A stretch of DNA of 64,000 bases, taken from Paenibacillus faecis (GTDB lineage Bacteria; Bacillota; Bacilli; Paenibacillales; Paenibacillaceae). The notes under the pieces were generated by a model. That model saw only the letters and a program-made list of their open reading frames with translations. It was not told where the DNA came from and ran no database searches. The DNA lies in assembly GCF_008084145.1 (NCBI RefSeq), contig NZ_VSDO01000003.1, forward strand, positions 434,001 to 498,000, written 5' to 3'. Positions 1 through 64,000 of this stretch are shown here, piece by piece. Numbering within the stretch: the stretch's first letter is position 1; each line of letters starts with the position of its first letter. A program made the position numbers and the translations under genes.

Positions 1-578
1 TATTGGATACCCTGGCTATTTCGATCCTGGGCACTGTGGTTTCGACCGTGCTCTGCGTCCCGTTCGCCTTCTGGGCGGCGGTGAACATGAGCCGGTCGCG
101 GTGGATTTCCGGGTCGGGCAAAATGCTGCTGAGCTTCATCCGCACCTTCCCGGAAATCGTTATGGCCCTCCTGTTCATCAAGGCCGTCGGCCCGGGTTCT
201 TTTGCGGGCGTGCTGGCGCTCGGCCTGCACTCCATCGGCATGCTCGGCAAACTGTTTGCCGACGAAGTGGAGAACATGGACACCGGCCCGACGGAAGCGC
301 TCATCGCAGCGGGAGCCACCCGGCTGCAGATTCTGTGGTTCGCCGTGCTGCCGCAAGTGCTGCCGGGCTTCCTTTCCTACACCCTGTACCGGTTCGAGAT
401 CAATCTGCGCTCCGCCAGCATCCTGGGGATCATCGGCGCCGGCGGGATCGGGACACCGCTTATTTTTGCGCTCAGCTCGCGAAACTGGGACCGGGTCGGC
501 ATCATTCTGCTCGGCATCATCGTCATGATCACCCTCATCGATCTGATTTCCGGCGCGATTCGCAAGAAATTGGTGTAA
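1..578 (+). CDS. phnE: Phosphonate ABC transporter permease PhnE (3' part)
   Basis: This is the C-terminal ~191 residues of a binding-protein-dependent permease; the gene enters from the left edge, and the first complete codon (TTG, position 3) is most likely internal. At least four hydrophobic segments are visible. The EAA-type loop that contacts the ATPase is present (GPTEALIAAGATRLQILWF), followed by VLPQVLPGFLSYTLYRFEIN and a Gly-rich GIIGAGGIGTPL stretch, which together are typical of PhnE. PhnE proteins are usually about 260 residues, so roughly 70 are missing. It would form the membrane channel for phosphonate or phosphate-ester uptake with PhnC and PhnD, presumably encoded to the left. 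A strong terminator hairpin follows. Confidence 0.85.
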   Translation, partial: LDTLAISILGTVVSTVLCVPFAFWAAVNMSRSRWISGSGKMLLSFIRTFPEIVMALLFIKAVGPGSFAGVLALGLHSIGMLGKLFADEVENMDTGPTEALIAAGATRLQILWFAVLPQVLPGFLSYTLYRFEINLRSASILGIIGAGGIGTPLIFALSSRNWDRVGIILLGIIVMITLIDLISGAIRKKLV

Positions 579-647
579 TGATGGGAGACTACGCTGGTTT
601 GGTCCGCTATTTCATATCAATGGGCCAAATTCAACAAAAACGCGCCT

Positions 648-698
648 AAAAAAGGCCCCTATTCTCCTTCCTGCCAAGGGAGGGAATAGGGGCTTTTA
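648..698. terminator. Bidirectional terminator between phnE and gpx
   Basis: A long GC-rich hairpin (arms AAGGCCCCTATTCTCC and its near complement GGAGGGAATAGGGGCTT) is flanked by A and T runs. It can stop phnE on the plus strand and the peroxidase gene on the minus strand. Confidence 0.8.
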
Positions 699-705
699 AT
701 TGCTC

Positions 706-1182
706 TCAGAGCAGCTTCCGAACATGCTCCTCGATTTTCGCCGGCTCTTCGGTCGGCGCGAAGCGTTTGACCACGCGTCCATCACGGTCCACAAGGAACT
801 TTGTGAAGTTCCATTTTATTTGCTTGGAGCCCAGTATGCCGGGCGCTTCCTTGGCGAGCAGTTGAAACAGCGGATGAGCTTTTTTGCCGTTAACGTCGAT
901 CTTCGCAAAGAGCGGGAAATTGACTCCGAAGTTCAACTCGCAGGCCTGAGCGACCTCTTCATCCGTCCCCGGCTCCTGATTGGCAAATTGCCCGCAGGGG
1001 AAGCCGAGCACCGCGAATCCCTGCTCCTTGTAAGTATCATGAAGCTGCTGCAGACCTTTGAACTGCGGGGCGAAGCCGCACTTGGTCGCCGTATTCACAA
1101 TCAGCATCACCTGCCCGCGGTAAGGCTCCAACGTCTGCATTTCGCCCTTAATCGTTTTGACTTCCATATCATAGATGGACAT
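706..1182 (-). CDS. Glutathione peroxidase family thiol peroxidase
   Basis: A 158-residue protein of the GPx family that reduces organic and hydrogen peroxides, in bacteria usually with thioredoxin or bacillithiol as electron donor. The active-site motif VNTATKCGFAPQ carries Cys rather than selenocysteine. The family motifs LGFPCGQFANQEPG and IKWNFTKFLVDRDG are intact, including the catalytic-site Gln and the Trp-Asn pair. The start at 1182 is chosen because GGAGGCG lies 8 nt upstream; an upstream in-frame ATG at 1206 has no such site. The gene is divergent from ohrR, and its promoter region carries a perfect 24-bp palindrome, so peroxide-dependent derepression by OhrR is the likely control. 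Confidence 0.93.
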   Translation of the reverse strand: MSIYDMEVKTIKGEMQTLEPYRGQVMLIVNTATKCGFAPQFKGLQQLHDTYKEQGFAVLGFPCGQFANQEPGTDEEVAQACELNFGVNFPLFAKIDVNGKKAHPLFQLLAKEAPGILGSKQIKWNFTKFLVDRDGRVVKRFAPTEEPAKIEEHVRKLL

Positions 1183-1217
1183 ATGTAACGCCTCCATATT
1201 TCGCATTAATAGTATAT

Positions 1218-1241
1218 AATTAAATTGTATACAATTTAATT
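1218..1241. promoter_or_regulatory. OhrR-type operator in front of the peroxidase gene
   Basis: A perfect 24-bp palindrome centred on GTATAC, with the core AAATTGTATACAATTT. It lies 36 bp upstream of the peroxidase start codon. The core resembles the AATTGTATACAATT arrangement described for Bacillus subtilis OhrR operators (established knowledge), and the same 16-bp core recurs before ohrR. Confidence 0.85.
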
Positions 1242-1332
1242 CGACGTGTCAAACTTGGTATGCGAAACGGCCGCTCTTCGTCTTTTGACGCGCAAATCCA
1301 GCCAGTGCTATAATTACCGAACAAGTCTAAAC

Positions 1333-1348
1333 AAATTGTATACAATTT
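1333..1348. promoter_or_regulatory. Second OhrR-type operator, before ohrR
   Basis: A perfect 16-bp palindrome AAATTGTATACAATTT ends 17 bp before the ohrR start codon. It is identical to the centre of the palindrome at 1218-1241, so autoregulation together with control of the divergent peroxidase gene is likely. Confidence 0.85.
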
Positions 1349-1365
1349 CATGGCAGGTGACCGAT

Positions 1366-1800
1366 ATGCAGCCTCAAGAATATATGAAACTGGATAACCA
1401 GCTTTGCTTTGCTTTTTATACCTGCTCACGGGAAATGATGAAGCTGTACCGCCCGCTGCTGTCTCCGCTCGGGCTGACTTATACGCAGTACATCACGCTG
1501 CTCTCCCTCTGGGAGCAGGACGGCGTAACCGTCAAAGAGCTCGGCTCCAAGCTGTTTCTGGATTCGGGCACGCTGACCCCGCTGCTGAAGAAGCTGGAGA
1601 ATATGAACCTTATTACCCGAACGCGGGATAAGGCGGACGAACGCAGCGTCTTGATTACCCTGACCGACCGGGGCCGGGAACTGCAGGAACAAGCCGCCGA
1701 GGTGCCGCTCAAGCTGTACGGCGAGACCCGGGTTACCAAGGAAGATATCGCGGCTTTGCACAAGCATATCCAGGCTTTTTTAAGTAAAATCGCGGAATAA
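1366..1800 (+). CDS. ohrR: MarR-family organic peroxide sensor OhrR
   Basis: A 144-residue winged-helix repressor. The N-terminal stretch EYMKLDNQLCFAFYTCSREM matches the OhrR signature, with the peroxide-sensing Cys in NQLCF (residue 14 here). The DNA-binding region VKELGSKLFLDSGTLTPLLK and the wing DKADERSVLITLT are canonical. The start ATG at 1366 follows CAGGTGA; longer in-frame starts would run through the operator. In the known family, oxidation of the Cys releases DNA and induces ohrA. Here the divergent neighbour is a glutathione peroxidase and no ohrA lies in the window, so the peroxidase is the inferred local target. Confidence 0.93.
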   Translation: MQPQEYMKLDNQLCFAFYTCSREMMKLYRPLLSPLGLTYTQYITLLSLWEQDGVTVKELGSKLFLDSGTLTPLLKKLENMNLITRTRDKADERSVLITLTDRGRELQEQAAEVPLKLYGETRVTKEDIAALHKHIQAFLSKIAE

Positions 1801-1863
1801 ATCCAGCCAAAATCTCCATAATAGGGAAGGTACATCCCAGACCTATGGAGGCGATTTTCGAAT

Positions 1864-2046
1864 ATGCTGGACCATCTGGAAAGCAATTACGACTGTGCCC
1901 GGGCCGGCGACGATCTGCATCAGCTCAAGCAGGAGCTTGCCGCTTTACGGGGACAAGGAAAGGAAGACCCCCAAACCCAAGAGCACATCCATCGTTTGGA
2001 AAACCAGATCTCTTTTATTATGAACAAATGCGACATTAACAACTAG
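1864..2046 (+). CDS. Small hydrophilic protein, function unknown
   Basis: A 60-residue acidic protein with a predicted helical, coiled-coil-like middle (LHQLKQELAALRGQGKED then HIHRLENQISFIM). GGAGG lies about 12 nt before the ATG, and a terminator follows directly, supporting a real short gene. It contains two Cys but no metal-binding motif. I do not recognise the family. It lies 63 bp after ohrR on the same strand and may be cotranscribed. Confidence 0.6.
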   Translation: MLDHLESNYDCARAGDDLHQLKQELAALRGQGKEDPQTQEHIHRLENQISFIMNKCDINN

Positions 2047-2061
2047 TTGACGCGAAAAATC

Positions 2062-2105
2062 AAAACACCCGATCCGTTCCATATATAAGGTCCGGCGGGT
2101 GTTTT
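2062..2105 (+). terminator. Intrinsic terminator
   Basis: The arms AAAACACCCGATCCG and CGGCGGGTGTTTT form a hairpin with A and T flanks immediately after the small ORF, closing the ohrR transcript. Confidence 0.75.
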
Positions 2106-2174
2106 GCGTTGTCCGCCGTTCGGGCTCCGGTTACAATGGTACTGTTCCTGTTTCCATCACCATGAAGAGAGCGG

Positions 2175-3024
2175 GTGATTCCCATCCTAGACCTTAATGA
2201 ATTAGCCAGACAAATGTCCGTCGGGGCCGTCGACATCCATGGCGTCTATCTCACCAGCCTGTGCCCCGGCCGCTATTTTGGCCACACGCCTTCCCAGCCG
2301 ACACCGTATGCCGGGTTTGTGTTCGCCCTACGGGGACAAGCCGTGTTCACCTTTAACGGTACGCCTTACGAGCTGACCCCCGGCCTCGTCGCTCACGGAG
2401 CCAAGGGGATGACGCTGCGGGTCGATGTCGGGTCGTCCGGTTTCGATTACGCGTTGGTCCATTACACGTTGAGCGCTCCACCAGAAGAACCGGAAGGCTA
2501 CACAGGGGCGCATTTCGTGCTGGAGACCGGAATAAATCCGAGCATCACCGAACTGCTTCATATGCTGGAGAGCTCGGTCACGACACCCGGGCACCTGCAG
2601 GCGGGCTGTCCGCACCAAGGAATTGTTTTACAGCACGATCTATGAAACGTTCAGCTGCGCCCGCAACCGGATGAACCGCGAAAGCCGAAACGCGGTGGAG
2701 CATGTGCTTGATTATATACATACTCACTACACGGAGCCGCTGAACCTGGAGAAACTGGCCGGCCTGGCGGGAATGGACATCAAAAAGTTTGCTTACGCGT
2801 TTCATAAATACGCGGGCGTCTACCCGATCGATTACCTGATCCAACACCGGATGAGCCGTGCCCGTGTATTGCTGGCCACCAGCAGCGCCGCCGTAAAGAA
2901 TATCGCGGAGAGCATCGGCTATGGAGACGCTCATTATTTCAGCAGGCTTTTTAAAAAATACACCGGGTGCAACCCCAGCGAATTTCGCACACGAAACGGA
3001 AATAATCCACCTCTCATTGAATAA
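2175..3024 (+). pseudogene. AraC-family regulator split by a single-base frameshift
   Basis: Two overlapping frames together encode one AraC-type regulator of about 283 residues. The first (GTG start at 2175) holds a cupin-like sensor domain (YAGFVFALRGQAVFTFNG). The second holds two helix-turn-helix motifs (LNLEKLAGLAGMDIKKFAYAF and KNIAESIGYGDAHYFSRLFK). Removing one G from the GGG run at 2603-2605 restores a continuous reading HLQAAVRTKELFYSTIYETF. This is either a recent inactivating mutation or a sequence error; nothing else is degraded. It lies just upstream of a Fur-boxed siderophore-binding protein, the position of Btr-like activators in Bacillus, so a siderophore-responsive activator is a reasonable inference. 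Confidence 0.8.
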
Positions 3025-3031
3025 TTGTCTA

Positions 3032-3087
3032 TTCTCAATCCCAGCCCTCCATCGCTATAATTTAACTTGAAAATGAAAATCATTATC
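3032..3087 (+). promoter_or_regulatory. Promoter with Fur box for the siderophore-binding protein
   Basis: A TATAAT -10 box (3056-3061) has a plausible TTCTCA -35 18 bp upstream. Immediately downstream, 3069-3087 reads GAAAATGAAAATCATTATC, matching the classical 19-bp Fur box at 17 of 19 positions. Iron-loaded Fur would cover the transcription start. Confidence 0.88.
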
Positions 3088-3113
3088 AACTAATCGAAGC
3101 GAGGGATAGACAA

Positions 3114-4121
3114 GTGCAAACAACGTTCAAAACATGGGGGATCCTTCCCTTCATCGTTATTTTGCTGTTGATCACGGCGGCCTGCGGAAATGCGACGGCG
3201 GGCAACCCGTCCGGGAATGGGAGCAACAAACCGACAGCCGAATCCCAAACGGCGCCGAATTCATCCGGAAACTCCGCCGGAGACGCCGATAACGCGGCCA
3301 AATTCCCGATCACCATCCAGCACGCCAAAGGGGAAACCGTCATTCAAGAGAAGCCGAAAAAGGTCGCGGTCACCTACTTCCCATATGCGGATCACCTTTT
3401 TGCCATCGGGGAACAGGACGTTGTAGCGGGTGTGGTGGGCCTGAAGTCTTTACAAAACTTCCCGGTCTACGACACGTTCACGAAGCAGGGCCGGATCGCC
3501 GATCTGGGCGACACCCTAAATTTGGAGAGCATTCTGGCGCTGGAGCCCGACGTGATTATCGCTTGGGAGGATGATGTGAAGAATTACGACCAGTTGGCCA
3601 AAATCGCCGATACGATCGTCATTCCGCAGTCAGAAAACTGGCAGGACACGATTACCAAGGTAGCCTCGGTTCTCGGCGAGGAAGCCAAGGCGGAGCAATA
3701 TATCGCCGATTACAACGCGAAGCTGGACAAGCTGGCCGGGAAAATGGACCAAACCGGGGCCAAGGGCAAAACCGCCATTTTCATGATGACCTGGGGTAAA
3801 GGCTTCAACTACTATGGAGGCGTCCGGATGGAGCCTTACTATGACCGCCTGGGCTTCGCCAAATTCCCCGACATGAAGGATTGGAGCGAGATCAGCCTGG
3901 AAGGCGTGGCCGACATCGACCCGGACTATATTTTCCTGGGAGAGGATTTCACCAATTCGGCGGAGTTGACCTTGGAGGAGCTTGGCAAAAGACCCGTCTG
4001 GAACAATCTGAAGGCCGTCAAGGGCGGCAACCTCCACGTGATCGATACCGAAATCGTCGGGCCTCTGGCCATGGGCCAGTCGAAAGGGCTGGATGTCATC
4101 GAGGAAATTCTGCAAAAGTAA
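3114..4121 (+). CDS. Iron-siderophore ABC transporter substrate-binding lipoprotein
   Basis: A 335-residue extracellular lipoprotein. A signal peptide ends in a lipobox (LLLITAAC, Cys about residue 24), followed by a Ser/Gly/Asn-rich spacer and a FecB/BtuF-type periplasmic-binding domain (RIADLGDTLNLESILALEPDVIIAWEDD; ADIDPDYIFLGEDF). It would capture ferric siderophores at the cell surface and hand them to a permease-ATPase complex. No permease or ATPase follows, so it must use components encoded elsewhere. The GTG start is preceded by GCGAGGG. A Fur box and an AraC regulator upstream both point to iron starvation control. Confidence 0.9.
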   Translation: MQTTFKTWGILPFIVILLLITAACGNATAGNPSGNGSNKPTAESQTAPNSSGNSAGDADNAAKFPITIQHAKGETVIQEKPKKVAVTYFPYADHLFAIGEQDVVAGVVGLKSLQNFPVYDTFTKQGRIADLGDTLNLESILALEPDVIIAWEDDVKNYDQLAKIADTIVIPQSENWQDTITKVASVLGEEAKAEQYIADYNAKLDKLAGKMDQTGAKGKTAIFMMTWGKGFNYYGGVRMEPYYDRLGFAKFPDMKDWSEISLEGVADIDPDYIFLGEDFTNSAELTLEELGKRPVWNNLKAVKGGNLHVIDTEIVGPLAMGQSKGLDVIEEILQK

Positions 4122-4248
4122 ATCTGGCGGAAGGCTCATAAAACCGGTTTAAACAAGGGATGGCTGCACCTGGAAAAGTATGTTACGATCGTTTTGTTCG
4201 TTGTATCTTTACGCATCACTCAAGATCATTCCACCAGGAGGGCATCCC

Positions 4249-5532
4249 TTGAAAGCTCAGTCGCAAACCGCAGCGGAACAGACGGGATCTTCCGTCGGCC
4301 GTCCGGCTTCCGCCAAACGATACTTACTGCCTATGGCTACCGTTTTTATCGGTTTTTTGATATTTGGCTTTTCCGAAAATGTGAAGGGGCCGGCCATTCC
4401 CCGCATCCAGACCGACTTCCTTCTGAACGAGATGCAGATCGGAACCCTGCTGTCCCTGAATTCGCTAGGCTACTTGCTGGCCTGCTCCTTTACGGCGTTT
4501 CTCGTCCGCAAATGGGGGGTCAAATGGGTCAGCCTTCTTTCTTTTGGACTGATGGCCCTTACGGGCGTCTTGATCTTCTATTCCCGGACGTACCCTGCGC
4601 TGTCGGGGTCCTATTTCCTGATGAACATCGGCAACGGGATGCTGGAAATCGCCCTGGCGGTGCTGGGGGCGCAGATTTTCACGCGGAATACCGGCACGAT
4701 GATGAATCTGGCCCATTTTTTCTACGGGCTCAGTTCCACGGTCGCCCCTATGCTCGCCGCGGGCCTGATGACGGTGTCCGTCGGGGGTCATGTACTGGAC
4801 TGGCGCGGCATGTACATGGTCGTACTGCTGCTGTCGGTGATCCCGATGATCCCCGCCTTCCTCGGCAAGTTCCCGGAGAAGGCGCTGGCGGACGAAGAAC
4901 GTATCCCGGTCAAAACGCTGATGCGCGACCCGGTCATCTGGCTGGTCGTGATCGTTCTGGCCTTCGGCGTGATTTCGGAGATGGCGGTCGGGGGCTGGCT
5001 CGTAAATTTCCTGGAAAAAGCCTACGGCTGGACCAACAGCTCTGCGTCCGGCATGCTGTCCGCCTTCTTCCTGTGCTTCACGTTCGCCCGGCTCGTCGCC
5101 GGCCCGATTACGGATAAGATTGGCTACACGCTTTCCTTGATCCTGTTTGCCGGCTTTACCGGGGTCTGCACGTTCGCGGCGATTCTGGCCGGCGAGCCGG
5201 GAGCGGCCCTCTTCGCCGTCGCGGGAATCGGCATCGCGCCCGTTTACCCGACCGTCATGGCGCTGATCGCCGACCGGTACCGCCAAAACAGCGACACCGC
5301 CATCAGCTTCATCGTCACGCTGATCGGCGTTGGCACCGTGGCCGGCAATTATCTGATCGGCGTCATCACCGACGGGATCAAGCGGGTTTTCCTCGCCAGC
5401 CAAGGGCCGGAAACCGGCCTGCTGCGCGGGCTGCAAGCGGGCTACGGCTTCATCGGCTTCTGCGCGGTCATCTGCTCCCTCGCCAGTCTGGCGCTGTACG
5501 TTTATTTGAAGAAACGCAAGGAACTGCTTTAA
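4249..5532 (+). CDS. Major facilitator superfamily transporter
   Basis: A 427-residue carrier with about 12 hydrophobic segments. The loop FLVRKWGVKWVS fits the MFS loop 2-3 position and LVAGPITDKIGY the 8-9 loop. The pattern ENVKGPAIPRIQTDFLLNEMQIGTL resembles FucP/GlcP-type sugar:proton symporters, but substrate cannot be read from sequence. The TTG start at 4249 is preferred because AGGAGGG lies 6 nt upstream; a start at 4180 has no such site. It follows the siderophore-binding gene by 127 bp with no clear terminator between, so it could be part of the iron response, perhaps handling siderophores (inference). Confidence 0.8.
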   Translation: MKAQSQTAAEQTGSSVGRPASAKRYLLPMATVFIGFLIFGFSENVKGPAIPRIQTDFLLNEMQIGTLLSLNSLGYLLACSFTAFLVRKWGVKWVSLLSFGLMALTGVLIFYSRTYPALSGSYFLMNIGNGMLEIALAVLGAQIFTRNTGTMMNLAHFFYGLSSTVAPMLAAGLMTVSVGGHVLDWRGMYMVVLLLSVIPMIPAFLGKFPEKALADEERIPVKTLMRDPVIWLVVIVLAFGVISEMAVGGWLVNFLEKAYGWTNSSASGMLSAFFLCFTFARLVAGPITDKIGYTLSLILFAGFTGVCTFAAILAGEPGAALFAVAGIGIAPVYPTVMALIADRYRQNSDTAISFIVTLIGVGTVAGNYLIGVITDGIKRVFLASQGPETGLLRGLQAGYGFIGFCAVICSLASLALYVYLKKRKELL

Positions 5533-5539
5533 GTTATTA

Positions 5540-5577
5540 ATGCGAACCGCTGAGGAATATCCCTCGGCGGTTCGCAT
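5540..5577 (+). terminator. Hairpin after the MFS gene
   Basis: The arms ATGCGAACCGCTGAGG and CCCTCGGCGGTTCGCAT are near perfect. There is no T run, so it may act as a weak terminator or an mRNA 3' stabiliser. Confidence 0.6.
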
Positions 5578-5883
5578 CCTGCACCTAGCCCTGCCACCTT
5601 ACTAACAGCGCCCCAAAAGGCCCTAATCCGGCCCATTGGAGAAATGGCAGGACACCGCCCCCGTCCGGCCCATCATCAATGAGGGTATTCTCTGCGGCAT
5701 TTCCCGAGGGCCCCCCTATCCCCGCCGCCCTCCTTTTTCCGAATCTCGTCCATGGTCAATCCGACCTAGCCGAACGGCTCTATCTTGCCGGCGAAAACCG
5801 CAAAAAACGATTCCCGACACCACTCATATGTTCCCTCAAATTCCACGGCCATCAAGGTGCCTTGCACACTTCCCCCCCCCCTT

Positions 5884-6105
5884 CCAACTCAAAAAGATGC
5901 AAATCTGCAGGTATTTCGGCCGAATCCCGAGTGGATGCGAAAAAAGATGCAAATCTGCAGGTATTTCTAGCGATTTTAGAGAAGCGAGCCGGTTTCGTCG
6001 GAAATTCCTGCAGAATCGCAGGAATTTTCAAATTTTGCCCTCCGCACAAGAAAAAACATGCAGATTTGCAGGAATTCTTATGCTAACAAGGTTGTCTGAT
6101 AGGGC
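5884..6105 (+). repeat. Interspersed mosaic repeat, copy 1 (long form)
   Basis: This copy fills much of the 626-bp gap between 5578 and 6203, the rest of which shows no gene. It holds two direct GATGCAAATCTGCAGGTATTT units about 57 bp apart, then an inverted unit (CCTGCAGAATCGCAGG), a spacer, and a fourth unit (CATGCAGATTTGCAGG), ending near GTTGTCTGATAGGGC. Three further copies lie at 44814, 49269 and 58081. Open frames through it differ between copies and lack ribosome binding sites. Confidence 0.85.
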
Positions 6106-6203
6106 CCAAAATTCATATTGTCATTTCTAACCAGCGGCCCTATATTTGAGATATCTATTCTATCTCGGGATACAAGAACCCCCGGAGTAAGCGAGGTTTG
6201 GTC

Positions 6204-9200
6204 ATGATTCAAACGATCGAGGTAACCAGTTATGTACCGGAGCTGCTGCTGCGGAAGTGGAACGCGCCCGAATGGGACCGCCTTTCCCCCGTAGAAGACG
6301 TTCATTCCGGCGCGGTGCTGTTTGTCGACATATCCGGCTTTACACTGCTGAGCCAAAAGCTTGCCCACCAAGGGACGATCGGCCTTGAACAGGTTACGGG
6401 CATCCTCAATGCCTGTTTTGACACCATGATCGACCGGATCTCCCGGGCCGGCGGCAAGGTCGTCAGCTTCGCCGGCGACGCCCTGCTGGCGACATGGAGC
6501 GAAGGAAGCTGGCAAGCCACCGAGGAAGGCCGCCAGCGCCTGATCCGCCAGGCTGCCGCCTGCGGCCTGGACCTCCAGCGGGAATTGCATCAACGGGAGA
6601 TCATGGACGGCGTAAACCTGTCGCTGCGGGTCTTTGTAGGCGGAGGCGGCTACACCGTCAGCTATGTCGGCGGTACGGGCGGGCGCTGGGAGCTTGTTTT
6701 GCGAGGAGACGCGATCCTGCAGTTAAAGGAATTCGCGGACTCCGCCGAAGTCGGCAAGGTTCTGCTGTCTCCGCAGGCTTTTGCGCAAATCGAAGCGTAT
6801 GCGGCCGGCCTGGAAACTCCGCTGGAGAACGGGGCGGTGTTTATCTCTTCCTTGCTGCCCGAGGCTTATCCGTCTTCCCCCGGAATCACTCCGGGCGAAG
6901 GCGATTCGCCAACCGGACTGGACCCCTCGATGCTCCCGTATCTTCCCCCCGCCCTGCTTGCTTCCGCAGCGGCCGGGGATCATGACTGGTCCGCCGAGCT
7001 CCGGCGGATTACCGTAATGTTCATTCATCTTCCGGAGGTGCTGGGGAAGAGCAGCCTGGAGCAGCTCCACCGGATCACGGAACGGATTCAGGCGAGTGTG
7101 CAAGCCTACCAAACGGCCATCAACAAGGTGAATCTTGACGAAAAAGGCATCTCCGTCATCGCGGCCGCCGGCCTGCCTTCCCTGACCTACGAGAATGACG
7201 CGGCGCGCGCCTTAAAGACGGCGCTGCGCATTCAGGCGGAGCTGCGGGAAGCCGGCATTCCGCACGCGATCGGCGTCGCTACGGGCACGGTGTACTGCGG
7301 GTCCGTCGGCAGTGCCTTGCGCCGGGAATACACGATGATCGGCGACACGATGAACCTGGCGGCCCGGCTCATGCAAGCGGCCGAAGACGGCGCGATCTTG
7401 TGCGACGAAGCCACCTATGCGGCGGCTTCGGGGGCCATCCGGTTCCAGGCCGGGGAACCGAGGCAGTTCCGCGGCTTCGCCGGCGCCCGCGCGGTCTACG
7501 AGGCGCTGGGCATCGGCGCCGCCGAGCGCTCCCCTGCGGGCCGGCGCCGGGGCCGGGCGCAGCAGCCGCAAGCGCTGTTCGGCCGTGACGCTGAACACGG
7601 CGCGCTGCGCAGCCACGTCCTGCGCCTGCTCGAGGGCGGCAGCGGCTGCGTCTTCCTCCGGGGCGAAGCCGGTATGGGAAAGACCAGCTTGCTGGGCGAG
7701 CTGCAGCAAGAAATTCTCGGCTACGGCCTCCCCTTGTACAACGGTGCCGGGGAAGCCATCGAGCAGCAAACGCCGTATTACCCCTGGCGTAGCATTTTTT
7801 GGAACCTGCTGGGGTTGGACCATGTCCCCGCTGCCGAAGCGGACCGGCGTGCGCATGTCCAGCGGATTATTCAGGAGCAGCTGCCGTCCTGGCAGCATCT
7901 GTTCCCGCTGCTGCAGCCAGTCGTGCCTTTGGAGATCGCTGACAACGAGTGGACGGCCTCCATGTCGGGCCGGATTCGGGCGGAGAACACCCAGGCGATC
8001 TGCCTGGAGCTGCTGCAAAGCCTGATCGGAGGGCAGCGGACCGCCCTGTTTATCGACGACGCCCACTGGATCGACCCCTCCTCCTGGGCGCTGCTGCTCA
8101 GCCTTACCGAGCGGCTGCCTTCCGTGCTTATTGTCGCGGCTTTGCGTCCGGATGAAATTTCGCAGCCGACGGAGTCCCGCCAGCTGCAGGATCGCCCCGG
8201 CACGGAAACGGTCGACTTGTCGATGCTGGACGGCGGAGAAACGCTTCAACTGATTCAGGATCGGCTCGGGGTGACCTCGCTCCCCAAATCGGTGGTCAAC
8301 CTGATTTTGGACAAATCGGAAGGCCATCCCTTCTATTGTGAAGAACTGGCCTATACCCTCCGCGATTACGGGTATATCGGCATCGAAAACGGGGAATGCC
8401 GTCTTTTGAAGCCGGAGCATGAATTCATGAAGCTTGATTTCCCTCACTCGATCCACGGCATTATCGCCAGCCGCATCGACCGGCTGCCTGCGGAGGAACA
8501 GCTCGTTCTAAAAGTGGCCAGCGTGATCGGCAGACATTTCACCTATTCCGCGCTCCAGGGGATTTTGCCGGTGCCGACCGCGGACAACGCGCTATACGGC
8601 CGGCTTGATACGCTGGAACAGGTCAACCTGACTCTGCTGGAAAGCAGGGAGCCCGAATTAATGTATATTTTCAAGCATATTATCACGCAGGAAGTTACTT
8701 ACAATCTGCTCCTGCACGCCCAGCGCCGCCAGCTTCACCGTGAACTGGCCCTGTGGTACGAACAGCAGTATCCGGACGCCCCGGCTTATTACAGCGTGCT
8801 GGCTTATCACTGGTCAAGAGCCGAGGACACGGCAAGAAGCATGCACTACCTGGAAAAGGTCGGACGCCTGGCCCTGCAGAGCGGTGCTTACCAAGAAGCG
8901 GTTCACGTCCTGTCCGAGCTTGTGGCCAAGGCCGAAGCCGCCGATACGCCGAAAGCGGACCGGGCCAAATACCGGCGCCTGCTCGGCGACGCTTATATGG
9001 GGGTCGGAGACATGGAGCAGGCGGTCCCTTGTCTGGAGGAAACGCTCGATTTGCTCGACATGCACTCCGCCAAGTACACCGAACGCATCAAAAAGCAAAT
9101 GTCCCGCCAAATGGTGGTTCAAGTATGGCACCGCCTAAAGCGGTCGGTGGGATTCACCCCCACCTCGAAGCCTACGCCCGCCGTGGCCGAAGCGGTTCAT

Positions 9201-10325
9201 TGCTATCACTGTCTGGCGGAGATCGCGTTTTTTAACAATCAGAACGTGCGGAACCTGTACTATTCGCTCCATGGACTGAATCTGGCCGAGACGTTCGGCG
9301 CTTCCAAGGAACTGGCTATCATTACGGGGAATATGTGCGTCACCGCGGGAATCATGGGTTGGCGAAGACTGGCCCGCTCTTATGCCAAGCAGGCGCTGGA
9401 CGCGGCCGAAGCGCTCGACGATCTCTCCACCAAAGCCTGGGTCTACATGGACATCTCGCTGAACAACATCGGCAGTGGAGTATGGGAGACAGCCGGCGAC
9501 TTGGCGCAACGGGCCATGGCGATTTACGAGAAACTCGGGGACCGCCGTTACTGGGAGGCCTCTTCCTACCTCTATGTAAAAACACTCGCTTATCATTTTT
9601 CCGATTACGACGCCAGTATGGCCCTGGCCTCCGATATCTATGAGTCCGGGGTGCAAAGCGGGAATGCCCAAGCGAAATCATGGGGACTCATGGCTCTTTC
9701 CGAAGGGCTGCTGTATTGCGGCCGCATTCCGGAGGCTGTCGAAAGGCTGGAAGAAGCCGTGTCCCTCATTCCGGTCAACATCGGCATGACCGAGGAGCTT
9801 CGCGTCTACGGTCTGATGGCGTTAGCCCGACTCAAGGAGGGGCGGCCGGAGGAGGCGCTAACTTATGCGGAAAAAGCGCTCGCCCTCATCCGGCAGTCCT
9901 CGCCCGCTGCATACTACTCCTTCGACAGTTATGCGGCTGTGACGGAAGCATTGCTGACGCTGTGGGAGAAGAAACTGGGGGGAGGCATCGATCTCGGCCG
10001 GGAAGCCTGGAAACTGCAAAGTCTGGCGGAAGAAGCCTTGAAAGGACTTCAGGCTTTCGCCGGCGTCTTCCCGGTCGCCAAACCGCGCGCCGAATTGCTT
10101 ACGGGGGTCTACCAGCGGCTGAAGGGCTTCCCGCAAGTCGCCTTCCGCTGCTGGAGTCGCGGCATCAAGGAGGCCAAGCGGCTCAAGATGCCTTACGAAG
10201 AGGCGCTGGTCCAGTTGGCGATGGCCCGGGCTCTCGCGCCCGATTCGCAGCAAGGTGCGGATTGCGCCGCCGCGGCCCGGCAATTATACAGCAAAATGGG
10301 AATTCCTTATCCGGAGGAGCAGTGA
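6204..10325 (+). CDS. Soluble adenylyl cyclase-like protein: tandem class III cyclase, AAA ATPase and TPR
   Basis: A 1373-1374 residue cytosolic protein. Residues ~35-190 form cyclase domain C1 with both metal-binding Asp (FVDISGF, D42; SFAGDALL, D92). Residues ~265-420 form C2 with the adenine-site Lys candidate in DEKGISVI and the transition-state Asn/Arg in TMIGDTMNLAARL. At ~486 there is a Walker A (GEAGMGKTS) and at ~614 a Walker B (LFIDDAHWID) of an AAA/STAND ATPase, followed by ~540 residues of TPR-like helices. This order matches mammalian soluble adenylyl cyclase. The residue before FAGDA is Ser, where I recall the sAC bicarbonate-site Lys, so bicarbonate activation is doubtful. ATG 6204 follows GCGAGG. 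Product (cAMP or cGMP) is not certain. Confidence 0.9.
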   Translation: MIQTIEVTSYVPELLLRKWNAPEWDRLSPVEDVHSGAVLFVDISGFTLLSQKLAHQGTIGLEQVTGILNACFDTMIDRISRAGGKVVSFAGDALLATWSEGSWQATEEGRQRLIRQAAACGLDLQRELHQREIMDGVNLSLRVFVGGGGYTVSYVGGTGGRWELVLRGDAILQLKEFADSAEVGKVLLSPQAFAQIEAYAAGLETPLENGAVFISSLLPEAYPSSPGITPGEGDSPTGLDPSMLPYLPPALLASAAAGDHDWSAELRRITVMFIHLPEVLGKSSLEQLHRITERIQASVQAYQTAINKVNLDEKGISVIAAAGLPSLTYENDAARALKTALRIQAELREAGIPHAIGVATGTVYCGSVGSALRREYTMIGDTMNLAARLMQAAEDGAILCDEATYAAASGAIRFQAGEPRQFRGFAGARAVYEALGIGAAERSPAGRRRGRAQQPQALFGRDAEHGALRSHVLRLLEGGSGCVFLRGEAGMGKTSLLGELQQEILGYGLPLYNGAGEAIEQQTPYYPWRSIFWNLLGLDHVPAAEADRRAHVQRIIQEQLPSWQHLFPLLQPVVPLEIADNEWTASMSGRIRAENTQAICLELLQSLIGGQRTALFIDDAHWIDPSSWALLLSLTERLPSVLIVAALRPDEISQPTESRQLQDRPGTETVDLSMLDGGETLQLIQDRLGVTSLPKSVVNLILDKSEGHPFYCEELAYTLRDYGYIGIENGECRLLKPEHEFMKLDFPHSIHGIIASRIDRLPAEEQLVLKVASVIGRHFTYSALQGILPVPTADNALYGRLDTLEQVNLTLLESREPELMYIFKHIITQEVTYNLLLHAQRRQLHRELALWYEQQYPDAPAYYSVLAYHWSRAEDTARSMHYLEKVGRLALQSGAYQEAVHVLSELVAKAEAADTPKADRAKYRRLLGDAYMGVGDMEQAVPCLEETLDLLDMHSAKYTERIKKQMSRQMVVQVWHRLKRSVGFTPTSKPTPAVAEAVHCYHCLAEIAFFNNQNVRNLYYSLHGLNLAETFGASKELAIITGNMCVTAGIMGWRRLARSYAKQALDAAEALDDLSTKAWVYMDISLNNIGSGVWETAGDLAQRAMAIYEKLGDRRYWEASSYLYVKTLAYHFSDYDASMALASDIYESGVQSGNAQAKSWGLMALSEGLLYCGRIPEAVERLEEAVSLIPVNIGMTEELRVYGLMALARLKEGRPEEALTYAEKALALIRQSSPAAYYSFDSYAAVTEALLTLWEKKLGGGIDLGREAWKLQSLAEEALKGLQAFAGVFPVAKPRAELLTGVYQRLKGFPQVAFRCWSRGIKEAKRLKMPYEEALVQLAMARALAPDSQQGADCAAAARQLYSKMGIPYPEEQ

Positions 10326-10443
10326 CGGCGGGATTCCACGCTCCGGGATGCTTGCAATAAAGCAAGCGAGCAAGCAGGAATAACCGGTCCATCTGTCGAA
10401 CAACAGAGGAGATTATTTTACTTCATAAGGGGGATGCAACAAC

Positions 10444-10821
10444 ATGCTTTTTGTTCTTCTATTCTGCGCGGCCATGTATGTTCTGTTTGCGGGGGCCTAC
10501 TTCTCGCTGGCCAAAAAGGCGGGGCTGGACGATATCGCCTGGTTTGCCTTTGTGCCGATTCTGAACACCATTCTGCAGCTGAAAATGATCAAGGAAAGCG
10601 GCTGGTGGGTCTTGATGTACCTCGTGCCGTTCGCCAATCTGGTATTTGCCATCATTTGGCAGGTCCGACTGCTTAACGCTTTCGGAAAAAGCGGCGCCTA
10701 CGTCCTTTTCTGCATTTTCCTGTCGCCGGTGTACGCCATTTTGTGGCTCGTCTGGGGATATTCCAGCAAAACGATGTATGTGCTCGATTATCGGGTTCCA
10801 CCGCAAGGTTATATGGCTTAA
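10444..10821 (+). CDS. Small multi-pass membrane protein (DUF5684-like)
   Basis: A 125-residue protein with about four hydrophobic segments and the conserved-looking signature AKKAGLDDIAWFAFVPILNTI followed by ESGWWVLMYLVPFANLVFAII. This resembles the DUF5684 family of unknown function. The start follows AAGGGGG by 10 nt. It is 118 bp downstream of the cyclase-like gene on the same strand and shares its terminator, so cotranscription is possible. Confidence 0.75.
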   Translation: MLFVLLFCAAMYVLFAGAYFSLAKKAGLDDIAWFAFVPILNTILQLKMIKESGWWVLMYLVPFANLVFAIIWQVRLLNAFGKSGAYVLFCIFLSPVYAILWLVWGYSSKTMYVLDYRVPPQGYMA

Positions 10822-10839
10822 AATAGGCCGCAGCATATC

Positions 10840-10876
10840 AAAAGACCGGGGCTATTCTGGCATCCCCGGTCTTTTT
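10840..10876. terminator. Bidirectional terminator
   Basis: The arms AAAAGACCGGGG and CCCCGGTCTTTTT are perfect, between two convergent genes. Confidence 0.9.
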
Positions 10877-10888
10877 GTTGTTGTTGAT

Positions 10889-11365
10889 TTAAGATACCGC
10901 TTGAGCTTTCACAAACTTGGTGAACAACCCCCGCACCAACGGTCCCATCACCAGCAGTTGCAAAGGATAGGCCATCACGAAATTCTGGCAGAACGTTCTG
11001 AGGTAACTCATGACCAGAGAACCTTCTCCCGGACTGCCAACGAGATTGGACATCACCAGCCCGAACAGAGACATGAAAAACACCATGCCGATCACCATGC
11101 AGGACGAAACGGCAAGGATGACCTGTACCTTCTTGGTCTTATTGATCGGCAGCTTGAACGCCGCCTTTCTGGCAAAGGGACCTACGATGAACATTTCCAA
11201 AGCCATCGCGACCACAAACCCGGCTAGATACTGAATGATCATGTCGGCAAAGCTTAAGGTTCCGATCATGTCATGAATCAGCAAATTATAAGTTGTCATG
11301 CATACAACCATCCCGAAACACATCATCAAACCAAAGTACAGCGCTTCTCTCTTTGTAGTTGGCAC
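10889..11365 (-). CDS. DUF2798-type membrane protein
   Basis: A 158-residue protein with four hydrophobic segments in two related halves: EALYFGLMMCFGMVVCMTTYN then LAGFVVAMALEMFIVGPFARK; and VILAVSSCMVIGMVFFMSL then FVMAYPLQLLVMGPLVRGLF. The internal duplication and the GPFAR/GPLVR ends match the DUF2798 family; no biochemical role is known to me. The GTG start is preceded by GAGAGGTGG. Monocistronic as far as can be seen. Confidence 0.78.
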   Translation of the reverse strand: MPTTKREALYFGLMMCFGMVVCMTTYNLLIHDMIGTLSFADMIIQYLAGFVVAMALEMFIVGPFARKAAFKLPINKTKKVQVILAVSSCMVIGMVFFMSLFGLVMSNLVGSPGEGSLVMSYLRTFCQNFVMAYPLQLLVMGPLVRGLFTKFVKAQAVS

Positions 11366-11467
11366 TCCGCTCCACCTCTCTTTTTATTCGGCTTGATCAG
11401 TATATCGATTTCAAACTTTGTCTCGTAAGTGAACAAATTGCGAACTTTCTTTGACACACACTAAAAT

Positions 11468-11501
11468 AGGGGGTCTCCGATCGAATCGGAAATCCCCTTT
11501 T
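11468..11501 (-). terminator. Terminator of the xyloside cluster
   Basis: Hairpin with arms AGGGGATTTCCGAT and ATCGGAGACCCCC on the minus strand, just after the alpha-xylosidase stop codon. Confidence 0.75.
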
Positions 11502-11523
11502 GGAGTTCAGTGCAGTTCAGTGC

Positions 11524-13848
11524 TTACAGCTCAATCGTCATCTGCCGAATGGACGGGTGCGCAGCCACCCGCACGCCCTGCGGGCCTTCCTGCGGGTCCC
11601 CGCCTTCGACGGAGGCGATTCTGCTGATGCCGCGAAGCACCAGCTCCCAGGGTTTACCCACCGTCCCCTCGACGATGACGGCAAGCCGCTTGCCCGTCCG
11701 CTCCACCCGTACCTGCAGCTCGGTTCGGCCTTTGTCATTGCATACCGATACGGTAGCCGTACGTCCCTCGTCCAGTTCAAACAGATGCAGGGCCACGCCG
11801 TCCGCGTAATCGTAGTCCGGCCGCAGGTCGTTGGCTCCCACCGCGATCAGGCTGCCCGGGCGCGCCATCAGCGGCAGGCTGAAGTAATCGTGCCGCTCCT
11901 GCACCCATCTTCCCCCTTCGATTACATCGCCGCTCAGGAAGTTCGTCCAGCGCCCTTCCGGCAAGTAATATTTGGCCGCTCCTTCGCCGTTGAAAATCGG
12001 AGCGACCAGGAAGGCGTCGCCGAGCATATATTGACGGTCCAGCGTTTCGCAGGCCGGATCTTCCGGGAATTCCAGAACCATCGCGCGCATCACCGGCACG
12101 CCCGTATGGGTCGCCTCTACGGAAGTGCTGTACAAATACGGCATCAGCGTCGATTTCAGCTTGGTGAAAAACCGCAGCACATCGCTCGCTTCCTCGTCAA
12201 ACAGCCAAGGCACCCGGTAGGACTGGCTGCCGTGCAGGCGGCTGTGCGACGACAATAGTCCGAAAGCGGCCCAACGTTTGTAAAGGTCCGGGGTCGCCGT
12301 ATTTTCAAACCCGCCGATATCATGACTCCAGAAGCTGAACCCCGACAGCCCCAGCGATAATCCGCCGCGAAGCGTCTCCGCCATCGAAACGTAGGTCGCC
12401 GAGCAATCGCCGCCCCAATGCACCGGATACTGCTGGCCGCCGGCCGTGGCCGAACGGGCGAAGACCATCGCTTCGTTTTTCCCCTTCGCCTCCTCCAGCA
12501 CCTCAAACACCGCCTTGTTGTACAGATGCGTGTAGTAGTTGTGCATTTTTACCGGGTCCGATCCGTCATAATAGACGACATCCGTCGGAATACGCTCGCC
12601 GAAATCGGTTTTGAAGCAATCGACGCCCATGTCGATCAACGCCCTAAGCTTATCCTGATACCATTTCACCGCGGCGGGGTTGGTAAAGTCCACGAGCCCC
12701 ATGCCCCCTTGCCAGCGGTCCCACTGCCAGACGTCGCCGTCCTTCGTTTTGACCAGATACCCGTTGGCCTTCCCCTCATCAAAGAGATACGATTGCTGGG
12801 CGATATAGGAGTTGATCCAGACCGAGATGTTCAAGCCCTTGCTTTTCAGCCGGTTCAGCATGCCCTGCGGATCGGGAAACACCTCCGCGTCCCATTGAAA
12901 ATCGCACCAGTGGAATTCCTTCATCCAAAAGCAGTCGAAATGGAACACATGCAAAGGAATGTCGCGTTCGAGCATCCCGTCAATGAAGCTGTTGACCGTC
13001 TCTTCATCGTAGCTGGTCGTAAACGAGGTGGTGAGCCACAGCCCGTAGGACCAAGCCGGAGGCAGCGCCGGTTTCCCCGTCAGCTTCGTGTAATTGTTCA
13101 GCACTTCCTTCAGGCTGGACCCGCCGATAATGTAGTATTTCAACGATTCGCCGGGGACGCTGAATTGGACCTTGGATACGACTTCGGAAGCCACCTCGTA
13201 CGAAACGCGTTCCGGGTGGTCCACAAACACGCCGTAGCCGTAGCTCGACAAATAGAACGGCACGTTTTTGTAAGCCTGCTCGCTGCAGGTTCCGCCGTCT
13301 TCGTTCCATAGGTCCACGACCTGGCCGTTTTTGACAAACGGCGTAAATCTTTCGCCGAGCCCGTAAATGTATTCCCCGACGCCGAGATCCAGCTGTTCCC
13401 GCATGTACGTGGACTGGTCGGGCATTTTAAGGTGTCCCGGACTCTTGTAGCCGCTGCCGGTCAATCTTTTGCCGTTGTACATAAAATGCGTGCTCCAGCC
13501 CTCGTTCTTGTGCACTTCCACGCTGAGCCTTCCGCTGGTCAAGCTGGCAATCTCCTCGCCGTTCTCGATTTGAACCTCCACCGCTTCGTCGACATGCTTG
13601 GCGAATTCCGGCCCCTTCGGCAGCCTGCCGCCGTGATGGACCAGTTCCACCGCGATTACGTCGGGCATCGGCGAAGTGTAGTTGACTGTCAAAACCGCGG
13701 TGTTGAGCGTGTCGCCGCGGGTGATGATTTTTTTGCAAGAGGCCAGTATGGTCAGCTTCTCCGGCGCGGTTCGCACGCCGCGTACCTCCACCGGATAGTT
13801 CAAGGTTACTCCAGGTCTTACGTGCCAATATCCATCCGTAAATTTCAT
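11524..13848 (-). CDS. yicI: GH31 alpha-xylosidase, YicI type
   Basis: A 774-residue family 31 glycosidase. The nucleophile motif FKTDFGERIP places the catalytic Asp at about residue 416, and HWGGDC places the acid/base Asp at about 482, the same spacing as Escherichia coli YicI. The N-terminal beta-sandwich opens with MKFTDGYWHVRPGV, also YicI-like. It removes alpha-1,6-xylosyl units, for example from isoprimeverose and xyloglucan oligosaccharides; there is no signal peptide, so it acts in the cytoplasm on imported sugars. It is the last gene of the LacI-controlled importer cluster, and GGAGG lies 7 nt before its ATG. Confidence 0.95.
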   Translation of the reverse strand: MKFTDGYWHVRPGVTLNYPVEVRGVRTAPEKLTILASCKKIITRGDTLNTAVLTVNYTSPMPDVIAVELVHHGGRLPKGPEFAKHVDEAVEVQIENGEEIASLTSGRLSVEVHKNEGWSTHFMYNGKRLTGSGYKSPGHLKMPDQSTYMREQLDLGVGEYIYGLGERFTPFVKNGQVVDLWNEDGGTCSEQAYKNVPFYLSSYGYGVFVDHPERVSYEVASEVVSKVQFSVPGESLKYYIIGGSSLKEVLNNYTKLTGKPALPPAWSYGLWLTTSFTTSYDEETVNSFIDGMLERDIPLHVFHFDCFWMKEFHWCDFQWDAEVFPDPQGMLNRLKSKGLNISVWINSYIAQQSYLFDEGKANGYLVKTKDGDVWQWDRWQGGMGLVDFTNPAAVKWYQDKLRALIDMGVDCFKTDFGERIPTDVVYYDGSDPVKMHNYYTHLYNKAVFEVLEEAKGKNEAMVFARSATAGGQQYPVHWGGDCSATYVSMAETLRGGLSLGLSGFSFWSHDIGGFENTATPDLYKRWAAFGLLSSHSRLHGSQSYRVPWLFDEEASDVLRFFTKLKSTLMPYLYSTSVEATHTGVPVMRAMVLEFPEDPACETLDRQYMLGDAFLVAPIFNGEGAAKYYLPEGRWTNFLSGDVIEGGRWVQERHDYFSLPLMARPGSLIAVGANDLRPDYDYADGVALHLFELDEGRTATVSVCNDKGRTELQVRVERTGKRLAVIVEGTVGKPWELVLRGISRIASVEGGDPQEGPQGVRVAAHPSIRQMTIEL

Positions 13849-13900
13849 CCCTGTTCCTCCACCTGTCTATATTTATATTTTTTATCTTGTATCGCTCTTT

Positions 13901-14890
13901 CTACTGTCCAGCGTCCAGCCTACCGCCCAGCTCCGGCACGACATCTGTCGGCCCCCGGCCCGTCAAGGCGTTCACCAGATTGGTGACGGCGGACATCGCC
14001 ATCCGGTTGCGGGTTTCGGCGGTGGCCGAGCCGATATGCGGCAGCGTGACCACGTTGTTCATGCCCAAAAACGGGTGCCCCGCTCCGATCGGTTCCTGCT
14101 CATACACATCCAGCCCCGCGCCGGCGATCAACCTGCCTTCCAACGCGCGAATCAAGGCCTCCTCCTGAACGGTTTCGCCACGGGAGACATTGACGAAAAC
14201 CGCGCTCCGCTTCATAAGCTTAAACCGCTCTTCATTCATCAAATGCCGGGTTTCGGGGGTGAGCGGGGTCAGGAGCACCACGTAATCGGACGTTCGAAGC
14301 AGTTCCTCCAGCGAGGAGTAGCCTACACCGAGCTGCTGCTCGACCTCCGGCTTGCGGCTGCGGCTGTAATAGACGACGTCCATTTCAAAGCCGAGGCGGG
14401 CCCGCCGGGCCACCGCTTCGCCGATCCGGCCCATGCCGATGATGCCGAGCCGCTTATGGTGCACATCCAAACCGAACAACTGCTCATCCATTCCCGATAC
14501 CCAGCGGCCTTCCTTGACCAGCCGATCCAGCTCGGCCACCCGGCGGGCCGACGAAAGAATCAGCGCCATGGCGAGGTCGGCCACCGTGTTGTCCAACACG
14601 TAAGGGGTGTGGGTGGCTAAAATGCCCCGTTCTCGAAAAGCCCGCAGGTCCAGATTGTTGTAGCCTGCCGACAAGTTGCTGACGACCCGCAAGGCCGGGC
14701 CTGCCTTGAGTACGCTCCCGTCGATCGGCGTCCCTGTCACGAGGAGACCCTCCGCGTCTCCGATTCGCTCCGCCAGCGTATCGGCGTCGATCTCACCCGG
14801 GCCCCGCCAATAGGAACATCGGCAATGCCGTTCCAGAAAAGCGGCCGCCGGTTCGGGCAAGCTTCTTGCAATGTATACCTTCGGTTTCAT
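13901..14890 (-). CDS. D-isomer-specific 2-hydroxyacid dehydrogenase
   Basis: A 329-residue NAD(P)-dependent dehydrogenase. The Rossmann motif GIIGMGRIGEAVA, the catalytic Arg region VFVNVSRGE, a downstream Glu and the His in LPHIGSATAETR are all present. Closest in style to glyoxylate/hydroxypyruvate reductases and 2-ketogluconate reductase (GhrB). It lies between the importer and the alpha-xylosidase in one apparent operon, so it may reduce a keto-acid made from the imported sugar; that role is inferred. The start is preceded by AAAGGAGG at a slightly long spacing. Confidence 0.88.
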   Translation of the reverse strand: MKPKVYIARSLPEPAAAFLERHCRCSYWRGPGEIDADTLAERIGDAEGLLVTGTPIDGSVLKAGPALRVVSNLSAGYNNLDLRAFRERGILATHTPYVLDNTVADLAMALILSSARRVAELDRLVKEGRWVSGMDEQLFGLDVHHKRLGIIGMGRIGEAVARRARLGFEMDVVYYSRSRKPEVEQQLGVGYSSLEELLRTSDYVVLLTPLTPETRHLMNEERFKLMKRSAVFVNVSRGETVQEEALIRALEGRLIAGAGLDVYEQEPIGAGHPFLGMNNVVTLPHIGSATAETRNRMAMSAVTNLVNALTGRGPTDVVPELGGRLDAGQ

Positions 14891-14936
14891 CAGGCGTTTC
14901 CCGCCTCCTTTACTTGCCGAAGAATCGGCTATACGA

Positions 14937-15770
14937 TTAGTCCTTCATCGCACCCGCGGTCACGCCGCCTACGACGTACTTCTGCATCGAAACGAAAATC
15001 ACGATGATCGGCAGCGCCGCCAGCGTAGCGACGGCCATCAGATTGTTCCACTCGGTGCCGTATTGCCCGATAAAGCGGTAGAGTCCGAGCGTCAGCGGGC
15101 GGACTTCATTGCTCGACGTCAAGGTCAAGGCAAAGATGAAATCTCCCCAGCCGAACAGGAAGCAGAACGCGCCGACCGTCATAAGCCCCGGCTTTACCAG
15201 CGGCAGAATAATTTTCGTGAACGAAGTGAATTTGTTGCAGCCGTCGATTTTGGCCGCCTCCTCCAACCCGCCGGGCAAGGCGAGGAAAAAGGGACGGAGC
15301 GTAATGATGGCAAAAGGCAGCGAGTGGATCAGATCGGCGAAGATGAGTCCCGCAAAGTTGTCGATCAGCTGCACCTTCGAGAACATCATGTAGAGCGGCA
15401 TCGCCATCATAATCCCCGGCAGCATCTGAATGGACAGCACCGAGATCATGATCAGCGCCTTCCCTTTGATCGACAGCCGGGCCAGCGCATAAGCCGCCGG
15501 GATCGAGAGGAGCAGCGAGAGCACCATCGTGCCGGTCGCGATAATAAAGCTGTTGCCGATATAACCGATCATGTCCTGATTGCGGACAAAATTGTTGATG
15601 TAGGACTCCAACGTTGCGCCCACCGGCAAAATATGCGGCGGATTATGATACAGCTCGGTCACCGGGGTCAAGGACGTTTTGACCATCCAATACACCGGAA
15701 AAAGAAACACGATCATGATGACGACGCTGATGAGAGTCGCACCGGCCAAACGCCATTTTTGGCTGCGCAT
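14937..15770 (-). CDS. Carbohydrate ABC transporter permease, MalG type
   Basis: A 277-residue inner-membrane protein with six expected helices, a long periplasm-facing loop after helix 1, and the EAA loop GGLEEAAKIDGCNKFTSFTKI. It pairs with the MalF-type protein to form the channel of a CUT1 sugar importer. Its ATG overlaps the stop of the upstream permease gene (TAATG), indicating translational coupling. No ATPase gene is present; such importers often borrow a shared MsmX-type ATPase. Confidence 0.92.
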   Translation of the reverse strand: MRSQKWRLAGATLISVVIMIVFLFPVYWMVKTSLTPVTELYHNPPHILPVGATLESYINNFVRNQDMIGYIGNSFIIATGTMVLSLLLSIPAAYALARLSIKGKALIMISVLSIQMLPGIMMAMPLYMMFSKVQLIDNFAGLIFADLIHSLPFAIITLRPFFLALPGGLEEAAKIDGCNKFTSFTKIILPLVKPGLMTVGAFCFLFGWGDFIFALTLTSSNEVRPLTLGLYRFIGQYGTEWNNLMAVATLAALPIIVIFVSMQKYVVGGVTAGAMKD

Positions 15771-16699
15771 TAGTGCACCTCCTCCTTACTGGACATTCTC
15801 AGGTACACGATCGAAATGACGACCAGGATCAGGAACATGATCATCGATACCGATGCGCCCTGGCTGAACTCCAAAGTCGTAAACGACAGCTGGTACGCAT
15901 AGATCGGCAATACGGTCGAAGAAGTCACCGGTCCGCCCTGCGTCATAATAAAGATCAAATCGAAGACCTTGAAGGTGTTGATAATGCCCAAAATCAGCAG
16001 CACGAGAATGGTCGGACGCATCAGCGGCAGCGTAATATGCCGGAATTGGACAAGCCGGTTGGCGCCATCCAGTTTGGCCGCTTCGTACAGATGATCGGGC
16101 AGCCCCTGCAGCCCCGACAAAAGAATGATCATATTGAACGGAATCCCGATCCAGATGTTGGCGACTACCGTGCCGAGCAAGGCCGTGCTTCCCTCGCTAA
16201 GCCAGTTGATCGGCCGATCGATGATTCCCAGCGTTTGCAAGAAGTAATTGATGACCCCGAAGTCCCCCGACATCATCCACTGAAACACGGTACCGCTGAT
16301 GACCACGGGCATCATCCAGGCCAGCAGCATTAGAGAACGGAACAGATTGCGTCCCGGGAATTTCAAATTGAAAAATAAAGCCAAAGCAAAGCCGATCGTA
16401 AATTGGAAAAAGATACTCACCACGGTAAACACCGCGGAATTCTGCAAGGCCGTATAGAAAACCGGGTCCTTCAACGATTTGATATAGTTGGAAAAACCGA
16501 CGAAATCATGCTCACCGCTCAAGTTATAGACGTTCACGTTTTGAAAGCTCAGCAGCAGATTGTAAATCAGCGGAAATCCGATAAAAATGACCATAAACAC
16601 GAGCGCCGGCAAAACGAACAAATAGTTGTTCCATGACGAGAACCATTTTGCCCGGCGGGATAAGGCGTAGCTCCCGTTCGCTCCGGATTTGTGGGACAT
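15770..16699 (-). CDS. Carbohydrate ABC transporter permease, MalF type
   Basis: A 309-residue permease with six hydrophobic segments and the EAA loop DHLYEAAKLDGANRLVQFRHI. It forms a heteromeric channel with the MalG-type protein, whose start codon it overlaps by one base. GGGGGAG lies upstream of its ATG. It follows the binding-protein gene after a stable hairpin. Confidence 0.92.
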   Translation of the reverse strand: MSHKSGANGSYALSRRAKWFSSWNNYLFVLPALVFMVIFIGFPLIYNLLLSFQNVNVYNLSGEHDFVGFSNYIKSLKDPVFYTALQNSAVFTVVSIFFQFTIGFALALFFNLKFPGRNLFRSLMLLAWMMPVVISGTVFQWMMSGDFGVINYFLQTLGIIDRPINWLSEGSTALLGTVVANIWIGIPFNMIILLSGLQGLPDHLYEAAKLDGANRLVQFRHITLPLMRPTILVLLILGIINTFKVFDLIFIMTQGGPVTSSTVLPIYAYQLSFTTLEFSQGASVSMIMFLILVVISIVYLRMSSKEEVH

Positions 16700-16726
16700 G
16701 ACTTCTCCCCCTGTTTCTTTGGAATG

Positions 16727-16749
16727 GGGGATGCCGACTCGGCATCCCC
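16727..16749 (-). terminator. Intercistronic hairpin after the binding-protein gene
   Basis: Perfect 11-bp arms GGGGATGCCGA and TCGGCATCCCC sit between the binding-protein and permease genes. Such hairpins commonly act as partial terminators or protect the upstream mRNA, raising binding-protein yield over permease (established pattern, applied by inference). Confidence 0.65.
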
Positions 16750-16781
16750 GGTGACAAACTAAACTTTGGTGGTTTTTATTC

Positions 16782-18038
16782 TTATTTCTTCACCAGCGGA
16801 TCGATTTTGCCGGCCGCTTCCTGGACGGCTCGCTCAGGCGCTTTGCTGCCCGTGATGACTTGCTGCAGCATGATTTGAACAGCCTCGGACATTTTCGGAT
16901 ATTCCGGACCGTAGGCTCTCGCTTTGGCCACTTCCATCGCATCCGCAAACACTTTCAAGTCCTTGTCGTCCTGCCAGAATGGATCCTGCAGCAGGTCGGA
17001 GCGGCTCGGGAGCCGTCCCGCCGCCTGTACAAACGCTTTCAAACGATCGGGCTCGTTGGCGAATTTGATAATGTCGAAGGCGATGTCTTTGTTTTTGGAG
17101 GCGTTGGTAATCGCCCAGTTTTCGCCGCCGAGAATCGTTCCGCCCTGCTTGTTGACCGGCAGCTCGACGACGCCCCAATTGACTTTTCCTTCTTTTTTGA
17201 GCAAAGGAATCTGCCAGGTGCCGTTCATCATCATCGCTACCTTGCCGGTGGAGAACTGAACGACGGTGTCGGACTGCTTCTGGTTGATGACTTCCTTGGA
17301 CATATAACCGTTCTTGACCATATCGGAGACCAGGGTCGCCGCTTCGATCGTGCCCGGGCTATTGAAGTTCGTCAGGTCGGACCCGGCCTGGTACATCAGG
17401 GGAAGGAACTGGAATGTGCCTTCTTCCGTTTTGACCGCGGTCATCGCAAAACCGTAAACATCCTTGGTGGTAAGCTGTTTGGCCGCTTCCTTCAGCTCTT
17501 CCCAATTGGCGGGAGGGGTCAGGCCTTTCGCTTCAAACATATCCTTGTTGTAATAGAGCGCCAGATTGTTGCTGCCGATCGGCACGCCGTAGTTCTTGCC
17601 TTCATAAACGGTAGAAGACCAAGGACCTTCGAAGTACTTATCCGCCTGGCCCCACTCCTTGATCGGCTCGGTCAGGTCCGCGAGAATGCCGGCCGCGGCA
17701 AAAGCCTGGTGGTCCGGGTTATCGATCCAGACGATATCCGGCATGTCGTTACCGACGGAACCGAGGAGCAGCTTGTTCTTGATATCCGCAAAAGAGATAT
17801 AGGTGCGTTCGATTTTGACGTTCGGATGGGCCGCCTCATATTCGGAAATGATCGTTTTGATGGCGCCTTGGGTGGCGTCGCTGGTCATGGAATCCCACCA
17901 CTTAATGACGACCTTGTCGCCCTCTTGGCCGGAGCCGCCGGACCCGCCCGAACCCGACTCCGTTTTTGGAGCGCACGCGGACAATACGACGAGAGCAGCC
18001 ACCATTAACATCATGAGAGCCCTTACATTTTTGAACAT
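16782..18038 (-). CDS. Sugar-binding lipoprotein of an ABC importer
   Basis: A 418-residue family 1 extracellular solute-binding protein. A signal peptide ends in the lipobox VVLSAC, followed by a Ser/Gly-rich spacer. The body has family features such as YEAAHPNVKIERTYISF, NNLALYYNKDMFEAKGL and the late GGENWAITNASK segment. The start at 18038 is chosen because GGGGGAAA precedes it; a longer frame to 18083 has no such site. With an intracellular alpha-xylosidase in the operon, xylose-containing oligosaccharides are the likely ligands. Confidence 0.92.
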   Translation of the reverse strand: MFKNVRALMMLMVAALVVLSACAPKTESGSGGSGGSGQEGDKVVIKWWDSMTSDATQGAIKTIISEYEAAHPNVKIERTYISFADIKNKLLLGSVGNDMPDIVWIDNPDHQAFAAAGILADLTEPIKEWGQADKYFEGPWSSTVYEGKNYGVPIGSNNLALYYNKDMFEAKGLTPPANWEELKEAAKQLTTKDVYGFAMTAVKTEEGTFQFLPLMYQAGSDLTNFNSPGTIEAATLVSDMVKNGYMSKEVINQKQSDTVVQFSTGKVAMMMNGTWQIPLLKKEGKVNWGVVELPVNKQGGTILGGENWAITNASKNKDIAFDIIKFANEPDRLKAFVQAAGRLPSRSDLLQDPFWQDDKDLKVFADAMEVAKARAYGPEYPKMSEAVQIMLQQVITGSKAPERAVQEAAGKIDPLVKK

Positions 18039-18193
18039 TGCCTTTCCCCCTAGTCTTCTTGGTTTGTAAGTTTGTATTTGCATGCACTGCCGTTTTCGTT
18101 TTGGAGTTGCTCTAGTTTAAAAACGGAGGCAGTAATACCGATTGTGGGTGAGTCGAAGTGAAGGCATCAAATTAAAGCTACTTATTTCATCAT

Positions 18194-18217
18194 AAAATGA
18201 TGTACGTACATCATTTT
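18194..18217. promoter_or_regulatory. LacI-family operator (24-bp palindrome)
   Basis: A perfect palindrome with the core ATGATGTACGTACATCAT lies between lacI and the importer genes, about 155 bp before the binding-protein start. A near copy occurs upstream of lacI. Even-numbered perfect palindromes with a central CG are typical of LacI/GalR operators. Confidence 0.85.
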
Positions 18218-18253
18218 TACGGTAAAAAACTGCGTTATTACGCAGGGCGTGGT

Positions 18254-19288
18254 TTAGATGTAATAACGCGCGTTTTCCTTGGTCACCAATTCCAGCTTGG
18301 TGATGTTTTCTTTCAACCCGACTTTGTGGCCGGAAACCAGGTGGTCGAACATCGCCTTGACCGTCAGGTAGCCCTGATTGACCGGATCCTGGCAAATCGT
18401 CGCGGTGACGATCCCCCGCTTCATGTATTGGTAGGTTTCCTCCGTCATATCATGGCCGATGAGAACCGGGCGGTGTTCCAGTTCAAGCTCCTCCAAATGC
18501 TTGGCGACTACATCCAGGCGGGCGCTGGACACGTAAATTCCGTCCACTTCCCGGAAGTAATCGGCAAACGCGTCGGGCGAGTCGTAATCTTCCTGCCGGA
18601 GCTTGAGCGGACCGACCATTTCAATGTGATCGTACTCGCTCACCACTTCGCGGAACCCGGTAATCTTCTGCTGCATTTGAAAGTTGGTGTATGACATCAC
18701 CAGCCCTACCCTCGTCTTCCCGCCGAGGAACTTGCACAGCGCGTCCGCCGCCAGACGGCCGGCAATCCGGTAGTCGCAGCCGACGTAGAACAGCCGCTTG
18801 CTCAGCGGCGAATCGCTGTTAAACGTACAGACCGCCACCCCCTGATCCATGCCATGGTCGATCAAATCGGCCATTTCCTGAGGATCGTTCGGCGACAGCG
18901 CGATGGCGTCGTAATTCCCCGAATCGATCAGTTCCTGTACAATCTTCTTCTGCGGCTCCAGTTCGTATTTCTCGGAACGGATGATGCTGACGTGAAGCCC
19001 GTAATCGCGAAACTCATCGATGGCGATCTGCACGCCTTTCTCCACCTGTGTCCAAAAATACTCTGGAAGCTCCGGGAATACCATCGCCATATGATAATCA
19101 TTCTTCCGCGACAGAAAGCTCGCCGATTTGTTCGGCATGTAGTTCAATTCCTTGATCTTCTCCATCACTTTGTCATAAGTCTGGCGCTTCACATTTCCCC
19201 GGTTGTTCAACACCCGGTCCAGCGTAGCCGCGGATACCCCGATCTGCTTCGCCAGTTCTTTCAGCGTCAATCGTCTCTCTTGTCCCAT
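18254..19288 (-). CDS. LacI/GalR-family transcriptional regulator
   Basis: A 344-residue repressor-type protein. The N-terminal helix-turn-helix and hinge (LTLKELAKQIGVSAATLDRVL through KIKELNYMPNKSA) are canonical. The rest is a periplasmic-binding-protein fold in the ribose-binding style (DYDSPDAFADYFREVDGIYVS; GTVTATI-like CQDPVNQGYLTVKAM). It heads the xyloside cluster. Two related palindromes, downstream and upstream of the gene, suggest control of the importer and of itself. The effector is probably a xylose-containing sugar (inference). Confidence 0.92.
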   Translation of the reverse strand: MGQERRLTLKELAKQIGVSAATLDRVLNNRGNVKRQTYDKVMEKIKELNYMPNKSASFLSRKNDYHMAMVFPELPEYFWTQVEKGVQIAIDEFRDYGLHVSIIRSEKYELEPQKKIVQELIDSGNYDAIALSPNDPQEMADLIDHGMDQGVAVCTFNSDSPLSKRLFYVGCDYRIAGRLAADALCKFLGGKTRVGLVMSYTNFQMQQKITGFREVVSEYDHIEMVGPLKLRQEDYDSPDAFADYFREVDGIYVSSARLDVVAKHLEELELEHRPVLIGHDMTEETYQYMKRGIVTATICQDPVNQGYLTVKAMFDHLVSGHKVGLKENITKLELVTKENARYYI

Positions 19289-19333
19289 ACTCTATCCTCT
19301 GCCATTTCTTTTTTTCTTGGCTTTTATGGTCCC

Positions 19334-19371
19334 ATCATATCAACCGAACATTTTTATGTCAACGCTTTCAT
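19334..19371 (-). promoter_or_regulatory. lacI promoter overlapped by a CcpA cre site
   Basis: On the minus strand, TTGACA (19357-19362) and TATGAT (19334-19339) are separated by exactly 17 bp. ATGAAAGCGTTGACA (19371-19357) fits the cre consensus WTGNAANCGNWNNCW at every fixed position and covers the -35 box. CcpA would block transcription in the presence of preferred sugars. Confidence 0.88.
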
Positions 19372-19390
19372 GATATTTGTTTGACTTTTT

Positions 19391-19409
19391 TTGATTTACG
19401 TACATCATT
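19391..19409. promoter_or_regulatory. Second LacI-type operator, upstream of lacI
   Basis: GATTTACGTACATC matches the core GATGTACGTACATC of the 18194 palindrome at 13 of 14 positions. It lies about 100 bp before lacI, close upstream of the cre-overlapped promoter. Confidence 0.7.
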
Positions 19410-19635
19410 TATTTATTTGGCGAGACGCCGGGCAAGTTCCAACGGGCGTAGGCCCCGTAGCGCCTAGAGCCAGTTTAACAACTGGTACTGGTATGGGGTG
19501 CCGTTGGCGGTGCTGTACTCGTCAGCACCACATTGGGCTTTTGCGGCGTGCTGCAAACTTATCGGCAGTCCGGGGCGCTCAGGAAAGATAAGGGCCAAAT
19601 GAGGCGCTATTTTGTCGAATTTGCCTCTTCGGCGT
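19410..19635. other. Intergenic stretch without a recognisable gene
   Basis: Two small hairpins are visible: CCAGTT/AACTGG near 19472 and GGTGCTG/CAGCACC near 19513. The right part carries AATAGCG-type repeats (GGCGCTATTTTG, GTGAAATAGCG), the sequence family into which the IS4 element is inserted. No gene is supported. Confidence 0.5.
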
Positions 19636-19644
19636 GAAATAGCG
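19636..19644. repeat. Target-site duplication, left copy
   Basis: GAAATAGCG directly precedes the left inverted repeat of the IS4-family element and is repeated at 21106-21114. Confidence 0.9.
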
Positions 19645-21105
19645 CACTAGCGTTGCATTAAGTAATTTGATTATGAATAATTCCCCTAAATTTACTTTTA
19701 ATCAATATTTTTACATTATGTTTTTCTTGGTTAAACAAAAAAAGCTAAGGGGGAAAAGGCCCTACGCATTATCCTTTTTTTTGAAAATTACTATTCCTGT
19801 TCATTTGTCATTAGCGTATGATCAGTCTCGGCTCCATTGACTTCTTTGCTTTTTTTGGTGGCCTGCCATTTCGCTTGGTTCGCCCCTTCGAGGTTCGTGT
19901 TGGCTTGCGGTAGAGGGCTTTCATCAGATCTTCCCACGGCTTTTCCGCATAGATACGAATCAGTTGAAGAAGATCCCACATCGATTTTTTACAGTCCAGG
20001 GTCAACTTGACGAGCAAGCATAAAGCATAGGCGATTAAAGCGATATACATTTGGTTCCAGATGACTTCTGGCGTATATCCATGTGGTTTAACTAATCGAA
20101 TATGCTGTTTGACCCACTTAAAAAACAACTCGATGTGCCAACGATTTCGGTAAATCTCAGCGATTTGGTGTGCAGACAAGTCAAAACGGTTCGTTACAAG
20201 GCGATAAGTACGCTTCTGGTCATCATAAAACTCAATTAGGCGAAAAACCCCAGGCAAGCCCGGAAGCTTCACATCAGCATCACGGATGAAACCCTTCTGT
20301 CTTTTGGGCAGTTCCCTTTCCCGGATGATCGTTAGCCGGCTATTTTCCTTGACGCGACATACAAATTTGATCTTGTCCTCTAGCCATTGTTGAAAATGCT
20401 CGTACACTTGGTAACCACGATCCATCACATAAGTCGCGTCTTTGTCGACCGTGAATTCAAGAGCCACTTCATGGTCCGCGATATCCTTGGTGGAGGCGAT
20501 GATTTTACCCGGATACATGGTTTTGGAGTCCACCACGACCAAGGAGGTGTGCATCTTCGCGCCGTGATTGGTTTCTGAACAGTAGCACCATTTTGCGAGA
20601 ATAGGTGGCAGAGTAACTCCCGTCGAATCTAAGAGATTTAGTTTACCAATACCCGGAGTAATTCCCTTCAAGTTCTTCGTTTGCTGCTTGATTCGTTCCA
20701 TGATCGAGAAAAAGAGCGTTTGAAGATTTGCCATAGGCAGTTGCTTCATTTTTCGTGATAACTGGGCAGCACTGATACTTTCGAGTTGAAGGAATTTCTG
20801 AAAATCGCGATTGGCGGCTAAATGCTCTGCTATCACTTTATAGGAACCGCGCTGGTGCAACTGAGCCTCAATAAACAGAAGAGTCGCAGAACCGACAAAA
20901 AATTTCCGGGCACGATAATCCAAAGATGTATTACGAGAAGGGTCCACATTTAATAACTTTAGACATTGACAAATGACAGTTTGATTAGGTACGTTATCCA
21001 TAGTCATCTCCTTATTGTTGAGGCGTTTTTATGGATAACGCGAGGGTAACTCAACAATAGGAGATGTCTTCTTTTTTGTCTGCGAAATTTAATGCAACGC
21101 TAGTG
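19645..21105 (-). mobile_element. Intact IS4-family insertion sequence (1461 bp)
   Basis: The ends are perfect 17-bp inverted repeats (CACTAGCGTTGCATTAA at 19645-19661 and its complement at 21089-21105). A 9-bp direct duplication GAAATAGCG flanks both sides. One full-length transposase gene lies inside. Intact ends, target duplication and open frame point to a recent, possibly active insertion. Confidence 0.95.
19811..21001 (-). CDS. IS4-family DDE transposase
   Basis: A 396-residue cut-and-paste transposase. The DDE residues lie in LLDSTGV, VMDRGYQ and the IS4 signature Y-x2-R-x3-E-x6-K (YRNRWHIELFFKWVK). A beta-strand insertion separates the second Asp from the Glu, as in this family. The basic C-terminal tail (TRTSKGRTKRNGRPPKKAKK) may bind DNA. 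The start at 21001 follows AAGGAG by 6 nt. It lies wholly within the inverted repeats and shows no truncation. Confidence 0.95.
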   Translation of the reverse strand: MDNVPNQTVICQCLKLLNVDPSRNTSLDYRARKFFVGSATLLFIEAQLHQRGSYKVIAEHLAANRDFQKFLQLESISAAQLSRKMKQLPMANLQTLFFSIMERIKQQTKNLKGITPGIGKLNLLDSTGVTLPPILAKWCYCSETNHGAKMHTSLVVVDSKTMYPGKIIASTKDIADHEVALEFTVDKDATYVMDRGYQVYEHFQQWLEDKIKFVCRVKENSRLTIIRERELPKRQKGFIRDADVKLPGLPGVFRLIEFYDDQKRTYRLVTNRFDLSAHQIAEIYRNRWHIELFFKWVKQHIRLVKPHGYTPEVIWNQMYIALIAYALCLLVKLTLDCKKSMWDLLQLIRIYAEKPWEDLMKALYRKPTRTSKGRTKRNGRPPKKAKKSMEPRLIIR

Positions 21106-21114
21106 GAAATAGCG
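21106..21114. repeat. Target-site duplication, right copy
   Basis: GAAATAGCG directly follows the right inverted repeat of the IS4-family element. Confidence 0.9.
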
Positions 21115-21372
21115 GTCATTTGAGGCCTTATTTTAGAGGAATAGGGCAAAAAAAACGATTTTCGAGCCCGTACCGGGAAAATAAGCCCCCTTTTGACCGC
21201 TATTTTCCCCGAAAAAGCGAATCTGGCCGAAATAACGGCCCGAAACGCCGCTATTATAACGGGCGGCAAGAGGGATAGCGGATAGGCCGCACCCTGTCGG
21301 GGGTTTAGTGCAACGACAGTCCGGGCCGCAAGGCCGCTAACTTCAGGCCGTGGGCCGGATTTGGCCGGCTCC
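21115..21372. repeat. AATAGCG/CCGCTATT-rich intergenic repeats
   Basis: Several diverged copies of a GAAATAGCGG / CCGCTATTTTC motif in both orientations (for example GACCGCTATTTTCC, CCGAAATAACGGC, CGCCGCTATTATAACGG). They continue the sequence to the left of the IS4 element and resemble the repeats at 41455-41650. No gene is seen here. Confidence 0.6.
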
Positions 21373-21480
21373 TTCCTGCTGTAGCTCCGGATTTAAATGC
21401 TTCTTCCTGCTATAGCTCCGGATTTAAATGCTTCTTCCTGCTATAGCTCCGGATTTGAATGCTCTTTCCTGCTAATTCTG
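21373..21480. repeat. 31-bp tandem repeat, about 3.5 copies
   Basis: Units starting at 21373, 21404, 21435 and 21466 share TTCCTGCTATAGCTCCGG followed by ATTTAAATGC; the last is degenerate. Partial echoes (CCTGCTATAGCCGGATTT) continue to about 21540. There are no spacers between units, so it is a minisatellite-like array and not CRISPR. Confidence 0.9.
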
Positions 21481-21584
21481 ATTTAGCCAGCCCCAGCCTG
21501 CTATAGCCGGATTTTAGCCTTCCTCATCCTGCTATCTCCGTTCCACCCAAGCGCCGCTTTCCCGATTTCGGCTGAACTAGCGTA

Positions 21585-21645
21585 AAGTTTTCCGCCGATT
21601 TCCGAAGTTTTCCGCCGATTTCCGAAGTTTTCCGCAGTTTTCCGG
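21585..21645. repeat. 20-bp tandem repeat, about three copies
   Basis: AAGTTTTCCGCCGATTTCCG is repeated exactly at 21585 and 21605, with a shortened third copy from 21625. It lies 90 bp beyond the 31-bp array, in the same gene-free stretch before rlmN. Confidence 0.9.
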
Positions 21646-21728
21646 TTTCCCGCGATCCCCCCTTTGCTTCCGGGCAGCTTCCTCACGAACAGGACGGGGG
21701 GTGGGGTAAATCCCCGCTAACTCGCGCC

Positions 21729-21779
21729 AAAAAAACCGCCCAAAAAGCGCGCGATAAAGCTCGCGCTTCCGGGCGGTTC
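21729..21779 (-). terminator. rlmN terminator
   Basis: On the minus strand a GAACCGCCC/GGGCGGTT stem encloses a GCGCGA-rich inner stem and ends in a run of seven T. Confidence 0.85.
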
Positions 21780-21783
21780 ACGA

Positions 21784-22851
21784 TCAAGCGTGCTCCAGCC
21801 GCTTAATCTGCTTGCTGCGCAGCTGGCCGCAGGCGGCATCGATGTCGGTGCCGTGCTCGAGGCGGATGCTGCAGCTGACGTTTTGCTTCTTCAGCGCATC
21901 GTAGAAGGCCAGCACGGCTTCCTGATCGCTGCGCTGATATTGGCTGTGCTCATCGACGGGGTTGTACGGAATGAGGTTCACATTCACGTACGGCCTCCGG
22001 TCCCCGATGAGCTCCGCGAGCTCCAGCGCCTGCTCCCGCTGGTCGTTCACTTCGCGCAGCAAAATATACTCCAGCGTAATCCGCTGATTCGTTTTCTCCA
22101 GGTAGTAATCGATAGCCTGCATCAGCGTTTCGATCGGAATCGCGCGGTTGATCTTCATGATCCGCGTGCGCAGCTCATTGTTCGGCGCATGCAGCGATAC
22201 CGCCAGGTTGACGCGCAGGTTCAGATCCGCGAACTCCCGGATCTTGTCCGCCAGGCCGCTCGTCGAAACGGTGATATGTCTCGGTCCGATCGCCAGCCCT
22301 TTCGGATCCATCACCGTCCGCAGGAAATTCACCAGATGCGTGAAGTTATCGAACGGCTCGCCGATGCCCATCACCACGATGTGGCTGACGAGCTCCCCTT
22401 GTCCCGATTCGTCCAGGAACAGCTGGACCTTCATGATCTGCTCCGCGATCTCGCCGGAGGTCAGATCCCGGCTTTTCTTAAGCAATCCGCTGGCGCAGAA
22501 GCTGCAGCCGATATTGCAGCCGACCTGCGTGGTCACGCAGACGGACAAGCCGAACTTGTGCCGCATCAGCACCGTCTCGATCAGGTTGCCGTCGGCCAGC
22601 CGCAGCAGGAACTTAACGGTCCCGTCCGCGGACTGCTGCTTCGTATGCACTTCCAGCGTTTGCAACGAAAAATGCGCCTCCAGCAGCTCGAGCGTCTCCG
22701 GCCTAACCTCGCTCATTTCCCCGAAATTTCTGGCCCGCTGCCGATAAAGCCCTTCCCATACCTGCAAGGCGCGCGATTTCTTCTGCCCATGCTCCTCCAG
22801 CCAGGTACCGAGCTGCTCTAAAGTCAATCCATAAATGGATGGTTTATTCAT
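21784..22851 (-). CDS. rlmN: RlmN-family radical SAM rRNA/tRNA methyltransferase
   Basis: A 355-residue enzyme that methylates C2 of A2503 in 23S rRNA (and A37 of some tRNAs in the family). The radical-SAM triad is CNIGCSFC, the mechanistic Cys near the C-terminus is in DIDAACGQL, and GIGEPFDNF and HITVSTSG fit the SAM site. [20 protein letters not shown] at the N-terminus aligns with Bacillus RlmN. The related resistance enzyme Cfr (C8 methylation) is less likely: the sequence keeps RlmN features such as [19 protein letters not shown]. The start at 22851 follows AGAGGC. It could be one of two RlmN paralogues, which are common in this group. Confidence 0.9.
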
Positions 22852-23007
22852 AGTTCTGCCTCTTTCTATGCGCAAACTCTGCAATGGTTCAATCTGTTCT
22901 ATTGTCCCAAATTTTCAATATGAACACAAGCAAGTTTCACGTGGCAGATTCTATAAGTTAAACTATTGATTTACTCGTAAGCCAGCCGTGTGAAATGTTC
23001 TTTCCGA

Positions 23008-24483
23008 TCACTGCCTGCCCGCGCCTGCGGCCGTTTCGTCTTTCCGGCCCTCTCCCATCGGAAGCGTCACCGTGACGACCGCGCCGCCGTCCTCACCCCG
23101 GCTGGCCGCGATCTCCCCGCCATGTTTGTCGACGATGGTTTTGGCAATATAGAGGCCAAGGCCCGCATGTCCCTTGCGCCGGCTCACGCCCGTTCCGCCC
23201 TGGTAAAAGGCCTGGAACACCTCCGCCTCCTTACCCGGCTCAAATCCGGGGCCATTGTCGGCCAGTACCAGCTCCAACCGCTCCCCGCCGATCCGCGCGG
23301 TCAGCCGGATCTCTCCCCGCTCCGCAAACCGGAGGCTGTTGGAGACCAGATTGTCCAGCACCTGCGAGAGGCGGTCCGGATCGGCAAGCAGTTTGGGGCT
23401 TTCCGGAGTTTCCCTGGCATCGGTCATCCGGCATACGAACCGGACGCCTTCTTTTTCGCACCAGGATTCATATTCACCGGCCTTCTCCTCCAAGTACTCC
23501 GCGGGATCGAACGCCACCTTGCCGAGTTGAAAAGAGTCCTGCTCCAGCACCGCCGTCTGGTTCAAATCCCGCACCAGCTTGACCGCCCGATCGACATTCG
23601 CCTTGATGACATGCAGGTATCGGTCGAACCGGTCGATATTCCGCCGCCTCGCTTCCTCCAACCCTTCCACGTGCCCCTGAATCACAGTCAGCGGTGTGCG
23701 GATATCATGGGCCAGGGCCGCGATCATCTCTTTGCGATCCTTCTGCAGCTTCCACTCCCGGTGAAGTGAATCCGCCAGCTCCTTCCGCATTCGCTCGAAC
23801 GCTCCGGTCAAGTCGCGGATCTCCGTAATCGTCCCGCCCTGCGTCAACGTAAATTGCAAATCCTGCTGCCGGATGTGGCCCGTTGCGGTGATCAGCTGAT
23901 CGAGCGGCCCCTTGATTTCCCGGTCAAAACGGCGCACGAACAGAATCGTAAACAGAACGATATAAACGAAAGGAATGCAAAGGAAGAGGGGAACTCCCGC
24001 TTTGACCAACAGGGAATCCGAAGCGCGGATCGGCGTGACTTTCAGCTTGTAGGACAACAGGAGGGCCCCGCCCATTTGATCATGCCCGTCAAGCAGCGGG
24101 ACATATTGGATATAGTCGTGTTCCGATCCCCGCGCGACCTTGTTTAAACGTTCCATAAGCTTCGCCGGCGGCACATCCGACCGATCCGGGTAAGTACCGT
24201 AGAGAAACTCCCCCGATTTGTCGACCACTTTATATTTGAACCCCTCCGGCGGAATCACGGCATCCAGCTCGGAAGCCGCCGCGGGATCGAGCACACGTCC
24301 CCCCTCCTCCCATAAGCGTTCCTGGATGCCGGGAATCATCCGCTCGTAATAATTCTCGCTATTGACTCTCGATTGCCCGATCAAGAGCATGACGCACCAG
24401 GTCAGCAGCGTGCAGACGAGGCTTAACGTCAAAATCCAGACGATCATCCGGTGCAGCCGGGTACGAATCGATACGGGCTTCAT
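23008..24483 (-). CDS. Two-component sensor histidine kinase
   Basis: A ~491-residue membrane kinase. The first helix (MIVWILTLSLVCTLLTWCVMLL), an extracellular domain of ~140 residues and a second helix (VPLFLCIPFVYIVLFTILFV) are followed by a HAMP-like linker. The phospho-acceptor motif is ALAHDIRTPLTVIQGH, and the N, G1 and G2 boxes are LVSNSLRFA, DNGPGFE and GHAGLGLYIAKTI. The start overlaps the regulator stop as ATGA, so the pair is coupled. The signal sensed is not evident, and no transporter neighbour gives a hint. Confidence 0.93.
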   Translation of the reverse strand: MKPVSIRTRLHRMIVWILTLSLVCTLLTWCVMLLIGQSRVNSENYYERMIPGIQERLWEEGGRVLDPAAASELDAVIPPEGFKYKVVDKSGEFLYGTYPDRSDVPPAKLMERLNKVARGSEHDYIQYVPLLDGHDQMGGALLLSYKLKVTPIRASDSLLVKAGVPLFLCIPFVYIVLFTILFVRRFDREIKGPLDQLITATGHIRQQDLQFTLTQGGTITEIRDLTGAFERMRKELADSLHREWKLQKDRKEMIAALAHDIRTPLTVIQGHVEGLEEARRRNIDRFDRYLHVIKANVDRAVKLVRDLNQTAVLEQDSFQLGKVAFDPAEYLEEKAGEYESWCEKEGVRFVCRMTDARETPESPKLLADPDRLSQVLDNLVSNSLRFAERGEIRLTARIGGERLELVLADNGPGFEPGKEAEVFQAFYQGGTGVSRRKGHAGLGLYIAKTIVDKHGGEIAASRGEDGGAVVTVTLPMGEGRKDETAAGAGRQ

Positions 24484-25163
24484 TTCCATTTGTAACCGAC
24501 TCCCCACACGGTCTGAATGTAATTATCATCCGGCGAAACGGCCTGAAGCCGCGCCCGGATTTTTTTGATATGCTCCGTTACCGTCGAGTCGTCCCCGTCG
24601 GCTTCCAGGCCCCATACCCGTTCATAAATATGCTCCCTGGAAAAAACATGCCCCCGATTCAACGCCAGCAGCCAGACGATCTCGAACATCTTCGCGGTCA
24701 ACTCGACTTCCTCGCCCCGAATCCGCACCGTACGCCGGTTATAGTCGATCGTAAGATCGCCGAACCGGAGAATTTCCTCCTCGCGGGATTCCGATTGGCG
24801 GCGCTCCCGGCGCAGATGGGCGTGAACGCGGGCTTTCAGCTCGGACAGGCTGAAGGGCTTAACGAGGTAGTCGTCCCCTCCGACCACCAGACCCTTAATG
24901 CGGTCCGCTTCCTCCTGGCAGGCGCTCAGAAAAATAATCGGCCCATGCACCGCAGACCTGATCCGCTCGCACACCTCAAAGCCGTTCATGCCGTCCATCA
25001 TGACGTCGAGCAGCACGAGCTGCGGTCCTTTTTCGGCCTGGCGAACCGCCTCTTCTCCGTTCCGTGCCGTCAACACCTCATAACCTTCATCCTCCAGCGC
25101 ATCGCGTAAAAAGGACACGATGTCCGCTTCGTCATCTACAATCAACACCGTTGTGTCCGGCAT
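24480..25163 (-). CDS. OmpR/PhoB-family response regulator
   Basis: A 227-residue regulator with a receiver domain (acidic pair in VLIVDDEAD, phospho-acceptor Asp in LVLLDVMMDG, Lys in DYLVKPFS) and a winged-helix domain ending VTEHIKKIRARL ... YIQTVWGVGYKW. ATG 25163 is preferred over the GTG at 25172 because AAAGGTGA is 5 nt upstream. Cognate partner of the overlapping kinase gene. Confidence 0.93.
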   Translation of the reverse strand: MPDTTVLIVDDEADIVSFLRDALEDEGYEVLTARNGEEAVRQAEKGPQLVLLDVMMDGMNGFEVCERIRSAVHGPIIFLSACQEEADRIKGLVVGGDDYLVKPFSLSELKARVHAHLRRERRQSESREEEILRFGDLTIDYNRRTVRIRGEEVELTAKMFEIVWLLALNRGHVFSREHIYERVWGLEADGDDSTVTEHIKKIRARLQAVSPDDNYIQTVWGVGYKWK

Positions 25164-25319
25164 GTCCATCACCTTTTTCTTCTAATCGTATCGTTTAATT
25201 CTAACAAAATCATAACCCGTCGGTTACGAACTTTTCTTCGCGCCGCAAAAATTTTATACTGGTCCTAAAGCATCGCCTGTCCCACAAAGTAGAATCCCAA
25301 GCAAAGGAGCTGTTCAAAC

Positions 25320-25670
25320 ATGGTCGTAGTAACCAACCGCATCCGCGTCAAAAAAGGCATGGCCGCCGCCATGGCTCCCCGGTTTACCGCCCCCGGTCCC
25401 CTGGATACGTCCAAAGGGATCGTCAAGGTGGAGGTGCTGCTGACGCAGAACCTGAGCGATTACGATGAGTTGAACGTCAATACGTATTGGGAAACGCTCG
25501 GAGATTTTGAAGCCTGGAAGAATAGCGACGCCTTTAAGGCCGCGCACCAGCGGCCCGCGTCCGGGGCATCCGGCGCATCTGGCTCAGGAGAGGACGCGAA
25601 AAAAGAATCGCCGATTCTGGGCAGCGAACTGATCATCTATGAAGTGGCTTCGGTCAAGGAAATCGGCTAG
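25320..25670 (+). CDS. Antibiotic biosynthesis monooxygenase-fold protein, heme-degrading IsdG/Hmo-like
   Basis: A 116-residue dimeric alpha/beta-barrel type protein. The sequence VTNRIRVKKGMA, RFTAPGPLDTSKG, VEVLLTQNLSDYDELNVNTYWE and FEAWKNSDAFKAAH follows the pattern of IsdG/HmoA heme monooxygenases, with the expected His at the end of the last helix. A Gly/Ala/Ser-rich insertion (residues ~78-92) before the last strand is unusual. It may release iron from heme. There is no visible Fur box in the 150 bp upstream. AAAGGAG precedes the start. Confidence 0.8.
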   Translation: MVVVTNRIRVKKGMAAAMAPRFTAPGPLDTSKGIVKVEVLLTQNLSDYDELNVNTYWETLGDFEAWKNSDAFKAAHQRPASGASGASGSGEDAKKESPILGSELIIYEVASVKEIG

Positions 25671-25680
25671 ACGCACGTGA

Positions 25681-25716
25681 AAAAGGCTGACGGGAAAAGT
25701 TCCCGTCAGCCTTTTG
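25681..25716. terminator. Bidirectional terminator
   Basis: The arms AAAAGGCTGACGGGAA and TTCCCGTCAGCCTTTT are perfect, between convergent genes. Confidence 0.92.
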
Positions 25717-25741
25717 TTGTTGTTTAAGCAGGCGTTCCGTA

Positions 25742-26488
25742 TTAATCCCGGCTGGCCGCCAGCTTGGCAAGCAAGCGGATAATCTCCAGATACAGCCATA
25801 CCAGCGTGACCATCAGGCCGAACGCGCCGTACCACTCCATATATTTTGGAGCGCCTTGCGCTGCGCCGTTCTCGATAAAGTCGAAGTCCAGCACGAGGTT
25901 CAGCGCGGCGATGATCACGATCACGACCGAGATACCGATGCCGATCCAGCTGCTTTCATGCAGGAACGGAACCTGCATCCCGAAGAATCCCAGGATGAAG
26001 TTGATCAGATACACCAGCGCGATGCCGCCGGTAGCCGCAACGACACCCAGCTTGAAGTTCTCCGTCGCCTTGATCAATCTCGTCTTGTAGGCGATCAGCA
26101 GGGCGAAGAACACCCCCATCGTCAGAAGGATGGCGTTCAGCGTAATACCCGGTTCGATCCTTTGTTCAAACTGAGCCGAGATGGCCCCCAGGAACATCCC
26201 TTCCGCAACCGCGTAAACCGGCACCAGGAACGGCGCGGCCTTTGGCGCGAAGCTAACGATCAAGGCCAGAATCAGCCCGACCAGGGCACCGCCGATCGCC
26301 ATTGGGACCACATTGTAGCCGTCAAAATACAGCATCCATGTGCTAAATGCGCTGCCGAGAAGGATGATCAGCGTAATAAACGCCTTGTTGACGGTTCCTT
26401 CAATCGTCATCGCGTTCATTCCGGAGAACGTCCCCGCTCTCTCGAATGTACTTTCTTTCAAAGTAGGATTACCACTGCGTCCGATCAA
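25742..26488 (-). CDS. Bax inhibitor-1/YccA family membrane protein
   Basis: A 248-residue protein with seven hydrophobic segments and the UPF0005/BI-1 style sequence (ALNLVLDFDFIENGAAQGAPKYMEWYGAFGLMVTLVWLYLEIIRLL), including the late Asp-rich motif associated with pH-sensitive calcium leak in BsYetJ-type members. The TTG start is preceded by GAGGTGA. The physiological role in bacteria is uncertain. Confidence 0.9.
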   Translation of the reverse strand: MIGRSGNPTLKESTFERAGTFSGMNAMTIEGTVNKAFITLIILLGSAFSTWMLYFDGYNVVPMAIGGALVGLILALIVSFAPKAAPFLVPVYAVAEGMFLGAISAQFEQRIEPGITLNAILLTMGVFFALLIAYKTRLIKATENFKLGVVAATGGIALVYLINFILGFFGMQVPFLHESSWIGIGISVVIVIIAALNLVLDFDFIENGAAQGAPKYMEWYGAFGLMVTLVWLYLEIIRLLAKLAASRD

Positions 26489-26687
26489 GCAAAAATCACC
26501 TCATTTATGTATTTGTAATCATAATACCACAATTTAGGAAGATAATTAGAACTGATTTTGGGACAACGCAAATATCGGCCGGGAGGGGAGAACGCCTTAG
26601 GTAGCTGAGTTCCGGCATGGCCGTTTTGTAACAGGCGGAACCCCGGGAGGCGCTGCAAAGGTGGCCAAGTTCCCTCTCGGTTCGCTC

Positions 26688-26879
26688 ATTAGCGGGAAAA
26701 ACTCCTGTTAATTTGGCGATTTCGGCTGGATTCCAGCATTTAGCTGGAAAAAAAGGAGCTAATTTTGCGCGCAAGGCCAGTTTGACGGGAGGGCGACTAA
26801 AATAACGGGAGATTTTCCAGCTAATTTTCCGCTCTAGCCATTCTATTCAAAATTAGCGGGAGGTTTTCCTGTTATTTTT
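26688..26879. repeat. Array of four small palindromes
   Basis: Units at 26688-26713 (AGCGGG...TGTTAATTT), 26738-26765 (AGCTGG...AGCTAATTT), 26800-26826 (AACGGG...AGCTAATTT) and 26850-26879 (AGCGGG...TGTTATTT). Each is an AATTARCKGGA arm, a short A/T loop and a TCCMGYTAATT arm. The array occupies the gap between the BI-1 gene and the endonuclease gene. Confidence 0.9.
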
Positions 26880-26910
26880 AGGGGAAGGAAGGCCGAACCG
26901 AAAATGGATG

Positions 26911-27008
26911 TGGTCAGCACCGCCAAATTCGCATATACTTGTTTCATAAGAGACGAAGAACGTCCCGTTTTACTCCACAGGAGTGAGGCGGGGCGTTTTT
27001 ATTTTTTT
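26911..27008 (+). promoter_or_regulatory. Promoter followed at once by a strong terminator (leader or small RNA)
   Basis: TGGTCA (26911-26916) and TATACT (26934-26939) are separated by 17 bp. About 20 bp further on, a long hairpin (AACGTCCCG ... ACTCC / GGAGT ... CGGGGCGTT, 26959-26997) is followed by TTTTTATTTTTTT. No gene lies between promoter and terminator, so the product is either an attenuated leader of the following gene or a ~60-nt RNA. Confidence 0.65.
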
Positions 27009-27028
27009 GCGAAAGGATGTATGAAAAT

Positions 27029-27700
27029 ATGGATTTCGAGGAGAGTCACGCGTCATGGCTGGGGCACCACTTATCGGCTAGAAGCGGCGAGCGCAGGGGG
27101 CGGCTGGAAAGAGGCCATCTTCATGCGGAAAAACGCTTCCTGCAGCAGGTATGGTGGCCGCTTCGGGGGAATCTTGATCAGCTTCATCCCGAGTATGAGG
27201 TGCCCGATTGGCGGGGGAGGTCGTATTTTGCCGATTTCGCCTGGCTGCCGGGCTATGTCAAGTTGATTATCGAGGTTAAAGGTTACGGCCCGCACGTCAG
27301 GGAGATGGACCGGCTAAAATACTGCCACGAGCTGAACCGGGAAACCTTCCTCTACGCAATGGGCTATCATGTGCTTTCGTTTGCCTACGATGATGTGGAT
27401 CAGCGCCCCGACGTATGCCTGACCCTGCTGCGAATGGTAATAGCCCGGCTGCAACCCGTCCAAGAACCTGCCAAGCGTGCTCTATTCGCCGAAAAAGAGT
27501 TGATCCGCCTGGCGGTGCATTTGGACGGCGAGATTCGGCCGAAGGACGTGGAGCGCCACTTCACCGTGGATCACAAAACCGCGGTACGCATGCTCCGCAA
27601 GCTGTGCGACAAAGGCTGGCTACATCCCTGCGCCCGCGGAACCGGCCAACGGCTGGTGCGGTACGGCCTCGTACGCGGGATGCTGGAATACCTGGATTAG
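27029..27700 (+). CDS. Predicted PD-(D/E)XK-type endonuclease-domain protein with winged-helix tail
   Basis: A ~223-residue protein. The central segment HPEYEVPDWRGRSYFADFAWLP then LIIEVKGYGPH reads as a restriction-like nuclease core (Asp in FADF, Glu-x-Lys in IEVKG), as in DUF559/Vsr-like proteins. The C-terminal ~90 residues (IRPKDVERHFTVDHKTAVRMLRKLCDKGWLHP) look like a winged-helix DNA-binding domain. The start is uncertain (27017 or 27029; the GAAAGG site suits 27029 better). It is flanked on both sides by palindrome arrays. Substrate unknown. Confidence 0.7.
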   Translation: MDFEESHASWLGHHLSARSGERRGRLERGHLHAEKRFLQQVWWPLRGNLDQLHPEYEVPDWRGRSYFADFAWLPGYVKLIIEVKGYGPHVREMDRLKYCHELNRETFLYAMGYHVLSFAYDDVDQRPDVCLTLLRMVIARLQPVQEPAKRALFAEKELIRLAVHLDGEIRPKDVERHFTVDHKTAVRMLRKLCDKGWLHPCARGTGQRLVRYGLVRGMLEYLD

Positions 27701-27724
27701 GTATTGCGCGAAGGGGCAAACCGC

Positions 27725-27918
27725 AATTAGCGGGACAAAATCCCGCTAATTTACCCGCCAGGCGCCCCTGAGGGCCAATTAGCTGGAATTTCTCCAGCTA
27801 AATTTGCCTCAAAGGAGCGCCTGGGCCGATGGCGAGCTTAAATAACGGGAGATTTTCCCGTTATTTGAGCCCGCAACGGCTTAGGCGCGAAATTAACGGG
27901 AGGAAATCCCGTTAATTT
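27725..27918. repeat. Array of four small palindromes, cleanest example
   Basis: Units at 27725-27752 (AGCGGG/CCCGCT), 27777-27805 (AGCTGG/CCAGCT), 27840-27866 (AACGGG/CCCGTT) and 27891-27918 (AACGGG/CCCGTT). All have perfect or near-perfect arms flanked by AATT/AATT, with ~25-35 bp between units. Three arm subtypes appear side by side. Confidence 0.93.
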
Positions 27919-28005
27919 CGCTGCCGGCAAGAGCTGCGCGGGGCGGGCGGGCTTCTCCCGCGCAGCATCCGGTGCCGCACGGGCGGGCGGCCAGGCCGGA
28001 CGCGG

Positions 28006-29463
28006 TCAGAGCAGGAAGATGGCGACCAACGTGGTCGCCGCCAGCCCGGTCAGCACCGGCACCAGGTTGCGCCGGGCGAGCTCGAACGGGCTGACGCCGC
28101 AGATCGCGGCGGCCGGGATCAGCGCCCACGGGATCAGCGTGCCGCCGCCGACCCAGATGGCGGCGATCTGGCCGAGCGCCGTCAGTGTGGCGGCGTCGGT
28201 TTGCGTCGCGACCGCGAACAGCTGCGCGACCGACCCGGCCAGGGAGATGCCGGAGAAGCCGGAGCCGTCGAGGCCGGTGATCGCCCCGACCGCCGCCAGG
28301 GTGACGGCGCCGGCGGCGCCGTTCAGGGGGACGCTCCCGGCCAGCGCGGCCCCCAGGTCGTTGACGATCCCGTGCGAGCCCGCCGGGAGCGTCTCCCCGA
28401 ACAGGTCCGTAAACGCGGAATCGCCGAGATAAAAAAACGCGGCGATCGGGATGACCGGACCGAACACCTTAAAACCGAAGACGAAGCCGTCGATGAGGTA
28501 GGACGTCGTCTTTTCAAGCCCCCTGCCGCGGTGCGCCAACAGGGCGACCGCGATCAGGATCAGCACGGCGGTGCCGCCAACAAGCGCCGTGGCCTGCCCG
28601 CCCTGCAGATCCAGCCAAAACATCGCCACCACATCGGCGAGAAAAAGAAGCGGGATCAGCAGGGCGAGCGTTTTTTTCACGGGTCCCGAAAGCGAGACCT
28701 GCTCCGCCTCCTGCCGTTGCCCGCGCTCTCCCTCCCCGCTCCCGGCTTCTCCGCCGCTCAATCCGCCTGCCGCCCCGGGCTCCGCGATCTGTCCGTCGCG
28801 CCACGTCCCCCGCTTCTGGTCGCGGCGCATCAGCCAGTAGGCCATGACCGTGGTCACCACGCCCATCACCGCCACCAGCGGCACGCTCGCCGCCATGACC
28901 TCGCCGGCCGACAGTCCCGCCGCGTCCGCCGTCAGCTTCGGGGCCCCCTGAATGATGTAGTCCCCCGACAGCGCAATGCCGTGGCCGAACAGATTCATCG
29001 CCACCGCGGCCCCCAGCGCGGGGAGGCCGACCCGCAGCGCGACCGGCAGCAGCACGGCCCCGATTAAGGCAACCGCCGGGGAGGGCCAGAAGAAGAACGA
29101 AGTGATCATCATGATTAGGCCAATTCCCCAGAACGCGACGGCGGGCGTGCGGATGAAGCGCATCAAGGGCCCCAGCATCGTTTCGTTAATCCCCGTCCGA
29201 ATCAGCACCCGGCTCATCGCTACCACGATCGAGATAATCATGATCGTTCCCATCAATTCTTTTGTCGCATAAATGAAAGCATCAAAGATCCCGGAAACCG
29301 AACCGCCCAGCGTCCCCGTCGCCAACAACCCCAAGAGAAAAATCCCGGCCACGCAGATGATCGTCGTATCCCTTCGCCGAATCAACAGGGCCAATATGCC
29401 GGCAATACAAGCCAAATATACGTAGTGAATCGCCGTGAGCTGAATCCCCATCCCGAACCCCAT
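28006..29463 (-). CDS. Ion-transporter-type permease (GntP/DcuC/CitM-like)
   Basis: A 485-residue protein with about 12 hydrophobic segments and a cytoplasmic-looking charged loop of ~60 residues in the middle (RRDQKRGTWRDG onwards). Motifs SFFFWPSPAVALIGAVLLP and NLFGHGIALSGDYIIQGAPK suggest a carboxylate or anion transporter of the ion transporter superfamily, but the exact family is not certain. GC content is visibly higher than that of the neighbours (GCCGGC-rich). The start is ambiguous: GGAAGGG abuts the first ATG, and a second in-frame ATG lies 12 bp later. Confidence 0.7.
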   Translation of the reverse strand: MGFGMGIQLTAIHYVYLACIAGILALLIRRRDTTIICVAGIFLLGLLATGTLGGSVSGIFDAFIYATKELMGTIMIISIVVAMSRVLIRTGINETMLGPLMRFIRTPAVAFWGIGLIMMITSFFFWPSPAVALIGAVLLPVALRVGLPALGAAVAMNLFGHGIALSGDYIIQGAPKLTADAAGLSAGEVMAASVPLVAVMGVVTTVMAYWLMRRDQKRGTWRDGQIAEPGAAGGLSGGEAGSGEGERGQRQEAEQVSLSGPVKKTLALLIPLLFLADVVAMFWLDLQGGQATALVGGTAVLILIAVALLAHRGRGLEKTTSYLIDGFVFGFKVFGPVIPIAAFFYLGDSAFTDLFGETLPAGSHGIVNDLGAALAGSVPLNGAAGAVTLAAVGAITGLDGSGFSGISLAGSVAQLFAVATQTDAATLTALGQIAAIWVGGGTLIPWALIPAAAICGVSPFELARRNLVPVLTGLAATTLVAIFLL

Positions 29464-29669
29464 CCCTTCCCGCTCGTCGACTGGTTTTATATGCTATGCA
29501 ATGGCCCGTTGGCGGGTTCGAAACGCCCGTGGCAACGCCTTAAATTTTCTTATTTAATTTTTAAAGAAAAATAATTACAAACCCAAGGTCATCCATTATG
29601 ATATAAGTAAATTTTTTCGGAGTTATAACCGGAGAGATCATTCGATGTATAAGGGGAATGGGACAAGGG

Positions 29670-31811
29670 ATGAAAAAGAAATCACTTACCAAGGTCATGA
29701 CCACCGCCGCTCTGATGAGCGCGCTGTCGCTTCCGGCCTCCGCGGCGGCCGCCACGTTGAGCGACATTAACGGCTCCTTCGCCAAAGATGCGATTTTGGA
29801 GCTGGCGGAGAAAGGGATTATCAACGGAAAGGGGGACGGGAAATTCGATCCTACCGGCAACATATCACGCCAGGATTTCGCGATCATTCTCGCCAAAGCC
29901 ATGAACCTTGATCTGAGCACCGCTCCCGCCACGGCTACCTTCAGCGATGTTCCAAGCTCTCATTACGCCTTTGCGGCCGTGGAAGCCGCGGTCAAAGCCG
30001 GATTAATCAAAGGTACGGGCAACGGGGAGTTCGGATTCGGACAGAACCTTTCGCGCCAGGACATGGCGGTTCTTTTCGTTCGGGCCTTGGGCCAGGAAGC
30101 CTTCGCAGCGGGGAAAGGATCGGGGCTTAAATTCAGCGATGCCCATCAAATCTCCGATTACGCCAAGGACGCCGTGGCCGCCGCCGTTGAGCTGCGCTTG
30201 CTCAATGGGACTCCGAACGGAATGTTTAACCCCACCGGATCGGCGGAACGGCAGCAGGTCGCTTTGGTCGCCTCCAAGTTCCTGAAGAAATCGGACGAGT
30301 TGAAAAATCAAACCCCGGCAACTCCTTCACCGGAGGGGACAAAAAATCCGCCCTCGGCCCAACCTCAAACCCCAGAAGCGCCGAAGCCCCAAACACCGGT
30401 ATCCACCTCGGGAGGATCGAGCAGCGGAGGCAGCAGCGGGGGCGGAACCACGAACCCGGACCCCGTGACCACGGAGATGGCGCAGCCTGCCGTTTCTTTT
30501 GCCGATGGCAAAACGATCGTTCTGGCTTACGGCGAAACGCTGGATAGCCGTTATGTTCCGGCAGCGGAAGACTTTCAAATCACCCGCAGCCTGGAGGGGC
30601 AAACATCTCCGGTCGGTCTCAAAAACATCCTGATCAAGGATAAGTCCGTGATCCTAACCACGGACACCATCCTGCCGCTCGACCAATCCGCGCAGTTGAC
30701 ATACCGTTCCTTGTCGACCGGACGGACGATTCGCAGCGCTGCCGATAAGGTATCGCCAGCGATTTCCGCCAAGACCGTCACTTACACGGTTGCGGATCCG
30801 TCCGCTGTACTGCGGGAGCTCGTTGACAAGGCCAACGCCTTGTTGGATGGAGCTGACGGAAAGTATCCCCAATATGAAATCCAACATCTTTGGACGGCCG
30901 CTCAGGAGGCCGATGCCGAGCTGAGAGGACCCGTGACTAGACCGGAAATGGTCAAAAACTACGTGTACACGTTACAAGTTGTCATTGACCGGTTTGAAAG
31001 CTCCAAGTTCCAGCCGTTAACGGCGACCCTAAACCCTGAAGTTCCCTTTGTGCTGAACCCCGGCATCATGGGAATGGAGTATGCAATCTATCTGGCGGAC
31101 GACAACGTTATAGGAAACGATCCGGCAACTTATAAATTGCGTAATATCAACGATTTTCTCAAAGTGTCGCGGGGAACCGATTCGCCAACCGCCCATCTGG
31201 TTTTCGACGAAGCGGCCGATAGCGGTCATTTCAAGATCATAATCGATGACTTTGCAGTCGGAAGTGTGAAGATCGAGTCCACCGATCCGAATATTCAAAT
31301 CAGCAAAGAATCGGACCGGGTCAGACTGAGGTTATTGGCGGCCGACACCGTGACCCAGCCTTCACTCCGGTTTAACATTTACGAAACCGGCAATCCGGAG
31401 CCCGTGCAGGTACTCGAGCTTCCGATGACGCTGGATAACACGCCGCCGGCTTTCTCCGTCACCGAGAGTACGTATGGCGACGGCGTGATTACGCTCGTGG
31501 CGGACGAGCCGATTTGGGGCCCGGATCCGAACGTGACCCTGCAATATATTCCGGACAGCCTCAACGAAAGCGAATCCGCCGGACATCCTGTTCCATTCGA
31601 TCGGGTGAATGACTTCACCCATAATTATCCGGCCGGCGGCAACCGGCTCATTCTCACCTTGACGGAGAACGGCAACGCGAAAGTCTCCAACCTGACATCC
31701 GGCAAATTTAAAATCGGCGTGAGCGGAATTACGGACTTTGCCAAAAACGGGAAGGATACCTATACCATCGAAATCCCCGTTCTTTCTTTCCCGCCTCGCA
31801 TCTATAATTAA
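29670..31811 (+). CDS. S-layer-homology (SLH) domain surface protein
   Basis: A 713-residue secreted protein. A signal peptide (MKKKSLTKVMTTAALMSALS, cut after ASA) is followed by three SLH motifs (FAKDAILELAEKGIINGKGDGKFDP; YAFAAVEAAVKAGLIKGTGNGEF; YAKDAVAAAVELRLLNGTPNGMFNP), which anchor to pyruvylated wall polymers. Then come a Pro/Thr linker and a Gly/Ser-rich hinge (residues ~210-265), a SwmB/Ig-like domain (SFADGKTIVLAYGETLD), a helical segment, and further beta-rich domains to the end. No enzymatic motif is seen; a structural or adhesive role is plausible. ATG 29670 fits the signal peptide best. Confidence 0.88.
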   Translation: MKKKSLTKVMTTAALMSALSLPASAAAATLSDINGSFAKDAILELAEKGIINGKGDGKFDPTGNISRQDFAIILAKAMNLDLSTAPATATFSDVPSSHYAFAAVEAAVKAGLIKGTGNGEFGFGQNLSRQDMAVLFVRALGQEAFAAGKGSGLKFSDAHQISDYAKDAVAAAVELRLLNGTPNGMFNPTGSAERQQVALVASKFLKKSDELKNQTPATPSPEGTKNPPSAQPQTPEAPKPQTPVSTSGGSSSGGSSGGGTTNPDPVTTEMAQPAVSFADGKTIVLAYGETLDSRYVPAAEDFQITRSLEGQTSPVGLKNILIKDKSVILTTDTILPLDQSAQLTYRSLSTGRTIRSAADKVSPAISAKTVTYTVADPSAVLRELVDKANALLDGADGKYPQYEIQHLWTAAQEADAELRGPVTRPEMVKNYVYTLQVVIDRFESSKFQPLTATLNPEVPFVLNPGIMGMEYAIYLADDNVIGNDPATYKLRNINDFLKVSRGTDSPTAHLVFDEAADSGHFKIIIDDFAVGSVKIESTDPNIQISKESDRVRLRLLAADTVTQPSLRFNIYETGNPEPVQVLELPMTLDNTPPAFSVTESTYGDGVITLVADEPIWGPDPNVTLQYIPDSLNESESAGHPVPFDRVNDFTHNYPAGGNRLILTLTENGNAKVSNLTSGKFKIGVSGITDFAKNGKDTYTIEIPVLSFPPRIYN

Positions 31812-31822
31812 TCGTTTATCGG

Positions 31823-31856
31823 AGAACGGCCCGTGAAAATTCGGGCCGTTCTTTTT
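31823..31856 (+). terminator. Terminator of the SLH gene
   Basis: The arms AGAACGGCCCG and CGGGCCGTTCT are followed by TTTTT. Confidence 0.92.
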
Positions 31857-31877
31857 GATGTCCGGACCTCTCGCGCG

Positions 31878-31930
31878 TTGACATTGATTTCATCGACATA
31901 TATAGTTATATACATGACTATATAACTATA
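31878..31930 (+). promoter_or_regulatory. Promoter overlapped by a GntR-type inverted repeat
   Basis: TTGACA (31878-31883), a 17-bp spacer and TATAGT (31901-31906) form a strong promoter. The -10 box is inside the first arm of a perfect 12-bp inverted repeat, TATAGTTATATA (31901-31912) and TATATAACTATA (31919-31930), with a 6-bp spacer. This is the expected autorepression site of the GntR gene that follows. Confidence 0.9.
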
Positions 31931-31955
31931 GAATGTTGGAAGGAGGTGACTCCGC

Positions 31956-32324
31956 ATGAACGGCTCTTTTGACAGCGGTAAACCCTTGTTTTTGCAAATT
32001 CGCGACCGGATCGAGGATCAGATCGTCAACGGACAACTCAGAGAGCACGAGCAGATTCCTTCCACGAACCAGCTGGTCCATTTTTATAAAATCAATCACA
32101 TCACGGTGTCCAAAGGAATTAATTTGCTTGTCGATTCGGGCGTTGTTTACAAAAAAAGGGGGATCGGCTTGTTCGTCGCCGAAGGTGCCCGGGATCAACT
32201 GCTGACGCAGCGCAAATCGGCCTTCGCCGAGCAATATGTGTACCCGATGCTGCAGGAAGCCGGCAAATTGGGAGTAACCGAGGAAGACCTCCTCCAAATG
32301 ATCCGAGAATACAAAGGGATGTGA
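31956..32324 (+). CDS. GntR-family regulator, YtrA type
   Basis: A 122-residue short GntR protein. The winged-helix domain (KPLFLQIRDRIEDQIVNGQLREHEQIPSTNQLVHFYKINHITVSKGI) has almost no effector domain behind it, as in YtrA. In that subfamily the gene heads an operon for an ABC transporter that responds to envelope stress or antibiotics, and the same arrangement is seen here. AAGGAGG precedes the ATG. The stop overlaps the next start. Confidence 0.92.
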   Translation: MNGSFDSGKPLFLQIRDRIEDQIVNGQLREHEQIPSTNQLVHFYKINHITVSKGINLLVDSGVVYKKRGIGLFVAEGARDQLLTQRKSAFAEQYVYPMLQEAGKLGVTEEDLLQMIREYKGM

Positions 32325-33232
32325 TTGATGTGATATGGGATGTCAAATTTGATCAGGTTTACGTAAAATACGGGGGCTTTGCCGCGCTGGATAACCTCTC
32401 TTTTTCCTTGGAAGGCGGTAAAATCTACGGGCTGATCGGGCGGAACGGTGCCGGGAAAACCACGCTCCTCTCCCTGCTCGCCTCTTATATAGAGCCGACG
32501 TCGGGCACCGTGTTGGTTGGCGGGGAAGTCCCGTTTGAAAACGAGACGGTGATGGAGCAGGTGACGTTTGTCCACGAGACGGATTACCGCAATGAGACGG
32601 ATACGGTAAAAGACATGCTGGAAGGCTCCAAGCGCTACCGCCCGCACTTCGATGCGGACTACGCCGCCAAGCTGGTGGAGCGCTTCGGTCTCCCGCTGCA
32701 CAAAAAGATCGGCCAGTTGTCCAAAGGCATGCAGAGTGCCCTGAGCGTGACGGTCGGTCTCGCGAACCGCTCCCCCGTGACCCTTTACGATGAAGCGTAC
32801 CAGGGGATGGACGCGCCGACGCGCGAAATTTTTTACCGGGAACTGCTGGAGGACCAGGCGGCCCATCCCCGTACGATCCTGTTCTCTACCCACTTCGTTT
32901 CGGAGATGGATTACCTGTTCGACGAGGTGCTCATTTTGGACCGGGGCAAGCTGCTGCTGCAGGAAAGCTATGATTTACTGATTCACCGGGGCGTTTCGGT
33001 AACCGGCTCGGCGGAGTCCGTGGATGAATTTACCCGCGGTCTGCAGGTGCTGAATGTGCAGCGGCTGGGCGGTACGAAATCGGCCATGGTTTACGGCGAA
33101 CTGGACGACGGGCAGCGGCGGGCCGCCAAACAGCTTGGCCTGGAGCTCGGGCCCGTACCGCTTCAGGATTTGTTTATCCATCTTACCCGCGGGGAGGAGG
33201 TTCCTCATGAAGACGAAAACCAGCATCTCTAA
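32321..33232 (+). CDS. ABC transporter ATP-binding protein
   Basis: A 303-residue ATPase with Walker A GRNGAGKTT, a modified signature (QLSKGMQSAL in place of LSGGQ), Walker B TLYDEAYQGMD and an H-loop His in FSTHF. The degenerate Walker B (YDEAY) resembles other YtrB-like exporter ATPases. The C-terminal ~90 residues are an extra regulatory tail. The GTG start overlaps the gntR stop. It pairs with the overlapping membrane gene. Confidence 0.9.
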   Translation: MIDVIWDVKFDQVYVKYGGFAALDNLSFSLEGGKIYGLIGRNGAGKTTLLSLLASYIEPTSGTVLVGGEVPFENETVMEQVTFVHETDYRNETDTVKDMLEGSKRYRPHFDADYAAKLVERFGLPLHKKIGQLSKGMQSALSVTVGLANRSPVTLYDEAYQGMDAPTREIFYRELLEDQAAHPRTILFSTHFVSEMDYLFDEVLILDRGKLLLQESYDLLIHRGVSVTGSAESVDEFTRGLQVLNVQRLGGTKSAMVYGELDDGQRRAAKQLGLELGPVPLQDLFIHLTRGEEVPHEDENQHL

Positions 33233-33914
33233 AATCGGCCTGGACTTGTACCTGAATCAAATGAAATGGACGCTTTGGTATTTTGCCTTCGCTCTCGTGC
33301 TCAATGCGGTTGCCCTGTTCGGCACCTCGAGCGAAGCACATGATCCGGTTCTTTTTGCATATCGGCCGACCAAAACCTATCTGCTCATCCTCGGCATCGT
33401 CGCCGCAACATCGTTTTTGACCTTTTATGTAAAATCCGGCGTCACCCGCAAAAAGTATTTCTGGGGCACCTTGTCCGCTGCTCTCGGCCTTACTCTGACC
33501 ATCACGCTGGTGCTCACGGTCGCAACCTTGCTGCTGCAAGCTTTTCCCGGCCTGAACGGCGCGGGATTACAGTCATCACAGTACCTCCTGTTCCAGGAAA
33601 ACAGCATCGATGCGATTATGACCGCTTGGATCAATCTCCTGACCTTTTATCTCGCCGGTTGGCTGATCAGCGCAGGTTTCTACCGATTTAAGGGCGTCGT
33701 CCGCATGGGCTTTATCGTGCTGGCGATCGTCACGATCGGCATCACCGACTTTTTATGGCAGTATGAGTTGCGGGGTCTGATTGACCGGGTCTTCCATTGG
33801 GAGCCCTCCCTGGTGCCTGGATACGCATCATTCCTGAGCTCCGCCGTGCTGCTGAGCCTCGTTCTGTGGCTCATCCGGGGAGTCACGAGAAGGGCTCCGG
33901 TGAAGCTTAAATAA
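33207..33914 (+). CDS. ABC transporter membrane subunit
   Basis: A 235-residue protein with six hydrophobic segments (for example WYFAFALVLNAVALFG, LLILGIVAATSFLTFYV, LTLTITLVLTVATLLLQ). It overlaps the ATPase gene by 26 bp and has its own GGAGGAGG site inside it, so expression is coupled. This is the permease half of the YtrA-type exporter. The substrate is unknown; toxic peptides or lipid-II-binding antibiotics are targets of related systems. Confidence 0.82.
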   Translation: MKTKTSISKIGLDLYLNQMKWTLWYFAFALVLNAVALFGTSSEAHDPVLFAYRPTKTYLLILGIVAATSFLTFYVKSGVTRKKYFWGTLSAALGLTLTITLVLTVATLLLQAFPGLNGAGLQSSQYLLFQENSIDAIMTAWINLLTFYLAGWLISAGFYRFKGVVRMGFIVLAIVTIGITDFLWQYELRGLIDRVFHWEPSLVPGYASFLSSAVLLSLVLWLIRGVTRRAPVKLK

Positions 33915-33992
33915 ATTTGGCCCCGACCGGTTGGGAAACCGTGCATTTTTTGTTACAATGATTGAAAATCGTTGAATGCAAAGGGGATCATT

Positions 33993-35387
33993 ATGGAATT
34001 CATCAGCACTAGGGGGAAAGTGGCAGGCATCGGTTTCATCGACGCGGTCCTCATGGGATTGGGCGACGACGGCGGCCTGCTCGTTCCGAAGCATATCCCG
34101 CATATTTCGGAAGATACGCTGGCGAAGTGGCAGCAGCTCTCTTATCAGGAACTGGCGCTTGAAATTTTCAAGCTGTATATCGACGGAGAAATCCCGCATG
34201 ACGACCTGAACAAGCTCGTTAACGACAGCTATGCGACGTTCCGCAGCCCGGAGGTAACCCCGCTTCGCCGCGTGAAGGACGGCCTCCACGTGCTGGAGCT
34301 GTTCCACGGGCCGACGTTCGCTTTTAAAGATATCGCCCTGCAGTTCCTTGGCAACCTGTACTCCTATATCGCCCGCGAGAGAAATGCGACCATTCATATT
34401 TTGGGCGCCACTTCCGGCGATACCGGAGCCTCGGCGATCGAGGGCGTACGCGGCAAGGAAGGGATCAAAATCTGCATTCTGTACCCGCACGGCAAAGTCA
34501 GCAAGGTACAGGAATTGCAGATGACCACCGTGGACGACGCCAATGTGCTGAACCTGTCCGTCGAAGGCAATTTCGACGACTGTCAGCGCATTATCAAGGA
34601 GCTGTTCGCGGACGTGGCGTTCAAGCAGGAGTCCCATCTGCGCGCGATCAACTCCATTAACATCGCGCGGCTTCTGCCGCAAACCGTCTACTACTTCTAT
34701 GCCTACTTCCAGTTGGCCAAGCAAGGCCTGACGGCCGGCGCCCAGGTTAACTTCAGCGTGCCGACGGGGAATTTCGGGGATATTTTTGCGGGCTATCTGG
34801 CCAAAAAAATGGGCCTCCCGATCGGCAAGCTTATCCTCGCCACCAACGAGAACAACATTCTCGAGCGCTTCGTGAACGAAGGCCTCTACCAGCCGGGTGA
34901 ATTCCATATGACGTACAGCCCGTCGATGGATATCCAGGTGGCGAGCAACTTCGAGCGCTATCTCTACTACTTGCTGGGCGAGAACGCGGCCGAAGTGGCG
35001 GCCCGAATGGACGGCTTCAAGCAGGAAGGCCGAATCGCGGTAACGGATGAACTGCGAGCCCAGGTGCAGCGCGATTTCGTCGCCGCGAGCGTCGAAAATG
35101 ACGACTGCCTGGCGACGATCGGACAGGTGCATGACGACTTCGGCTACCTGCTGGACCCGCACACCGCTTGCGGCGTGGCCGCTGCGGACCGCCTGGCCGG
35201 CAAAGGCGAAGTGACCGTCGCTTTGGCCACGGCGCACCCGGCCAAGTTCAATGAGGCGATCGAGCTGATTCAAATCGAGCAATCGTTCCCGCCGCAAATC
35301 CAGGCGCTGTTCGACAAGCCGCAGCACCAAAAGCGGGTCGAAGGCTCGAACGAGGCCGTGAAGGCGGAGCTGCTGAAGTTTTTCTAG
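33993..35387 (+). CDS. thrC: Threonine synthase
   Basis: A 464-residue PLP enzyme that converts O-phosphohomoserine to threonine. The cofactor Lys lies in HGPTFAFKDIALQFL and the phosphate-binding loop is ATSGDTGASAIEG. Length and the N-terminal STRG motif match the long (E. coli-type) ThrC class. The start at 33993 follows AAAGGGG by 8 nt. hom and thrB are not adjacent, so it appears monocistronic, ending in a strong terminator. Confidence 0.95.
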   Translation: MEFISTRGKVAGIGFIDAVLMGLGDDGGLLVPKHIPHISEDTLAKWQQLSYQELALEIFKLYIDGEIPHDDLNKLVNDSYATFRSPEVTPLRRVKDGLHVLELFHGPTFAFKDIALQFLGNLYSYIARERNATIHILGATSGDTGASAIEGVRGKEGIKICILYPHGKVSKVQELQMTTVDDANVLNLSVEGNFDDCQRIIKELFADVAFKQESHLRAINSINIARLLPQTVYYFYAYFQLAKQGLTAGAQVNFSVPTGNFGDIFAGYLAKKMGLPIGKLILATNENNILERFVNEGLYQPGEFHMTYSPSMDIQVASNFERYLYYLLGENAAEVAARMDGFKQEGRIAVTDELRAQVQRDFVAASVENDDCLATIGQVHDDFGYLLDPHTACGVAAADRLAGKGEVTVALATAHPAKFNEAIELIQIEQSFPPQIQALFDKPQHQKRVEGSNEAVKAELLKFF

Positions 35388-35404
35388 CGGCGACGCAATG
35401 CGAT

Positions 35405-35459
35405 AAAGCCGGTGACTCCCCCTTCATCTCAGGATGACTGGGGGGCCGCCGGCTTTTTT
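35405..35459 (+). terminator. thrC terminator
   Basis: The AAAGCCGGTGACTCCCCC arm pairs with GGGGGGCCGCCGGCTTT, followed by TTTTT. Confidence 0.88.
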
Positions 35460-35567
35460 GTATGACCTGGAGGGCGGAGGCCAGGTTCGCTGCGGGTGAG
35501 GGGCCAGAGTCGGTGGGGGGCTCGCCGGTAGGATGGCCAGCGTCGCATCCGCCGGGGGTGCGCGGAG

Positions 35568-35594
35568 AAATTAGCGGGAAAACCTCCCGTTAAT
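35568..35594. repeat. Small palindrome interrupted by IS110 copy 1
   Basis: AATTAGCGGG-AAAACC-TCCCGTTAAT, with the insertion directly after TAAT. The last bases of the usual right arm (TT) are found on the far side of the element at 37153. Confidence 0.9.
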
Positions 35595-35828
35595 CAAACA
35601 TGGCCTAGCGGCCACCGCCAGTAATGAAAATGGTACGGTCATTCACCTACTTTTCTGTTACATTTAAAGTGTGAGTCATAGGTCGGCCAAATATTGGGGA
35701 TCTACCCCGTCCGTTAATCGGACCAACTGCAGCCACGAGGATCGCCGAGTGTTGCCTTGAGCACGTGTATAAATTTTCTCCTCAAAAGGTTGCATGATTC
35801 ACACCCATACTGCAACTGGAGGGATAAT
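35595..35828 (+). other. Non-coding left end of IS110 copy 1, candidate bridge RNA
   Basis: No ORF. A TTGG/CCAA stem encloses two hairpins (GGGATCTACCC and GTCCGTTAATCGGAC) around 35694-35726. CCGTTAAT at 35711-35718 equals the left half of the target (CCCGTTAAT before the insertion). GTATAAAT at 35767-35774 equals the last 8 nt of the element, the left half of the donor junction. Known IS110 bridge RNAs are encoded in this position and carry such guides; the assignment here is inference. Confidence 0.5.
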
Positions 35829-37054
35829 ATGGACGCGATACGCGAATGTTGTGCTGGACTGGATGTCCACCAGGAAACTGTAGTAGCTTGCCTGCTGAGC
35901 GGGCCGCTTCATAAGAAGCCCAAGTCTGTTATTGAAACATTCGGTACCACTACACGAGAGCTCTTGCGGTTACAAGACTGGCTCGTAAAGCACGAATGCA
36001 CAGAGGTTGCCATGGAAAGCACAGGAGTTTATTGGAAGCCGGTGTGGAACATACTTGAGGGCACCTGTACTTTAACCTTGGCAAATTCGCAACATATCAA
36101 AAACGTTCCTGGCAAGAAGACGGATGTAAACGATGCGGAATGGATTGCGGGATTACACCGTTGTGGGCTCATCGATGGTAGCTTCGTCCCGGATGAATCC
36201 ATACGAGATTTGCGGGATCTTACTCGCTACCGTCGAAAACTCATTCAAAACCTTACTCAGGAAAAAAACCGAATCCACAAAATTCTTCAGGATGCAAATA
36301 TCAAACTAACCACGTTCATCTCGGACCTGTTCGGTGTTTCTGGACGTGCCTTACTGGGATCCATCGTCAACGGGGAAGTCCTTGACGTACATGAGGTACG
36401 CAAAATGGTACACACCCGGCTGAAGATGAAGGTCCCGTTGCTGGTTGAAGCACTGAATGGTCGCCTGCGCTTGCATCACCGAAACATGATCAAGCGGCAC
36501 TTGGAACATATACATTATTTAGAAAAGCAGATTCAGGAACTCGAGGCTGAGATTGAATCGGCAGTAGAGCCTCACATGAGGGAAATACAGTTGCTCGATA
36601 CGATTCCGGGAATTGACTTCGATGCTGCGGCGAGCATCGTAGCGGAAATAGGTACCGATATGGCGCATTTCCCAAGTGAAGCTCACTTAGCCTCTTGGGC
36701 AGGCGTTTGTCCAGCCAACCATGAGAGTGCCGGTAAAAAAAAAGAAAAAAGAACAACCGCGGAAACAAGCATATAAAGTCCGTGTTATGCCAAGCGGCAT
36801 GGGCAGCGATAAAAAAGAAGGATAGCCGGTTTACAGCAGTGTACTCCCGAATTGCAAAGAGGGCAGGCACACAGAAGGCTAACATGGCGATCGCCCATTT
36901 GATGATACGAATCATTTATGTAATGCTTCGTGATAAAGTGCCTTATGAAGAATTAGGGCGCGAGTATTTAGTTTCCGACAAAAAAGTAGCAGAGTCCCTT
37001 GTGAAGAAGCTACAAAAGCTAGGTTACCACGTCGAACTAACCGAGACTGCTTAA
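35829..37054 (+). pseudogene. IS110-family transposase, two frames (copy 1)
   Basis: An N-terminal RuvC-like DEDD domain (Asp12 in GLDVHQ, Glu in AMESTGVYW, the pair in KTDVNDAEW) and a C-terminal IS116/IS110/IS902 domain with the catalytic Ser in HESAGK. The frame breaks after SAGK at a run of nine A (36735-36743). The rest (GNKHIKSVLCQAAWAAIKKK to LTETA) is in the -1 frame and ends at 37054. Together they give about 408 residues, normal for the family. Slippage on the A run could restore the protein, otherwise it is dead. ATG 35829 follows TGGAGGG. Confidence 0.85.
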
Positions 37055-37177
37055 ATATTAGTTTTTAAAAAAAGGCAAAAATCATTTAAGGGATGCTTTA
37101 AAGTCAATTTTAATTTCGCGCTGTGAAGCAACAAATTCATTTTCGTATAAATTTAGCTTAACGGGCTTGCGTGTAGC

Positions 37178-37317
37178 AATTAACTGGAAAACCTCCCGCT
37201 AATTTGTGGATGCCAGGGCGGTTTCCCCGTATTGGGCAAAATTAGCGGGAGAAATTCCAGCTAAATCGGGCTCCGGAGGGGAAATGGGCTGATTTAACGG
37301 GAGGTTTTCCCGTTATT
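37178..37317. repeat. Array of three small palindromes after IS110 copy 1
   Basis: Units at 37178-37205 (AACTGG/CCCGCT, mixed arms), 37238-37266 (AGCGGG/CCAGCT, mixed) and 37292-37317 (AACGGG/CCCGTT). Same family as the arrays at 26.7 and 27.7 kb. Confidence 0.9.
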
Positions 37318-37420
37318 CTCCCGTGCAGGCCGTGAGCAGGCCGGTTGCAGGCTCCGTTCGGGCTGACGGCCTGTCCGGCTTGCAGCCGGGCAACTGACCC
37401 TCACATAGCTCACAACCGCA

Positions 37421-37480
37421 CAGCTCGTAACCATGCAGTTTGTAACTATGCAGTTTGTAGCCATACGGTTTGTAGCCATC
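37421..37480. repeat. 15-bp tandem repeat, four units
   Basis: CAGCTCGTAACCATG, CAGTTTGTAACTATG, CAGTTTGTAGCCATA and CGGTTTGTAGCCATC follow each other without spacers. They lie ~100 bp upstream of tag. An ORF runs through them (repeats of CNYAV/CSHTV type) but has no ribosome binding site. Confidence 0.88.
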
Positions 37481-37584
37481 AGCAGGCTGGCGGTCAAGCC
37501 AAGCTAGGATTTTTTTGCCGAATGGGATATGATGGATGGTATCATCTGTTATACAAACAAATGTTCGAGAGGAGTTGGCCTGAC

Positions 37585-38166
37585 GTGACCGTAAATCCAA
37601 CCGATGCCCTTACGCGCTGTGCCTGGGTGAACGCCGATCCCCTGTATATCGCCTATCATGATGAAGAGTGGGGACGGCCGCTGCGCGACGACCGGAAGCT
37701 GTTTGAGCTGTTGATGCTTGAAGGAATGCAGGCCGGGTTGAGCTGGTATACGATTCTGAAAAAACGCGAGAGCTTCCGGGAAGCCTTCGACGGCTTCGAT
37801 CCGATGAAGATTGTGGAGTATGGACCGGATAAGGTCGAAGAACTGCTGCAGAACCCCGGCATTATCCGGAACCGGCTCAAAGTGCAGGGCGTCATCACCA
37901 ATGCCCGGGTCTATCTCGACATCGTCAAGGAGCATGGCGGTTTTGCCGATTACTTATGGAGCTTCGTGGACGGTACACCGGTCGTCAACCAATGGGAGAG
38001 GATCGACCAGGTCCCCGCCTCCACCCCCCTGTCCGACGCCATGAGCAAAGCGCTGAAGAAGAAGGGCATGAAATTCGTGGGAACGACGATTATCTATGCC
38101 TTTATGCAAGCTTCGGGTATGGTGAACGACCACACGCTGAACTGTTTTTGCCGGAGCGGAAACTAA
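37585..38166 (+). CDS. tag: DNA-3-methyladenine glycosylase I
   Basis: A 193-residue base-excision repair enzyme that removes 3-methyladenine. TRCAWVNADPLYIAYHDEEWG at the N-terminus supplies the first zinc ligand Cys, and NDHTLNCFCR at the C-terminus supplies the remaining ligands. LFELLMLEGMQAGLSWYTILKKR is the helix-hairpin-helix region. The GTG start at 37585 follows GAGAGGAG; the in-frame ATG at 37561 would overlap that site. Probably monocistronic. Confidence 0.95.
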   Translation: MTVNPTDALTRCAWVNADPLYIAYHDEEWGRPLRDDRKLFELLMLEGMQAGLSWYTILKKRESFREAFDGFDPMKIVEYGPDKVEELLQNPGIIRNRLKVQGVITNARVYLDIVKEHGGFADYLWSFVDGTPVVNQWERIDQVPASTPLSDAMSKALKKKGMKFVGTTIIYAFMQASGMVNDHTLNCFCRSGN

Positions 38167-38190
38167 AATCCGATTCCTCCGACCAAACGC

Positions 38191-38251
38191 AAAAAGAAAG
38201 AGGTCGCTCCGAGCGCGGTATCATGTCCGCCCGGAAACAACCTCTTTTTTT
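38191..38251. terminator. Bidirectional terminator
   Basis: AAAGAGGT and AACCTCTTT close a long loop with inner pairing, flanked by A and T runs, between convergent genes. Confidence 0.75.
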
Positions 38252-39032
38252 ATTGGAATTCCCACGCACTGAGGCTCAGGGTTCCCCATTGATAGCTCTG
38301 ATGCAGCCGCCGGGCCTTTCGCCCGGCATCGCCCGCCCCCATCGCCAGCAGCAGCGGGATGAAGTGTTCGCTGGTCGGCACGGACTGAGCCGCAAAAGGA
38401 GCCAATTCACGGTAACGGAACAGTTCGTCCGTGTTCCAGTTCTCCAGCCGACGGGCGATCCAGGCGTCAAATTCCCGCGGCCAGGCCTCCACATGATCCG
38501 GCCCGGCGTTCCAGTGAATTTGCCGCAAATTGTGCACGATGCCCCCGCTGCCTATAATCAACACGTCCTGCTTGCGCAATTCTCCTAACGCTTTGCCGAT
38601 TTCGTACTGCTGTCCGTTGCTCAAAGCGCGGTTCACCGACATCGCGACGACCGGAATATCCGCCTCCGGAAAGAGCAGCTTCAATACCGCCCAGGCTCCG
38701 TGGTCCAATCCCCGCTCCGTGTCGCGTTCACTCGTGATTCCCGCGTCGGTGAGCAACGCGGCCACTTTGCCGCTTAATGCCGCATCCCCGGGAGCCGGGT
38801 ACGTCATTTGGTACATTTCCTCCGGAAATCCGTAGAAGTCATGGATCGTATCGTAAGTGTCCACCAAACAGACCTGCTGCACAGGGGCTTCCCAATGGGC
38901 TGAGAATATCACGATTCCTTTGGGCCGACGCGGCAGCGTTTGGGCAAAGTCTTTAAGAAAACGGGTGTATCCGTGATCCTCCAATACCAACGAAGGCGCG
39001 CCATGCGCGAAAAAATACGCAGGGAGACTCAT
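38250..39032 (-). CDS. DODA-type extradiol ring-opening dioxygenase family protein
   Basis: A 260-residue enzyme of the class III extradiol (LigB/YgiD) family. Metal-ligand His are in YFFAHGAPS, IFSAHWEAP and VPTSEHFIPLL, and a catalytic His in ERGLDHGAWAVL. Family members cleave catechols such as DOPA. ATG 39032 overlaps the doxX stop (ATGA), so the two are coupled; pairs like this are induced by quinones or catechols in Bacillus (MhqR and CatR regulons), which suggests aromatic-compound detoxification here. Confidence 0.92.
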   Translation of the reverse strand: MSLPAYFFAHGAPSLVLEDHGYTRFLKDFAQTLPRRPKGIVIFSAHWEAPVQQVCLVDTYDTIHDFYGFPEEMYQMTYPAPGDAALSGKVAALLTDAGITSERDTERGLDHGAWAVLKLLFPEADIPVVAMSVNRALSNGQQYEIGKALGELRKQDVLIIGSGGIVHNLRQIHWNAGPDHVEAWPREFDAWIARRLENWNTDELFRYRELAPFAAQSVPTSEHFIPLLLAMGAGDAGRKARRLHQSYQWGTLSLSAWEFQ

Positions 39033-39421
39033 GCCCGTTCCCTTTTTCTTGCGGTCAACCAACGGTCCAACGACCAGCCCGCCGTATCCGCCAGCACGAA
39101 GAAGATCGCCATGGACAGCAGCGCCAGATCCAGTTCATATCCGTTCAAAAGGCCGGCGGACAGCTTGGCGGTAAAGATTGCCCCCAGCATCACAACGGCA
39201 AGCACCGCCGAAACGTACCGCGTAAACAACCCGACGATCAGAAGCAGCCCGCCGATGAGCTCGATCGGACCGACCAGATAAGCTGCAAAACCGGGAAGAT
39301 GAATGCTCTCAAACCAGGCCGCCACATTGCCCAGTCCCATCTTCATCTTATCCATTCCGTGCGCCAGAAACACGACGCCCAGCACCAACCGCAGAATCGT
39401 CATTCCCCAAACTTGCTTCAT
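39029..39421 (-). CDS. DoxX-family membrane protein
   Basis: A 130-residue protein with four hydrophobic segments. TILRLVLGVVFLAHGMDKMKMG and FAAYLVGPIELIGGLLLIVGLFTR are DoxX hallmarks. DoxX/CatD/MhqP-type proteins accompany dioxygenases in quinone-stress operons; the biochemical role is unclear. AGGAGGAAA precedes the start. First gene of the pair with the dioxygenase. Confidence 0.9.
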   Translation of the reverse strand: MKQVWGMTILRLVLGVVFLAHGMDKMKMGLGNVAAWFESIHLPGFAAYLVGPIELIGGLLLIVGLFTRYVSAVLAVVMLGAIFTAKLSAGLLNGYELDLALLSMAIFFVLADTAGWSLDRWLTARKRERA

Positions 39422-39442
39422 CTATGTTTCCTCCTCAAAAAA

Positions 39443-39550
39443 ATATTAGTAATATGAATATTTTATTCATGGGAATTAAATTACCTTAGTTCATCTGGAT
39501 TGTCAACAAAAATATTGTTATTATTAAACTATGTTTTGTATTACTAATAT
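39443..39550. promoter_or_regulatory. Divergent control region with repeated TATTASTAATA operators
   Basis: ATATTAGTAATAT (39443-39455) and TATTACTAATAT (39539-39550) are near-perfect palindromes with one central base, and TATTGTTATTATT (about 39513-39526) is a weaker third site. The doxX promoter lies between: TTGACA (39506-39501, minus strand), 17 bp, TAATTT. The first operator would fall just downstream of that promoter's start site. Confidence 0.7.
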
Positions 39551-39610
39551 CACATCGTATTAGCGGGCGCCCTGACTTTGAGATCGTTCGCAAGCAGGAG
39601 GGATATGCCT

Positions 39611-40165
39611 ATGGATATCGGGTCCACCATCCGGTCGATCCGGAAACGCAAGAACATCACCATCGCTCAAATTTGTGAAAAAACCGGCCTTTCCCAAGGC
39701 TTTATGAGCCAGGTCGAGACCAACAAGACCTCGCCGTCCATCGCCACTTTGGAACATATCGCCGGAGCCTTGGACGTGCCCCTGGCCTATTTGCTGCTCA
39801 AAAAAGAGGAACGGATGCAAATCGTCCGCAAAGAAGAGCGTATTCTGACCTCGAGCGGACCCGAGCAATTGAGGGTCTTCCATCTCGGATCCACGCAGCA
39901 TATGCGGATGATGATCGTGGAAATCCCCCCCGGCGCTTCTACCGGTGAAATGCCGCACGCCCATGAGGGAGAGGAAATACATCTCGTTCTGCAAGGTAAA
40001 ATATATGCCGAACAAGGCGAGGACAGCGCGATCTTCGAGGAAGGGGATTCCTTCAGCTGGAACGCTTGCACCCCGCATCGGGTACGGAATGACGGCGAGC
40101 AACCGGCCCTGGTGCTGATCTCCGTTTACCACGACGCGCAGAAAGACACAGGCTGGATGGGGTAA
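39611..40165 (+). CDS. XRE-family regulator with C-terminal cupin domain
   Basis: A 184-residue regulator. The helix-turn-helix is at residues ~8-60 (RSIRKRKNITIAQICEKTGLSQGFMSQVETNKTSPSI), and a cupin_2 domain follows with HAHEGEEIHLVLQGKIYAEQGE and GDSFSWNACTPHRVRN. It is divergent from the doxX pair. The start at 39611 is chosen because AGGAGGG lies 8 nt upstream; ATG 39605 would be only 2 nt away. It may control the divergent operon, or itself; the small-molecule ligand is unknown. Confidence 0.85.
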   Translation: MDIGSTIRSIRKRKNITIAQICEKTGLSQGFMSQVETNKTSPSIATLEHIAGALDVPLAYLLLKKEERMQIVRKEERILTSSGPEQLRVFHLGSTQHMRMMIVEIPPGASTGEMPHAHEGEEIHLVLQGKIYAEQGEDSAIFEEGDSFSWNACTPHRVRNDGEQPALVLISVYHDAQKDTGWMG

Positions 40166-40287
40166 TCGATACGAAGATAAGAGATCTCCCGCTTCATTCC
40201 GGTCTACCCATTTTCCGGGTTCCCCGGCATTTACCCAGCCCGATCCGCCAATGCCGCATATGTTTAGTTAAAAAGGGAGATGTTCAG

Positions 40288-40911
40288 GTGAAGGTGAAAG
40301 CGAAGGAGAAACCACCGAAATCCCGGCTCACCATTATCCTCGAAAAAGGAAACCGGCGCATCATCACGCGCACCCCTTTACCGGGGGTGGATAAAGTCGT
40401 GGTGGTCGTCAACCGCCAGTTTACCAATGCGCCCAATACCACGCAGATCACCAGCGGAGCGGGCCGGAGCAGCGCATCCGGCAACAACGCGGCGATTTTA
40501 TCGCCGCTGACCCGGCAGCAGCAAAGCGTGGGCGCCGGCGGCCTGGCCAAAAACCTCGAGGCCAAAGGCCGGCGAAAAGGCAAGCCCGCCGCTTCCGTGC
40601 TGCCGCTTTACCCCGGCGTCCCCGGCAAAGAGGTCGTGATCATCATCAACGACCAAATCGTCAAGCTGCCGAGGGGCTTTACGAACGCCTCGGCGACGCA
40701 GGTGGCCAGCGGAGCCGGGGCGTACAGCACGGGCGGAACGAACTCCGCCATCGAAAGCCCGGGCACCCGGCAGCAGCAGGCCGTAGGCGGAGGGCCGGGC
40801 AGCGCCGCGCTCAACAAATGGTTCGGCCGGGAAACCCGGCGGCAGCGAACCGGACGATCGCGGCGGCTCAAACGCAAGCCCTCCCGCGAAGCCAGGGGGC
40901 GCCGGCGTTAA
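40288..40911 (+). CDS. Two-repeat basic protein of unknown function
   Basis: A 207-residue, strongly basic protein made of two homologous halves: VDKVVVVVNRQFTNAPNTTQ-ITSGAGRSSASGNNAAILSP-LTRQQQSVGAG (from ~34) and KEVVIIINDQIV...FTNASATQ-VASGAGAYSTGGTNSAIESP-GTRQQQAVGGG (from ~117). Each ends in an Arg/Lys-rich tail, and the final one (RRQRTGRSRRLKRKPSREAR) could bind nucleic acid or wall polymers. I recognise no family. There is no signal peptide. AAGGGAG precedes the GTG start and a terminator follows. It is convergent with a SASP gene; a spore-coat link is only a guess. Confidence 0.7.
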   Translation: MKVKAKEKPPKSRLTIILEKGNRRIITRTPLPGVDKVVVVVNRQFTNAPNTTQITSGAGRSSASGNNAAILSPLTRQQQSVGAGGLAKNLEAKGRRKGKPAASVLPLYPGVPGKEVVIIINDQIVKLPRGFTNASATQVASGAGAYSTGGTNSAIESPGTRQQQAVGGGPGSAALNKWFGRETRRQRTGRSRRLKRKPSREARGRRR

Positions 40912-40916
40912 GCGCA

Positions 40917-40965
40917 CGACAAACCGCCGCCGGGGAGGAGGGTCCCCCGGCGGCGGTTTGCGTCG
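40917..40965. terminator. Bidirectional hairpin terminator
   Basis: The arms CAAACCGCCGCCGGGG and CCCCGGCGGCGGTTTG are perfect, between convergent genes. Confidence 0.8.
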
Positions 40966-40983
40966 GGCGCTGCATCGCCCCGA

Positions 40984-41268
40984 TTATTGCGGCCCCCGCT
41001 CCGAAAGCTGCTGCTGGGCTAAGCGGATCATTTCGCGGACCATGGTTCCGCCGATTTTGCCGCCAACCTGTCCGACCGATTCCGTGGTCAGGTTCCCGTT
41101 TTGCCCCGGCCGCAGCGGAACGCCCAGCTCCCGGGCGACCTCAAACTTCACGTCATCCGGCCGGTTCGGGTCAACGGCATATCCTTCGCGCCGCATCACT
41201 TCGGCCTTGAACCTCTGCATCCCTTGATCGGCTCCGGGCACCGCGTACTTCCGATTTCTTCTGGACAA
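40984..41268 (-). CDS. Alpha/beta-type small acid-soluble spore protein
   Basis: A 94-residue DNA-protecting spore protein. VPGADQGMQRFKAEVMRREG, the germination protease site around KFEVARELGV, and the signature GNLTTESVGQVGGKIGGTMVREMI are all present. It saturates spore DNA and guards against UV and heat; made late in the forespore under SigG control in this group. The promoter was not identified with confidence. This gene is the best evidence that the host forms endospores. Confidence 0.95.
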   Translation of the reverse strand: MSRRNRKYAVPGADQGMQRFKAEVMRREGYAVDPNRPDDVKFEVARELGVPLRPGQNGNLTTESVGQVGGKIGGTMVREMIRLAQQQLSERGPQ

Positions 41269-41454
41269 CGAGCTCCACCCCTTCGACTGGTTTTACCCTA
41301 AGATGCCCGGGGACAGCGGGAACTATCCCGGTGATGTTTTTACCAGTTGAACATCGTCGTAGCCCGCCCCGGTATTCAGCCAGCGCGCCGACCAGACACC
41401 GAGATTACAAAATGTACCTCTCTGTTATTATCGGGAGTCCGCCACCTGATGGAC

Positions 41455-41650
41455 CGTCTAACGGAAACTATAGGCGCTATTTCTGTCAAAAGGGCTGATT
41501 TCAATCTCTAACGGAAATAATAGCCGCTATTTAACCGATCTACGATAATGCTCACCCCGAAGGAGCACAATAGGCGCTATTGTGTCCGTTAGAATTTTAA
41601 ATGGGCGTTTATCACCGAAATAGCAGCTATGGCGTCCGTTAGAAGTTCGG
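41455..41650. repeat. TCTAACGGA/AATAGCGCTATT repeat cluster, four units in two orientations
   Basis: Two units read forward (TCTAACGGAAACTATAGGCGC, then TCTAACGGAAATAATAGCCGC) and two read in reverse (ACAATAGGCGCTATTGTG with TCCGTTAGA, then ATAGCAGCTATGGCG with TCCGTTAGA). The rest of the 440-bp gap between the SASP and AraC genes holds no visible gene. Confidence 0.8.
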
Positions 41651-41674
41651 TCCAATCGGTTTAACTTATTCCAG

Positions 41675-41706
41675 ACGGTTCAATCGGTTGAAGAACGATT
41701 CAACCG
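41675..41706 (-). terminator. Hairpin after the AraC gene
   Basis: CGGTTCAATCG and CGATTCAACCG pair with one mismatch just beyond the AraC stop codon. There is no T run, so termination is only possible. Confidence 0.4.
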
Positions 41707-41709
41707 TTG

Positions 41710-42645
41710 TTAATCCTCCCTATCCCCTTCCAACGTCAGGCTCACTTCAGCGGCCGGCCCGCCCTGCTTTCTGGTTTGCGACGGGGTCATGCCGATGTAC
41801 CGTTTATACAGCCTCGTGAAATAGTTGGCGTTCCCGCATCCGACCCGAGCGGCGATCTCGGTGACCGACATCCCGCTTTCCTGCAGCAGCCGCCTCGCCT
41901 CGTTCATACGGCAAACATGGATGTATTCGACGAAGGTCCGGCCCGTCAATTGCTTGAACAGCCGACAAAAGTAAAAAGGCGTCAAATTCAGAAAACGGGC
42001 TGCCTCCTCCACCGACCAGGCCTCCCCCGGATACTCCTCGATCCGGCGGATCAACCGCTTAAAAGGCTCCCGGTTGGGGAAATAGGCCGCATGCGCTGTT
42101 TTTTCCGGCCCCTCCTCCATCCCCGCCCTCGCCAGCAGCGTGAAGTACAGATGGAGTTTTGAGGTAACGACCAATTGGTACCCCTGAGGTCTTGCCGACA
42201 ATTCTTCCACCGCCTCCTCCAGCCAGGCCCGGCTCTGATCTCCCCGGCTAGGATCTTCCGGCTTGACCGGAAAGTGCCGCCGGCCCTCCAAATAGGGCAC
42301 GATCAGTTGGTTATGAACCGGATCATGCATCCAAGGATTAAACAGCGACGGATTCAAAACGATGCAATCGAAATCCACGTCGCCTTCATCCAACGCATAT
42401 CCGACATGCAAACTGCCGCCCGGAATCAGGATAATCTCTTCCGCCCCGGCTTCATATGGACGGCTGTCGATATGAAAAACGGCGCGGCCTCTCCGCATCA
42501 AAATGATCTCCATGTGCTCATGCCAATGTAAATACAGCACGCAATCCCCCGGATTGACCCGGGAGCACCGATTGGCAAAAAGCTGTACGGGATATATTTT
42601 TTGTTCCAGGTAAGTCTCTTCCCTAAGCTCTTTGGGATTGGTCAT
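41710..42645 (-). CDS. AraC-family regulator of the divergent sugar operon
   Basis: A 311-residue regulator: an N-terminal cupin domain (HWHEHMEIILMRRGRAVFHIDS, EIILIPGGSLHVG) and two C-terminal helix-turn-helix motifs (WSVEEAARFLNLTPFYFCRLF; MSVTEIAARVGCGNANYFTRLYKRYIGMTPSQ). The frame stays open to 43236, but that part is antisense to the isomerase gene; GGTGAG upstream supports the start at 42645. Direct repeats in the shared promoter region make it the probable activator of the divergent genes. Confidence 0.9.
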   Translation of the reverse strand: MTNPKELREETYLEQKIYPVQLFANRCSRVNPGDCVLYLHWHEHMEIILMRRGRAVFHIDSRPYEAGAEEIILIPGGSLHVGYALDEGDVDFDCIVLNPSLFNPWMHDPVHNQLIVPYLEGRRHFPVKPEDPSRGDQSRAWLEEAVEELSARPQGYQLVVTSKLHLYFTLLARAGMEEGPEKTAHAAYFPNREPFKRLIRRIEEYPGEAWSVEEAARFLNLTPFYFCRLFKQLTGRTFVEYIHVCRMNEARRLLQESGMSVTEIAARVGCGNANYFTRLYKRYIGMTPSQTRKQGGPAAEVSLTLEGDRED

Positions 42646-42664
42646 TGTAAACATCTCACCACCG

Positions 42665-42726
42665 CAAGATCGGACTAATATTGCACAAGATCGCATAGAG
42701 CAGCCGGCGATCCTCCTAGCTATAAT
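42665..42726 (+). promoter_or_regulatory. AraC-type direct repeats and -10 box
   Basis: CAAGATCG occurs at 42665-42672 and 42686-42693, exactly 21 bp (two helical turns) apart. TATAAT follows at 42721-42726, while the -35 position (about 42698) has no consensus. The second half-site ends 4 bp before it, the geometry of activator-dependent promoters. Confidence 0.75.
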
Positions 42727-42772
42727 GAAGCTGTTAGGACCACTATATGACAATATTGGAGGGATGGGAAGC

Positions 42773-43660
42773 ATGGAACACTTCCTGCGCATCGGCACGT
42801 TGGTCGGGGGCGGCGACGCCGACCGCATCATTCCGCAAATCGTCCGGCATGGCTTCGAATCGTTTAATTTGACCTTTTGGCAGACCACCGGGAAAACGAA
42901 CCTAGAGGAGTTGGCCAAACGGGTGCAAACCCTTGCCGAAGAACATGACTTTGTGATTTCAGCCCTAAGCATATTCGGCAACCCGTTGACCGGAGCAGGC
43001 GACAACGCCGATACACTGGCCAGTTGGGAACGGCTCATCGACCATGCCCATTTGTTCGGCACCGATTTGGTAACCGGTTTCACCGGAAGGCTTCCCGGAC
43101 AGCCGATCGACGAATCGATCCCGAAATTCAAGGAAGTTTTCGGCGAACTATCGCGCCGGGCGGCGGACCGTGGCGTACGCCTCGCTTTTGAGAACTGCGA
43201 TATGGGCGGGACCTGGCAGAACGGCGATTGGAACATCGCTCACAACCCTACCGCCTGGGAAATGATGTTCAACGCCGTACCGGCGGACAATATCGGACTG
43301 GAATGGGAGCCCTGCCACCAGATGGTCAGCCTGATCGATCCGATCCCGCAGCTGAGAAAGTGGGCGAAGAAGGTGTTTCACGTTCACGGCAAGGACGCCA
43401 CCATCGCCTGGGACGTCGTCAAGGAATACGGGGTACACGGCAAACAGCCTTACGTCTGGCATCGGACGCCCGGTTTCGGAGACTGCAACTGGGCGGATAT
43501 CATCACGATTTTGCGCCAGAACGGATACCGGGGAACGATCGATATTGAGGGATGGCATGATCCTGTTTACAAGGATGAGCTGGAAATGACCGGGCAGGTT
43601 CACGCTCTCCGCTATTTAAAATTTTGCCGGGGCGGCGACATCGTCCCCAACCCGGTTTAG
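42773..43660 (+). CDS. Xylose-isomerase-like TIM-barrel sugar isomerase/epimerase
   Basis: A 295-residue protein of the AP endonuclease 2/sugar phosphate isomerase superfamily. Probable metal ligands lie in LAFENCD, LEWEPCHQ, KVFHVHGKDA and TIDIEGWHD. The start at 42773 follows GGAGGG by 9 nt. It is followed 19 bp later by a Gfo/Idh/MocA dehydrogenase, a pairing typical of inositol or unusual-sugar catabolism. The true substrate cannot be read from sequence. Confidence 0.85.
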   Translation: MEHFLRIGTLVGGGDADRIIPQIVRHGFESFNLTFWQTTGKTNLEELAKRVQTLAEEHDFVISALSIFGNPLTGAGDNADTLASWERLIDHAHLFGTDLVTGFTGRLPGQPIDESIPKFKEVFGELSRRAADRGVRLAFENCDMGGTWQNGDWNIAHNPTAWEMMFNAVPADNIGLEWEPCHQMVSLIDPIPQLRKWAKKVFHVHGKDATIAWDVVKEYGVHGKQPYVWHRTPGFGDCNWADIITILRQNGYRGTIDIEGWHDPVYKDELEMTGQVHALRYLKFCRGGDIVPNPV

Positions 43661-43679
43661 AAAGGGGGCTTAGACGGCC

Positions 43680-44738
43680 ATGATCGGTTTAACGAAAAAG
43701 CACCGTGTCCTCGTCGCCGGCTGCGGCGGCATGTCCCACATTTGGGTCGATTACGCGCTAAGCCGCAGCGATACGGAAATCGTGGGGCTTGTGGACCTGA
43801 GCCTCGAAGCCGCCGACGCGTTGGCTTCCCGGAAGGGGCTTTCCTGCCCGCGATTTACCGATCTCCGCGAAGCGATTCTCCAGACGGACGCTACCTTGGT
43901 ATTTGATGTGACCATCCCCGCAAGCCACTATGTCATCGGCAAAACAGCGATGGAAATGGGCTGTCATGTCTTTGCGGAGAAGCCCCTGGCCGAGAACCTT
44001 GCGCAGTGCCTGGATCTGCTTGAGCTATCGCGGAAAAGCGGCAAAATCCATGCCGTCATGCAGAACCGCCGCTTTGACCCGAACATCCGCGCGCTCCGCC
44101 GCCTCGTCGGCGAGGAAACGATCGGGCGGCTCGGCTTTATCGGCGCGGACTTTTTTATCGGCCCGCATTTCGGCGGATTTCGCGATGCCATGGACAGCCC
44201 GCTTCTGCTCGATATGGCGATCCACACCTTCGATCAGGCCCGCTATATTCTGGGCGCCGACCCCGTCTCGGTGTACTGCCATGAGTTTAATCCACCCGGC
44301 TCCTGGTATGCCGGAAACGCGATGGCCGTCTGTATTTTTGAAATGTCCGACGGTTCGGTGTTCAACTATCGCGGCTCCTGGTGCGCCGAAGGGGCGTCCA
44401 CTTCGTGGGAAAGCTCCTGGAGAATCACCGGCGAGTTCGGCACGGCCTTATGGGACGGACAAGGCGAGCCCTATGCGGAAATTGTGGCGGAGGGGAGCTC
44501 CGCCGACCGGTTTATCCGCGAAACGAAGCGCGTCGCCGCCGTTCCCGTGAACATGGCCCTGACCGGCCACCAGGCTTGTCTCGCGAACATGTTCGATGGG
44601 CTGGAGACCGGGGCCCGGCCGGAGACGGATTGCAGCGACAACATCCACAGTATCGCCATGGTATTAGGGGCGGTGGAGAGCGCCAGGTCGGGGAATAAGG
44701 TCCATTTTGCCGAGTTTATGAGAAATGGGTGGGCCTAG
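43680..44738 (+). CDS. Gfo/Idh/MocA-family oxidoreductase
   Basis: A 352-residue NAD(P)-dependent sugar dehydrogenase-type enzyme. The Rossmann motif VLVAGCGGMSHIW is at the N-terminus. The family motif HVFAEKPLAENL carries the conserved Glu-Lys-Pro, and the active-site segment is LLDMAIHTFDQARYILG. It is the second gene of the AraC-controlled operon with the isomerase-like gene. AAAGGGGG lies upstream at a longish spacing. Confidence 0.9.
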   Translation: MIGLTKKHRVLVAGCGGMSHIWVDYALSRSDTEIVGLVDLSLEAADALASRKGLSCPRFTDLREAILQTDATLVFDVTIPASHYVIGKTAMEMGCHVFAEKPLAENLAQCLDLLELSRKSGKIHAVMQNRRFDPNIRALRRLVGEETIGRLGFIGADFFIGPHFGGFRDAMDSPLLLDMAIHTFDQARYILGADPVSVYCHEFNPPGSWYAGNAMAVCIFEMSDGSVFNYRGSWCAEGASTSWESSWRITGEFGTALWDGQGEPYAEIVAEGSSADRFIRETKRVAAVPVNMALTGHQACLANMFDGLETGARPETDCSDNIHSIAMVLGAVESARSGNKVHFAEFMRNGWA

Positions 44739-44813
44739 TGCCCCGGGCAGGCATCGAAATCGTATTTAGCCCATGGGGGTTAAGGGGCCCCGCGCGGCCT
44801 TCCTGCCCCCTCC

Positions 44814-44983
44814 CAACTCCAAAAAGATGCAAATCTGCAGGCTTTTAGATCGATTTCACGAGCGGATGCGAAAAAGGATGCAAATCTGCAGGTATTTCTA
44901 GCGATTTTAGAGTAACAAGCTGGTTTCGTCGAAAATTCCTGCAGATTTGCAGGAATTTTATATTACCAAGCTGGCTGATGGGC
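44814..44983 (+). repeat. Interspersed mosaic repeat, copy 2 (short form)
   Basis: Two direct GATGCAAATCTGCAGG units (44828 and 44877), then the linker TAGCGATTTTAGAG, and the inverted unit CCTGCAGATTTGCAGGAATTTT ends the core, with tail AAGCTGGCTGATGGGCC. Fills most of the 407-bp gap before the wall hydrolase; the rest shows no gene. TCGTATTTAGCCCA lies ~55 bp before it and recurs before copy 3. Confidence 0.87.
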
Positions 44984-45145
44984 CTTATGAAGCAAAACCG
45001 CACTCTGCTCTATACCCGATAAGAACCAGGCCTGAGGCAGTGATAAAACTCTATTTTCCATATTTTTCTGCACAACTCTCATCTCCCAGACTCGTCCAAC
45101 TAAGTGAGCTTTATAATTTATTTTAATTCTTGGGAGGATGACCTC

Positions 45146-46213
45146 ATGAAAAAACCGAAAAAGAAACACGCCCTCCTGCTTCTGCTTAGCGCGGGACTTC
45201 TTACCACCGCGGTTCCGGCCTATGCCGCCGAGTCCGCAGCACAGGGTTCGGCACCGCAGCAGACGCCGCCGGTGAACATTGTGTTGGACGGGAAGCGGAT
45301 CCAACCGGTCGCGGATCCAAAAATCGTGGACGGCGCTGTGCTCGTTCCAATGCGCGGTCTGTTTGAGGCGCAAGGCGCGAAGCTCGCTTGGGACGGCGCC
45401 ACCAAAACGGTGACAGCCACCAAAGGGGATGCGAAGCTCACCTACCGGTTGGGCGAAAGCTTGGCCGAGCTGAACGGCCGGACGCTGCAGGTGGATGTTC
45501 CGGGGCAGGTGGCGGACGGCCACACGCTGGTTCCGCTGCGTATGGTAAGCGAAGCCCTGGGCAGCACCGTCGTTTGGGAAGAGGACGCCCGAACCGTCCG
45601 CATTACGTCTGCCGCCCTCATCGGCAAAGAGGCGTCGATCCGCTGGGGCGTGAATCTGCGGAGCGCTCCGGACGCGGAGAGTGAAGCCGCGGAGGAACTG
45701 CTTCCGGCCGGCGCCAAGGTCACGGTTCTCCGCGAAGCCTCGCCGTTCTGGCTGGAAGTCAGCACGGAGGACGGGCGGACCGGCTACATATCCGCAAAAC
45801 CGAAATACACCGACTATACAAGCTCTGCCCTGCGGGACAAGCAGGCGGATGAGCTGCTCGCCTATGGCATGACCTTTGCCGGCACCCCGTATGAATTCGG
45901 CGCGTCGCCGGATCAAACCGCCACCTTTGACTGCTCGTCTTTCGTCAAGCGGGTATTTGCGGATACGTTGGGGATCGAGCTCCCCCGGGTATCCTATGAC
46001 CAAGCCAAAGAAGGACAAGAGGTCAAAATCGAGGATCTCCGCAAAGGCGATCTGCTCTTTTTCGGGGCGCGCGGTTTGGATATCGGCCATGTCGGCATCT
46101 ATGCGGGGGATAACCAAATTTTGCACACGTACTCGAAAAAATACGGCGTTCGCCTGGAGGCTTTCTCCGACAGCTGGAAAGAGCGGTTCGTGACCGCGCG
46201 CAGGGTGTTTTAA
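45146..46213 (+). CDS. Secreted NlpC/P60 peptidoglycan hydrolase with copper-amine-oxidase-N and SH3 domains
   Basis: A 355-residue secreted wall enzyme. Signal peptide (MKKPKKKHALLLLLSAGLLT to AYA), a copper amine oxidase N-terminal-like domain (NIVLDGKRIQPVADPKIVDGAVLVPMRGLFEAQGA...; ~40-150), a bacterial SH3 domain (VNLRSAPDAESEAAEELLPAGAKVTVL; ~165-225), and an NlpC/P60 domain with the catalytic Cys in FDCSSFVKRVF and His in DIGHVGIYAG and LHTYSKK. It should cut the gamma-D-Glu to diamino-acid bond. ATG 45146 follows GGGAGGATG. Confidence 0.93.
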   Translation: MKKPKKKHALLLLLSAGLLTTAVPAYAAESAAQGSAPQQTPPVNIVLDGKRIQPVADPKIVDGAVLVPMRGLFEAQGAKLAWDGATKTVTATKGDAKLTYRLGESLAELNGRTLQVDVPGQVADGHTLVPLRMVSEALGSTVVWEEDARTVRITSAALIGKEASIRWGVNLRSAPDAESEAAEELLPAGAKVTVLREASPFWLEVSTEDGRTGYISAKPKYTDYTSSALRDKQADELLAYGMTFAGTPYEFGASPDQTATFDCSSFVKRVFADTLGIELPRVSYDQAKEGQEVKIEDLRKGDLLFFGARGLDIGHVGIYAGDNQILHTYSKKYGVRLEAFSDSWKERFVTARRVF

Positions 46214-46362
46214 TGGTGGATGACACGCGGAACAGGCTACGGGGGCGAACAGCGGACGGTGCGTTGGGTGGCGTATCAGGTAGTGCGCCAAGCGGCACGT
46301 TAGGCTGGGCATCACGTGGCACGTCAGGCCGCAGGTCATGCTGCGCACCAGGCGTCGTGTCA

Positions 46363-46499
46363 GTTAGCGGGAGAATATCCCGCTAATTGGGCCGGACCCG
46401 CCCAGGGAGCCCAAATAGCTGGAAAATCTCCGGCTAATCCGTGCCCTGCAGCTCCGTTAGCCGCTTTGCGACGAAATAGCGGGAGGAAATCCCGTTAAT
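46363..46499. repeat. Array of three small palindromes
   Basis: Units at 46363-46388 (AGCGGG/CCCGCT), 46412-46439 (AGCTGG/CCGGCT) and 46473-46499 (AGCGGG/CCCGTT). The 150 bp before them (46214-46362) contains no gene. Confidence 0.9.
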
Positions 46500-46800
46500 G
46501 TAAGAGGACGACGGGACCGGACACTACACTCAGAAGATCGAGGCACTCAGGTGAAGGATTAGTTAGTTGAGTAATATGATTGGCCTGCGGTGTTTAGTTA
46601 CGGTAGGAGATAAAGGCAAGTTAGAGCTTGGACATGTTAGGCTGGGCGAGGGCAGGCCTAGCCTTGGGGTCGGGCGCGGCGATGGATGGGCATGGATGGG
46701 CTCTGGTTGGGACCTGAGCGGCAGATTAACGGGAAAAACTCCCGTTAAATGACGCGCGAATGGCCAAGTGCGAGGATTACCTGGAAAAAATCCCGCTAAT
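46500..46800. repeat. 301-bp duplicated module, copy A
   Basis: Begins GTAAGAGGACGACGGGACCG and ends TCCCGCTAAT. It contains two small palindromes near its right end (46724-46750 and 46777-46800, the second cut by the IS110 insertion). It matches 48668-48968 in length and almost every base, and its first 152 bp match 48473-48624. A 61-codon frame inside lacks a convincing ribosome binding site. Confidence 0.92.
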
Positions 46801-47034
46801 CAAACATGGCCTAGCGGCCACCGCCAGTAATGAAAATGGTACGGTCATTCACCTACTTTTCTGTTACATTTAAAGTGTGAGTCATAGGTCGGCCAAATAT
46901 TGGGGATCTACCCCGTCCGTTAATCGGACCAACTGCAGCCATGAGGATCGCCGAGTGTTGCCTTGAGCACGTGTATAAATTTTCTCCTCAAAAGGTTGCA
47001 TGATTCACACCCATACTGCAACTGGAGGGATAAT
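46801..47034 (+). other. Non-coding left end of IS110 copy 2, candidate bridge RNA
   Basis: Same as in copy 1 apart from a C to T change in GCAGCCATGAGG. CCGTTAAT lies at 46917-46924. The target of this copy reads CCCGCTAAT, one base off the guide-like match, which a G-U pair would tolerate. Bridge RNA function is inference. Confidence 0.5.
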
Positions 47035-48260
47035 ATGGACGCCATACGCGAATGTTGTGCTGGACTGGATGTCCACCAGGAAACTGTAGTAGCTTGCCTG
47101 CTGAGCGGGCCGCTTCATAAGAAGCCCAAGTCTGTTATTGAAACATTCGGTACCACTACACGAGAGCTCTTGCGGTTACAAGACTGGCTCGTAAAGCACG
47201 AATGCACAGAGGTTGCCATGGAAAGCACAGGAGTTTATTGGAAGCCGGTGTGGAACATACTTGAGGGCACCTGTACTTTAACCTTGGCAAATTCGCAACA
47301 TATCAAAAACGTTCCTGGCAAGAAGACGGATGTAAACGATGCGGAATGGATTGCGGGATTACACCGTTGTGGGCTCATCGATGGTAGCTTCGTCCCGGAT
47401 GAATCCATACGAGATTTGCGGGATCTTACTCGCTACCGTCGAAAACTCATTCAAAACCTTACTCAGGAAAAAAACCGAATCCACAAAATTCTTCAGGATG
47501 CAAATATCAAACTAACCACGTTCATCTCGGACCTGTTCGGTGTTTCTGGACGTGCCTTACTGGGATCCATCGTCAACGGGGAAGTCCTTGACGTACATGA
47601 GGTACGCAAAATGGTACACACCCGGCTGAAGATGAAGGTCCCGTTGCTGGTTGAAGCACTGAATGGTCGCCTGCGCTTGCATCACCGAAACATGATCAAG
47701 CGGCACTTGGAACATATACATTATTTAGAAAAGCAGATTCAGGAACTCGAGGCTGAGATTGAATCGGCAGTAGAGCCTCACATGAGGGAAATACAGTTGC
47801 TCGATACGATTCCGGGAATTGACTTCGATGCTGCGGCGAGCATCGTAGCGGAAATAGGTACCGATATGGCGCATTTCCCAAGTGAAGCTCACTTAGCCTC
47901 TTGGGCAGGCGTTTGTCCAGCCAACCATGAGAGTGCCGGTAAAAAAAAAGAAAAAAGAACAACCGCGGAAACAAGCATATAAAGTCCGTGTTATGCCAAG
48001 CGGCATGGGCAGCGATAAAAAAGAAGGATAGCCGGTTTACAGCAGTGTACTCCCGAATTGCAAAGAGGGCAGGCACACAGAAGGCTAACATGGCGATCGC
48101 CCATTTGATGATACGAATCATTTATGTAATGCTTCGTGATAAAGTGCCTTATGAAGAATTAGGGCGCGAGTATTTAGTTTCCGACAAAAAAGTAGCAGAG
48201 TCCCTTGTGAAGAAGCTACAAAAGCTAGGTTACCACGTCGAACTAACCGAGACTGCTTAA
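47035..48260 (+). pseudogene. IS110-family transposase, two frames (copy 2)
   Basis: Same domain layout, same stop and same nine-A run (47941-47949) as copy 1, so the frame break predates the duplication or is functional. The second frame carries the end of the serine-containing domain and stops at 48260. Codon 4 differs silently from copy 1 (GCC for GCG). Confidence 0.85.
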
Positions 48261-48358
48261 ATATTAGTTTTTAAAAAAAGGCAAAAATCATTTAAGGGAT
48301 GCTTTAAAGTCAATTTTAATTTCGCGCTGTGAAGCAACAAATTCATTTTCGTATAAAT

Positions 48359-48472
48359 TTGCCGTGATTGGGCCGGACTGGCCAAAAGGAGCTGAATTAG
48401 CGGGAGGAAATCCAGCTAATTGGGCGATATCCCACCAAATGAGCGATATTAACGGGAGAAAATCCCGTTAAT
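48359..48472. repeat. Module spacer with two small palindromes
   Basis: Right flank of IS110 copy 2. It contains palindromes at about 48394-48421 (AGCGGG/CCAGCT) and 48448-48472 (AACGGG/CCCGTT). The first part (GTGATTGGGCCGGACTGGCC) recurs after module C at 48972. Confidence 0.85.
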
Positions 48473-48624
48473 GTGAGCGGACGAATGGACCGGACGCTAC
48501 ACTCGGAAGATCGAGGCACTCAGGTGAAGGATTAGTTAGTTGAGTAATATGATTGGCCTGCGGTGTTTAGTTACGGTAGAAGATAAAGGCAAGTTAGAGC
48601 TTGGACATGTTAGGCTGGGCGAGG
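48473..48624. repeat. Duplicated module, copy B (partial, 152 bp)
   Basis: Matches 46500-46651 and 48668-48819 and breaks off after CTGGGCGAGG, where unrelated sequence (TTACACCAAATGAGC) takes over. Slightly more diverged than A and C. Confidence 0.88.
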
Positions 48625-48642
48625 TTACACCAAATGAGCAAT

Positions 48643-48667
48643 ATTAGCGGGAGAATATCCCGCTAAT
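48643..48667. repeat. Small palindrome between modules B and C
   Basis: TATTAGCGGGA-GAATA-TCCCGCTAAT; flanks as in the other arrays. Confidence 0.88.
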
Positions 48668-48968
48668 GTAAGCGGACGGCGGGACCGGACACTACACTCA
48701 GAAGATCGAGGCACTCAGGTGAAGGATTAGTTAGTTGAGTAATATGATTGGCCTGCGGTGTTTAGTTACGGTAGGAGATAAAGGCAAGTTAGAGCTTGGA
48801 CATGCTAGGCTGGGCGAGGGCAGGCCTAGCCTTGGGGTCGGGCGCGGCGATGGATGGGCATGGATGGGCTCTGGTTGGGACCTGAGCGGCAGATTAACGG
48901 GAAAAACTCCCGTTAAATGACGCGCGAATGGCCAAGGGCGAGGATTACCTGGAAAAAATCCCGCTAAT
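48668..48968. repeat. 301-bp duplicated module, copy C (empty IS110 site)
   Basis: Full copy matching 46500-46800. It ends in the palindrome ACCTGGAAAAAATCCCGCTAAT and is followed directly by TTGCAGTGATTGGG, so it shows what the IS110 copy 2 target looked like before insertion. Confidence 0.93.
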
Positions 48969-49083
48969 TTGCAGTGATTGGGCCGGATTGGCCAAAAGGA
49001 GCTGAATTAGCGGGAGGAAATCCAGCTAATTGGGTGAGGTTACACCAAATGGGGGAAATTAACGGGAGGAAATCCCGTTAATT
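48969..49083. repeat. Two small palindromes after module C
   Basis: Units at about 49004-49031 (AGCGGG/CCAGCT) and 49058-49083 (AACGGG/CCCGTT), the same order as after IS110 copy 2. Confidence 0.88.
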
Positions 49084-49268
49084 AGTAGAACAGGATCAAG
49101 CGCCATTGAGCTAATGCCTCCCTGGACATCGGAATACGAGAAAAAGACAATGCGCTGCTTAGCGTTGACTTGGCGTGAAACTCCCGATAAGCACGCAGCC
49201 CCACGCCTGCCAACATCCCTAATCGTATTTAGCCCACGGCGATCAAGATGACAACGCAGTTCCAATGC
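49084..49268. other. Intergenic stretch without a recognisable gene
   Basis: A minus-strand frame (49265 to 49059) runs through part of this and into the palindromes, but it has no ribosome binding site and no family resemblance. TCGTATTTAGCCCA near 49220 also occurs 55 bp before repeat copy 2, so it may belong to the mosaic repeat's surroundings. Confidence 0.4.
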
Positions 49269-49438
49269 TCCAACTCAAAAAAGATGCAAATCTGCAGGCA
49301 TTTTGTTCGATCCAAGCGCGAATGCGAAAAAAGATGCAAATCTGCAGGCATTTCTAGCGTTTTTAGAAAAACGAGCCGGTTGCTTCGAAAATTCCTGCAG
49401 ATTTGCAGGAATTTTATTTACCAGTTTGTTTGATGGGG
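49269..49438 (+). repeat. Interspersed mosaic repeat, copy 3 (short form)
   Basis: Direct units GATGCAAATCTGCAGGCATTT at 49283 and 49334, linker TAGCGTTTTTAGAAAAACGAGCC, then the inverted unit CCTGCAGATTTGCAGGAATTTT and the tail TTTGTTTGATGGGGG. The 160 bp from here to 49599 show nothing further. Confidence 0.88.
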
Positions 49439-49599
49439 GTACTGGCTTCTTCCTCCTATAAAGATCTGTTAAGTAGCGGCGGTTAAAGCCTCTCCATTTC
49501 ATCAACGTCCCTCGAAAATGACGATTCCATGAACCGGGAATACCCTGCCCTTCTCTGTCCATACTAATCCCATCCAAAACAACCCGGAGGCGGATCGGA

Positions 49600-50202
49600 A
49601 TGGCCATGGAGGCGGAAAAGGAAGTCAGGGCGGGCATGGAAACAGGGCTGCAAACGGAGCTGCAAAAACAAGCGCAACTGCAAAAGGAAGCGGAACTGCA
49701 AAAGAATGCGGGGCTGCAAAAGGAAGCCGGCAAGAAGATGAGCCTGCTCATGTTCAGCGGGGAGTACGACAAGGCGATGGCCGGGCTGATTTTGGCCAAT
49801 GCGGCGCGGGATATCGAGGTCGAGGTAACGATGTTCTTCGCTTTTTGGGGGTTGTTTTTGCTGCGGGATCCCGAACGGATGACGCAGGAGGACAAGACGG
49901 TCTATGAGAAGCTGCTCGGCTGGATGTCGCCGAAAGGCGCGGAGGACCTTCCCTTGTCCCGCATGAATTTCAGCGGCTTGGGAAAGTGGATGCTGACGGA
50001 GATGATCGAGGATCAGGAAGCCCCCAAGCTGATTCATTTCCTAAAAGGGGCGCGTAAAAAAACCGTCAAATTCTACGGCTGCCGATTGTCTCTGGAAATT
50101 ATGGGCATCCGGCCCGAAGAGCTGATTCCGGAGCTTGAAGTCGTGGACGCCCAAACGTATCTCCGCGACGCGCTCGCTTCCGATGTGCAGTTGTTTATTT
50201 GA
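49600..50202 (+). CDS. DsrE/DsrF/DrsH-like sulfur-carrier family protein
   Basis: A 200-residue protein. An N-terminal Gln/Lys-rich helix made of short tandem repeats (LQKQAQ, LQKEAE, LQKNAG, LQKEAG; ~20-45) precedes a DsrE-like domain (KMSLLMFSGEYDKAMAGLILANAARDIEVEVTMFFAFWGL). KFYGCRLSLEIMGI carries the Cys expected of persulfide-carrying members. It is likely to work with the cysteine desulfurase-like enzyme encoded 90 bp downstream. CGGAGGC precedes the ATG. Confidence 0.85.
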   Translation: MAMEAEKEVRAGMETGLQTELQKQAQLQKEAELQKNAGLQKEAGKKMSLLMFSGEYDKAMAGLILANAARDIEVEVTMFFAFWGLFLLRDPERMTQEDKTVYEKLLGWMSPKGAEDLPLSRMNFSGLGKWMLTEMIEDQEAPKLIHFLKGARKKTVKFYGCRLSLEIMGIRPEELIPELEVVDAQTYLRDALASDVQLFI

Positions 50203-50292
50203 ATTTCAAATAATGTTCACGGCTCCCTTTGGAACGCCATCGGGCATCCCAGCGTACCCTAAACCGATCAATCGAACGGAGGGCACACGCCT

Positions 50293-51783
50293 ATGCTCAA
50301 GGCCAACATGGGGAGCCTTGTTTATGATTTGCCGGGCTCCAGTGAAGCATTCTTCAACCGGTACCGGAAAAATACGATCGGCGAGGGCCATACCTTCCTG
50401 TCTCCCTACGGCCGAAAGCCGCTCCTTTATGCCGACTGGGCGGCCAGCGGCCGGCTGTATCGCCCGATCGAAGCGAAGCTCGCGGAGGAGTTCGGCCCCT
50501 GGATGGCCAACACGCATACCCGCTCCACCATCACCGGCCGGACCATGACCCTCGCTTACGAGGAAGCCAAAGCGGTCATCAAGCGCCATGTGAACGCAGG
50601 TCCACAAGACATGCTGGTGTTTGCGGGAACCGGCATGACCGGGGCGGTAAACAAGCTGCAGCGGCTGCTGGGACTGAAAGTCCCCGAGCGGTTTAAATCC
50701 CGCATCCGCTTAACCGAAGCGGAACGGCCCGTCATCTTTATCACCCACATGGAGCATCACTCCAACCAGCTCTCCTGGGCCGAAACGATCGGCGAGGTCG
50801 TCGTCGTTCCTCCCGGGCCGGAGGGGAACGTGGAGCCTGAACATTTGGAGCGGTTATTGCGGCTTTACCGGCATAGACGCGTCAAAATCGGCGCCTTCAC
50901 CGCCTGTTCCAATGTGACAGGCTTCGAAACGCCCTATGACGAACTTGCCCGAACGATGCACCGGCACGGCGGCAGGTGTTTCGTCGATTTCTCCGCTTCC
51001 GCGCCGTATGCGCGCATCGACATGCATCCCGCCCCGCCTCGGGAAAGGCTGGACGGCGTCCTGTTCTCCCCCCACAAGTTTCTGGGCGGGCCGGGGACGA
51101 ACGGCATTCTCGTCGTCGACAAATCCTGCTGCGACAGCGACGTTCCCGACCATCCCGGCGGCGGTACGGTGGTGTGGACCAATCCGTGGGGCGAGTATCA
51201 CTATGTCAAGGACGCGGACGCGCGGGAGGACGGGGGGACACCGGGGATTTTGCAAGCCATACGAGCAGCTTTATGCATTCGCCTGAAGGAGGAGATGGGC
51301 ATTTCCCGCATGAGAGCGCGGGAGAAGGAGCTAACCTCCCTTCTGCTGCAGCAACTTGCGCGAATCCCCGGCCTCCGTCTTCTCGGAGGAAGCCACCGTG
51401 ATCGGCTGGGCATCGTTTCATTCACGTTCGACACCATCCATTACAATTTGGTGGTCCAACTGCTCAATGACCGCTTCGGCATCCAGGCCCGCGGCGGCTG
51501 TTCCTGCGCCGGAACCTACGGCCATCACTTGCTGGGCATTGGCCTGGCGGACTCCCGCCATATCGCCGAACAAATCGCGGAAGGCGACCTTTCGGGCAAA
51601 CCGGGCTGGGTCCGCCTCTCTCTGCATCCGATGATGACGGATCAGGAAATCCGCTACATCGCCGCCGCCATCCGGGATGTGGCCGAACATATCGCGGAAT
51701 GGAAAAAAGACTACATCTTCGATCCGGGCACCGGCGAATGGCTTCATCGCTCACACAAAGGAACTAGTGCTCCAGGTTTTTAA
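50293..51783 (+). CDS. Class V aminotransferase, cysteine desulfurase-like
   Basis: A 496-residue PLP enzyme. The cofactor Lys is in LFSPHKFLGGPGT, the N-terminal LLYADWAASGR matches the substrate-binding start of this fold, and GGCSCAGTYGHHLL supplies a Cys in the position used by group II cysteine desulfurases. It is longer than SufS (about 410) owing to N- and C-terminal extensions. The neighbouring DsrE-like gene suggests sulfur transfer as persulfide. Its last 20 bp overlap the convergent oxidoreductase gene. Confidence 0.87.
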   Translation: MLKANMGSLVYDLPGSSEAFFNRYRKNTIGEGHTFLSPYGRKPLLYADWAASGRLYRPIEAKLAEEFGPWMANTHTRSTITGRTMTLAYEEAKAVIKRHVNAGPQDMLVFAGTGMTGAVNKLQRLLGLKVPERFKSRIRLTEAERPVIFITHMEHHSNQLSWAETIGEVVVVPPGPEGNVEPEHLERLLRLYRHRRVKIGAFTACSNVTGFETPYDELARTMHRHGGRCFVDFSASAPYARIDMHPAPPRERLDGVLFSPHKFLGGPGTNGILVVDKSCCDSDVPDHPGGGTVVWTNPWGEYHYVKDADAREDGGTPGILQAIRAALCIRLKEEMGISRMRAREKELTSLLLQQLARIPGLRLLGGSHRDRLGIVSFTFDTIHYNLVVQLLNDRFGIQARGGCSCAGTYGHHLLGIGLADSRHIAEQIAEGDLSGKPGWVRLSLHPMMTDQEIRYIAAAIRDVAEHIAEWKKDYIFDPGTGEWLHRSHKGTSAPGF

Positions 51784-52354
51784 AATACGTGTAAACCTTG
51801 TTCAGCTTTTTCTCATGGCGGCCTTTGGGGCTCTCCATGCTTCCGAACTCAAAGAACTTGACCGGCCGGATGCCGACATAGCGGAGCAGCGCCCTTCCCA
51901 TCAATACTTTATGGGCGTTATTCAGATAGAACCAGGGGTAAATCCGCTCGGGGCCCTTCATGGTGGAAATGCAGACCGCCGATTTCCCTTTCAAAAGGCC
52001 TTCTGGCAGCAGCCGGCCGTTGTCACGGTACCCGAAGCCGGAGGAGAACATCCGGTCGATGTAGCCGAGAAGCATGGCCGGAGGACGACCCCAAAAAATC
52101 GGGTACACGAACACGAGCTTATCCGCCCATTGAATCTGCTCGCGGTATTTGGCCAAGCTGGGCTCACGGTGCATATCGCGCCTCCGCTTTTCCTCGTTGT
52201 ACACCAGGACGGGATCGAAAGACTCCGCGTATAAATCCAACACTTGAATCCCGGAAATTCTCGGATTTTCGCGGCTTCCCTCCAGCACTTTTTGCAAAAA
52301 GGCGTAACTCAGGCTTTGATGATTCGGATGAGTATAAATGACCAGCAGGTTCAT
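51764..52354 (-). CDS. NAD(P)H:quinone oxidoreductase-type flavoprotein
   Basis: A 196-residue flavodoxin-like enzyme. LLVIYTHPNHQSLSYAFLQ is the FMN/FAD phosphate loop of the NQO1/YwrO family and VFVYPIFWGRPPAMLLGYIDRMFSSGF the conserved second motif. It performs two-electron reduction of quinones. ATG 52354 follows GGGGTG. It is divergent from a MarR gene, with a pair of related palindromes between them, so it is the probable MarR target. Confidence 0.92.
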   Translation of the reverse strand: MNLLVIYTHPNHQSLSYAFLQKVLEGSRENPRISGIQVLDLYAESFDPVLVYNEEKRRRDMHREPSLAKYREQIQWADKLVFVYPIFWGRPPAMLLGYIDRMFSSGFGYRDNGRLLPEGLLKGKSAVCISTMKGPERIYPWFYLNNAHKVLMGRALLRYVGIRPVKFFEFGSMESPKGRHEKKLNKVYTYFKNLEH

Positions 52355-52372
52355 AGCTCGCACCCCATTTAC

Positions 52373-52426
52373 TTATCATTTGATAAATAAATCCTATACG
52401 ACATTTAATTAGTTGTCAAATGATAA
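52373..52426. promoter_or_regulatory. Pair of MarR-type operators
   Basis: TTATCATTTGATAA (52373-52386) and TTGTCAAATGATAA (52413-52426) share TNATCA/TGATAA half-sites and sit 40 bp apart between the divergent genes. A TTGATAA half-site follows at 52433. Confidence 0.8.
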
Positions 52427-52473
52427 TTGTTTTTTGATAATGAGTTTGCTATTGTCGTTGATGAGGTGGTTTT

Positions 52474-52902
52474 GTGGACAAAACTGAGCTTTTTCAACAA
52501 TTCGTAGCCTTTACCACTGCCGTACATGAAGTCAAACACGACATCACCAAGGGCTTGAAACCGGAGGGAATCACCCCGGTCCAATACGACATTCTGGAGT
52601 ATATCGCGGTTAGCCAGCCGGTAACCCTGAGTCAGATCAGCGGTTGTCATCATATCTCGATGCCTAACGCTAGCCGCGAAATCCGCAAGCTCCGGGAAAA
52701 ACAGCTGTGCGAGAAAGTGTCCGCCAAAGGGGACCGGCGCGTACAGCTGATTCGTCTGACCGAAGCGGGGCAGCGCCTCATGGACGGGGTGTTCGGACAG
52801 ATCGAAACCCGGTTTCATCAGCGGGTCGGCCATCTGTCGGAATCCGAAATCAAGGACATCGGCAACGCGCTCCATCTGCTTCACACGAAGGTGTTCTCCT
52901 GA
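52474..52902 (+). CDS. MarR-family transcriptional regulator
   Basis: A 142-residue winged-helix repressor. VTLSQISGCHHISMPNASREIRKLREKQLCEKVSAKGDRRVQLIRLTEAG covers the recognition helix and wing. Three Cys (in SGCHH, QLCEK and none elsewhere in the core) might sense electrophiles, but this is a guess. The GTG start follows GAGGTGG. Probably represses itself and the divergent quinone reductase gene. Confidence 0.9.
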   Translation: MDKTELFQQFVAFTTAVHEVKHDITKGLKPEGITPVQYDILEYIAVSQPVTLSQISGCHHISMPNASREIRKLREKQLCEKVSAKGDRRVQLIRLTEAGQRLMDGVFGQIETRFHQRVGHLSESEIKDIGNALHLLHTKVFS

Positions 52903-52908
52903 ACATAC

Positions 52909-52956
52909 AAAAGCCTGGCTTCCCTTTTTACGCAAGGTGATGCCAGGCTTTTTTTC
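52909..52956. terminator. Bidirectional terminator
   Basis: AAAAGCCTGGC and GCCAGGCTTTTTTT close a ~25-nt loop between convergent genes. Confidence 0.85.
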
Positions 52957-52971
52957 CGCTTGTCTCGATTT

Positions 52972-53331
52972 TTACCGGTTCAGAATGCTGTCTTCCAAGA
53001 CGGCGCTCTTATCTCCGTATTCCTTGATGATATGCTTCTCGCCCCAGGCGCATAAGGAATCCAAAATCCCCTTCAAGCTCCACCCGTATTCCGTCAGTTC
53101 ATACTCGACCCGCGGCGGCACTTCATTGTAGCTGATCCGGTTGACGATCCCGTCCTTCTCCAGCTCTCTCAGTTGTTGGGTCAGCATTTTCTGCGTGATT
53201 CCCGGCATCAGGCGTTTCAAATCGCTCGTTCTTCGTTTTCCATACGTGAGATGGCACAAAATGACGCACTTCCATTTCCCCCCGATAACCTCCAGCGTGG
53301 CTTCCACCGAGATATTGTATTTTTTCGCCAA
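52972..53331 (-). CDS. HxlR-family transcriptional regulator
   Basis: A 119-residue winged-helix protein. EATLEVIGGKWKCVILCHLTYGKRRTSDLKRLMPGITQKMLTQQLRELEKDGIVNR followed by VEYELTEYG is the full HxlR pattern. Cys residues at ~22 and ~26 are noteworthy, because family members such as YodB and HypR sense quinones or disulfide stress by thiols, although the usual N-terminal Cys6 is absent. The TTG start follows GGAGGAAGG. It is divergent from an MFS efflux-type gene. Confidence 0.92.
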   Translation of the reverse strand: MAKKYNISVEATLEVIGGKWKCVILCHLTYGKRRTSDLKRLMPGITQKMLTQQLRELEKDGIVNRISYNEVPPRVEYELTEYGWSLKGILDSLCAWGEKHIIKEYGDKSAVLEDSILNR

Positions 53332-53361
53332 AGCGCCTTCCTCCCTTTTTTATGCATTAGG

Positions 53362-53400
53362 CACTTTTTAGTACCTATATCACTTTAAAGTACGTACTGT
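53362..53400. promoter_or_regulatory. HxlR-type operator repeats
   Basis: CACTTTTTAGTAC (53362-53374) and CACTTTAAAGTAC (53381-53393) are direct repeats 19 bp apart; the second contains the perfect palindrome ACTTTAAAGT and runs into AGTACGTACT. They lie in the short gap between the two divergent genes. Confidence 0.75.
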
Positions 53401-53475
53401 TCATGACCGCCTCGATAAATGATAATAGCATATGCCGGCCGGCGGCGACAAATCGCAAGAGGAGTGGAAGAACCT

Positions 53476-54723
53476 GTGACTATAGAAAAAAAACGAAGTA
53501 TGCTGGCGCTTCTGGCCCTCGCCGTCAGCGCCTTTGCAATCGGGACAACCGAGTTTATCAGCGTGGGACTGCTTCCCTTAATCGCTGGAGACTTTGATAT
53601 ATCCGTCACTACGGCGGGACTCACCGTCACTCTGTATGCCCTGGGGGTCACGTTCGGCGCTCCGGTGCTGACCTCGTTAACCTCCGGGGTTTCCAAAAAA
53701 ACGCTGCTGCTCGGCGTGATGATCATCTTCATCATCGGCAACAGCCTGGCCGCCATGGCGGGCAGCATCGGTGTCCTGCTTGCCGCCCGCGTCATCTCGG
53801 CCCTCGCGCATGGCGTGTTTATGTCGATCGGATCGACGATCGCCGCGGACCTCGTACCCGAGAACCGGCGGGCCAGCGCGATCTCCATTATGTTCTCGGG
53901 TCTGACCGTGGCCACGGTCACGGGCGTGCCGCTGGGCACGATGGTGGGTCAGCAGTGGGGCTGGCGGACGGCCTTCATCGCCATTGCTCTCATCGGCGTG
54001 GTCGCTTTCCTCTCAAACCTGGTTCTCGTGTCCGGCGGGAATTTACGCAAAGGCGCAAAAATCCGGTTCAGCGATCAGCTCAAACTGGTCGGCAACGGGC
54101 GCCTGCTGCTGGCTTTCGCCATCACCGCGCTGGGATACGGCGGCACCTTCGTCGTCTTTACCTATTTATCCCCGCTGCTTCATGAAATCACCGGATTTCC
54201 CGAGAAAACGGCCGCGGTGATTCTGCTGATGTACGGCATCGCCATCGCGATCGGCAATCTCCTTGGGGGGAAAGCGGCCAACCGCAGACCGGTCAGCGCC
54301 TTGTTCTACATGTTCGGCGTTCAGTCCCTCGTGCTGTTCGCCCTGGCCTTCACGGCGCCGCTGAAAATCGCGGGGCTGATCACCATTTTCCTGATGGGCC
54401 TGTTTGCCTTCATGAACGTGTCGGGACTGCAAATCTATGTCGTCATGCTGGCGGAACGTTTCGCGCCCCAGGCCAAAGACATCGCCTCCGCCGTCAATAT
54501 CGCCGCCTTTAACGCCGGGATTGCCCTAGGAGCCTACCTTGGCGGCATCGTCACCGACCGGCTCGGCCTTCTCCATACCACCTGGGTGGGAGCGCTGATG
54601 GTTCTGGCCGCGGTAATCCTTACCGGCCGGGCCCGGGTGCTCGAGCGAAGGGACGCCGGCCGCGTAAACGAAAGCGCCCCGTCGCCGGAGGGCGGCTTGC
54701 ATCGGGCCGCGCAAAACGGGTAA
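53476..54723 (+). CDS. MFS drug-efflux type transporter (DHA1, AraJ/YdhP-like)
   Basis: A 415-residue carrier with 12 hydrophobic segments. FAIGTTEFISVGLLPLIAGDFDISVTTAGLTVTLYALG is the helix-1/2 region typical of the YdhP/AraJ group, and RRASAISIMFSGLTVATVTGVPLG fits the antiporter motif C region of helix 5. Likely a proton-coupled exporter of drugs or arabinose-like sugars. The GTG start at 53476 is tentative (AGAGGAG is 11 nt upstream). Controlled by the divergent HxlR protein, by inference. Confidence 0.87.
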   Translation: MTIEKKRSMLALLALAVSAFAIGTTEFISVGLLPLIAGDFDISVTTAGLTVTLYALGVTFGAPVLTSLTSGVSKKTLLLGVMIIFIIGNSLAAMAGSIGVLLAARVISALAHGVFMSIGSTIAADLVPENRRASAISIMFSGLTVATVTGVPLGTMVGQQWGWRTAFIAIALIGVVAFLSNLVLVSGGNLRKGAKIRFSDQLKLVGNGRLLLAFAITALGYGGTFVVFTYLSPLLHEITGFPEKTAAVILLMYGIAIAIGNLLGGKAANRRPVSALFYMFGVQSLVLFALAFTAPLKIAGLITIFLMGLFAFMNVSGLQIYVVMLAERFAPQAKDIASAVNIAAFNAGIALGAYLGGIVTDRLGLLHTTWVGALMVLAAVILTGRARVLERRDAGRVNESAPSPEGGLHRAAQNG

Positions 54724-54784
54724 GCTATTTTATGGAATGCCATACCAACTAAAAAGAACATCATTCTAGGAGATGACTGAACCT

Positions 54785-55627
54785 ATGATTAAAAATTTGC
54801 AGGATACCGTAACTTTGCATAACGGCGTAAAAATGCCGGGCTTCGGTCTGGGCGTTTTTAAAGTCGAAGAAGGACAAGAACTCGTCGCGGCGGTGAAAGC
54901 CGCCATCCGCCACGGCTATCGCAGTATCGACACCGCGGCCGTGTACCAGAATGAAGCCGGCGTCGGGACGGCGATCCGCGAAGCGATCGAAGAATCGCTC
55001 GTGAAACGCGAGGAGCTGTTCGTGACCTCCAAGCTGTGGAACGCCGATCAGGGGTACGATTCGGCCTTGGCCGCTTTTGAAGCCAGCATGGACAAACTCG
55101 GCCTCGAGTACCTGGACCTGTACCTGATCCACTGGCCGGTCAAAGGCAAATACAAAGAGTCCTGGCGCGCCCTGGAAACCCTCTGCCGGGAAGGAAGGGT
55201 GAAGGCGATCGGGGTGAGCAACTTCCAAATCCATCATTTGCAGGATGTCATGGAAGGGGCGGAAATCAAGCCGATGGTTAACCAGGTGGAATTCCATCCG
55301 CGGCTGACGCAAAAAGAACTGCTGCAATTCTGCCGGGAGCAGGGCATTCAACTGGAAGCCTGGTCCCCGCTGATGCAAGGGGAACTGTTGAACGATCCCG
55401 TGCTTCAGGAAATCGGGGCCAAGTACGGCAAGACCGTGGCCCAGGTAATTTTGCGCTGGGACCTGCAGCACGGGGTGATCACCATTCCGAAATCGACCAA
55501 AGAAGCGCGGATTATCGAGAACGCCTCGATCTATGATTTCTCGCTGAGCGAAGAAGATATGAACCGGATCGACGCGCTGAATGAAAACCGCCGGGTTGGC
55601 CCGGACCCGGATAACTTCAATTTTTAA
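54785..55627 (+). CDS. Aldo/keto reductase
   Basis: A 280-residue NADPH-dependent reductase of the AKR5 type. The catalytic tetrad is visible: Asp in SIDTAAVYQNE, Tyr in the same motif, Lys in VTSKLWN and His in DLYLIHWPV. The C-terminal ITIPKSTKEARIIENA loop binds the cofactor. Acts on aldehydes such as methylglyoxal in related Bacillus enzymes (YvgN). It lies 61 bp after the MFS gene and may be cotranscribed with it, giving a stress cassette. The start could also be 54773. Confidence 0.93.
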   Translation: MIKNLQDTVTLHNGVKMPGFGLGVFKVEEGQELVAAVKAAIRHGYRSIDTAAVYQNEAGVGTAIREAIEESLVKREELFVTSKLWNADQGYDSALAAFEASMDKLGLEYLDLYLIHWPVKGKYKESWRALETLCREGRVKAIGVSNFQIHHLQDVMEGAEIKPMVNQVEFHPRLTQKELLQFCREQGIQLEAWSPLMQGELLNDPVLQEIGAKYGKTVAQVILRWDLQHGVITIPKSTKEARIIENASIYDFSLSEEDMNRIDALNENRRVGPDPDNFNF

Positions 55628-55668
55628 TGAGTTGAGTCGAATTTAACGGGAATATTCCCCGCTTAATT

Positions 55669-55703
55669 GACCCTGACAGCCTCCTGTCAGGGTCTTTGTT
55701 TTT
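55669..55703 (+). terminator. Terminator of the aldo/keto reductase gene
   Basis: The arms GACCCTGACAG and CTGTCAGGGTC are perfect, followed by TTTGTTTTT. A degenerate small palindrome (TTTAACGGGAATATTCCCCG) precedes it at 55641. Confidence 0.93.
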
Positions 55704-55834
55704 CCCGAAATATCCCCGCCAGAACAGGAATGCAACCTGAAGTTGACAAAGTGCAACGGCGGAATGATAGAATGCCCCGGCCTGTTATGCAATAATTTGG
55801 GTATCACAAACAAATAAAGAAAGGGAAGCTGCCC

Positions 55835-56632
55835 ATGACATTCGGTGAAAAACTATTGAAATTAAGAAAAGAAAAGGGACTCTCCCAAGAAGCATTGGCG
55901 GAGAAATTAAACACGACGAGGCAGGCGGTCAGCAAATGGGAGAACGGTCAAGGTTACCCCGAAACGGAGAAACTGCTCATGATCGGAAACCTCTTTGAAG
56001 TTTCTATGGATTATCTGCTGAAGGAGACGGTTCAGCCCCATCCTAACGAGGAGGAGGCACGAGGGTATTATGTAAATAAGGAAACGGCGGAAGCCTATCT
56101 GATGCATGAACGCAGAACATCCAAATTTGTGGCGTTGGGATTTGGTCTGCTTATTTTCTCCACCGTCCCCTACTTGGTTTTTAAGCAGGAACCGGCTATC
56201 TATACCTTCCTCATCATTGTTATCGCCGTGCTCGGGATCGGCATGCTCGTGACAGCCATATCGATCGATGGAGACAACACGTATAAAGCGCTAAAAAAGG
56301 AGCCTCTGTTATTTGACCCCGGCTATCTTAAAGAGCTGGCCGCGAGATATGAGCAAGCGAAGCGGAGATGCAACCCCGTCATCGTTGTGGGAGTTTGTCT
56401 GATTTTAACGGGGGGATTGGCCTTCCTGCTGGAAAAGAAAGAAATAACCTCCGGAATTCTGGTCCCTTACTATCCGGGGTTTGCGGCTATGATCGCCGTG
56501 GGCATGTACATTTTCGTCCGAACTCTGGCCGTCTTGGAAGCCTATAAGCTCTTGGTAAAGAATGAGGAGCATGTAAATCGCCTGGGTGCCAAACTTTTGA
56601 AGAAGGCGCGGAAAAAAATAGAGGATCTTTAA
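55835..56632 (+). CDS. XRE-family regulator fused to a membrane domain
   Basis: A 265-residue protein. The helix-turn-helix occupies residues ~1-65 (GEKLLKLRKEKGLSQEALAEKLNTTRQAVSKWENGQGYPETEKLLMIGNLF). After a charged linker come four hydrophobic segments (FVALGFGLLIFSTVPYLVF; IYTFLIIVIAVLGIGMLV; PVIVVGVCLILTGGLAFLL; GFAAMIAVGMYIFVRTLAV) and a basic end. Such proteins sit in the membrane with the DNA-binding head inside. The target is unknown; no divergent gene or clear operator is seen. GAAAGGGAAG precedes the ATG. Confidence 0.87.
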   Translation: MTFGEKLLKLRKEKGLSQEALAEKLNTTRQAVSKWENGQGYPETEKLLMIGNLFEVSMDYLLKETVQPHPNEEEARGYYVNKETAEAYLMHERRTSKFVALGFGLLIFSTVPYLVFKQEPAIYTFLIIVIAVLGIGMLVTAISIDGDNTYKALKKEPLLFDPGYLKELAARYEQAKRRCNPVIVVGVCLILTGGLAFLLEKKEITSGILVPYYPGFAAMIAVGMYIFVRTLAVLEAYKLLVKNEEHVNRLGAKLLKKARKKIEDL

Positions 56633-56744
56633 TGTCCCGGCCCTGGTCCGGAGCCGGTTCCCGAAGGAATCGGCTCCGCCACCGGGGACTTTGACGTTCC
56701 CTTGAGGGTGAGGGACCGCGGGGTGAGGGGCCGTGGGCCGCGTG

Positions 56745-57806
56745 TTATTCCTGCGGCTCTCCCGCCGCTTCCCAGCGGGCGATTTCCTCGCGCACCCGCG
56801 GCGCCACCTCGGTCCCGAGCAACTCGATGGACCGCATCACCTGCTCATGCGGCATCGTCCCGAGCGGGCAGTGGAGCATAAACCGGGTGATCCCCACGTT
56901 TTTGCGCAGGTAAATGATCTTCCGCGCGACCGTATCCGGATCGCCCACATAGAGCGCGCCTTCCAGGCTGCGCGCGGCATCGAGGGAAGCCCGGCCGTAA
57001 TGGCCCCAGCCGCGCTCCCGCCCGATGACGTTCATGCTGGCCTGGGTCGAAGGGAAGAACAGATCGGCGGCCTGCTCCGCCTCCTCGCCGACGAACCCGT
57101 GCGAGTGCGAGGCGACCGGCAGCTTCGCCGGGTCGTGGCCGGCCTGGGCCGCCGCTTTCTTGTACAGCTGCACGAGCGGGGCAAACTGGGTCGGCCGGCC
57201 GCCGATGATGGCCAGCACCAGCGGCAGGCCAAGCAGTCCGGCGCGAATGACGGACTCGGTGTTGCCTCCGCTGCCGATCCATACCGGCAGCGGTTCCTGC
57301 ACCGGGCGCGGATACACGCCGAGGTTGCGGATCGCGGGGCGATGTTTCCCTTCCCAGGTGACTTTCTCCGATGCGCGGATCTTCAGGAGCAAGTCCAGCT
57401 TCTCGTCGAATAGCTCGTCATAGTCCTGAAGATCATAGCCAAATAACGGGAAGGATTCGATAAAAGAGCCCCGCCCCGCCATAATCTCCGCCCGCCCGTT
57501 CGAGATGCCGTCCAGGGTCGAGAACTCCTGGAACACCCGCACCGGGTCGGCGGACGACAGCACGGTTACCGCGCTGGTGAGGCGGATCCGCTCGGTCTGC
57601 GCCGCGGCCGCCGCCAGAACGACGGCCGGGGAAGAGGCCGCATAGTCCTTGCGGTGATGCTCGCCGACACCGAAGACGTCGAGCCCCACCCGGTCCGCCA
57701 GGACGATTTCTTCCACGACCTCGCGCAGACGCTGCGCGTGGCTGATCAATTCGCCGGTATGCACATCCGGCGTGGTTTCCACAAAAGTGCTGAGCCCGAT
57801 TTCCAT
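56745..57806 (-). CDS. LLM-class flavin-dependent oxidoreductase
   Basis: A 353-residue luciferase-like monooxygenase. [55 protein letters not shown] and [30 protein letters not shown] follow the family pattern (flavin-binding GEHH and AGRGS). Substrate unknown; related enzymes act on small organic compounds. The start at 57806 follows AGGAGG by 7 nt. Stands alone. Confidence 0.92.
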
Positions 57807-57924
57807 AGGGATCCTCCTATTTACTTTCATAAATTCATTAACTTAATTTACTGTAGTTCCTATTGTGACGGTTTGCGGCGGATTTTGCAAGTCGTGAATC
57901 GCTCTAACGATATCAGTGCCGACT

Positions 57925-58080
57925 CCAATAAAAACCACCCGTGTGAACGGGATGGTTTGGTCTAAGGCTTATAAGCCTTTATTACCGGCTCGCGTCTAAA
58001 GGCGCTTGCTTTCACGACGTTCAAGCTACTATGCCGCTGCCGCGTTTGACTACCCCGGAAGGGGTGCGATTATTGCTAGT
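57925..58080 (-). other. Hairpin-rich gene-free stretch, possible structured RNA or element relic
   Basis: Read on the minus strand: an outer stem GACTA/TAGTC around CCCCTTCCGGGG, a GCGCC..GGCGC-like region near 58005, the palindrome AAGGCTTATAAGCCTT, then ACCATCCCGTTCACACGGGTGGT followed by TTTTTATT, which is a good terminator. No ORF. The gene that would end here is missing, so it may be a short structured RNA or the right end of a lost transposon. No family was recognised. Confidence 0.4.
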
Positions 58081-58304
58081 CCCCCGTCACACAACCCTGA
58101 TAATATAGAATTCCTGCATATCTGCATGCTTTTTTCCTGTTTGGACTCAAAATTTCTAAATACCTGCAAATCTGCAGGAATTTTCGACGAAACCGGCTCG
58201 TTTCTCTAAAATCGCTGGAAATGCCTGCAGATTTGCATCTTTTTTCGCATTCCCTCGGGAATCGGCCTAAAATACCTGCAGATTTGCATCTTTTGGAGTT
58301 GGAA
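58081..58304 (-). repeat. Interspersed mosaic repeat, copy 4 (long form, inverted)
   Basis: Reads on the minus strand: two direct GATGCAAATCTGCAGG units, linker, inverted CCTGCAGATTTGCAGG, spacer, CATGCAGATATGCAGG, then the tail AGGGTTGTGTGACGGGGG. Same order as copy 1. The remaining gap up to 58520 shows no firm gene. Confidence 0.87.
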
Positions 58305-58361
58305 GCTTGGAAACACACTAGGCGCCTCTTTATAATGTGACATATCACTTCGATTAGCCAT
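58206..58361 (-). CDS. Possible small ORF running into repeat copy 4
   Basis: A 51-codon frame with a fair AAGGTGG site 6 nt before its ATG begins MANRSDMSHYKEAPSVFPS and then enters the mosaic repeat, which supplies the rest. The start of a small gene may have been truncated by the repeat, or the match to a ribosome binding site may be chance. No homologue recognised. Confidence 0.25.
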   Translation of the reverse strand: MANRSDMSHYKEAPSVFPSFQLQKMQICRYFRPIPEGMRKKMQICRHFQRF

Positions 58362-58520
58362 TAAGCCACCTTTTCTTTTCGTTATACATAGCAGCTTGAA
58401 CACTCCTATATAGTGAACACATCAGCTGGTTTTGGCTATAAGCATCACTATACCACCCGCATAACTGGTGTTTTTTTGTTTCGCACGCTTCGCCAGCTCA
58501 ACTGGCTAAAGCCCCAAATC

Positions 58521-58562
58521 AAAAAGACGGTCCCGAGCCTAACCGCCCGAAACCGTCTTTTG
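58521..58562 (-). terminator. Terminator of the envelope gene pair
   Basis: AAAAGACGGTT and AACCGTCTTTTT (minus strand) form the stem, with a C/G-rich loop. Confidence 0.82.
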
Positions 58563-59552
58563 CTAAAATTCAATCCTGCGCTTGCTCGTTTTCAGTTCAA
58601 CCGGAATCCGATTGGCCCGGCCAGGAGGTGACGCCGAAGTTTGGGAGACTGGAGCCTCTTGCAGATCCAGATGACGGATTTGCGGAAGCGGCTCCTTCCC
58701 TGAAGATTTCGGATACTCCAGATGAGGCCGTGGCTTCTGCACCAAGGCCCCCGAACCGGCCGTTCCCGTGTACACACGATCCAGGCCTTTCAACAGCGCT
58801 TGGATGAACTGCTCCGGAGAGTCCTGTTGACTCTCTCCTTCCAGCCGCAGATGGATCACGGTATCGTCAGCCAACTTCAAGGTAACGATAACCCCCTGGC
58901 CGTACTTTCCTTCGCTGATTATACTGAGTCCGGTTATTTCCCGTAACCGGATTTCATATCTTGCCCCGGCCTGCGCCGAAGCCATGATGATGACGATCAG
59001 ACGTTCCGGCGTCAAAGCCAACACCTTGGCTTTCCCGGATACGTTGGACCACTTCTCAAAGTCTTTATATAAAGAAGTAATCACTTCCCCCTGCCGGATG
59101 ATGCCAAGCTCCTCCAGTTCCAACAGGCTGGCCTCGTCAACCTCGATATGCAGCTTGATCCGGCGCTTCACCAACACCTGAAGCACGATGATGCCGCCGA
59201 CCGTCGTTGCCGCCGTATAGCCGTTAAAATAATCCATCAACCAAAAACCGATGAGCAGCAGTAATAAAACACACTGTGCGGCTGTGATGTAGGCTCTTTT
59301 ACTCTGCGCTGACATCCTGTAATACCAGAAGCCTTTCCCCGGCCGGTAGGGGGCAAGCGCACCACGAATCAGCTTATTGGCTTTGACGATGGCAAATACG
59401 CTGGCTACCAAGAGAAGCAAACTCAGAAATCCCATTATCCATTCTTTTTCGGCGATGGCAAAGTACAATCCCAGCACCCACATCGGCAGGCCCAAAAAAA
59501 CAATGATTCTCCTTTTTGATTTCAGGTCTTTAAGTTCATCATGGTTGTCCAT
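58563..59552 (-). CDS. Membrane protein with PH-like cytoplasmic domain, function unknown
   Basis: A 329-residue protein. Four hydrophobic segments lie in the first ~130 residues (IIVFLGLPMWVLGLYFAIA; MGFLSLLLLVASVFAIV; AAQCVLLLLLIGFWLMDY; TVGGIIVLQVLV). A soluble region of ~110 residues follows (EVITSLYKDFEKWSNVSGKAKVLALTPERLIVI ... GVIVTLKLADDTVIHLRL) that resembles bacterial PH/YdbS-like folds, then a Pro-rich tail. ATG 59552 suits the AAGGAG site better than GTG 59558. It lies 19 bp after the next gene and is probably cotranscribed. Confidence 0.75.
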   Translation of the reverse strand: MDNHDELKDLKSKRRIIVFLGLPMWVLGLYFAIAEKEWIMGFLSLLLLVASVFAIVKANKLIRGALAPYRPGKGFWYYRMSAQSKRAYITAAQCVLLLLLIGFWLMDYFNGYTAATTVGGIIVLQVLVKRRIKLHIEVDEASLLELEELGIIRQGEVITSLYKDFEKWSNVSGKAKVLALTPERLIVIIMASAQAGARYEIRLREITGLSIISEGKYGQGVIVTLKLADDTVIHLRLEGESQQDSPEQFIQALLKGLDRVYTGTAGSGALVQKPRPHLEYPKSSGKEPLPQIRHLDLQEAPVSQTSASPPGRANRIPVELKTSKRRIEF

Positions 59553-59571
59553 CTTCACAAACTCCTTCAGT

Positions 59572-60777
59572 CTAAAGCTTGTACCGGGAGAAACCCTTCT
59601 CCGTCACAACATACCCCACCCCGTTGCCGGAATACGTAAACCCTGCATCCTCCGGGAGCCGAATCGTATACTTCGCCTGCAGGGTAACCGGATCAAGCAC
59701 ATAACGGCCGGAACCCGGGAAGTTCAGCTCCACGCTGCCATCCTGAAGCAAGTTCAACGCGATGAAGAAATCGGTTTTGTCCTGGATGGCGGCCGATTTG
59801 ACCAAACCTTTGGCGTTAAAAAGAGATAGTTTCCCGTTCGCATACACGCCGTACCCACTTCCGAGCGAGGCCACCACCGCGTTCCCGGCGATATCCCGCC
59901 CCCACAGGAGCTTACCGGTTGGATCGAACCCAAACAGGCGGTTGCCCGTTTTCGGCAAATTCGCGCGGACCAGAACCGTGCCGTCGGCAAGCACCTCGTT
60001 ATAGTCAACCTCGGCATAAGATTGTGCCGGCAGTTGGTGCGCAAACACCCGTTTCAGCGAAGCATCCAGGGCCTCGATCCGCGAGCCCTTGCCGCCGCCG
60101 TAGTTCGTCTGGATCAGAACCCGGCTGCCTTTGACGGTAACGGTCCCTTTATAGGCTAGGCTTTTAAGCCGTGCACCGTTTTTGCCGATCAGCGTCAGCG
60201 AGCCCCCCGTGTAATTGCCGAGCGCGTCCATTTTTCCTCTGGAGACAAACACCAAATTTCCGGTGGCAAGCCTAAACAGATAGCCATCCTTGCTGGAAAA
60301 ATTCAGGGTCCACTTTCTTTTTCCGTCCGGTCCCACGGCGTAAACTTGGGTTCCTGTGGGTGAAAGATTATCGGTAAACGTCACATATACCGTCCCGTCC
60401 GGGGAAACGAGATACGGCTGCGCTTCGCGAACCAGCGAGGTTCCGGGATCGGCAAAGTTGGTCGACCACTTCAATTTCCCGGTCTCGGTATCAAAGGCCT
60501 TCAGCGTATCTACGACCCAAATCTTCGTCTGCGTGGGACGCTCCTCTTTAGTATGCAAATATACCGTGTTCAACTTCGGAATCTCGAACGGTCCTTCTTC
60601 CAGGCTGCCCAAGTCTCCCACGACGTCCGGTTGGCTCCACTGCGGATCGGGGAGCTTGTTCACCACCCCGGCGGCATTGGCTTCTGCCCCGACCGGCTCG
60701 GCTATGCCCGCCAATCCGATGCTTCCCGTCAAGAGCATGGCCGCGAGGCAGCCTTTAAGCAGTTTTTTCGTTTTCAT
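59572..60777 (-). CDS. Secreted PQQ-like beta-propeller protein
   Basis: A 401-residue exported protein. A signal peptide (MKTKKLLKGCLAAMLLTGSI, cut after an Ala-rich site) precedes repeated propeller blades with the phrases AFDTETGKLKWSTNF, YAVGPDGKRKWTLNF and FGFDPTGKLLWGRDI, as in PQQ/BamB-like repeats. No catalytic site is apparent; it may be a scaffold or sensor at the wall. The start at 60777 follows GAGGAAGAGGA. First gene of a pair with the PH-like membrane protein. Confidence 0.85.
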   Translation of the reverse strand: MKTKKLLKGCLAAMLLTGSIGLAGIAEPVGAEANAAGVVNKLPDPQWSQPDVVGDLGSLEEGPFEIPKLNTVYLHTKEERPTQTKIWVVDTLKAFDTETGKLKWSTNFADPGTSLVREAQPYLVSPDGTVYVTFTDNLSPTGTQVYAVGPDGKRKWTLNFSSKDGYLFRLATGNLVFVSRGKMDALGNYTGGSLTLIGKNGARLKSLAYKGTVTVKGSRVLIQTNYGGGKGSRIEALDASLKRVFAHQLPAQSYAEVDYNEVLADGTVLVRANLPKTGNRLFGFDPTGKLLWGRDIAGNAVVASLGSGYGVYANGKLSLFNAKGLVKSAAIQDKTDFFIALNLLQDGSVELNFPGSGRYVLDPVTLQAKYTIRLPEDAGFTYSGNGVGYVVTEKGFSRYKL

Positions 60778-60893
60778 GACAATCCTCTTCCTCTCGTCGA
60801 TCATCTGTAATCTATGTACTCTATTACCATACTCTCCGGTCCGCGTCTCAACAAGAGGACAAACGCCCATCCACAGCCCTTGTATTTTTTATG

Positions 60894-60923
60894 TTGACAA
60901 ATTCTTCCTAAACCTGCTATGTT
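60894..60923 (+). promoter_or_regulatory. Promoter of the nucleotidyltransferase gene
   Basis: TTGACA (60894-60899) and TATGTT (60918-60923) with an 18-bp spacer, about 50 bp before the start codon. Confidence 0.75.
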
Positions 60924-60976
60924 GGCGTAATACCCTTCTGCAGAGAGGGGTCATATTTAAAGGAGTGTTATGACTT

Positions 60977-61774
60977 ATGTTCAAACCTTTTTTTGAGGGA
61001 CTTCTTTCCCAAGCCCGGGAAAAAGCCAGTTCAGACCCCCGGTTTGTAGGCCTCCTTGCAGGTGGCTCTCTCATGACCGGAACGTTGGATGAATTCAGCG
61101 ATTTGGACTTGATTGTGGTTTATGATGCCGCCTATCGGGAAGAAATCCTCGAGGAACGGTTGCATTACGCAAAAAGTTTGGGACCCTTGCTATCCGCCTT
61201 CACGGGGGAACATGTCGGTGAGCCCCGGCTTTTGATTTGCCTATACGACTTCAAAGGCCGGCTGCTCCATGTGGACCTGAAGTTCGTCTCCGTCCCCGAG
61301 CTGGCGGACCGGATGGAAGACCCGGTCATTCTTTGGGAAAGAAGCGGCGAGGTCAAAAAAGTGTTGCTCGACACAACCTGTCATTCAGAAAACGTAGACA
61401 TACAGTGGATGGAGGACCGGTTCTGGGTGTGGATTCACTATTGCGCCACCAAGTTGGGGCGAGGCGAGCTTTTCGAGGTAATCGACAGCCTCGCTTTCAT
61501 CCGAAGCTCCGTCCTTGGTCCGCTCATCCAGGTGAAGAACGGGAAACTCCCCCGAGGAGTGCGGAGATTGGAGCAGTTGAACAGCCAGACTGTGATCCGA
61601 TTGAAAGACACCCTCCCTGCTCATACTCCAAAAAGCTGCTATCGGGCCATAAAGGAAGCCATTAAGATTTATCGCGAATTACGCCAGGATTATCCGGAAT
61701 TGGAGCCTCGACTTGACGCGGAGGATAAGGTCGTCCCTTATCTGGACCGCGTCTATGAATCCTTCGCCTTGTAA
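60977..61774 (+). CDS. Nucleotidyltransferase-fold protein
   Basis: A 265-residue protein. GLLAGGSLMTGTLDEFSDLDLIVVYD is the nucleotidyltransferase signature (GS followed by two Asp in DLDL), and LHVDLKFVSVPEL may supply the third carboxylate. The helical C-terminal half resembles aminoglycoside nucleotidyltransferases and uncharacterised oxidoreductase-associated proteins. It could modify a small molecule or a protein; resistance to an antibiotic is possible but not shown. AAGGAG precedes the ATG. Confidence 0.8.
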   Translation: MFKPFFEGLLSQAREKASSDPRFVGLLAGGSLMTGTLDEFSDLDLIVVYDAAYREEILEERLHYAKSLGPLLSAFTGEHVGEPRLLICLYDFKGRLLHVDLKFVSVPELADRMEDPVILWERSGEVKKVLLDTTCHSENVDIQWMEDRFWVWIHYCATKLGRGELFEVIDSLAFIRSSVLGPLIQVKNGKLPRGVRRLEQLNSQTVIRLKDTLPAHTPKSCYRAIKEAIKIYRELRQDYPELEPRLDAEDKVVPYLDRVYESFAL

Positions 61775-61796
61775 AAAGCTATATCGTTACACGCGA

Positions 61797-61836
61797 AAAT
61801 ATCCCCGACTGCAGATGAACAGTCGGGGATATTTTT
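61797..61836. terminator. Bidirectional terminator
   Basis: AAAATATCCCCGACTG and CAGTCGGGGATATTTTT are perfect arms between convergent genes. Confidence 0.93.
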
Positions 61837-63433
61837 ATGTTGGGGAATTGGATTCCGTCAGCGGACCTTGAATCCGCCGCCGGGAGGCATCCCAACGCCA
61901 CTCAGGCACCTGCCCTTGCAGATGTACTCCTCCATACCAGCCATCCACACCCCTACGGGCAGCCGCATCCTCATCTCCATTCAGCACGCGATCGCCGAAC
62001 CCGGTGATCTCCACGGTACCTTCGCGGAGCGCCTCCGCTTTTTGCCCATAGCCGGGGAACGACGCTACTCCACGAAGGTGCAGCAGCGGGCAGGGTTCCA
62101 ATGACATGCTTCTGAGAATATGCCAAAACTGTAAGTCACCCATCCCGAACAGGGAAAGTCGATCTCCGACCAGCCGGAATAATTCCAAGGGGCGGTTCAC
62201 GCCGTCTCGAACGAATTGCAGCGTTGTTTCCTCCACAATCCCGAGGCCGTTCTTGACGGAAGGATACCTTTCCAAATGAAGCCGAAAAGCTTCTTTCGCG
62301 AACGGCAAGGCGGAAGTGTTCCGGTCCAACAGTTCTTGCAAATACGCGGGATCCACCGAGGTGTAGGCCTCCCAAAACTTCGCGCCCAGTTCCAATTGTT
62401 CGGCCCCGACCGGCGTCCAGGTTCCCGACATGGCCCCTAATTGCTGGGGAGTCAGCTGCCCCAACCCCCGAAAGCCCTCGACCCCCGGGTATTCGCCGAT
62501 ACAGAGCAAGTTCAGCTTGGTACGCCCCAAGTCCAGCCCGGAAAACCGGGACAGCAGATAACACAGCATCGTTTGGTCGAAAAGATCATGTTCAAACCAC
62601 AGGACGACCTCTTCATAATTCCGAACCTCTCCCAAAACCTTTTCCTGCGTTTCGCTGATCCTTATATACTCGGCTCCGGGAATGCCCAAAGTCTCTTCCA
62701 AATATTTCGCCCGCCGAGCCCGGCTCCCCGCTTCTTCCGGCTTTGCGAAGATCGGCCCGTGCGTATAGATCTCCCGCCACACCAGAATGTCGCCTTGAAC
62801 GCCTCCCTGACGCAGCTTTTGTTCCACCACATCGCCATTTACGAGATGAAGCATCTTTCTTCCTCCTTCGTACAGCTGATGATATACGGAGACCAGGTCG
62901 GCCACGGGGAGGGAGCCCCTTAGCTTTTTCCGGGCGTCATGGAGCCTTTTTTTCAGCGCGGGCACCGAGGTTCCCGTGAAGGCCGAAATCTCCTGCAAGG
63001 TATAGCCCTGAAAATAAAACAGCTCAATCGCCAGACGCATCGGTGCCGTCAAGGTGGCAAGGGAGTCGCGAACCGATCGCTGAAGCTCCCTTTCTATAAC
63101 CCTTTCCGCCACCCGGTCCGTTTGGCCGGTTTGGCGGATCCCTTCGTCCGCCTCCTCATAAGGCACCGCCCGCTCCCGTTTACGGCGAAGAATCCGGTAA
63201 CACTGCCGAAGGACGATCGTCTTGAACCAGCCCGGAAACGCCTCGGCGGTCTTCAACCGGTCCAGGTGGAGGAATGCCTCGGTAAAGGCTTCTTGCACCG
63301 CATCCTCCGCCAATTGGTGGTCTTTCAATTTCCCGTAGGCAACCGTCTTCGCCATGGCCGTGTAATGCCGGACCACCGTCGCAAAAGCCTCCTTGTTCCC
63401 CTGTCTGGCCTTCTCTATATCTTCTAGTCTCAA
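61835..63433 (-). CDS. ECF sigma factor fused to a DUF1835-like domain
   Basis: A 532-residue protein. Residues ~1-175 are an ECF sigma factor: region 2 (TVAYGKLKDHQLAEDAVQEAFTEAFLHLDRLKTAEAFPGWFKTI) and region 4 (SLATLTAPMRLAIELFYFQGYTLQEISAFTGTSVPALKKRLHDARKKL). From ~195 a second protein begins (MLHLVNGDVVEQKLRQGG), continuing through VVLWFEHDLFDQTMLCYLL, which matches DUF1835 proteins, and a further ~200 residues. ECF factors are normally under 200 residues. The frame is continuous, without stop or shift. The TTG start follows AAGGAG. No anti-sigma gene is adjacent. Confidence 0.88.
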   Translation of the reverse strand: MRLEDIEKARQGNKEAFATVVRHYTAMAKTVAYGKLKDHQLAEDAVQEAFTEAFLHLDRLKTAEAFPGWFKTIVLRQCYRILRRKRERAVPYEEADEGIRQTGQTDRVAERVIERELQRSVRDSLATLTAPMRLAIELFYFQGYTLQEISAFTGTSVPALKKRLHDARKKLRGSLPVADLVSVYHQLYEGGRKMLHLVNGDVVEQKLRQGGVQGDILVWREIYTHGPIFAKPEEAGSRARRAKYLEETLGIPGAEYIRISETQEKVLGEVRNYEEVVLWFEHDLFDQTMLCYLLSRFSGLDLGRTKLNLLCIGEYPGVEGFRGLGQLTPQQLGAMSGTWTPVGAEQLELGAKFWEAYTSVDPAYLQELLDRNTSALPFAKEAFRLHLERYPSVKNGLGIVEETTLQFVRDGVNRPLELFRLVGDRLSLFGMGDLQFWHILRSMSLEPCPLLHLRGVASFPGYGQKAEALREGTVEITGFGDRVLNGDEDAAARRGVDGWYGGVHLQGQVPEWRWDASRRRIQGPLTESNSPT

Positions 63434-63492
63434 GGCTGTCCGCTCCTTTATCTCCGTACTCGATATAGAAGTGCCGCCCAGGCTCTCAAAGG

Positions 63493-64000
63493 TTACTTGG
63501 GCTCGTTTGTCCAGACGTCCTCCAGCGGCAGCCCCTTTTCCGCACGAGCGGTATCGATCACTTTCTGAATGAAGCCGGTTTTGGATTTTGTGTACGCCTC
63601 AAGTTCGGTGCCGAACCGCAGGGCCGAAGCTTTCTTCACCTCGCCGTATTCACGGACCAGCTCGGGGTGCCGGCGCAAATAATCCCGCAGAAGGATCTCG
63701 TTCCTTAAATAAAATTCCTCGTCGTAAGGAAGGACATGAATGTTGTGGGTCCAAGTTCCGTCCGTGTATTTATTGAACAAATATCTTCCGTTCATTCCGG
63801 TCGGAACGTACTCGTAAACCTTCGAACCCAGGAGCGATTGGTAGAACGGCCATTCTCTAAAAGGGCGAACCCCCACAAAAATATCGATAATGGGCTTCGC
63901 TTCCTGACCGGGAATCGAGGTGCTCCCCACATGCTGGATCGCCTCGGCCTCGGCACCAAGAAGCGATGAGAGCCTGTTCCTCTCCTCTTCAAACTGTTCC
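63493..64000 (-). CDS. GrpB/UPF0157 nucleotidyltransferase-family protein (5' end outside)
   Basis: The visible 169 codons run off the right edge. HVGSTSIPG and KPIIDIFVGV are the conserved GrpB motifs, and YLFNKYTDGTWTHNIHVLPYDE is the family's middle section. The frame stays open through EEERNRLSSLLGAEAEAIQHVG to the window end, so the Met at 63930 is internal and only ~10-20 residues are missing. Function in bacteria is not established. It lies upstream of the sigma-factor fusion on the same strand, 59 bp away. Confidence 0.9.
   Translation of the reverse strand, partial: EQFEEERNRLSSLLGAEAEAIQHVGSTSIPGQEAKPIIDIFVGVRPFREWPFYQSLLGSKVYEYVPTGMNGRYLFNKYTDGTWTHNIHVLPYDEEFYLRNEILLRDYLRRHPELVREYGEVKKASALRFGTELEAYTKSKTGFIQKVIDTARAEKGLPLEDVWTNEPK

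Follow-up and report, generated by a model that had tools for sequence, protein, structure and literature searches.

A palindrome-targeting IS110-group element of Paenibacillus faecis with a predicted bridge RNA, a broken recombinase frame and probable guide-driven retargeting in its relatives

The insertion sequence present twice in the window (the whole 64-kb stretch of DNA analysed) is very probably a bridge-RNA-guided element of the IS110 group that targets the edge of a host palindrome, and its relatives have very probably been retargeted by changes in their guides. In the proposed mechanism, the left end of the element would encode a bridge RNA, in which one internal loop would carry a left target guide that equals the outer edge of the palindrome, together with a right target guide predicted to pair with ATTTGG just beyond that edge, and a second loop would match the element's own right end. 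We infer that the RNA is expressed and bound, and that with it a DEDD/serine recombinase would catalyse recombination of a circular form of the element into the palindrome edge. Exchange would take place at a two-base core within AAT, leaving the palindrome intact and without a long target duplication. Full-length recombinase would likely arise only via slippage at an A8/A9 run after the catalytic serine, and such dependence on slippage would hold its expression down.

Element copies and insertion sites

The genome carried seven full copies of the element and one copy interrupted by another element. The start of both 1558-bp elements directly after TCCCGYTAAT, as originally predicted, was borne out genome-wide: TCCCG[T/C]TAAT was the immediate left flank in 8/8 insertions (seven full and one interrupted), and the whole-genome flank check placed all eight at a palindrome arm and none elsewhere. 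The left flanks were TCCCGTTAAT for copy 1 and TCCCGCTAAT for copy 2, and the right flanks began with TTAGC and TTGCC, respectively, in agreement with the TT expected after both elements. When filled and empty palindromes were compared, TT continued 7/8 filled arms against 32/140 sampled empty arms (p = 0.0004); this excess indicates that the choice of arm is non-random.

Table 1. Positions of the element copies, their sites and their predicted functional parts in the window
Feature	Position	Strand	Basis or remark
IS110-type element, copy 1	35595..37152	+	1558 bp; genome-wide copy search and flank comparison
IS110-type element, copy 2	46801..48358	+	1558 bp; 2 base differences from copy 1
Palindrome with both arms, copy 1 at its outer edge	35570..35594	.	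left intact by the insertion
Imperfect palindrome, copy 2 at its outer edge	46776..46800	.	sequence
Uninterrupted paralogous module corresponding to the unoccupied copy 2 site	48645..49082	+	flank alignment
Predicted bridge RNA core, copy 1: outer stem, target-binding loop, donor-binding loop	35670..35803	+	compensatory changes
Right target guide GCCAAAT (putative)	35686..35692	+	reverse complement of ATTTGGC
Left target guide CCGTTAATC (putative)	35711..35719	+	identical to the junction at the element left end
Left donor guide GTATAAAT (putative)	35767..35774	+	identical to the element right end, 37145-37152
Recombinase frame 0: DEDD domain and Tnp domain through the catalytic serine	35829..36776	+	315 aa, then stop
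A9-G-A6 slippery run, copy 1, directly 3' of the ESAG motif	36735..36750	+	sequence
Remaining Tnp domain, -1 frame	36737..37054	+	profile match
A9-G-A6 run, copy 2	47941..47956	+	run identical to copy 1

The left flank of copy 2 matched 48645-48968 at 97.8% over 324 bp, and its right flank matched 48969-49082 at 90.4% over 114 bp. An uninterrupted equivalent of the copy 2 target could therefore be confirmed, but it is a neighbouring paralogous module at a different locus and not the preserved target itself. Since this empty module reads ...TAAT, then TTG, and the right end of the element reads ...ATAAAT, a two-base core within the shared AAT would fit, in keeping with the earlier proposal of AAT as the likely core. 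The flanks of the eight copies and the paralogous empty module revealed one core without a long target duplication.

The palindromes are present in dozens of copies, as had been claimed. CCCGYTAAT occurred 25 times in the 64-kb window compared to 0.99 expected (0/100 shuffles as high), and the arm TCCCG[T/C]TAAT was counted 403 times in the genome, with 12 occurrences for the control and 14-75 across 39 genomes of the same genus. No open reading frame of at least 100 aa crossed the joined site in the seven full copies checked, which fits the suggestion that the palindromes serve as safe landing sites. The genome contained 14 matches to the Y1 transposase family PF01797. The palindromes were also considered as RAYT-linked REP/REPIN sequences; this was rejected, the exact arm being absent within ~1.5 kb on either side of 10 PF01797 loci.

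Recombinase and its frame break

Domain analysis of the recombinase revealed an N-terminal DEDD_Tnp_IS110 domain (PF01548, 97.7 bits) and a Transposase_20 domain split across frames, scoring 58.1 bits for its frame 0 part and 23.3 bits for the part in the -1 frame (cut-off 21.3). The DEDD residues D12, E63, D99 and D102, assigned from the motif and an alignment with IS621, were invariant in 15 sequences, and so was the catalytic serine S300. The protein profile-matches the solved IS621 and ISCro4 recombinases. In 8/8 genome copies the frame was broken at the A8/A9 run just past the catalytic serine, and because no copy escapes this break, the element may now be inactive.

A -1 shift was required in 42/168 loci, and inspection revealed a slippery A AAA AAA or A AAA AAC in the correct phase. 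Programmed slippage is likely to operate in clades A and B of the tree and is a candidate mechanism in this genome. Ordinary decay is rather unlikely by comparison; on that view the A-run would be a mutation hotspot and the copies would be dead, having spread at an earlier time with the help of an intact copy since lost. Decay would agree with the lack of any in-frame copy in this genome, with the repeated origin of the frame break on the tree, with the situation in G263, where one element has both in-frame and out-of-frame copies side by side, and with the C-terminal part of L007, the sole diverged full copy, where two non-synonymous and no synonymous changes were found. A search for a stimulatory structure 3' of the A-run, which found none (mean z of 0.03 in 12 out-of-frame loci and -0.60 in 13 in-frame loci, from single-base shuffles), also speaks for decay. 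However, every row of clades A and B is out of frame (clade A 4/4 rows at -1; clade B 5/6 at -1 and one at +1), and their shifted C-terminal frame appears conserved, with dN/dS values of 0.06-0.13, computable in 10/16 pairs, with a wrong-frame control that yielded no usable number. Out-of-frame elements are moreover multicopy, with seven full copies here and at least seven matches each in G129, G041 and G157.

It is improbable that the A-run acts as a DNA-level contingency switch whose length varies by copy and turns the recombinase on or off. Run length does vary among the G263 copies, but one length each was found in 8/8 copies here and in the copies read in G129, G157 and G041. Smaller still is the chance that the gene is intact here and only appears broken through a homopolymer length miscalled in the assembly; runs this long are easily miscalled, and a systematic miscall would affect all copies equally, yet the same frame state recurred in many separate assemblies.

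Slippage joining two frames would liken the element to the IS1, IS3, IS5 and IS630 families, whose transposases are made by frameshift (PMC5009743), and A-runs are common slippage sites (PMC5009743, PMC3711429). IS110 does not stand in the frameshift-transposase list in the available part of PMC5009743, and the break in the present element falls within a single catalytic domain, immediately past its serine. When IS110 was searched together with programmed frameshifting or transcriptional slippage, it was absent among the matches listed, which does not imply absence from print; the word 'frameshift' occurs 0 times in the available portions of PMC11187229, PMC11208160 and PMC11208158, as does IS110 in those of PMC3711429 and PMC1088944. 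If slippage is true, it would add a further level of control to a class of recombinases now used in genome engineering and would account for annotation possibly splitting such recombinase genes.

Predicted bridge RNA and guides

The non-coding ends of the element measured 234 bp on the left and 98 bp on the right, and the guides lie within the left end. Compensatory changes could be observed at 13/23 consensus pairs of the predicted bridge RNA (20 sequences aligned), whose core is delimited here by the outer stem of the alignment-based fold and not by mapped transcript ends. A single-sequence fold of the left end closed a hairpin over the left guide, and the alignment structure was preferred. 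An Rfam scan of 26000-50000 gave no family reaching its gathering score. The RNA guide mechanism and the broken reading frame are both absent from the original prediction.

The left target guide stretch CCGTTAAT is a copy of the outer edge of the palindrome arm. In 15 representatives, a permutation test gave a right-guide signal on the 5' side of the left guide alone (p = 0.00085); a candidate right target guide on the 3' side, promising by eye, was rejected (p = 0.69). The right-guide match was imperfect at 4/8 sites (TTAG, TTGC, TTAC, TGAC). A right donor guide candidate, GCAUGAUU, picked by eye, was discarded as lying partly inside a conserved stem. The predicted guides would explain the choice of site, because the left target guide copies the arm and the right target guide complements ATTTGGC. 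The site, the guides, the guide-site covariation and the RNA structure are established at the level of sequence.

Judged by its sequence, the element belongs to the IS110 bridge-RNA family (IS110 group). It resembles IS621, as described in the available parts of PMC11208160 and PMC11208158, in its DEDD and Transposase_20 recombinase, in its long left end with a bridge RNA, in its pairs of target and donor guides, and in insertion into a repeated palindrome. In the same sources, the IS621 core is CT, its left target guide (50-58) precedes the right one (77-80), and its recombinase has 326 aa. The element's core would be AT or AA within AAT, its right target guide precedes the left one, an outer stem surrounds both loops in the alignment structure, and its recombinase, broken in frame, would reach ~410 aa as in in-frame relatives. 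Membership of the IS621 subgroup was rejected, both the CT core and the left-before-right order being absent. The guide order is like that of the IS1111-group seekRNA, in which a top-strand-complementary stretch lies 5' of a bottom-strand-complementary one; however, according to the accessible part of PMC11187229, that RNA follows the gene and the group has subterminal inverted repeats, whereas the RNA here is upstream. The IS1111 group was likewise rejected, as a long right end with a bridge RNA is absent. An upstream RNA with its guides in reverse order would widen the design space.

Guide-site covariation and probable retargeting in relatives

When only the segment at the guide place was compared, matches of at least 9 nt between guide and site were found in 60/96 own pairs compared to 239/9120 swapped pairs, and 36/96 own pairs fell below 9 nt there. 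With a wide segment, the counts were 64/96 own and 415/9120 swapped, and 7/64 of the own matches lay outside the guide place. Guides change faster than the rest of the RNA: in a comparison with the nearest relative, the in-frame P. tyrfis-type element L145, 5/10 and 2/7 guide bases were kept, compared to 84/118 other bases. The guides of some relatives target other palindromes, which are abundant only in hosts carrying the matching guide. Guide changes have very probably retargeted relatives, in several cases onto palindromes that are plentiful in their own hosts. It is highly improbable that the recombinase recognises any palindrome by its cruciform or hairpin, without an RNA guide; several relatives with different guides do enter palindromes, but the insertion place varies, lying at the arm's outer edge in the present element and on the loop side of the palindrome in G154, G117 and G181, and in G157, G205 and others the sites match their own guide with no palindrome visible.

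Guide-directed targeting would make these elements a natural, replicated case of bridge-RNA retargeting, with a conserved scaffold and new guides, several matched to a host-specific repeat, and a data set on how RNA-guided elements locate abundant, harmless sites. A wider reading, which we offer tentatively at slightly under even chances, is that of a Bacillota bridge-RNA branch in which programmed A-run slippage just past the catalytic serine would control expression and guides would be retuned repeatedly, sometimes convergently, to expanding host palindromes, in a coevolution of element and host repeat.

Palindrome targeting itself is a known habit; the right-before-left guide order and the frame break after the catalytic serine were less expected. 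As far as the available text of PMC1525189 goes, all counted copies of the IS110-family elements ISPa11, ISPpu9, ISPpu10 and ISRm19 lie in REP palindromes (6/6, 7/7, 7/7 and 4/4), although those hosts are Proteobacteria with other palindromes and the 2006 survey preceded the RNA guide. ISPpu9 is also treated in PMC8450116.

Insertion sites of the element in the host genome

The genome of P. faecis (6.34 Mb, nine contigs) carried seven full copies of the 1558-bp IS110-type element; an eighth was interrupted by 1.67 kb of inserted DNA, which by eye we take to be an IS3-type element. The left flank read TCCCGTTAAT at seven sites and TCCCGCTAAT at one, so that every copy followed the palindrome arm TCCCGYTAAT, while the right flanks were TTAG, TTGC, TTAC, TTGG, TTGG, TGAC, TTGG, and TTGG. 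The original prediction had placed the element at this arm, and both the site and its generality were borne out by 8 of 8 genomic insertions.

In the host genome the arm occurred 403 times, compared with 12 occurrences of the reversed pattern; 39 other genomes of the genus each had between 14 and 75. The arms build short palindromes, often four per 191-bp unit, and a blended-unit query revealed at least 46 matches genome-wide, at least 40 of them long (40 of 148 candidates scored). This repeat, composed of four short palindromes and conserved spacers, occupied approximately 40 places. Since the element enters at the outer edge of the arm, the palindrome stays whole. Among 148 distinct arms of the 403, a sample enriched in the 191-bp unit (8 filled, 140 empty), TT followed the arm at 7/8 filled and 32/140 empty sites (p = 0.0004), and TTG at 5/8 and 21/140 (p = 0.0045).

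Features of the element, its guides and its flanks (G, genome; G000, host genome; L, element locus; positions in the window unless a contig is named)
Feature	Genome or locus	Position	Sequence or count
1558-bp element, copy 1	G000	35595-37152	
1558-bp element, copy 2	G000	46801-48358	
Interruption of one copy	L008, L009	C1:502156-503823	1.67-kb insertion inside
191-bp repeat, example	G000	C4:210257-210447	
Left target guide, left end of copy 1	G000	35711-35719	CCGTTAATC
Frame break, directly after catalytic serine motif	G000	36735-36750 and 47941-47956	A9-G-A6
Left flank	G154, G117, G181		GCGAAAAAC or TCGAAAAAC
Left flank	G263		TGAGTAA
Left flank	G191		TGCACAAA in most copies
Left flank	G157		AATAA
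Left flank	G205		ATATAAGA
Left flank	G129		ACAGAAAA (three copies with readable left flank)
Left donor guide	G000		GTATAAAT
Left donor guide	G154		GTATTAAA
Left donor guide	G129 and L157		GTACAAA
Left donor guide	G157		ACAGAAAAA
Left donor guide	one G120 element		GGGGTAG
Palindrome pattern TGTATGCGAAAA	G154, G117, G181, G220, G247, G224		37, 90, 255, 30, 52, 53

Covariation of the predicted bridge RNA with its target

Judged from sequence, the mechanism is that of known IS110 bridge-RNA systems. Relatives were searched in 295 genomes of the family, of which 183 had a match; 60 stretches were taken for analysis. To these were added 80 named loci, the top-ranking 80 among 571 confirmed stretches, from Paenibacillus, Cohnella, Brevibacillus, and others. 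Where a relative had several copies, their left flanks were near-constant inside one genome and different between subfamilies, and the flank letters recurred at one place of the left-end RNA, between CCC[CT]G-like and CYG-like stretches. A blind longest-common-substring test was conducted on 96 distinct RNA segments from 177 loci, several of them near-copies; identical segments fell outside this set, as did loci whose upstream sequence was shorter than 330 bases or that lacked a C-terminal match. Guide-site matches of at least 9 nt were found in 64/96 own pairs and 415/9120 swapped pairs using the wide segment, and in 60/96 and 239/9120 using the guide place only, the swapped figure being raised because some subfamilies share targets. 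Of the 64 wide-segment matches, 57 sat at the guide place and represented 50 different strings, while seven lay off it (L073, L078, L124, L132, L176, L201, and L221). In G205 (L139-L144; guide ATATAAGAC), the left flank was a T-run in five of six copies, terminator-like by eye.

For the right target guide, we looked 5' and 3' of the left guide for the complement of the core plus right flank. Requiring a left guide and right ends fitting one pattern left 65 loci with 26 distinct RNA segments, from which 15 representatives were retained, one per guide family, after dropping near-copies, L155, L158, L160 (short right flank), and L185. On the 5' side, the own match was 4.87 versus 4.01 permuted (p = 0.00085), while no signal could be observed on the 3' side in these representatives (3.60 versus 3.65, p = 0.69); all 26 segments gave 4.46 versus 3.60 and 3.46 versus 3.37, respectively. 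The right target guide of the host element was GCCAAAT, the complement of ATTTGGC, and the left donor guide tracked the right end of the element across relatives. RNAalifold analysis of 20 relatives predicted that the target guides occupy the opposite sides of one internal loop and that the donor guide lies within another stem, all enclosed by a common outer stem; compensatory changes occurred at 13 of 23 pairs.

Based on the 5' signal, the upstream RNA of the host element has the guide order of IS1111 RNAs, which is the reverse of IS621 in the relevant part of PMC11187229, where the single IS110 RNA follows IS621. The order is opposite to that of IS621, whose left target guide (50-58) precedes the right one (77-80) in the corresponding part of PMC11208158. 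The six diverse RNAs of PMC11208160 aside, no upstream RNA with an IS1111-type order was met in the literature searched.

Guides and host palindromes

Three palindrome patterns, picked after the elements were known, were counted in 16 genomes. TGTATGCGAAAA was abundant in six genomes whose elements had guides ending GCGAAAAAC, TCGAAAAAC, or GCGAAAAC, and occurred 0 to 7 times in the other ten. Similarly, TGAGTAA..TTACTCA formed 17 palindromes in G263 and 0 to 2 in 15 others, and TCCCGYTAAT numbered 15 to 64 in the 15 genomes other than the host. The G224 element (L081) belongs to a distant clade, with 49% identity to the host-element protein, but its guide is almost that of the G154 clade and was apparently reached by convergence or capture; G224 carries the same palindrome as the G154-clade hosts. 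No palindrome was seen at sites targeted in G157, G205, G120, and others, which, together with the post hoc choice of patterns, weakens the generality of the matching. Palindrome targeting by such elements has been described for IS621 and in the pertinent section of a 2006 survey (PMC1525189), while host-matched, apparently convergent guides in this bacterial family had no precedent in the literature searched.

Broken frame of the recombinase

The frame-0 product was 315 aa long and ended shortly past ESAGKKK, with the remaining Transposase_20 domain in the -1 frame. The A9-G-A6 run was identical in all eight genomic copies, even in the diverged full copy L007 with its 16 differences. The short product should lack the wedge part, because the serine is where the profile match stops and, in the IS621 description within PMC11208158, the wedge residues (Y264, M265, M268) lie beyond serine S241 of 326 residues.

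Among the 168 of 170 loci with a recognisable C-terminal part, 123 were in frame (five stopping before 360 aa or running off the contig), 42 needed a -1 shift, and three a +1 shift; thus 42 of 45 shifted loci were in the -1 direction. These 42 include many within-genome copies, with 13 distinct 33-base sequences at the site, and an earlier additional stop was present in L078 (-1) and L176 (+1). A tree was built from 100 distinct N-terminal sequences, with rows stopped in the first 300 codons dropped and identical rows merged, a step that hides L121, a +1 copy; eight changes were needed on it to account for the -1 state. Clade A (support 100/99) had four of four rows at -1, and clade B (100/99) five at -1 and one at +1; the shifted frame was open for 74-106 aa in the nine -1 rows. 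The dN/dS was 0.06-0.13 in clade B (nine of ten pairs with computable dS) and 0.08 in clade A (one of six pairs, the others saturated). A downstream structure was looked for after the A-run and none was found. As both shift directions occur in the family, the rule given in part of PMC3711429 would favour transcriptional over ribosomal slippage. No precedent was met in the literature searched for a recurrent putative slippage site behind the catalytic serine.

Three observations argue against programming in the host genome: L145 of P. tyrfis, its closest neighbour on the tree, has an intact frame; in G263 a single element is present both as in-frame and as out-of-frame copies; and in L007, 11 of the 12 coding changes upstream of the run are synonymous, but 0 of 2 downstream. 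Decay, a length switch, and a miscalled run are each possible explanations of the host break. In G263 (L119-L123), the slippery-run length differed among copies of one element, some in frame and some out. Separately, the slippery site of L163 (Alicyclobacillus tolerans) consisted of an A16 stretch, and this locus was in frame as assembled.
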